From Clostridiaceae bacterium (GTDB lineage Bacteria; Bacillota_A; Clostridia; Clostridiales; Clostridiaceae), in NCBI GenBank assembly GCA_029256485.1, contig JAQSXU010000154.1, positions 1 through 7,702 of the forward strand: 7,702 nucleotides of DNA, given 5' to 3'. Below are positions 1 to 7,702 of the stretch, in pieces. A model generated the notes under the pieces. The model was not told the origin of the DNA and did no database searches. It saw only the letters and a list, made by a program, of their open reading frames with translations. Made by a program: the position numbers and the translations under genes. Position 1 is the first letter of the stretch. The number at the start of each line of letters is the position of its first letter.

Positions 1-1188
1 ATTATTTACAAGAGTAACAAATTCTGCTCTTGTTATATATTGATCAGGCTTAAAACTTCCATCAGGATATCCCTTAACCCAACCCTTTGCTGCAGAAGAA
101 TTAATATAATCAATCGCCCAATGTTCTTCTATATCAGTGAAGCTATTACCTTGTACTGAACTTAAATTATCAAATCTTGATGCTATAGCTGCTAATTCTG
201 CTCTGGTAATAGAATCTCCAGGTTTAAAACTTCCATTTGGATAACCTTCTATTATTTTTCCGTTAGCTAAAGTAGCAATATGCTTAATTGACCATCTGTT
301 GTCACTTACATCAGAGAAACCTTCAAATCCTGTTGATATGCTTATTCTATAAACAGGATCTAGAAGCCTATAGAATACTGTAGCTACTTCTTCTCTCGTT
401 ATTAACCCTTCAGGTCTCACTGTATTATCAGGATAACCTTGTATATATTGAAAGTGATCTATTTTATTTAATTTATCTATCGGTACTAAAGAATCTTCTA
501 TTATAACAACTTCTTCACCGTCATCGTCATCGTCACCATCATCGTCATTTCCATCATCCACATATGATTCTTTTAGATTTATGTATATCGGCATGTATGC
601 TGTTACAGATTCTAGCTCATTGCCAGCTTCGAGATCCATATATAGAGAATATTTTAAATCTATAACATCCCCCTTATCTAAGCTAAATTTATCATCAGAA
701 TCAAGTATGTATCCATGATACTTATCGCTTTCTGTTTCATAAAGTATATCTGAGAGTTTTGTATAATCAATCAGTGTTTTGTTAAAAGAAAAGATGTTTC
801 CCTTTTCTATTTTTAATTTTATATTAGTTAAAAATGAATTAAATACCGCATTTTTAGCATAATCATTTTTAATAACAATATTCTTTATACCTATAGCCAA
901 GTTATCTACATCTATTTTTTTAAATTGATTTTCTATCCTTATAACACCATTTATACCGCCAATTCCTTTTTCGGCATCATCTTCAGTAGCAGGATACAAT
1001 TGACCATCAAAGAGATTTCCATTATGAGATATGCTGCCATCATCGTTTATTGTTACTAATACATTAGGATTATTCTGTGTAGTTGCAGAAAAAGTATATT
1101 CCATTAGATTACTGGCTATTGCTCCGCCTACTAGAACAATAACAAATATCCTAAGTATAGTTTTAATAGATTTGCTTATAAGATTCAA
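1..1188 (-). CDS. SLH-domain surface protein with TasA-like ectodomain (partial, 3' end off window)
   Basis: The reading frame is open for 396 codons from a TTG at 1188 and runs off the left edge, so the C-terminus is missing. TTG is chosen because AAAGAGGTG lies 6 bases upstream and no better in-frame start is present. Residues 10-25 form a hydrophobic N-terminal signal or anchor; it lacks the GYxxW motif of the neighbouring secreted proteins. Residues about 40-205 look like a TasA/camelysin-type beta-sandwich, with LYPA...GVIRIEN early and AGNELESV before the last strand. An Asp-rich linker follows (211-226). Then come three S-layer homology repeats: about 237-277 with QGYPDN and ITREE, 291-337 with FSDV, EGYPNGSFKP and ITRAE, and 350-396 with FTDI, HWA, KGYPDGSFKP and ITRAE, the last probably cut near its end. 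SLH modules of this family bind secondary cell-wall polymers, so I infer it anchors the products of this locus to the wall. It lies 41 bases downstream of the DUF5305-like gene, presumably in the same transcript. The SLH call is firm; the ectodomain call is moderate. Confidence 0.93.
   Translation of the reverse strand, partial: MNLISKSIKTILRIFVIVLVGGAIASNLMEYTFSATTQNNPNVLVTINDDGSISHNGNLFDGQLYPATEDDAEKGIGGINGVIRIENQFKKIDVDNLAIGIKNIVIKNDYAKNAVFNSFLTNIKLKIEKGNIFSFNKTLIDYTKLSDILYETESDKYHGYILDSDDKFSLDKGDVIDLKYSLYMDLEAGNELESVTAYMPIYINLKESYVDDGNDDDGDDDDDGEEVVIIEDSLVPIDKLNKIDHFQYIQGYPDNTVRPEGLITREEVATVFYRLLDPVYRISISTGFEGFSDVSDNRWSIKHIATLANGKIIEGYPNGSFKPGDSITRAELAAIASRFDNLSSVQGNSFTDIEEHWAIDYINSSAAKGWVKGYPDGSFKPDQYITRAEFVTLVNN
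511..558 (-). repeat. Asp-codon microsatellite-like tract (acidic linker)
   Basis: On the coding strand this is a run of GAT/GAC codons with interspersed Gly, giving DDGNDDDGDDDDDGEE (residues 211-226 of the SLH protein). The near-repeat of GATGAC units could change length by slippage in steps of three or six bases without breaking the frame. It separates the beta-rich ectodomain from the SLH module. Calcium binding is conceivable from the dense Asp/Gly spacing but is not shown. Confidence 0.75.
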
Positions 1189-1229
1189 TTTTATCACCTC
1201 TTTGATAATAAATGTTATTAATAAAAAAA

Positions 1230-2366
1230 TTAACCACTTAACTGCGAATCTGTCTTAATTTGTTCTGTTACATCTTCTGTTATAATGTCTTCCATAATAT
1301 CTTTTTTATCATTAGTTTGTTCAGAGTTATCTAAGTATTTTAAATCAAGTAAAAACATTTCGTTAACATCAGATACATAAAACTTGTTAATTTCTTTATT
1401 TTCACAATATTTATAAACTATCGGTCTTTCTATTTCATCCGCAATTTTAACTAAATCCTCAATAGAATTAACATTTTTTGAATTCGTTATACTAATATCT
1501 GAATTTAGAGCAACTAACCTGTCTCCATACTTCTTAAAAATCCTTGAAAGTTCCTTTTCTAAAGGATTCTTTTCACATGCAAGTTTAGTAAAAAATATTA
1601 ATATTATTAGTGCAATTATTAAAAAAACTAAGATTATTCCATAAATTATAATTAGATTTTTGTTTATTGGTTTCTGCACCTGTTTTATTTCTTCAATTGC
1701 TTCAGTTTGATCTACAATATTTTCTTCAGTTATTTCAAACATGTCAACGTCAAGCGGAATTATTAAACTAGGTGAAATAGACTTTTCAATTGGTCCTTTA
1801 TCTGTAATTCCGGTTAAATCTATATTCATGATTAAGGTTAATACTGTGCTGCATTTTATTTTAGATGATTCTTTTATTTCTTTAACAAATGTATTATAGT
1901 CGATGAGATTTAATATTACACTTTCATTTATTAATATTTTACCATCATTGGAGTTAAACCATTCATTTTGCTTAATTGGAAAATCCTTCTCCCAAATATT
2001 TACTAAATCTTCCCCTTCACCGGTAAAACCTTTTACTTTAGCTATAATATTATATTCACCCTTAACATCTGTAGCTCTTTCTCCATTGAATTCATACTTT
2101 AGGTTTGCTCCAATGTAATCAACAAATTCTGTTATATATATTTTTCCTTTTTTTAAATTTTTTTCTTTATACAGATTATTTTGTTTAAGATAAACACTAT
2201 AATCTATTTTTGACTTATAGTTATATGTATATAAAGGGATTTTTTTATCCTCAAACCCTGGGTTAGAAATATTGTTGAAAATTAGAAATACACTTAATAT
2301 TATAAATAAAATTAGTACTAAAATTAGTGCTAATCTTGGCTTTTTATTTAATGTTAATTTCTTCAT
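1230..2366 (-). CDS. DUF5305-like two-pass membrane protein
   Basis: This 378-residue protein has a short basic N-terminus, a membrane helix at 11-30, an extracytoplasmic domain at about 31-236, a second helix at 238-260 and a cytoplasmic tail of about 118 residues. The outer domain has the pattern I associate with DUF5305: YNYKSKIDYSVYL, then YITEFVDYI, then VKGEYNIIAKV. The tail contains KYGDRLV and SIEDLVKIADEIERPIVY, also typical of that family, and ends in an acidic stretch. The family has no defined biochemical role; from memory it often sits beside archaeal-type signal peptidases, which fits here. The ATG at 2366 has AGGGGG just upstream. The gene follows a hairpin after the TasA-like gene and precedes the SLH gene by 41 bases. 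An accessory role in export or assembly of the secreted proteins is inference. The family assignment is from motif memory and moderately sure. Confidence 0.85.
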   Translation of the reverse strand: MKKLTLNKKPRLALILVLILFIILSVFLIFNNISNPGFEDKKIPLYTYNYKSKIDYSVYLKQNNLYKEKNLKKGKIYITEFVDYIGANLKYEFNGERATDVKGEYNIIAKVKGFTGEGEDLVNIWEKDFPIKQNEWFNSNDGKILINESVILNLIDYNTFVKEIKESSKIKCSTVLTLIMNIDLTGITDKGPIEKSISPSLIIPLDVDMFEITEENIVDQTEAIEEIKQVQKPINKNLIIIYGIILVFLIIALIILIFFTKLACEKNPLEKELSRIFKKYGDRLVALNSDISITNSKNVNSIEDLVKIADEIERPIVYKYCENKEINKFYVSDVNEMFLLDLKYLDNSEQTNDKKDIMEDIITEDVTEQIKTDSQLSG

Positions 2367-2398
2367 TTAATCCCCCTGGTTTGTATCTAAAAATGTAG

Positions 2399-2431
2399 TA
2401 ATAGTAGCAGGTATAAACCCTGCTACTATTA
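2399..2431 (-). terminator. Hairpin after the TasA-like gene: weak terminator or processing/attenuation stem
   Basis: The arms 2399-2411 and 2419-2431 are perfectly complementary over 13 bp (TAATAGTAGCAGG / CCTGCTACTATTA) around a 7-base loop. On the minus strand it begins 13 bases after the TasA-like stop codon. The following sequence is CTACATTTTT, so the U-tract is short and displaced by several bases. That suits partial termination or an mRNA-stabilising 3' stem better than a strong stop. It could raise the level of the upstream secreted subunit relative to the downstream DUF5305-like and SLH genes. Confidence 0.6.
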
Positions 2432-2443
2432 TTTTATATTGAA

Positions 2444-3028
2444 TTACTGATTGAATTGTTTAAATGTAGCACTAAGATTAGTTTCTAATGTAGAATCTTC
2501 TGCTATGTCATCAGGTGTTACAAAAGTAACATAATAACGTACATATCCACCTACAGGTATTTCTTCAGTAGGTAAATCCCAAGCATGACCTATATATTGT
2601 GTTGCAACTACATCTCCATTTGCATTAAGGATAGCGATATCTAATCTTGATGATGATAATCCTAAATCTTCCCATGGACCCCAAGGAGATGTTATACTAG
2701 CAAATTTTACAGGCATTGTACTGTTGTTTTTCATTAATACTTGAATATTGTATTTTGCTCCAGGGTATACATTATTAATTGTTAACTTTGCATTATCCCA
2801 TTGATTTTGTCCATCATTATCTGCCTCTACAGAATAATCAGATAGTGCACCCATATGAGGGTCTATTAAATTAACTTCTTCATTATTAAGATCTACAAAG
2901 TGAACATCTAAATGTCCTGTATTAACTTCTTGTTCAAAGTTTAATGTGTCAGTCCATGCTGCATATCCTGCTCCAATCATCATTATTGCTACTACCATTG
3001 TTAAAGCAATTAATTTTGTTTTTTTCAT
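2444..3028 (-). CDS. TasA/camelysin-like secreted protein with SipW-type signal peptide
   Basis: The protein is 194 residues and starts at an ATG preceded by AAGGAGAG at good spacing. Residues 1-25 are a SipW-type signal peptide: MKKTK, a hydrophobic core, then GAGYAAWTD. By analogy with TasA, cleavage would fall after GYA (residue 23). The mature part has TasA/camelysin hallmarks: NTGHLDVHF just after the signal, NNVYPGAKYNIQVLMKNNS at about 85-103 (compare the LKPGD...ENNGS region of TasA), and a closing strand pair ending SATFKQFNQ. In this family the mature protein is exported, donor-strand-like fibre formation is known for TasA, and some members are annotated as peptidase M73; no protease active site is visible here. 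It is the only gene in the window with a long private upstream region and a hairpin directly behind it, so I infer it is the most abundant product, probably the fibre subunit. The family is fairly sure; polymerisation is inferred. Confidence 0.9.
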   Translation of the reverse strand: MKKTKLIALTMVVAIMMIGAGYAAWTDTLNFEQEVNTGHLDVHFVDLNNEEVNLIDPHMGALSDYSVEADNDGQNQWDNAKLTINNVYPGAKYNIQVLMKNNSTMPVKFASITSPWGPWEDLGLSSSRLDIAILNANGDVVATQYIGHAWDLPTEEIPVGGYVRYYVTFVTPDDIAEDSTLETNLSATFKQFNQ

Positions 3029-3067
3029 TTTTATTCTCTCCTTTTATTTAATATTAACCTTTGAGGT

Positions 3068-3082
3068 TTCTATTGAATAGAA
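3068..3082. promoter_or_regulatory. 15-bp dyad TTCTATT-N-AATAGAA
   Basis: The 7-bp arms 3068-3074 and 3076-3082 are perfectly inverted around one base. The dyad lies 40 bases upstream of the TasA-like ATG and overlaps the second AAGTATAC copy. It could be a dimeric operator or, in RNA, a 6-bp hairpin with a 3-base loop in the leader. Confidence 0.4.
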
Positions 3083-3104
3083 GTATACAGTCATTTCAAT
3101 CTTC

Positions 3105-3132
3105 ATTCTACATGCATAAGTATACTTTTAAA
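3105..3132 (-). promoter_or_regulatory. Possible sigma-A-type promoter for the TasA-like gene
   Basis: On the minus strand, TTTAAA (3132-3127, 4 of 6 to TTGACA) is followed after 16 bases by TAGAAT (3110-3105, 5 of 6 to TATAAT). Transcription would start near 3098, giving a leader of about 70 bases. AT-rich DNA yields such matches by chance, so this is a candidate only. The palindrome AAGTATACTT lies in the spacer. Confidence 0.3.
3118..3127. promoter_or_regulatory. 10-bp palindrome AAGTATACTT, with a second partial copy at 3081-3088
   Basis: AAGTATACTT is a perfect palindrome between the candidate -35 and -10 boxes. AAGTATAC recurs 37 bp away at 3081-3088, where the last two positions differ. 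Paired sites around a promoter are what an operator would look like. The binding protein is unknown. Confidence 0.35.
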
Positions 3133-3197
3133 TCATATTTTAGTGTTACTATAATACTACTTAATTACTATATGGTAGCTCTTTAGTAGTATGAGCT

Positions 3198-4415
3198 TTA
3201 AAATACGATTTCATCAAGAGGTAAATCCTTTTCACTTTTTATTAGAAGAGTTAGCCATCCAATTTTAGGGACTACGTATTTAATTTTACCTTTAATATTT
3301 TTAGGTTTAACTAAATCTGCATCAACTCCTGAATTGTTGTCACCCTTAGTTCTAAAAAGCATATCTCCTGAATCATCTTTTTTTATTTGTATTATTCTGT
3401 GAGAAATCAGTATTCCATCGCTGTGAAACTGAATTACATCATTTACTTTCAGATTATTTATTTCTTCCTCTTCAGTTATTTTTTCTACTAATATAATATC
3501 TCCTGGTTTTATTTCAGGTTCCATGCTGCCCGTTGCAATGACCGATGGATATATCGGGAATACACCAACTGAAAACCATATAATACCTATAGATATAATA
3601 CTTGTGACAATCCAACTTACAAGATCTTCTTTATCATGCTGTGTTTTTTTAATTTCTTTAGCATTATTTAAATAAATAGATTTAAAAACCATCAAAAAGA
3701 AAATCGGACACAAAATACCTATTAAAGCTGTTATTATCCATTTTAAATTAGGTAGAATTGGTGAAAGCCAATGGAAACCCTGTATAGTACCCAAATATAT
3801 AATTGAAGTAAAGGGTCCTCCCAAATATACCAAATATGAAGTAAATAAATTATGAGAGAATTCAGGCGCAAAATACTCTGCACCAAATTTTACGAAATTT
3901 TCCAAGCTATTTAATTCAATGTATTTATTAACTGAAAAATTAGTAATAGTCATTAACAAGGCAATTATTATAAAAACTGTATAACTTTCTTTTTTTGTAA
4001 AACTGTTAATGAGATAGCTTCTTATAAATTCTCTGCCTACTAATGAAGATCCTATAAAAATTATATTTGTTATTATTCCTTTTGGAGTATGGCTATAAGG
4101 ACTTTTACCTATTCCATCAAAAAATCCGGCAAATATTGTTATCAAAATATAAGTAACACCAAAAATGCATGCCCAAAAATATATAAATTTTCTGTGCTTT
4201 AATTTTGCTGTTGATTTAATATGCGGCATTCTCCAAATAATTGTTGCTATACTAATCCACAAAATAGGCTTTATAAGATATGTAAATAAATATCCATCTA
4301 TAATTGTTTTTATTGAAGAATTATCAATTATATAAATAGATAAAAATAATATTATTATATAAATACTTTTTTTATAGGTTGTTCTTGTCGGTAAATAGTT
4401 ATTTGTATTACGCAT
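3198..4415 (-). CDS. SipW-like (S26B) signal peptidase with long polytopic N-terminal domain
   Basis: The 405-residue protein has its peptidase domain at about 288-391. The nucleophile lies in ATGSMEPEIKPGD (Ser297). The general-base position lies in ILISHRI (His339), where ordinary bacterial type I enzymes have Lys; Ser/His marks the archaeal, eukaryotic ER and SipW group. The third box is RTKGDNNSGVDADLV (356-369) with Asp359 and Asp365 as candidate acids. A membrane helix (265-287) precedes the active site. The first roughly 250 residues hold about seven more hydrophobic segments (near 17-31, 42-61, 76-98, 113-129, 144-162, 188-209 and 224-247). Bacillus SipW is only about 190 residues, so this N-terminal domain is additional; I cannot assign it to a family. 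The ATG at 4415 has AGAGGA five bases upstream. The gene follows two SipW-type substrates and precedes a third, so it very probably cleaves them. The peptidase assignment is firm; the role of the extra domain is unknown. Confidence 0.95.
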   Translation of the reverse strand: MRNTNNYLPTRTTYKKSIYIIILFLSIYIIDNSSIKTIIDGYLFTYLIKPILWISIATIIWRMPHIKSTAKLKHRKFIYFWACIFGVTYILITIFAGFFDGIGKSPYSHTPKGIITNIIFIGSSLVGREFIRSYLINSFTKKESYTVFIIIALLMTITNFSVNKYIELNSLENFVKFGAEYFAPEFSHNLFTSYLVYLGGPFTSIIYLGTIQGFHWLSPILPNLKWIITALIGILCPIFFLMVFKSIYLNNAKEIKKTQHDKEDLVSWIVTSIISIGIIWFSVGVFPIYPSVIATGSMEPEIKPGDIILVEKITEEEEINNLKVNDVIQFHSDGILISHRIIQIKKDDSGDMLFRTKGDNNSGVDADLVKPKNIKGKIKYVVPKIGWLTLLIKSEKDLPLDEIVF

Positions 4416-4493
4416 ACTTGTCCTCTATTAATTGATAAAAAATTATTTTTCTGCTCAAATTTCTTATTCTATCATTTTTCCTGATTCAGTTAG

Positions 4494-5183
4494 TTAATCA
4501 CTTGTAGATTCTGGCTCATTGCTTGAATCTTCTGATTCACTGCTTAATGGTTTAGATTCATTTGCAGTCTCGCTCGTTTCATCACTTGACTTTTCTGGTT
4601 CATTGTTTTGTCCTTCTGATTCATCATTTGATGATTCAGTTTTATTGTTTAATTCCGAAGAGTTGTCGCTTGATTGTTCAAGCTCATTTAGTGTTTCTTC
4701 TGATTCACTACTTGATGGTTCTAATCCATTTATAGGCTCTTTCGTTTCATTACTCAACTGTTCTGGTTCATTGTTTATTTCTTCTGTTTTGTCATTTGTT
4801 GGGTATGATTCATTGTTTGTTTGTTCATTTTCGCTGCTTGATTCAACAGAACTCGAACTTGAATTATCAGTAGAATTAAGCACAGGTATTTCTGTTAACT
4901 TATTTTGATCTTGAATCAACTGGTCTTCTAGTAATTTTTGTTGTTCTAAAAGAACTCTTTGCTGTTCAGCAAGCATTTTTTGTTGTTCTTCAGCTATCTG
5001 TATATCTAGTTGAGTTTGAAGTTCTTCTAATTGTGCATTCATACTTTCTAATACATCTGGATCAGGAACTACTGTAATATTACCTTTTATATTTAACTCC
5101 TTTTCCCATAAACCATATCCAGATGATAACAGTATCATACCTGCAAACACACTAATAAAAATTATAGTTAATTTATTCTTCAT
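4494..5183 (-). CDS. SipW-type secreted coiled-coil protein with Ser/Glu/Asn-rich repeat tail
   Basis: With the preferred ATG at 5183 the product is 229 residues. An in-frame ATG at 5195 would add MEEN, but its GAG-GAA codons form part of the GGAGG ribosome binding site of the 5183 start, and only the shorter form gives the basic MKNK N-terminus shared with the other secreted proteins. Residues 1-26 are a SipW-type signal (SSGYGLW), with cleavage likely after Gly24. Residues 41-95 are a Gln/Leu/Glu-rich amphipathic helix with EEQQKMLAEQQRVLLEQQKL, a good coiled-coil candidate. Residues 103-229 are almost wholly Ser, Glu, Asn, Thr, Pro and Asp, and include a 56-residue tandem duplication. No TasA-like beta domain, sortase motif or SLH repeat is visible. 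Such a protein could be a stalk, spacer or oligomerising adaptor in the surface structure, but that is inference; I recognise no family. It follows the upstream secreted-protein gene by 29 bases. Confidence 0.88.
   Translation of the reverse strand: MKNKLTIIFISVFAGMILLSSGYGLWEKELNIKGNITVVPDPDVLESMNAQLEELQTQLDIQIAEEQQKMLAEQQRVLLEQQKLLEDQLIQDQNKLTEIPVLNSTDNSSSSSVESSSENEQTNNESYPTNDKTEEINNEPEQLSNETKEPINGLEPSSSESEETLNELEQSSDNSSELNNKTESSNDESEGQNNEPEKSSDETSETANESKPLSSESEDSSNEPESTSD
4528..4863 (-). repeat. 168-bp (56-codon) tandem duplication in the low-complexity tail
   Basis: Two copies lie in the same frame at a period of 168 bp. The best conserved 91 bp, 4528-4618 and 4696-4786, align without gaps with 18 mismatches by my count (about 80% identity). 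The remaining 77 bp of each unit stay in register but are weaker. At protein level NNEPE recurs at residues 137 and 193 and SSESE at 158 and 214, both 56 apart. This indicates growth of the tail by duplication. Confidence 0.8.
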
Positions 5184-5188
5184 ATTTT

Positions 5189-5193
5189 CCTCC
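5189..5193 (-). promoter_or_regulatory. Ribosome binding site GGAGG that decides the start at 5183
   Basis: GGAGG overlaps the upstream candidate start (ATGGAGG) and ends 5 bases before the ATG at 5183. The ATG at 5195 has no purine-rich site of its own (CTGTTTAT precedes it). The shorter product is therefore preferred. Confidence 0.75.
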
Positions 5194-5212
5194 ATATAAA
5201 CAGATAGCAGTT

Positions 5213-5809
5213 CTATATTCCTTGTTCAAAAGACAATACATACTCAAAATCATAATTTTCTTCTCTATCATACAAACGTATTTTTTCTTTTAACATCTCT
5301 ATTTCATTTTCTAATTCTGTTATACTACCTTTAGATATAGTATTGGCTTCACTTGATTGAATTTTATTATCACAATTCGGATTTATATTAATCTCAAAAG
5401 ATTCAATATAATCATTCTTAATATTTAAACTGCTTCTTTGTTGTTTACTATTAGATAAACCAGTTAAAGTTGCAATATTATCATTATTTTCATATAAATT
5501 ATTGAAAACTGAAGGTATGGATCCTTCATCAATAATCTTTATAGATATATCATTATTAAAGCTTGGGTAAACTTCACCCTCTACATATAATGTTCGCCCG
5601 TCATCTGAAGGTATAAGAACCAATTTTTCATCACCAAAAGATATTTTTTCATCATCCACATAGAAAACTGGATTTATAAAACCTGTCTTTACTGACAATC
5701 TTATATTATTGTTTTCTTCCCATGATGAATACCCAACGCCTAATATGCTCATTGATAAAATAGTAGCTAAAAAAATAACTTTTGTTTTTATTAATCTTCT
5801 TTTTTTCAT
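5213..5809 (-). CDS. Small secreted protein with SipW-type signal peptide, TasA-like with inserted helix
   Basis: This is a 198-residue protein. The N-terminus is MKKRRLIKTK, a hydrophobic core, then GVGYSSWEE (signal about 1-30, cleavage likely after Ser28). The following NNIRLSVKTGFINPVF matches the stretch just after the signal in TasA/camelysin proteins (compare NTGHLDVHF in the TasA-like product of this locus). EGEVYPSFNNDISIKI at 77-92 fits the position of the strand after the PG turn. Residues 163-181 (ITELENEIEMLKEKIRLYD) form a short amphipathic helix inserted before a last strand, FEYVLSFEQ. I read it as a divergent TasA-like fold carrying a coiled-coil insertion. It starts 16 bases after the response-regulator gene, with GGGGGA nine bases ahead of its ATG, so it is co-transcribed. 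A minor subunit or TapA-like assembly role is possible by position, but there is no sequence similarity to TapA that I can see. Function uncertain. Confidence 0.85.
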   Translation of the reverse strand: MKKRRLIKTKVIFLATILSMSILGVGYSSWEENNNIRLSVKTGFINPVFYVDDEKISFGDEKLVLIPSDDGRTLYVEGEVYPSFNNDISIKIIDEGSIPSVFNNLYENNDNIATLTGLSNSKQQRSSLNIKNDYIESFEININPNCDNKIQSSEANTISKGSITELENEIEMLKEKIRLYDREENYDFEYVLSFEQGI

Positions 5810-5825
5810 ATTCCATATCCCCCAT

Positions 5826-6440
5826 CTAAAGGTTAACTACATGATTTACTAATAATGCTGCTTGTGTTCTGTGACTTAATTGAAGTTTTAACAATATACT
5901 GCTCACATGTTTCTTTACTGTGTGTTCTGAAATATATAATTTCTTTGCAATTTCTCCATTGCTTAATCCTTTGCCTACTTCTATTAATACATCATATTCC
6001 CTAGGTGTTAATTCTGTAAAACTGTTAGTTAATGTGCTTTCCACCTGATATTTAGTTATTTCAGGATCAATGAACTTTCTTCCTCTTAAAATAACATTAA
6101 TTGCATATAGTATATCTTCTGCAAAAGCATCCTTTAGTATATATCCGTCTACTCCCACTTCTTCTGATCTAACGAAATCTTCCCTTTTTATTGAAGAAGT
6201 AAGTATTAAAAATTTAGTACTTGTTCCTTTAGCTTTAGCTTTTTTTACTATCTCTAATCCATCTTCTTTTCCTAAATTTAAATCCACTATAGCGAGATTT
6301 GGTTTTTTAGAATTTATTATTGTTAATGCTTCATCAATACATGATGCTTCAAATACCATATCAATATTCTCATCACATGAAAGTGTGGACAATATCCCTC
6401 TTCTCACTAATGGATGATCATCTACTACCAGTATGTTCAT
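5826..6440 (-). CDS. NarL/LuxR-family response regulator
   Basis: The 204-residue protein has a full receiver domain (1-120): acidic pair Asp7-Asp8, phosphoacceptor Asp53 in IVDLNLG, Thr81 in LILTSS and Lys103 in YILKDA. A linker leads to a LuxR-type helix-turn-helix at about 142-200, with ELTPREYDVL, GLSNGEIAKKLYISEHTVKKHVSSIL and a final dimer helix. All residues needed for phosphorylation and DNA binding are present, so it should be a functional transcription factor activated by the adjacent kinase. The start ATG overlaps the kinase stop as ATGA, and AAGGAG lies 10 bases upstream. The following gene begins 16 bases after its stop, so the regulator is joined directly to the secreted-protein genes. 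Autoregulation and control of the 3029-3197 region are plausible but not shown. The family is certain; the targets are not. Confidence 0.97.
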   Translation of the reverse strand: MNILVVDDHPLVRRGILSTLSCDENIDMVFEASCIDEALTIINSKKPNLAIVDLNLGKEDGLEIVKKAKAKGTSTKFLILTSSIKREDFVRSEEVGVDGYILKDAFAEDILYAINVILRGRKFIDPEITKYQVESTLTNSFTELTPREYDVLIEVGKGLSNGEIAKKLYISEHTVKKHVSSILLKLQLSHRTQAALLVNHVVNL

Positions 6441-7492
6441 ATAGCTGCTTCTCCTTTTAATAGCATATTTGGAAATATTATTATCAGTTTAGTTCCCTTA
6501 TTTACTATACTCTCAATACTTATTTCTCCATGTAAAATTGCTGCTAATTGTTGAAGGTTTTGTAACCCTAATCCATTTGTTGAATTACAAATTATTTCTT
6601 TTGTATCGAAACCTAATCCGTCATCAATTATACTAAGAAGTGTTCTTTCAGCAGATATATCTAATTTTATATCAATATTTTTTGCTTTGCCATGCCGAAC
6701 TGCATTTCCTAAGCCCTCACAAATCATTCTATACAATGCCTTCTTTTGTTCTGTTGTTAGAATTTCTAAGCTGCCATAAATACTGAATGGGATACTTACT
6801 TTATTTAATTTTATAATATCTTCAATGTATCTTTTTATATCTGCACTAAAACTGCTGTTTCCCGTCTTCTTCCAGCTAAGCCCATATATTTTATCTCTGA
6901 GATCTTTCATTGTTAAATCAATTGTTTTTCTAAAATCATTTAAATCATCTTCAATATCCTTTAATTTGTAGTTATTTAAATTCTTTATAGTTGAAAACAT
7001 TCCGCAGGATAGACTAAATAATTTCTGCAATACACTGTCATGAATTTCATTGGCTATTCTATTTTGTTCTTCAGAAATTAGTAATCTATCATTAACTTCT
7101 TCTAAAGTTAATCTTTCAAATGCATTTGAAATAAGCTCTGATAAAAATTGCAATTGATAAGCTATATCATCATAGAGAATACTGTCTCTATTTGTTAAAA
7201 TCTCAACACCCAGTAAACCATATGTTAAGTAGTTGTTACCGACATATATAATTAAAAATTTTGTATCAGACAAACAGACTTCATATGGAACATTAAATTC
7301 TATAATGTTATCTTTTTCCATTAAAATGTGTTCTTCAATTGAGTTTAAGATATAATTATTTTCAAATGATGATAACATTTTATTGGACTCAGCTGAAATA
7401 TCATAGTAAAATACCATGCTTGTTTTAGTAATTCTCTTTATATGATCAAATGAAAGTTTTATTATTCCTTCTCTATTTCCTTGATTTGTCAA
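6437..7492 (-). CDS. HisKA_3-type sensor histidine kinase with GAF-like N-terminal domain
   Basis: The 351-residue protein belongs to the NarX/DegS/DesK class. Residues about 10-128 look like a GAF-type sensor (TSMVFYYDIS, later YLTYGLLGVEIL). A helix at 115-145 leads to the H-box NRIANEIHDSVLQKL with His151 as phosphoacceptor. The ATPase domain has the N-box GLGNAVRHGKA (Asn263, His267), the G1 box DDGLGFD (290-296), the G2 box NGLGLQNL and a final KGTKLIIIFP. It has no membrane helix of its own. The stop overlaps the regulator start by ATGA, marking a cognate pair. The TTG start at 7492 has no convincing Shine-Dalgarno and lies 20 bases inside the upstream membrane-protein gene. Translation may therefore depend on coupling, or the true start may be later (Met26), or the two frames may once have been one membrane-bound kinase. 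The kinase call is certain; the N-terminus is not. Confidence 0.95.
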   Translation of the reverse strand: MTNQGNREGIIKLSFDHIKRITKTSMVFYYDISAESNKMLSSFENNYILNSIEEHILMEKDNIIEFNVPYEVCLSDTKFLIIYVGNNYLTYGLLGVEILTNRDSILYDDIAYQLQFLSELISNAFERLTLEEVNDRLLISEEQNRIANEIHDSVLQKLFSLSCGMFSTIKNLNNYKLKDIEDDLNDFRKTIDLTMKDLRDKIYGLSWKKTGNSSFSADIKRYIEDIIKLNKVSIPFSIYGSLEILTTEQKKALYRMICEGLGNAVRHGKAKNIDIKLDISAERTLLSIIDDGLGFDTKEIICNSTNGLGLQNLQQLAAILHGEISIESIVNKGTKLIIIFPNMLLKGEAAI

Positions 7493-7702
7493 AATATTTA
7501 CTGATCATGCTAATAGATATTACTATTGCTCGAAAAGCAGCTATTATCATGATGTAACTTAGTAAAAGATTAGAATCTTTAATTAGTAAATACGGGATGT
7601 ATACACTATTATTTGTAAAATATTTCATAATTATTCCATAACATATAAAATATAATAAAAATATTACCCATCCAAAACCCTTTTTTAAAAATACGACGCT
7701 TA
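7473..7702 (-). CDS. C-terminal end of an integral membrane protein (partial)
   Basis: A frame open to the right edge gives 75 residues before a TAG at 7475-7473. It contains two hydrophobic segments (residues about 10-27 and 46-67 of the visible part) and a short basic tail, KYFDKSRK. The visible part has no recognisable motif. Its end overlaps the kinase start by 20 bases in another frame. It may be the separate membrane sensor of the two-component system, or the N-terminal membrane part of the kinase cut off by a frameshift. The window does not contain its start. Confidence 0.65.
   Translation of the reverse strand, partial: SVVFLKKGFGWVIFLLYFICYGIIMKYFTNNSVYIPYLLIKDSNLLLSYIMIIAAFRAIVISISMISKYFDKSRK

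Follow-up and report, generated by a model that had tools for sequence, protein, structure and literature searches.

The tapA-sipW-tasA operon of B. subtilis has, to our knowledge, no two-component system, DUF5305 gene or wall-anchor gene, and its signal peptidase SipW is short, unlike the long peptidase reported here. TasA is described as a donor-strand-exchanged fibre (PMC9674648), and TapA as donating its own N-terminal strand (PMC10151520, PMC9674648). Donor-strand exchange is also described for the ABPx fibre of Pyrodictium abyssi (PMC11952670), which, by match of name, we take to be the AbpX of PDB entries 9sj2 and 9rhp. In C. perfringens, the sipW-bsaABCRSD operon is described as encoding the pair BsaS/BsaR inside the operon together with BsaA, which makes filaments (PMC7395162). 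That description includes a short sipW-bsaA mRNA and a read-through mRNA, with a predicted terminator after bsaA (PMC7395162); the bicistronic mRNA is 1.4 kb, and the C. perfringens peptidase is therefore presumably short.

The window analysed here is the whole stretch of 7,702 nucleotides (positions 1-7702) from a Sedimentibacter-like Clostridiaceae bacterium. All eight named genes of the locus were present and ran in one direction on the minus strand. Short spacing from the kinase to the SLH gene, as proposed in the initial annotation, was borne out: a 4-nt overlap of kinase and regulator was followed by gaps of 16, 17, 78, 169, 77 and 32 nt. The window edges cut the genes at both ends of the locus, the SLH gene and the kinase.

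Features of the locus in window coordinates, with the evidence for each
Feature	Position	Strand	Evidence
Kinase membrane-part piece, other frame, runs off window	7473..7700	-	match to S. saalensis kinase
Histidine kinase with HisKA_3 and HATPase_c, last 351 aa	6437..7492	-	Pfam
NarL/LuxR-type response regulator	5826..6440	-	Response_reg 1.7e-20, GerE 2.4e-16
SEC1, GYSSW signal, putative secreted minor subunit, TasA-like fold by profile	5213..5809	-	profile comparison
SEC2, with GYGLW signal and a single strand ahead of a coiled coil and a low-complexity tail	4494..5195	-	profile A6
Long ER-type (S26B) signal peptidase, 405 aa	3198..4415	-	residues 1-255 multi-TM, about 265-405 peptidase
TASA, GYAAW signal, presumed major fibre subunit, TasA/AbpX-like	2444..3028	-	profile A3
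Terminator/attenuator-like RNA hairpin directly 3' of TASA	2399..2431	-	folding of gap
DUF5305, predicted to have an extracellular beta-sandwich between two TM segments, then a cytosolic domain	1230..2366	-	PF17231 4.9e-34; AlphaFold
Wall-anchor protein cut by the window edge; SLH domains preceded by an acidic linker and a probable TasA-like domain	1..1197	-	SLH 5.5e-34

The locus resembles the C. perfringens operon, as that operon is described, in its SipW peptidase, a polymer-forming protein (there BsaA), further secreted proteins and a two-component system within the operon (PMC7395162). Gene order differs between the two, in a comparison made by published description and not by gene alignment, and the description of the operon mentions neither a DUF5305 protein nor an SLH anchor (PMC7395162). 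The embedded two-component system had been thought to set the locus apart from known matrix operons, a distinction that is lost with BsaS/BsaR described inside the C. perfringens operon (PMC7395162). With the B. subtilis operon, as characterised in PMC9674648 and PMC10151520, the locus shares the order of accessory protein(s), peptidase and major subunit, the relationship to TasA, and an accessory protein whose N-terminal strand resembles that of the subunit. TapA is described there as having a complete Ig-like domain, whereas none was visible in SEC2.

All three secreted proteins of the window carry a GYxxW signal, in agreement with their earlier designation as SipW-type substrates. Against the SipW-type signal model TIGR04088, TASA was the only one of the three to match at E<=1, with 16.3 bits under a cut-off of 19. 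Within the TASA family, represented by a profile of 26 sequences (A3), 11 of 26 members matched TIGR04088 and 10 of 26 the BsaA family TIGR04090, both at E<=0.01; the window TASA fell below the TIGR04090 cut-off (14.7 versus 60 bits). Compared with PDB, the profile of this poorly conserved family (22% mean column identity) aligned best with AbpX (E 6e-17 and 2.6e-11), the closest solved structure and, unlike the locus here, archaeal; matches to TasA were weaker (0.0015 and 0.0019). At E<=1, SEC1 had no match in Pfam or NCBIfam. Its profile (A5) aligned with the TASA profile (99.4%, E 2.9e-21, 103 columns), with mature TASA (99.0%, E 3e-18) and, in PDB, with AbpX (E 2e-5). Judged by these profile comparisons, the TASA and SEC1 families are related to TasA/AbpX.

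Rather than polymer subunits, the secreted proteins could be soluble proteases of the camelysin kind or surface proteins that bind carbohydrate. Such a reading would suit the match of 17/26 TASA members, at E<=0.01, to Peptidase_M73/camelysin (PF12389), a family named for a metallo-endopeptidase, and the Pfam result for the window TASA, itself among the non-matching members, which gave only sub-threshold fn3, CBM_4_9 and NADase_transloc. We consider it very unlikely, because the top solved-structure matches of the TASA profile are fibre subunits, many loci carry several subunit-type genes, the wall anchor has a probable subunit-like domain, and BsaA, as described, provides a precedent (PMC7395162).

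SEC2 matched no NCBIfam model at E<=1, and its profile (A6) aligned with TASA solely over 38 columns (97.1%), which span the signal and the first strand. By this alignment SEC2 is a candidate TapA-like nucleator or cap. The coiled-coil repeat protein had been listed as a part of the locus, and this applied to Sedimentibacter and near relatives, where the coiled coil was seen; the SEC2 proteins of other loci carry other low-complexity tails.

The wall-anchor protein contained three SLH stretches in the window (116.3 bits; cut-off 20.8). Its gene, part of what had been called a self-contained locus, is cut at base 1, and the near-identical P0241 (99% identical to the window anchor over residues 1-230) is 459 aa long. 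In one profile pair, the anchor N-domain aligned with mature TASA at 87.6% (E 3.5e-6, 119 columns), compared with <=0.3% against the peptidase, DUF5305 and SEC2 profiles. Values were lower with smaller, earlier anchor profiles (39% against TASA; 60% against SEC1, over 27 columns) and with the larger profile against SEC1 (0.3%). These lower values weigh against the match to mature TASA, by which the anchor has a probable TasA-like domain ahead of SLH. Since the anchors of many clostridial loci have SLH domains and TASA conservation is low, the locus might make a coat resembling an S-layer, or a matrix film bound to the cell, in place of discrete fibres, with the SLH protein as an S-layer component. 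This seems highly improbable to us: LPXTG replaced SLH in 3 of 57 anchor homologues (P0257, P0266 and P0279), including S. hydroxybenzoicus, SLH lay on a separate neighbouring ORF in L018 and L041, the N-domain was kept, and the TASA profile matches fibres of the donor-strand kind.

The same arrangement was found again in many species, a recurrence far beyond chance. Rather than being scattered, the homologues co-occurred: the long peptidase and DUF5305 were together in 67 of 73 loci, and over two class-wide scans 18 of 19 genomes had the long peptidase with DUF5305 (17/18 and 1/1). Four of the six loci without DUF5305 were contig-end loci; in L053 and L070 it was absent though downstream room existed, and L091, on an 8.2-kb contig, had DUF5305 without peptidase or TASA. 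The kinase and regulator pair was present in 33/73 loci, with 13 of the remaining 40 near a contig edge, and the SLH/anchor protein in 21/73, with 14 of the remaining 52 near an edge. Twenty-seven of the 73 loci had the long peptidase and upstream room, with no kinase-regulator pair found nearby. TasA-like subunit, long peptidase and DUF5305 form the conserved core, outside which the kinase/regulator pair and SLH anchor are options of particular lineages. The initial annotation had placed sensing, processing, subunits and anchoring in a single neighbourhood; co-conservation upheld the neighbourhood itself, while sensing and anchoring were limited to the fractions given above. The best reading of this locus of Sedimentibacter and its relatives is that it probably serves fibres of the TasA/camelysin (donor-strand) type.

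Long homologues of the kinase are about 570 aa, and the S. saalensis kinase is 567 aa. The listed kinase ORF is 82% identical to residues 220-567 of the latter, and the upstream, 5'-open piece is 80% identical (51/64) to residues 117-180. Between the two pieces a net 101 bases or so are missing in the window by comparison with S. saalensis (BLAST borders: window 7505/7511 versus L001 7238/7131), so the kinase frame is broken in this copy. A kinase gene starting at 7492 had been assumed; the ORF there begins at S. saalensis residue 220, which is not the start of the gene.

The peptidase is of the ER type (TIGR02228, 7.3e-20, 71.4 bits; cut-off 51.85), and its score against the SipW equivalog NF046067 was 75.2 bits, below the required 190. 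S297, H339, D359 and D365 were kept in 74/74 long peptidases. Residues 8-251 have a predicted fold that is tentatively Rce1/SpdC (CPBP)-like, and the xExxR motif of this membrane domain was found in 72/74 peptidases, with R132 in 74/74. CPBP Motif 1 is EExxxR, and PrsW/APH-1 have EExxR/QExxR; the peptidase has a shorter ExxR form. Any likeness to the SpdC/Rce1 (CPBP/Abi) membrane proteins consists of the predicted fold and the motif. The domain differs from theirs in being fused to a signal peptidase and in that the CPBP membrane histidines are unconserved (H215 in 30/74; residues 1-260 of A7 hold no invariant or nearly invariant histidine), which makes proteolysis by it doubtful. That the Rce1/SpdC match is an accident of helical-bundle comparison between unrelated TM helices is rather unlikely in our judgement. 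What appears to be new is that an ER-type signal peptidase, 405 aa long, carries an additional membrane domain of CPBP-like predicted fold with an ExxR-type motif.

DUF5305 as a near-constant partner of the long peptidase also looks new. The protein scored 118.1 bits against PF17231 (gathering cut-off 29), and its AlphaFold model had a mean pLDDT of 84 and a pTM of 0.55. The gap between TASA and DUF5305 in the window holds a 13-bp hairpin (gap -20 kcal/mol, z -4.3). Among 34 related loci, 33 had a hairpin of <= -12 kcal/mol between these two genes, compared with 2.2 expected; by the rule of this analysis, a U-rich tail followed in 17/34, and the tail in the window is no more than moderately T-rich. 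So strong a hairpin in the RNA between TASA and DUF5305 also looks new, and its place after the subunit gene parallels the predicted terminator described for the C. perfringens bsa operon (PMC7395162).

We consider it likely that the locus is a dedicated secretion-and-assembly system for TasA-type, donor-strand-exchanged surface fibres, a function that we infer from sequence. The kinase/regulator pair would turn the operon on, as BsaS/BsaR does in C. perfringens, and the hairpin, like the predicted bsaA terminator, would attenuate transcription past TASA, leaving the subunit in excess over DUF5305 and the anchor. Pre-SEC1, pre-SEC2 and pre-TASA would be exported via Sec, and the long peptidase would cleave behind the GYxxW signal and set the N-terminal strand free. 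SEC2, a strand with a tail, may donate the first strand and start or cap the fibre, the role of the TapA N terminus; TASA subunits, with SEC1 as a minor one, would polymerise through donor-strand exchange. DUF5305, with its predicted membrane beta-sandwich and cytosolic domain, could sit beside the peptidase and serve as a chaperone or a platform for assembly. The SLH protein would enter the fibre via its TasA-like domain and fix it to the wall.

More tentatively, the peptidase, with its Rce1/SpdC-like domain as a non-catalytic scaffold, might form a complex with DUF5305 that holds cut subunits and passes them to the growing fibre; we put this below an even chance. SpdC is described as binding kinases via membrane contacts (PMC5854430), and by analogy the SpdC-like domain might additionally inform the kinase, where one is encoded, about the secretion load. 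The 27 pair-less loci with upstream room and a long peptidase speak against such reporting.

If the complex exists, the peptidase/DUF5305 machine would, in our framing, be a Gram-positive counterpart of chaperone-usher. The fibre reading would connect the fibres of bacterial biofilms (TasA, BsaA) and those of archaea (AbpX) with a processing module conserved in anaerobic Bacillota. SEC2 resembles a minimal strand donor, one anchor domain appears in a natural exchange of wall attachment between SLH and LPXTG, and the DUF5305 family gains a testable role, that of partnering a signal peptidase of the ER type.

The window genes are transcribed from the minus strand in the order kinase, regulator, SEC1, SEC2, peptidase, TASA, DUF5305 and SLH protein. 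Kinase and regulator overlap by 4 nt, the following intergenic gaps measure 16-169 nt, and the two end genes, kinase and SLH protein, both run beyond the window edges. The Sedimentibacter saalensis locus (L001), the sole fetched locus compared with the window by DNA, matched it in four stretches at 71-84% nucleotide identity; most of TASA (2395-2959) and SEC2 (4339-4901) lay outside them. The kinase frame is broken at 7473-7511, where the window is shorter than S. saalensis by about 101 bases net. This loss may be genuine or an assembly error.

Conservation was assessed by scanning one genome per species with an alignment of 24 peptidase sequences. The best 80 of 492 relatives were kept, representing 79 distinct loci, and 73 of these carried a full-length peptidase (at least 370 aa; exceptions L048, L073, L075, L076, L078 and L079). 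DUF5305 was encoded within 4.5 kb of the peptidase in 65/73 loci and farther along the same gene run in L018 and L041, giving 67/73; four of the six loci without it are at contig ends, and L053 and L070 have room. A relative of the SipW-type substrates was nearby in 71/73 loci, where SEC1, SEC2 and TASA were counted jointly because their labels stem from iterated profiles that merge all three. Kinase and regulator were both present in 33/73 loci, a count that may be too low since each was searched by a single window sequence. Among the other 40, 13 were close to a contig edge, L035 had a kinase alone and six had a regulator alone. In the S. hydroxybenzoicus locus (L004) this search found no adjacent kinase/regulator pair, though upstream room exists. 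The SLH/anchor protein was seen in 21/73 loci, with 14 others close to an edge.

Because the 79 loci had been picked by peptidase, class-wide scans were added; their genomes overlap with those loci, through which G001, G004 and G005 had been reached. Few peptidase candidates were scored per genome, and at least one was missed (G101). In the class of S. saalensis (391 genomes), 18 genomes had a full-length peptidase (E<1e-50), with DUF5305 within 3.8 kb in 17; the exception, G220, was at a contig end. In the class of Halobacillus (398 genomes), only the centre genome itself had one, with DUF5305 adjoining, and no long peptidase was found near two of three DUF5305 places (G664, G676). The association is looser from DUF5305 to peptidase than from peptidase to DUF5305: the 391 genomes contain 28 DUF5305 places that score over cut-off, and 17 of them adjoin a full-length peptidase found by the scan. 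The remaining 11 and one sub-threshold place were fetched (L091-L102). L092 has a long peptidase, L099 and L100 are situated at contig ends, L093 and L098 look like orphans, and the sub-threshold L102 held fragments only. L091 lacks peptidase and TASA, through loss or mis-assembly; its 8.2-kb contig carries the run kinase-regulator-SEC1-DUF5305-SLH. L094-L097 and L101 share a second arrangement, in which DUF5305 has a kinase-regulator pair nearby, together with an S26 peptidase of different build. The extra part of this peptidase is C-terminal, and in L094 (5957-16751) the second-arrangement genes are followed by a short peptidase of the S26 type, by TasA-like genes and by an SLH protein.

Where DUF5305 directly followed the peptidase, the median gap was 7 nt (31 pairs). 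Structure prediction (mean pLDDT 84, pTM 0.55) gave, with good confidence, a transmembrane helix, a beta-sandwich (38-231), a second transmembrane helix and a small domain, which would be extracellular for the sandwich and cytosolic for the small domain. Fold searches returned nothing beyond generic sandwiches, and no paper on DUF5305 was found among openly licensed texts.

The window's TASA-DUF5305 gap contains a hairpin of 13 bp, at -20 kcal/mol and z -4.3. Counts by gap type place hairpins above expectation in other gaps as well, chiefly 3' of subunit genes, and near-constant only in the gap preceding DUF5305. By our own rule, 17/34 substrate>DUF5305 gaps had a U-rich tail. For C. perfringens, passages of one report describe two mRNAs, a short one covering sipW-bsaA and a long one made by read-through, with predicted terminators (PMC7395162).

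Hairpins of -12 kcal/mol or better in adjacent same-strand gaps of at least 30 nt in the 79 loci; expectation from 10 shuffles each
Gap	With hairpin	Expected
kinase>regulator	0/1	0
regulator>substrate	2/21	0.3
substrate>substrate	16/40	0.4
substrate>peptidase	15/37	1.2
peptidase>substrate	9/31	2.7
peptidase>DUF5305	0/1	0
substrate>DUF5305	33/34	2.2
DUF5305>substrate	1/7	0.2
DUF5305>SLH	5/15	0.2

Against solved structures, the TASA profile (26 sequences) matched AbpX (6e-17, 2.6e-11), which by its name we take to be Pyrodictium abyssi ABPx, and TasA (0.0015, 0.0019). Parts of a preprint describe donor-strand exchange for P. abyssi ABPx fibres, TasA and archaeal bundling pili (PMC11952670). Camelysin PF12389 was matched by 17/26 TASA members at E<=0.01; the window's own TASA gave no such match. 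SEC1 matched the TASA profile at 99.4% (mature TASA, 99.0%), and by this profile comparison it shares the TASA fold. The SEC2 match was confined to 38 columns (97.1%) spanning the signal and first strand, beyond which SEC2 turns into coiled coil or low complexity. In B. subtilis, according to sections of two papers, TapA donates the first strand for TasA, and biofilm structuring needs just a fraction of the TapA N-terminal residues (PMC9674648, PMC10151520). From the strand match and this donation, we infer that SEC2 may be a minimal strand donor. TASA genes of L001, L004, L010, L011, L012 and L015 have a second type of C-terminus, EQW...DPN or DPT...GGDG or GGNG, replacing ...QFNQ. Inverted TASA-type genes lie downstream of the peptidase in L019 (7347-8757), L020 (3924-4610), L023 (11272-12793) and L024 (3657-4262); no long exact inverted repeats were found there, and the L019 and L020 contigs stop before any DUF5305.

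Comparison of mature parts using an 84-sequence anchor N-domain profile gave 87.6% against TASA (E 3.5e-6, 119 columns) and 0.1%, 0.3% and 0.0% against peptidase, DUF5305 and SEC2. SEC1 gave only 0.3%, though a match would be expected if both were TasA-like. We grade a TasA-like N-domain as probable because smaller profiles had scored 39% against TASA and 60% over 27 columns against SEC1. In 3/57 homologues, P0257 (S. hydroxybenzoicus), P0266 and P0279, SLH is replaced by LPxTG, a hydrophobic stretch and lysines, which supports a wall-anchoring role irrespective of the nature of the N-domain. The N-domain and SLH part are separate adjoining ORFs in L018 (16408-17028) and L041 (16456-17082). 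A short extra S26-peptidase-like ORF directly follows the anchor gene in L011 (15647-16249) and L012 (6483-6713, truncated by the contig end).

The initial annotation had treated the two-component system as a distinguishing feature, and it is not a novelty. The locus appears to operate like the TasA/camelysin fibre systems and is probably a member of them, whereas its peptidase, DUF5305 partner and anchor differ from theirs.
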